A stretch of DNA of 6,225 bases. Source: a bacterium (GTDB lineage: Bacteria; 4484-113; JALSIF01). The stretch lies in contig JALSIF010000023.1 in the NCBI GenBank assembly GCA_026981635.1, positions 1 to 6,225 of the forward strand. The letters run 5' to 3'. The translations under genes and the position numbers were made by a program. The notes under the pieces are model-generated. The model saw only the letters and a list, made by a program, of their open reading frames with translations, was not told the origin of the DNA and did no database searches. This document shows, in pieces, positions 1-6,225 of the stretch. Each line of letters begins with the position of its first letter. Position 1 is the stretch's first letter.

Positions 1-341
1 CCTCCCCGTCGCAGGCGCCGGGCCAGTCCCAGGTTGAAGACCCGGCTGTCCACCAGGATGACTCCCCGGGGGCTTCGGCGGATGATCTCCCCAGCCAGCT
101 TCCTGCCCAGGGCCAGGTAGCGGGGAACAACCCTCAGGTTGTCAAACATGCCGATGGCGCTAAGCCCGGCAGTATCTGCCAAGAGCTCCCCCCCCTCGGA
201 GGCGGTGAGGGAGCTTGCCAGACCGAAGGCCCTGAGCCTGCCTCCCAGGTGCTCCCGCAGGCGGCGCAGCAGCAGGGCCAGGTGGCTGTCGCCGGAGAGA
301 TCGGGGGCGGAGAAGGCGAGGGTGATCTCCCGCCGGCTCAC
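1..341 (-). CDS. lpxB: LpxB-family lipid-A-disaccharide synthase-like glycosyltransferase, N-terminal part (runs off the left edge)
   Basis: My translation of the minus strand from a GTG at 341-339 gives 113 residues with no stop, continuing past the window edge. The pattern matches the N-terminal half of LpxB (glycosyltransferase family 19), which joins UDP-diacylglucosamine to lipid X at the inner face of the cytoplasmic membrane. Landmarks: a LSGD motif at residues 15-18 in place of the usual GEASGD, an IGMFDNL stretch at 63-69 equivalent to the family's VMGFVEVL, and DSRVFNLGLARRL at 98-110 equivalent to DAPDFNL, which carries the catalytic Asp (Asp98 here). The start is supported by a GGGAGGGG ribosome binding site just upstream and by an in-frame TAG at 371-369. 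It begins one base after the carbonic anhydrase stop, so the two are probably co-transcribed and translationally coupled. The family call is good. True lipid A synthesis is less sure, because divergent LpxB relatives occur in bacteria without classical LPS. Confidence 0.75.
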   Translation of the reverse strand, partial: MSRREITLAFSAPDLSGDSHLALLLRRLREHLGGRLRAFGLASSLTASEGGELLADTAGLSAIGMFDNLRVVPRYLALGRKLAGEIIRRSPRGVILVDSRVFNLGLARRLRRG

Positions 342-342
342 C

Positions 343-945
343 TTACCCCTCCCAGCGGGCTTCGGGATCTAGGTAGACCTCCACCACCCGCCGGTACTTG
401 AGGGCCAGCTCCCTCCCCAGTCGGGCCTCCTCGTCGGAGAGCTCCCTGACCACCTTGGCCGGTATCCCCGCCACCAGGGTGCGGGGGGGAACCCGGAAAC
501 CCTCCCTTACCACCGCCCCTGCCGCCACGATGGCCTCCTCGCCCACCACTGCCCCGTTCAGCACGATGGCGCCCATCCCAATCAGGGCACCACTCTCCAC
601 CCTCGCCCCGTGGACGATGGCCCGGTGTCCTACGGTCACATGGTCTTCCACGATGCAGGGCCAATCGTCGGCCACATGGAGCACCGTCCCATCCTGGATG
701 TTGGAGTTCTCTCCCACCTCAATGAAGTTGATGTCGCCCCGGGCGGCAACATGGCAGAGCAGCACCGCGCCAGGGTGGAGGCGTACGTCGCCGCTGATCA
801 CTGCACCGGGAAAGAGGTGGGCAGTGGGGTGGACGGCGGGGTGCTTGCCGCCAAAGGCCAGCACCTGTCCGGGGAAGCGGCGCAAGAGCTCCTCCAGGGG
901 CAGCTTTTCATAGTCGGTCTGGGCTGGGCTGGCTTGGCCTGTCAT
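343..945 (-). CDS. Gamma-class carbonic anhydrase-like protein (left-handed beta-helix, hexapeptide repeats)
   Basis: A 200-residue protein with repeated hexapeptide turns typical of a left-handed parallel beta-helix. In the gamma carbonic anhydrase family this folds as a trimer with metal bound between subunits and interconverts CO2 and bicarbonate in the cytoplasm. Numbering from the ATG at 945, the expected active-site pattern is present: Arg69 and Asp71 in ARGDINF, Gln84-Asp85 in NIQDGTVLH, and the three metal-ligand histidines His90, His107 and His112 (the last two in VGHRAIVHG). The acidic loop of the Methanosarcina Cam enzyme is missing, so it resembles the CamH/YrdA group, some members of which show little activity. 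A C-terminal helix (about 169-195) follows the helix domain. A longer reading from TTG at 981 is unlikely because that codon lies in the probable -35 box. The LpxB-like gene follows one base later. Confidence 0.85.
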   Translation of the reverse strand: MTGQASPAQTDYEKLPLEELLRRFPGQVLAFGGKHPAVHPTAHLFPGAVISGDVRLHPGAVLLCHVAARGDINFIEVGENSNIQDGTVLHVADDWPCIVEDHVTVGHRAIVHGARVESGALIGMGAIVLNGAVVGEEAIVAAGAVVREGFRVPPRTLVAGIPAKVVRELSDEEARLGRELALKYRRVVEVYLDPEARWEG

Positions 946-946
946 G

Positions 947-981
947 GGAGTCCATTCTAGATTGGCCTTACGGGTGGGCAA
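947..981 (-). promoter_or_regulatory. Probable promoter of the carbonic anhydrase/LpxB-like pair, giving a nearly leaderless mRNA
   Basis: On the minus strand, TTGCCC (981-976) and TAGAAT (959-954, five of six matches to TATAAT) are separated by 16 bases. Transcription would start about seven bases past the -10 box, near 947, only two bases before the ATG at 945. No convincing Shine-Dalgarno sequence precedes that ATG, which fits leaderless translation. Confidence 0.5.
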
Positions 982-1003
982 GGTAGAGGGTTGGTTCCCG
1001 GTA

Positions 1004-1012
1004 GGCTAAGAT
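1004..1012 (+). promoter_or_regulatory. Possible -10 element for the rightward uncharacterised gene
   Basis: TAAGAT at 1007-1012 lies inside the shared 8-mer GCTAAGAT, which also occurs in the groES promoter (3589-3596) and after groEL (5685-5692). No recognisable -35 box stands 16-18 bases upstream, so this is a weak call. The element also sits in a small dyad, GGCTA-AGA-TAGCC. Start of transcription would fall near 1019. Confidence 0.3.
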
Positions 1013-1030
1013 AGCCCGGCAAGCCTTCCC

Positions 1031-2143
1031 ATGGCAGAGGAAGAGGCTGAGCTAGGTAGGTGGAATAGCGTGGGGAGAGTTGGAGGAGAGGGTGCTCTTA
1101 CCCACCCTGACTGTGCTGCCCTCTGTGCGGTGGTGCTTCGGCCCTACCTGGAAGAGCTCCATCCCGGCCAGCGGGGTAAGTTCCTGGACTATCTGTGCCC
1201 CGATCCTGAGGTGGCCGCCCGCTTCATTGATCAGGTCAAGACCAGCCACGAACTACGCCAGCAGGCCCTGGATCGCCTGGCCGGTCTGCTCATGTGTGAG
1301 GCGGGCCTCTGCCCGGAGGAGGAGACCGAGATCTGGTGGTGGGAGGTAATTGCTGAGCAGGCCGCCCGCCTCCTCGTCCCCGACGGGCTGGAAGGCTACG
1401 GTCTGGCTCCCCGGGTGCGCAACCCCACTCGCTGGAACTTCCTTGTTCTTACCGCCGGCTACTTTGCCCTGGTGAGGGCGCTGATTGCCCGCATGCGGGA
1501 CTATCCCCCCAAGCTGGGCGGGGAGCGCCGGGTGAGGGAGATCGCCCGCCGCTGCCACGTCTATGTGCGCTCGCCGGCGGCGGCCAATCTGGTTCGGCTG
1601 CTCACCCTGGCCGCCCTGGTTCAACCCATCACCCGTCCCGCCCTCCGCCGCACCCTGGCTCTGCGTGCCTTTGGCAACCTGAAAGAGCAGATCGGGGTGT
1701 GGCTGCCCAGCGAACCACCCCCCGAGCCGGTCAGTCACCGCTATGACCTGGTGCTGGTGGATCGCTGGTTCTGCCTCCAGGGCGTGGGGGTGGAAATGCT
1801 TGCCCAGCTGGTGGCGGAGGGGGGAGCGGGGCTGATTATCTGTGATCGGGTGGGAGAATCCCTTGCTGACCTCGCCGCTCCCGGCGGTGAGGGAAACGGG
1901 TTTGCCGAGCGGATCATCTCCTTTCAGTTGGTGCGCGCTCCCCTGCGCTCCCTAAACGACCTCGGCCTCATCCTCCTGGGAAGTGAGAGGGTGGGGGAGA
2001 TGGACCCCGAGGTCAGTGCCACCGTCTGGGAGGTGCGCCGCCAGGGTGAGCGGGGTGGGCGGTTGGTGGAGATTCGCTCGCAGAAGCTTTCCCGCCATGG
2101 TCTCAGCGAGGGCCTACGGGAGCTGATTTCGGCACCGGGCTAG
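1031..2143 (+). CDS. Uncharacterised protein, 370 residues
   Basis: I do not recognise this protein. The frame stays open for 370 codons with strong third-position G/C bias, so it is a real gene. The N-terminal two-thirds is rich in Leu, Ala and Arg and probably helical, with a Trp cluster (EIWWWEVI, about 100-107) and two moderately hydrophobic stretches (about 136-150 and 186-200) that are too interrupted by Arg to be sure membrane spans. The C-terminal part has an alternating hydrophobic strand, YDLVLVDRW (about 238-246), then GGAGLIICDRVGE (264-276). That spacing recalls strands 4 and 5 of a Rossmann-like methyltransferase, but I see no glycine-rich motif I, so this is only a hint. No signal peptide is visible. 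The ATG at 1031 has no Shine-Dalgarno sequence. An in-frame GTG at 1070 preceded by AGGTAGGTGG is a plausible alternative start. It stands alone, between a divergent operon and the citrate synthase gene with its own promoter. Confidence 0.75.
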   Translation: MAEEEAELGRWNSVGRVGGEGALTHPDCAALCAVVLRPYLEELHPGQRGKFLDYLCPDPEVAARFIDQVKTSHELRQQALDRLAGLLMCEAGLCPEEETEIWWWEVIAEQAARLLVPDGLEGYGLAPRVRNPTRWNFLVLTAGYFALVRALIARMRDYPPKLGGERRVREIARRCHVYVRSPAAANLVRLLTLAALVQPITRPALRRTLALRAFGNLKEQIGVWLPSEPPPEPVSHRYDLVLVDRWFCLQGVGVEMLAQLVAEGGAGLIICDRVGESLADLAAPGGEGNGFAERIISFQLVRAPLRSLNDLGLILLGSERVGEMDPEVSATVWEVRRQGERGGRLVEIRSQKLSRHGLSEGLRELISAPG

Positions 2144-2192
2144 CCTCCCGCCCCAAGGGGCCAGCTCTGTTATCATTTAGCCGTCCCCGGTT

Positions 2193-2220
2193 TTGAAAGA
2201 AAACCCACTTCGGGTAAGTA
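2193..2220 (+). promoter_or_regulatory. Probable citrate synthase promoter
   Basis: TTGAAA (2193-2198) and TAAGTA (2215-2220) are 16 bases apart in the 113-base gap before the citrate synthase gene, inside a locally A+T-richer stretch. The -10 box is a poor match to TATAAT but resembles the TAAGAT elements elsewhere in this window. The predicted leader is about 30 bases and contains AGGGAGGT (2245-2252), four bases before the ATG. Confidence 0.4.
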
Positions 2221-2256
2221 TCAAATAGCGATGATGGTTCGCGCAGGGAGGTAGCC

Positions 2257-3390
2257 ATGCAGCTGGCAGAGGTAAGGGAAGGACTTGAAGGTGTCGTAGT
2301 TGCTAACTCCAGCATGAGCTGGATTGACGGCGAGAACGGCGTTCTCATCTATCAGGGCTACAACATCCATGATCTGGCCGAAAAGTCCACCTTTGAAGAG
2401 GTGATCTTCCTGCTCTGGAACGGGCGCCTGCCCACCCAGGCCGAGTTTGACGACTACTTCAAGCGGCTCTCGGATGAGCGCCAGCTAAACGACCAGGAGT
2501 GGGACTTCGTGCGCCGCTACGCCAACTCCCAGGTCCACCCGATGGCCTTCCTGCGCACCGCGGTGAGCTTCCTTGCCCATAGCGACCCCGACGTGGAGGA
2601 CAACTCCCACGAGGCCAACGTGCGCAAGGGGTTCAGGCTTACCGGCAAGATGGCGGTGATGGTGGCCGCCTTTGACCGAATCAGAAATGGTAAGGAGCCC
2701 CTCCAGGCAAAGCCGGAGTGGAACCACGCCAAGAACTTCCTCTGGATGCTCAAGGGGCGCGAGCCCGACGAGCTGGAGGCGCGGGCGATGGATGTGGCCC
2801 TCATCCTCCACGCCGACCACGGCTTCAACGCCTCCACCTTCGCCGCCCGGGTCACCGCCGCCACCCTATCTGATCTCCACTCCGCCATCACCAGCGCGGT
2901 GGGCACCCTCAAGGGCCCCCTCCACGGCGGGGCAAACACCAGGGTAATGCAGATGCTCCTGGAGATCGGCGAGGTGGAGCGGGCCGAGCAGTGGGTGCTT
3001 GATGCCCTGGCCAGAAAGGAGCGCATCATGGGCTTCGGTCACCGGGTCTACCGCACCATGGACCCGCGGGCGGTCCACCTCAGGGAGCTTTCCAAGAAGC
3101 TCTGCGAACGGATCGGGGAGACCAAGTGGTACGAAATGAGCGAGAAGATCTTTGAGGTGGTCCACCGCGAGAAGGGCCTCTGGCCTAACGTGGACTTCTT
3201 CTCCGCCTCCACCTACTACGCCATGGGCATCCCGCTGGACCTTTACACCCCCATCTTTGCCATGAGCAGGGTGGTGGGCTGGGTGGGCCACTGCCTGGAG
3301 CAGTACGCCCACAACCGCCTGATCCGCCCGCGGGCAAACTACGTCGGCCCCAAGGGTCTGCAGTACGTGCCCATAGACCAGCGCACCTAG
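2257..3390 (+). CDS. gltA: Citrate synthase, short (non-NADH-regulated) type
   Basis: A complete 377-residue citrate synthase, which condenses oxaloacetate and acetyl-CoA to citrate at the entry to the TCA cycle in the cytoplasm. The catalytic triad is in place: His223 in PLHGGAN, His262 in GFGHRVY and Asp313 in NVDFFS. Other family marks are LHADHGFN (184-191), the GWVGHCLEQ helix (341-349) and the substrate-binding arginines of RLIRPRANYVG (354-364). The length and the start at LAEVREGLEGVVVA match the compact dimeric enzymes of Gram-positives, archaea and thermophiles. The N-terminal beta domain of the hexameric, NADH-inhibited E. coli enzyme is absent. The start is fixed by a strong AGGGAGGT ribosome binding site. 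2-Methylcitrate synthase is a close relative. No other propionate gene lies nearby, so citrate synthase is preferred, but sequence alone does not exclude dual use. It is flanked by its own promoter and a weak terminator-like hairpin, so probably monocistronic. Confidence 0.93.
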   Translation: MQLAEVREGLEGVVVANSSMSWIDGENGVLIYQGYNIHDLAEKSTFEEVIFLLWNGRLPTQAEFDDYFKRLSDERQLNDQEWDFVRRYANSQVHPMAFLRTAVSFLAHSDPDVEDNSHEANVRKGFRLTGKMAVMVAAFDRIRNGKEPLQAKPEWNHAKNFLWMLKGREPDELEARAMDVALILHADHGFNASTFAARVTAATLSDLHSAITSAVGTLKGPLHGGANTRVMQMLLEIGEVERAEQWVLDALARKERIMGFGHRVYRTMDPRAVHLRELSKKLCERIGETKWYEMSEKIFEVVHREKGLWPNVDFFSASTYYAMGIPLDLYTPIFAMSRVVGWVGHCLEQYAHNRLIRPRANYVGPKGLQYVPIDQRT

Positions 3391-3437
3391 CCAGATAGCC
3401 AGCGCCAGACCCCAGGGCCCTCTTCCCCCCGGGTGGG

Positions 3438-3457
3438 GTAGCCCTACAGGGCTCTAC
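3438..3457 (+). terminator. Weak terminator-like hairpin after citrate synthase
   Basis: AGCCC-TACA-GGGCT (3440-3453) forms a short hairpin, extendable by GTA/TAC with a small bulge. No T-run follows directly, so intrinsic termination is doubtful. The remainder of the 264-base gap holds C- and G-runs (3421-3438), then the groESL regulatory region from about 3520. I see no gene in it. Confidence 0.2.
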
Positions 3458-3566
3458 TTGGCCCATCTTGCTGCCTCTGCCTTTTCCTCGCCAACCAGGC
3501 TAAGTCTTGGAGTAACAACTTGACCAGTTCGCCGCAGAATCTGCTAGCTATTCCGACTTCCGGCTG

Positions 3567-3593
3567 CTAGCAGTCGTTAGATTAAACTGCTAA
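3567..3593 (+). promoter_or_regulatory. Variant CIRCE operator (HrcA repressor site) upstream of groES
   Basis: The sequence reads CTAGCAGTC, nine bases, then AACTGCTAA. The consensus CIRCE element is TTAGCACTC-N9-GAGTGCTAA. Fourteen of 18 arm positions match and the spacer is exactly nine. Two of the four differences compensate each other: position 7 of the left arm is G instead of C, and its partner in the right arm is C instead of G, so the dyad is kept. HrcA binding here would repress groESL in the absence of heat stress. The right arm overlaps the TAAGAT -10 box, so bound repressor would block RNA polymerase. Confidence 0.75.
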
Positions 3594-3596
3594 GAT
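3588..3596 (+). promoter_or_regulatory. Extended -10 promoter of groESL
   Basis: TGC-TAAGAT is an extended -10 element (TGn next to the hexamer). The matching -35 position, 3568-3573, reads TAGCAG and is poor, which is tolerated when a TGn extension is present. Transcription would begin near 3603, leaving a leader of about 50 bases. An alternative is TTGACC at 3520-3525 with TAGCTA at 3545-3550, but its 19-base spacer and weak -10 make it less likely. In that case CIRCE would lie in the transcribed leader, as it does in many bacteria. Confidence 0.45.
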
Positions 3597-3654
3597 CGGG
3601 GGTAGTTAGCGGCGACCTTTGCAGAAAAATCCACCATTGAGGGAGGTAAGGAGC

Positions 3655-3972
3655 ATGGCCAAGGCAGCGACTCAGACCAAGTTCAAGCTTCGTCCCCTGG
3701 CCGACCGGGTGATCGTCAAGCGGGAGGAGGAGGAAGAGGCCCGCACTCCGGCCGGCATCGTCATCCCCGACAGCGCCAAGGAGCGGCCGGTCACCGCCAA
3801 GGTGATCGCGGTCGGACCGGGCAAGCGAGACGAGAGCGGCAACCTCCATCCCGTCGCGGTTGAGCCCGGTCAGCGGGTGGTGGTGAGCAAGTATGCCGGG
3901 ACCGAGATCAAGCTGGACGGCGAGGAGTACGTCATCGTGCGGGAGGACGACATCCTCGCAGTCTTTGAGTAG
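3655..3972 (+). CDS. groES: GroES, 10-kDa co-chaperonin
   Basis: A complete 105-residue co-chaperonin. Seven copies form the lid that caps the GroEL ring and closes the folding chamber in the cytoplasm. The core starts at [13 protein letters not shown] (10-22), followed by the mobile loop (about 23-40) with [18 protein letters not shown] is the tripeptide region that docks on GroEL. The loop has Pro-Ala where TAGGIVLP has Ala-Gly. The C-terminal strand [14 protein letters not shown] is typical. The N-terminus has about eight extra residues (AKAATQTK) compared with the shortest members, and the loop begins with a run of five Glu. The ATG at 3655 is chosen because GGGAGG (3641-3646) precedes it by eight bases. 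A TTG at 3619 would extend the frame by 12 residues that do not look like GroES. It lies 52 bases before groEL in the same operon, under the variant CIRCE site. Confidence 0.97.
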
Positions 3973-4021
3973 CCCAACGGACAGAACCAGACTTCCGGAA
4001 AGAACCACAAAGGAGGGATGA

Positions 4022-5677
<1,656 letters not shown>

Positions 5678-5718
5678 TCAATCTGCTAAGATAGTTTCCC
5701 CCGTAAACCCCCCCCAAG

Positions 5719-5760
5719 GCGGGGCCTCCTAACCCCCCGGGAGGCCCCGCTCCCTTTTTT
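5719..5760 (+). terminator. Strong intrinsic terminator of the groESL operon
   Basis: A perfect 11-bp stem, GCGGGGCCTCC (5719-5729) pairing with GGAGGCCCCGC (5740-5750), closes a ten-base loop and is followed after TCCC by six T residues (5755-5760). It lies 41 bases after the groEL stop. Confidence 0.9.
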
Positions 5761-5769
5761 ATCCCCCCA

Positions 5770-5862
5770 CCAGACGGGGGCCAAAAAGGAGCCAGGAGGG
5801 GCGGCCAAAATCACCCCTCGGGCGGCCAGAGGGGCCAAAAAGGGGCCGTTTTTGGCCCCTGG
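5770..5862. repeat. Degenerate repeats of a CCAG..GGGGCCAAAAA unit
   Basis: Direct copies begin at 5770, 5792 and 5826, and an inverted copy occupies 5849-5862. The best pair is GGGGCCAAAAAGGAGCC (5777-5793) and GGGGCCAAAAAGGGGCC (5831-5847), 16 of 17 identical, each preceded by CCAGA. The copy at 5792 is diverged (CCAGGAGGGGCGGCCAAAA). The third direct copy and the inverted copy make a perfect 12-bp hairpin, AGGGGCCAAAAA (5830-5841) with its complement at 5849-5860. No gene lies here. Open frames across it are short and do not resemble protein sequence. Confidence 0.6.
5837..5860 (-). terminator. Possible minus-strand intrinsic terminator within the repeats
   Basis: Read on the minus strand from 5860, AGGGGCC-AAAAAC-GGCCCCT forms a 7-bp hairpin immediately followed by TTTT (5840-5837). 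It competes with the 12-bp hairpin formed by the flanking repeat copies. It could stop leftward transcription entering groEL, but no leftward gene is visible to its right inside the window, so this is only a possibility. Confidence 0.3.
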
Positions 5863-5886
5863 CTCTATCAATTTTTTGTCCACAAA

Positions 5887-5933
5887 ATATCAACATATCC
5901 ATATTTTCTGGTGTATTCTGGTCCTGTTGATAT
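5887..5933. promoter_or_regulatory. Dyad in an A+T-rich island upstream of the RNA promoter
   Basis: ATATCAACA (5887-5895) and TGTTGATAT (5925-5933) are a perfect 9-bp inverted repeat separated by 29 bases. A second TGTTGA follows at 5935-5940, and TTCTGGT is repeated ten bases apart (5906-5912 and 5916-5922) between the arms. Only 29 of the 90 bases in 5881-5970 are G or C, in sharp contrast to the G+C-rich genes. It could be an UP element or a regulator-binding region for the promoter at 5974. Confidence 0.35.
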
Positions 5934-5973
5934 GTGTTGAGAAAAAAAGTTTGGAGAATTTTGCCAAAAGGTC

Positions 5974-6003
5974 TTGACAAGGCATTGAGGGGTGTGGTAG
6001 AAA
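5974..6003 (+). promoter_or_regulatory. Promoter of the candidate structured RNA
   Basis: A perfect -35 box TTGACA (5974-5979) and TAGAAA (5998-6003, four of six matches to TATAAT) are 18 bases apart. An A+T-rich tract lies directly upstream. The predicted start, seven bases past the -10 box, is 6010, which is the first base of the 5' strand of the pseudoknot. That agreement was not used to choose the promoter. Confidence 0.6.
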
Positions 6004-6009
6004 TAGGGT

Positions 6010-6225
6010 GGCACGCCAAGGGTGGTGAGGTGAGCTACTGGGATATCCCCGGCGTGCCGAGGGGACCCAGTAGCGAGGGCAGAGGCACCGACCACCCGCC
6101 GAGAGGGGATCTGGGTCGGATCCCTCTACGGAGGGAAGCGGTCCAGGTCCTGGGGGAAGCTCCCTAAGGAGCCAACCCCAAGGGAGGGCGATCCTTCGGG
6201 AGAGCCCTGCTGAGGGGAAGGTTCC
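6010..6225 (+). ncRNA. Candidate structured non-coding RNA with a 5' pseudoknot, incomplete at the right edge
   Basis: I do not recognise this RNA. A long imperfect stem forms from GGGTGGT (6020-6026) with ACCACCC (6091-6097), GGTG (6029-6032) with CACC (6086-6089), GCTACTGGG (6034-6042) with CCCAGTAGC (6066-6074), and TCCCC (6046-6050) with GGGGA (6061-6065) after an ATA bulge. Its ten-base loop begins with GGCGTGCC (6051-6058), the exact complement of the predicted 5' end GGCACGCC (6010-6017), making a pseudoknot. Downstream hairpins: TCCCTC-TACG-GAGGGA (6121-6136, a UNCG loop), GCTCC-CTAA-GGAGC (6159-6172) inside GGGG/CCCC, and AGGGC-GA-TCC-TTCG-GGA-GA-GCCCT (6185-6208), which has a UUCG loop and tandem G-A/A-G opposed bases. 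No convincing gene overlaps it. It may be a free-standing RNA, or a long leader or riboswitch for a gene beyond the window. Confidence 0.6.

What the first reader, a model, noticed from the sequence alone, without database searches (positions are those of the whole stretch)
6010..6225. Unrecognised structured RNA whose 5' end pairs with a hairpin loop
Four nested stem segments (7, 4, 9 and 5 bp) present a ten-base loop, of which eight bases are perfectly complementary to the predicted first eight transcribed bases. Perfect 8- and 9-bp complements crossing each other in under 70 bases, followed by three more compact hairpins, two with UNCG tetraloops, are hard to explain as chance or coding sequence. 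I find none of the sequence hallmarks of RNase P RNA, tmRNA, SRP RNA or 6S RNA. It could be a new RNA class or a leader controlling the next gene.
Basis: partly seen in the sequence, partly recalled or inferred. Interest (0 to 1): 0.75.

Follow-up and report, generated by a model that had tools for sequence, protein, structure and literature searches.

The report
Orphan structured RNA with sequestered 5' end
Just past the groEL gene, a short bacterial contig ends inside what looks like the gene for an intricately folded RNA that matches no catalogued RNA family and has no relative in any collection searched, so it is probably a real but lineage-specific RNA of unknown job.

Summary
Window 6010-6225 (+) folds far better than dinucleotide shuffles (z -5.2; best of 84 windows on the contig). 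The four stems, the ten-base loop and its 8-nt complement at the predicted first base are all present. Such a complement falls in a hairpin loop in 0 of 2000 shuffles; two C(UNCG)G tetraloops (0 of 1000) and four all-purine 2x2 loops (2 of 1000) add support. Codon-position GC is flat, so it is not coding. A TTGACA-18-TAGAAA promoter would start transcription at 6010.

Rfam gives nothing even at E<=10; RNase P, tmRNA and SRP RNA lie elsewhere in the genome. No homologue was found, so covariation is untested and no family can be defined. The contig ends at 6225, hiding the 3' end and any downstream gene.

Best reading: a discrete structured RNA whose 5' end is buried by pairing with its own hairpin loop. 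Crude geometry says this cannot form in cis on a straight stem; it needs a sharp bend at an 11-nt bulge, opening of the lower stems, or a dimer. Rivals: leader of the unseen next gene, mobile-element RNA, rRNA leader (disfavoured). An orphan candidate, not yet a class.

The parts
5974..6003 (+). Predicted sigma-70-type promoter: TTGACA (5974-5979), 18-nt spacer ending TGTGG, TAGAAA (5998-6003); predicted +1 at about 6010
   Evidence: Sequence. Perfect -35, 4/6 -10, so it fails the strict consensus scan, which wants T at position 6. A 29-nt block of UP element plus -35 recurs at 90% identity on contig C46, upstream of an unrelated gene.
6010..6225 (+). Structured RNA, 3' end cut off by the contig end
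   Evidence: z -5.2 to -5.3, best of 84 windows; flat codon-position GC; UNCG and purine-loop statistics
6010..6017 (+). P1 5' strand GGCACGCC at the predicted 5' end
   Evidence: Perfect 8-bp complement of 6051-6058, duplex -16.0 kcal/mol; 0 of 2000 shuffles
6051..6058 (+). P1 3' strand GGCGTGCC, in the 10-nt hairpin loop 6051-6060
6020..6026 (+). Stem a 5' strand (pairs with 6091-6097), 7 bp
   Evidence: Mean pair probability 0.98
6091..6097 (+). Stem a 3' strand
6029..6032 (+). Stem b 5' strand (pairs with 6086-6089), 4 bp
   Evidence: Mean pair probability 0.82
6086..6089 (+). Stem b 3' strand
6034..6042 (+). Stem c 5' strand GCTACTGGG (pairs with 6066-6074), 9 bp
   Evidence: Mean pair probability 1.0; perfect inverted repeat
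6066..6074 (+). Stem c 3' strand CCCAGTAGC
6046..6050 (+). Stem d 5' strand TCCCC (pairs with 6061-6065), 5 bp, closes the 10-nt loop
   Evidence: Mean pair probability 0.25 in the nested ensemble, competing with a register that uses loop bases; forms when the loop is held open for P1
6061..6065 (+). Stem d 3' strand GGGGA
6075..6085 (+). 11-nt one-sided bulge GAGGGCAGAGG, the likely hinge
   Evidence: Unpaired in the fold. The poses that close the linker best have the axes folded back to about 140-165 degrees here
6106..6151 (+). Domain 2 hairpin: 13 bp, GA/AG 2x2 loop, 6 bp, C(UACG)G tetraloop
   Evidence: Mean pair probabilities 0.96 and 1.0
6152..6164 (+). Weak 5-bp hairpin
   Evidence: Mean pair probability 0.30
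6168..6225 (+). Domain 4 long hairpin with AA/AA, AA/GA and GA/GA 2x2 loops and C(UUCG)G tetraloop; reaches the last base of the contig
   Evidence: All helices mean p 1.0

Best explanation
A discrete noncoding RNA gene. RNA polymerase starts at about 6010 from its own sigma-70-type promoter and makes an RNA of at least 216 nt. The 5' domain is a long interrupted stem whose hairpin loop captures the RNA's own first 6-8 bases; the stem folds back at the 11-nt purine bulge (6075-6085), or the pairing is made between two copies. The buried 5' end would resist RppH/RNase E-type 5'-dependent decay. The two rigid hairpins, capped by UNCG loops and carrying purine 2x2 loops (probable sheared G-A stacks), form a compact, long-lived scaffold, probably for a protein or for self-association. 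Shown here: sequence features, fold statistics, non-coding composition, absence from Rfam. Inferred: transcription, the start point, formation of P1, stability and scaffold role.
For: Fold z -5.3, unique on the contig and + strand-biased. P1 complement 0/2000 shuffles. UNCG 0/1000 and purine 2x2 loops 2/1000. Codon-position GC flat (0.61/0.72/0.69 against 0.64/0.38/0.90 in groEL). No Pfam hit in the overlapping frames tested. Promoter elements place +1 at about 6010, where the P1 strand begins. groEL is closed off by a strong terminator at 5718-5751, about 260 nt before 6010. No Rfam match at E<=10 on this strand except background. Pairing P1 (-16.0 kcal/mol) outweighs the 3.8 kcal/mol lost by giving up the competing pairs.
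Against: No homologue in the sequences searched, so no covariation. No transcription data. The 3' end is missing, so discrete RNA and mRNA leader cannot be told apart. The -10 element is only 4/6. Straight coaxial stacking would leave about 69 A for a 2-nt linker, so P1 is not guaranteed in cis.
Confidence: 0.5

Rival explanations
1. A cis-regulatory 5' leader (riboswitch-like, protein-binding or attenuator) of a gene just beyond the contig end; P1 and the competing pairing (6010-6012/6098-6100) would be alternative states.
For: Mutually competing pairings exist. The next gene is unseen. A strong promoter followed by a long structured region suits a leader.
Against: No Rfam leader or riboswitch matches. 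At least 216 nt without a terminator/antiterminator pair is long for a leader. Two rigid UNCG-capped hairpins look like static architecture.
Confidence: 0.22
2. RNA component of a mobile or defence element (IscB/IsrB omega RNA, retron msr-msd, or the 5' part of an intron) whose protein lies beyond the contig end.
For: Contig breaks often fall at such elements; ornate RNAs of 200-350 nt occur there; narrow distribution.
Against: Single copy in the genome. No HEARO, group I/II intron or other Rfam match. No intron 5' motif GUGYG at the start. No phage, plasmid or viral-contig relative.
Confidence: 0.13
3. Leader of an rRNA operon: 16S is missing from this assembly and could follow the contig end.
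For: No 16S in the genome assembly. Promoter style resembles class rRNA promoters, TTGACA-N17-TA.....
Against: In three class relatives a boxA-like CTTTGAAAGC or CCTTGAAAGCTGG lies about 25-50 nt after the predicted start and 16S follows within about 120-145 nt (read from the sequences); here 216 nt contain no such element (best 8-mer has 3 mismatches).
Confidence: 0.05
4. A fold that is strong by chance or from GC-rich composition, not a functional RNA.
For: No conservation; single genome; GC-rich region.
Against: z -5.3 against dinucleotide shuffles, first among 84 windows, strand bias, UNCG, purine-loop and P1 statistics.
Confidence: 0.1

Closest known systems
raiA motif RNA (monomeric 205-nt bacterial ncRNA; size and monomer state from PMC12286853)
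   Same: Similar size; compact, intricate bacterial ncRNA; not protein-coding
   Different: No Rfam match at E<=10; no homologue in any clade searched
OLE, ROOL, GOLLD ornate RNAs (PMC12286853)
   Same: Ornate, with many loop contacts; kissing loops join copies into oligomers, a possible model for 5' end/loop pairing in trans
   Different: Larger, conserved families; no Rfam match here
H-type pseudoknots (as in SAM-II, preQ1 and S4 leaders; own knowledge)
   Same: The crossing topology: the first strand pairs into the loop of the next stem
   Different: The second stem here has 25 bp in four segments with a 2-nt first linker, which a straight H-type stack does not allow
HDV-like nested double pseudoknot ribozymes (own knowledge)
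   Same: The 5' end is a P1 strand that pairs inside P2
   Different: No P3 hairpin between P2 and P1', only GA where P4 should be; no Rfam match

Membership tests
Any Rfam 15 family | Covariance-model score at the gathering threshold | tested here: not met
   No hit over 6010-6225 on the + strand at E<=10
RNase P RNA (RF00010) | CM match; normally one per genome | tested here: not met
   The genome's RNase P RNA is at C306:4849-5202, 258.6 bits
tmRNA (RF00023) | CM match, tRNA-like ends and tag ORF | tested here: not met
   tmRNA is at C299:7413-7781, 101 bits; ARAGORN finds none in the window
SRP RNA (RF00169) | CM match of the S domain | tested here: not met
   SRP RNA is at C158:7989-8084, 57.1 bits
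6S RNA (RF00013) | CM match; single long hairpin with central bubble | tested here: not met
   No match; the fold is multi-domain. Whether 6S lies elsewhere in the genome was not searched.
rRNA operon leader of this class | boxA-like TTGAAAGC soon after the start, then 16S | tested here: not met
   Element present in three class relatives, absent in 6010-6225; adjacency to 16S is not testable
HDV-like ribozyme | P3 between P2 and P1'; P4 between P1' and P2'; active-site C | tested here: not met
   P1' follows stem d directly and only GA separates it from the 3' strand
A new RNA class | Several homologues with covarying stems | tested here: inconclusive
   No homologue in 385 genomes with CM R1, 10 class genomes with CM R2, phages and plasmids, 80 groEL loci; the models were built from a single sequence
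Discrete ncRNA | Own promoter, own terminator, transcript seen | not testable with these tools
   Promoter predicted; 3' end off the contig; no RNA data

The most novel reading that the evidence does not exclude
A new class of compact structured RNA in a sparsely sampled bacterial phylum, in which the transcript's own first eight bases dock into a hairpin loop through a hinge-folded stem (or join two copies), a way of sealing the 5' end that I know from no catalogued RNA.
Probability: 0.3. Interest if true: 0.7.

Novelty: new variant of a known kind. Interest (0 to 1): 0.45.

Why it matters
If transcribed, this is an uncatalogued structured RNA from a deep lineage with very few genomes. Its fold makes a sharp, testable prediction: the 5' end is sealed by pairing with its own hairpin loop, either by a hinge or by dimerisation. 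It also shows that single-sequence statistics (UNCG caps, purine 2x2 loops, shuffle tests) can flag orphan RNAs that comparative methods miss for want of relatives.

Tried and rejected
Rfam at permissive thresholds: only background hits. blastn in 60 genomes: short chance matches; three class-relative hits were read and none shows the RNA's stems (at least two look like coding sequence). The C46 hit is a shared promoter block, not a copy. Single-sequence CMs R1 (144 nt) and R2 (216 nt): only the window itself. Phages and plasmids by distant blastn and exact motif scans of viral contigs: nothing; six 16-mer matches carry no significant model match. groEL downstream regions of class relatives show no counterpart. 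T-box: AGGGTGGCAC at 6005-6014 resembles the T-box core (own knowledge), but there is no Rfam T-box match and the promoter lies directly upstream, leaving no room for stem I; rejected. A first geometric model had the strand polarity reversed; it was corrected and is not relied on. 'of' cannot take a locus, and the phylum of G010 held one genome, so broader genome sets were not searched.

Full report
What was examined. The window is the whole of contig C23 (6225 bases) of an 85%-complete, 1.75 Mb, 317-contig assembly. Only nine other genomes of its class are held, and no other class of its phylum turned up. The contig order is an LpxB-like fragment, a hexapeptide-repeat protein, a 370-aa ORF without a Pfam match, citrate synthase, groES and groEL (4025-5677) (citrate synthase, groES and groEL named from the translations), then a strong terminator (5718-5751), a GC-poor stretch (5880-6005, 37% GC) and the finding (68% GC). 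The contig stops at 6225, inside the structured region.

The observation. Against dinucleotide-preserving shuffles the region's z-score is -5.29 with 0 of 200 as good. In a scan of 84 windows on both strands of the contig it ranks first (-5.2), and the + strand is 22 kcal/mol better than the - strand. Three tests independent of total energy agree: an 8-nt 5' complement inside a hairpin loop occurs in 0 of 2000 shuffles; two C(UNCG)G tetraloops in 0 of 1000; four all-purine 2x2 internal loops in 2 of 1000. GC by codon position is flat in all frames and the two overlapping ORFs tested have no Pfam match, so it is not coding sequence.

Promoter. TTGACA (5974-5979), 18 nt, TAGAAA (5998-6003) with TGTGG before it puts +1 at about 6010, where the P1 strand begins. 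The -10 is imperfect, so the consensus scan does not list it. The upstream block with the -35 recurs on C46 (90% over 29 nt), which supports its being a promoter sequence of this genome.

What it is not. Rfam 15 has no match on this strand even at E<=10. RNase P RNA, tmRNA and SRP RNA are at C306, C299 and C158. The 16S gene is missing from the assembly, so an rRNA leader had to be considered. In three class relatives the rRNA leader carries a boxA-like TTGAAAGC about 25-50 nt after the predicted start and reaches 16S within about 120-145 nt; 216 nt here hold nothing similar. The topology does not fit HDV-like ribozymes (no P3, no P4).

Homologues. None was found: blastn in 60 genomes, CM R1 in 385 genomes with stricter filters, CM R2 in all ten class genomes, phages and plasmids, viral contigs by motif, groEL flanks in 80 genomes and in class relatives. 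The models rest on one sequence, so distant relatives could be missed.

Geometry of the 5' pairing. Only two bases (AA, 6018-6019) join the P1 strand to the bottom of a stem of 25 pairs, while its partner lies in the loop at the top. On ideal A-form helices, a straight stack leaves about 69 A for that linker. If the upper arm folds back at the 11-nt bulge 6075-6085 (axes about 140-165 degrees in the best poses), a small fraction of sampled poses close the linker. With stem d intact, 6-7 of the 8 loop pairs fit (a crude phosphate-only model). So P1 in cis implies a hinge, or opening of stems a and b; otherwise it joins two molecules, or is a folding intermediate. Energetically, P1 (-16.0) outweighs the 3.8 kcal/mol of the competing pairs, leaving room for a pseudoknot penalty.

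Mechanism. The best-supported reading is a discrete, promoter-driven structured RNA whose 5' end is sealed by P1 and whose two UNCG-capped hairpins form a rigid scaffold. The sealing would protect against 5'-dependent decay (RppH/RNase E pathway; own knowledge); the scaffold role is inference. raiA shows that an RNA of this size can be a compact monomer, and OLE/ROOL/GOLLD show that loop pairings can join copies (PMC12286853). Long GC-rich structured intergenic regions are a recognised source of new bacterial RNAs (PMC8723152 and PMC8632094, abstracts).

Verdict. The structure is real as sequence, very likely RNA-level, and uncatalogued. Function, full length and class status are open. Novelty is filed as a new variant of a known kind (a structured bacterial RNA), since 'new class' needs relatives that could not be found.

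Noticed in passing
window 5872-5895 / 5925-5948: Imperfect 24-nt inverted repeat (core ATATCAACA / TGTTGATAT) in the AT-rich stretch just upstream of the promoter; possible regulator site.
   Followed up: no
window 5777-5793 and 5831-5847: Direct repeats GGGGCCAAAAAGGRGCC within a nest of inverted repeats (5772-5864), probably a second terminator cluster.
   Followed up: no
window 1031-2143: 370-aa ORF without a Pfam match at E<=0.001.
   Followed up: partly
G000:C46:2446-2474 (L033): Near-copy of the UP/-35 block, followed by TAGAGTACTCTA-type repeats and a pair of related membrane-protein-like ORFs; looks like a regulated promoter.
   Followed up: partly
G000 whole assembly: No 16S rRNA match in the assembly, so its rRNA operon is unbinned or unassembled.
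   Followed up: partly
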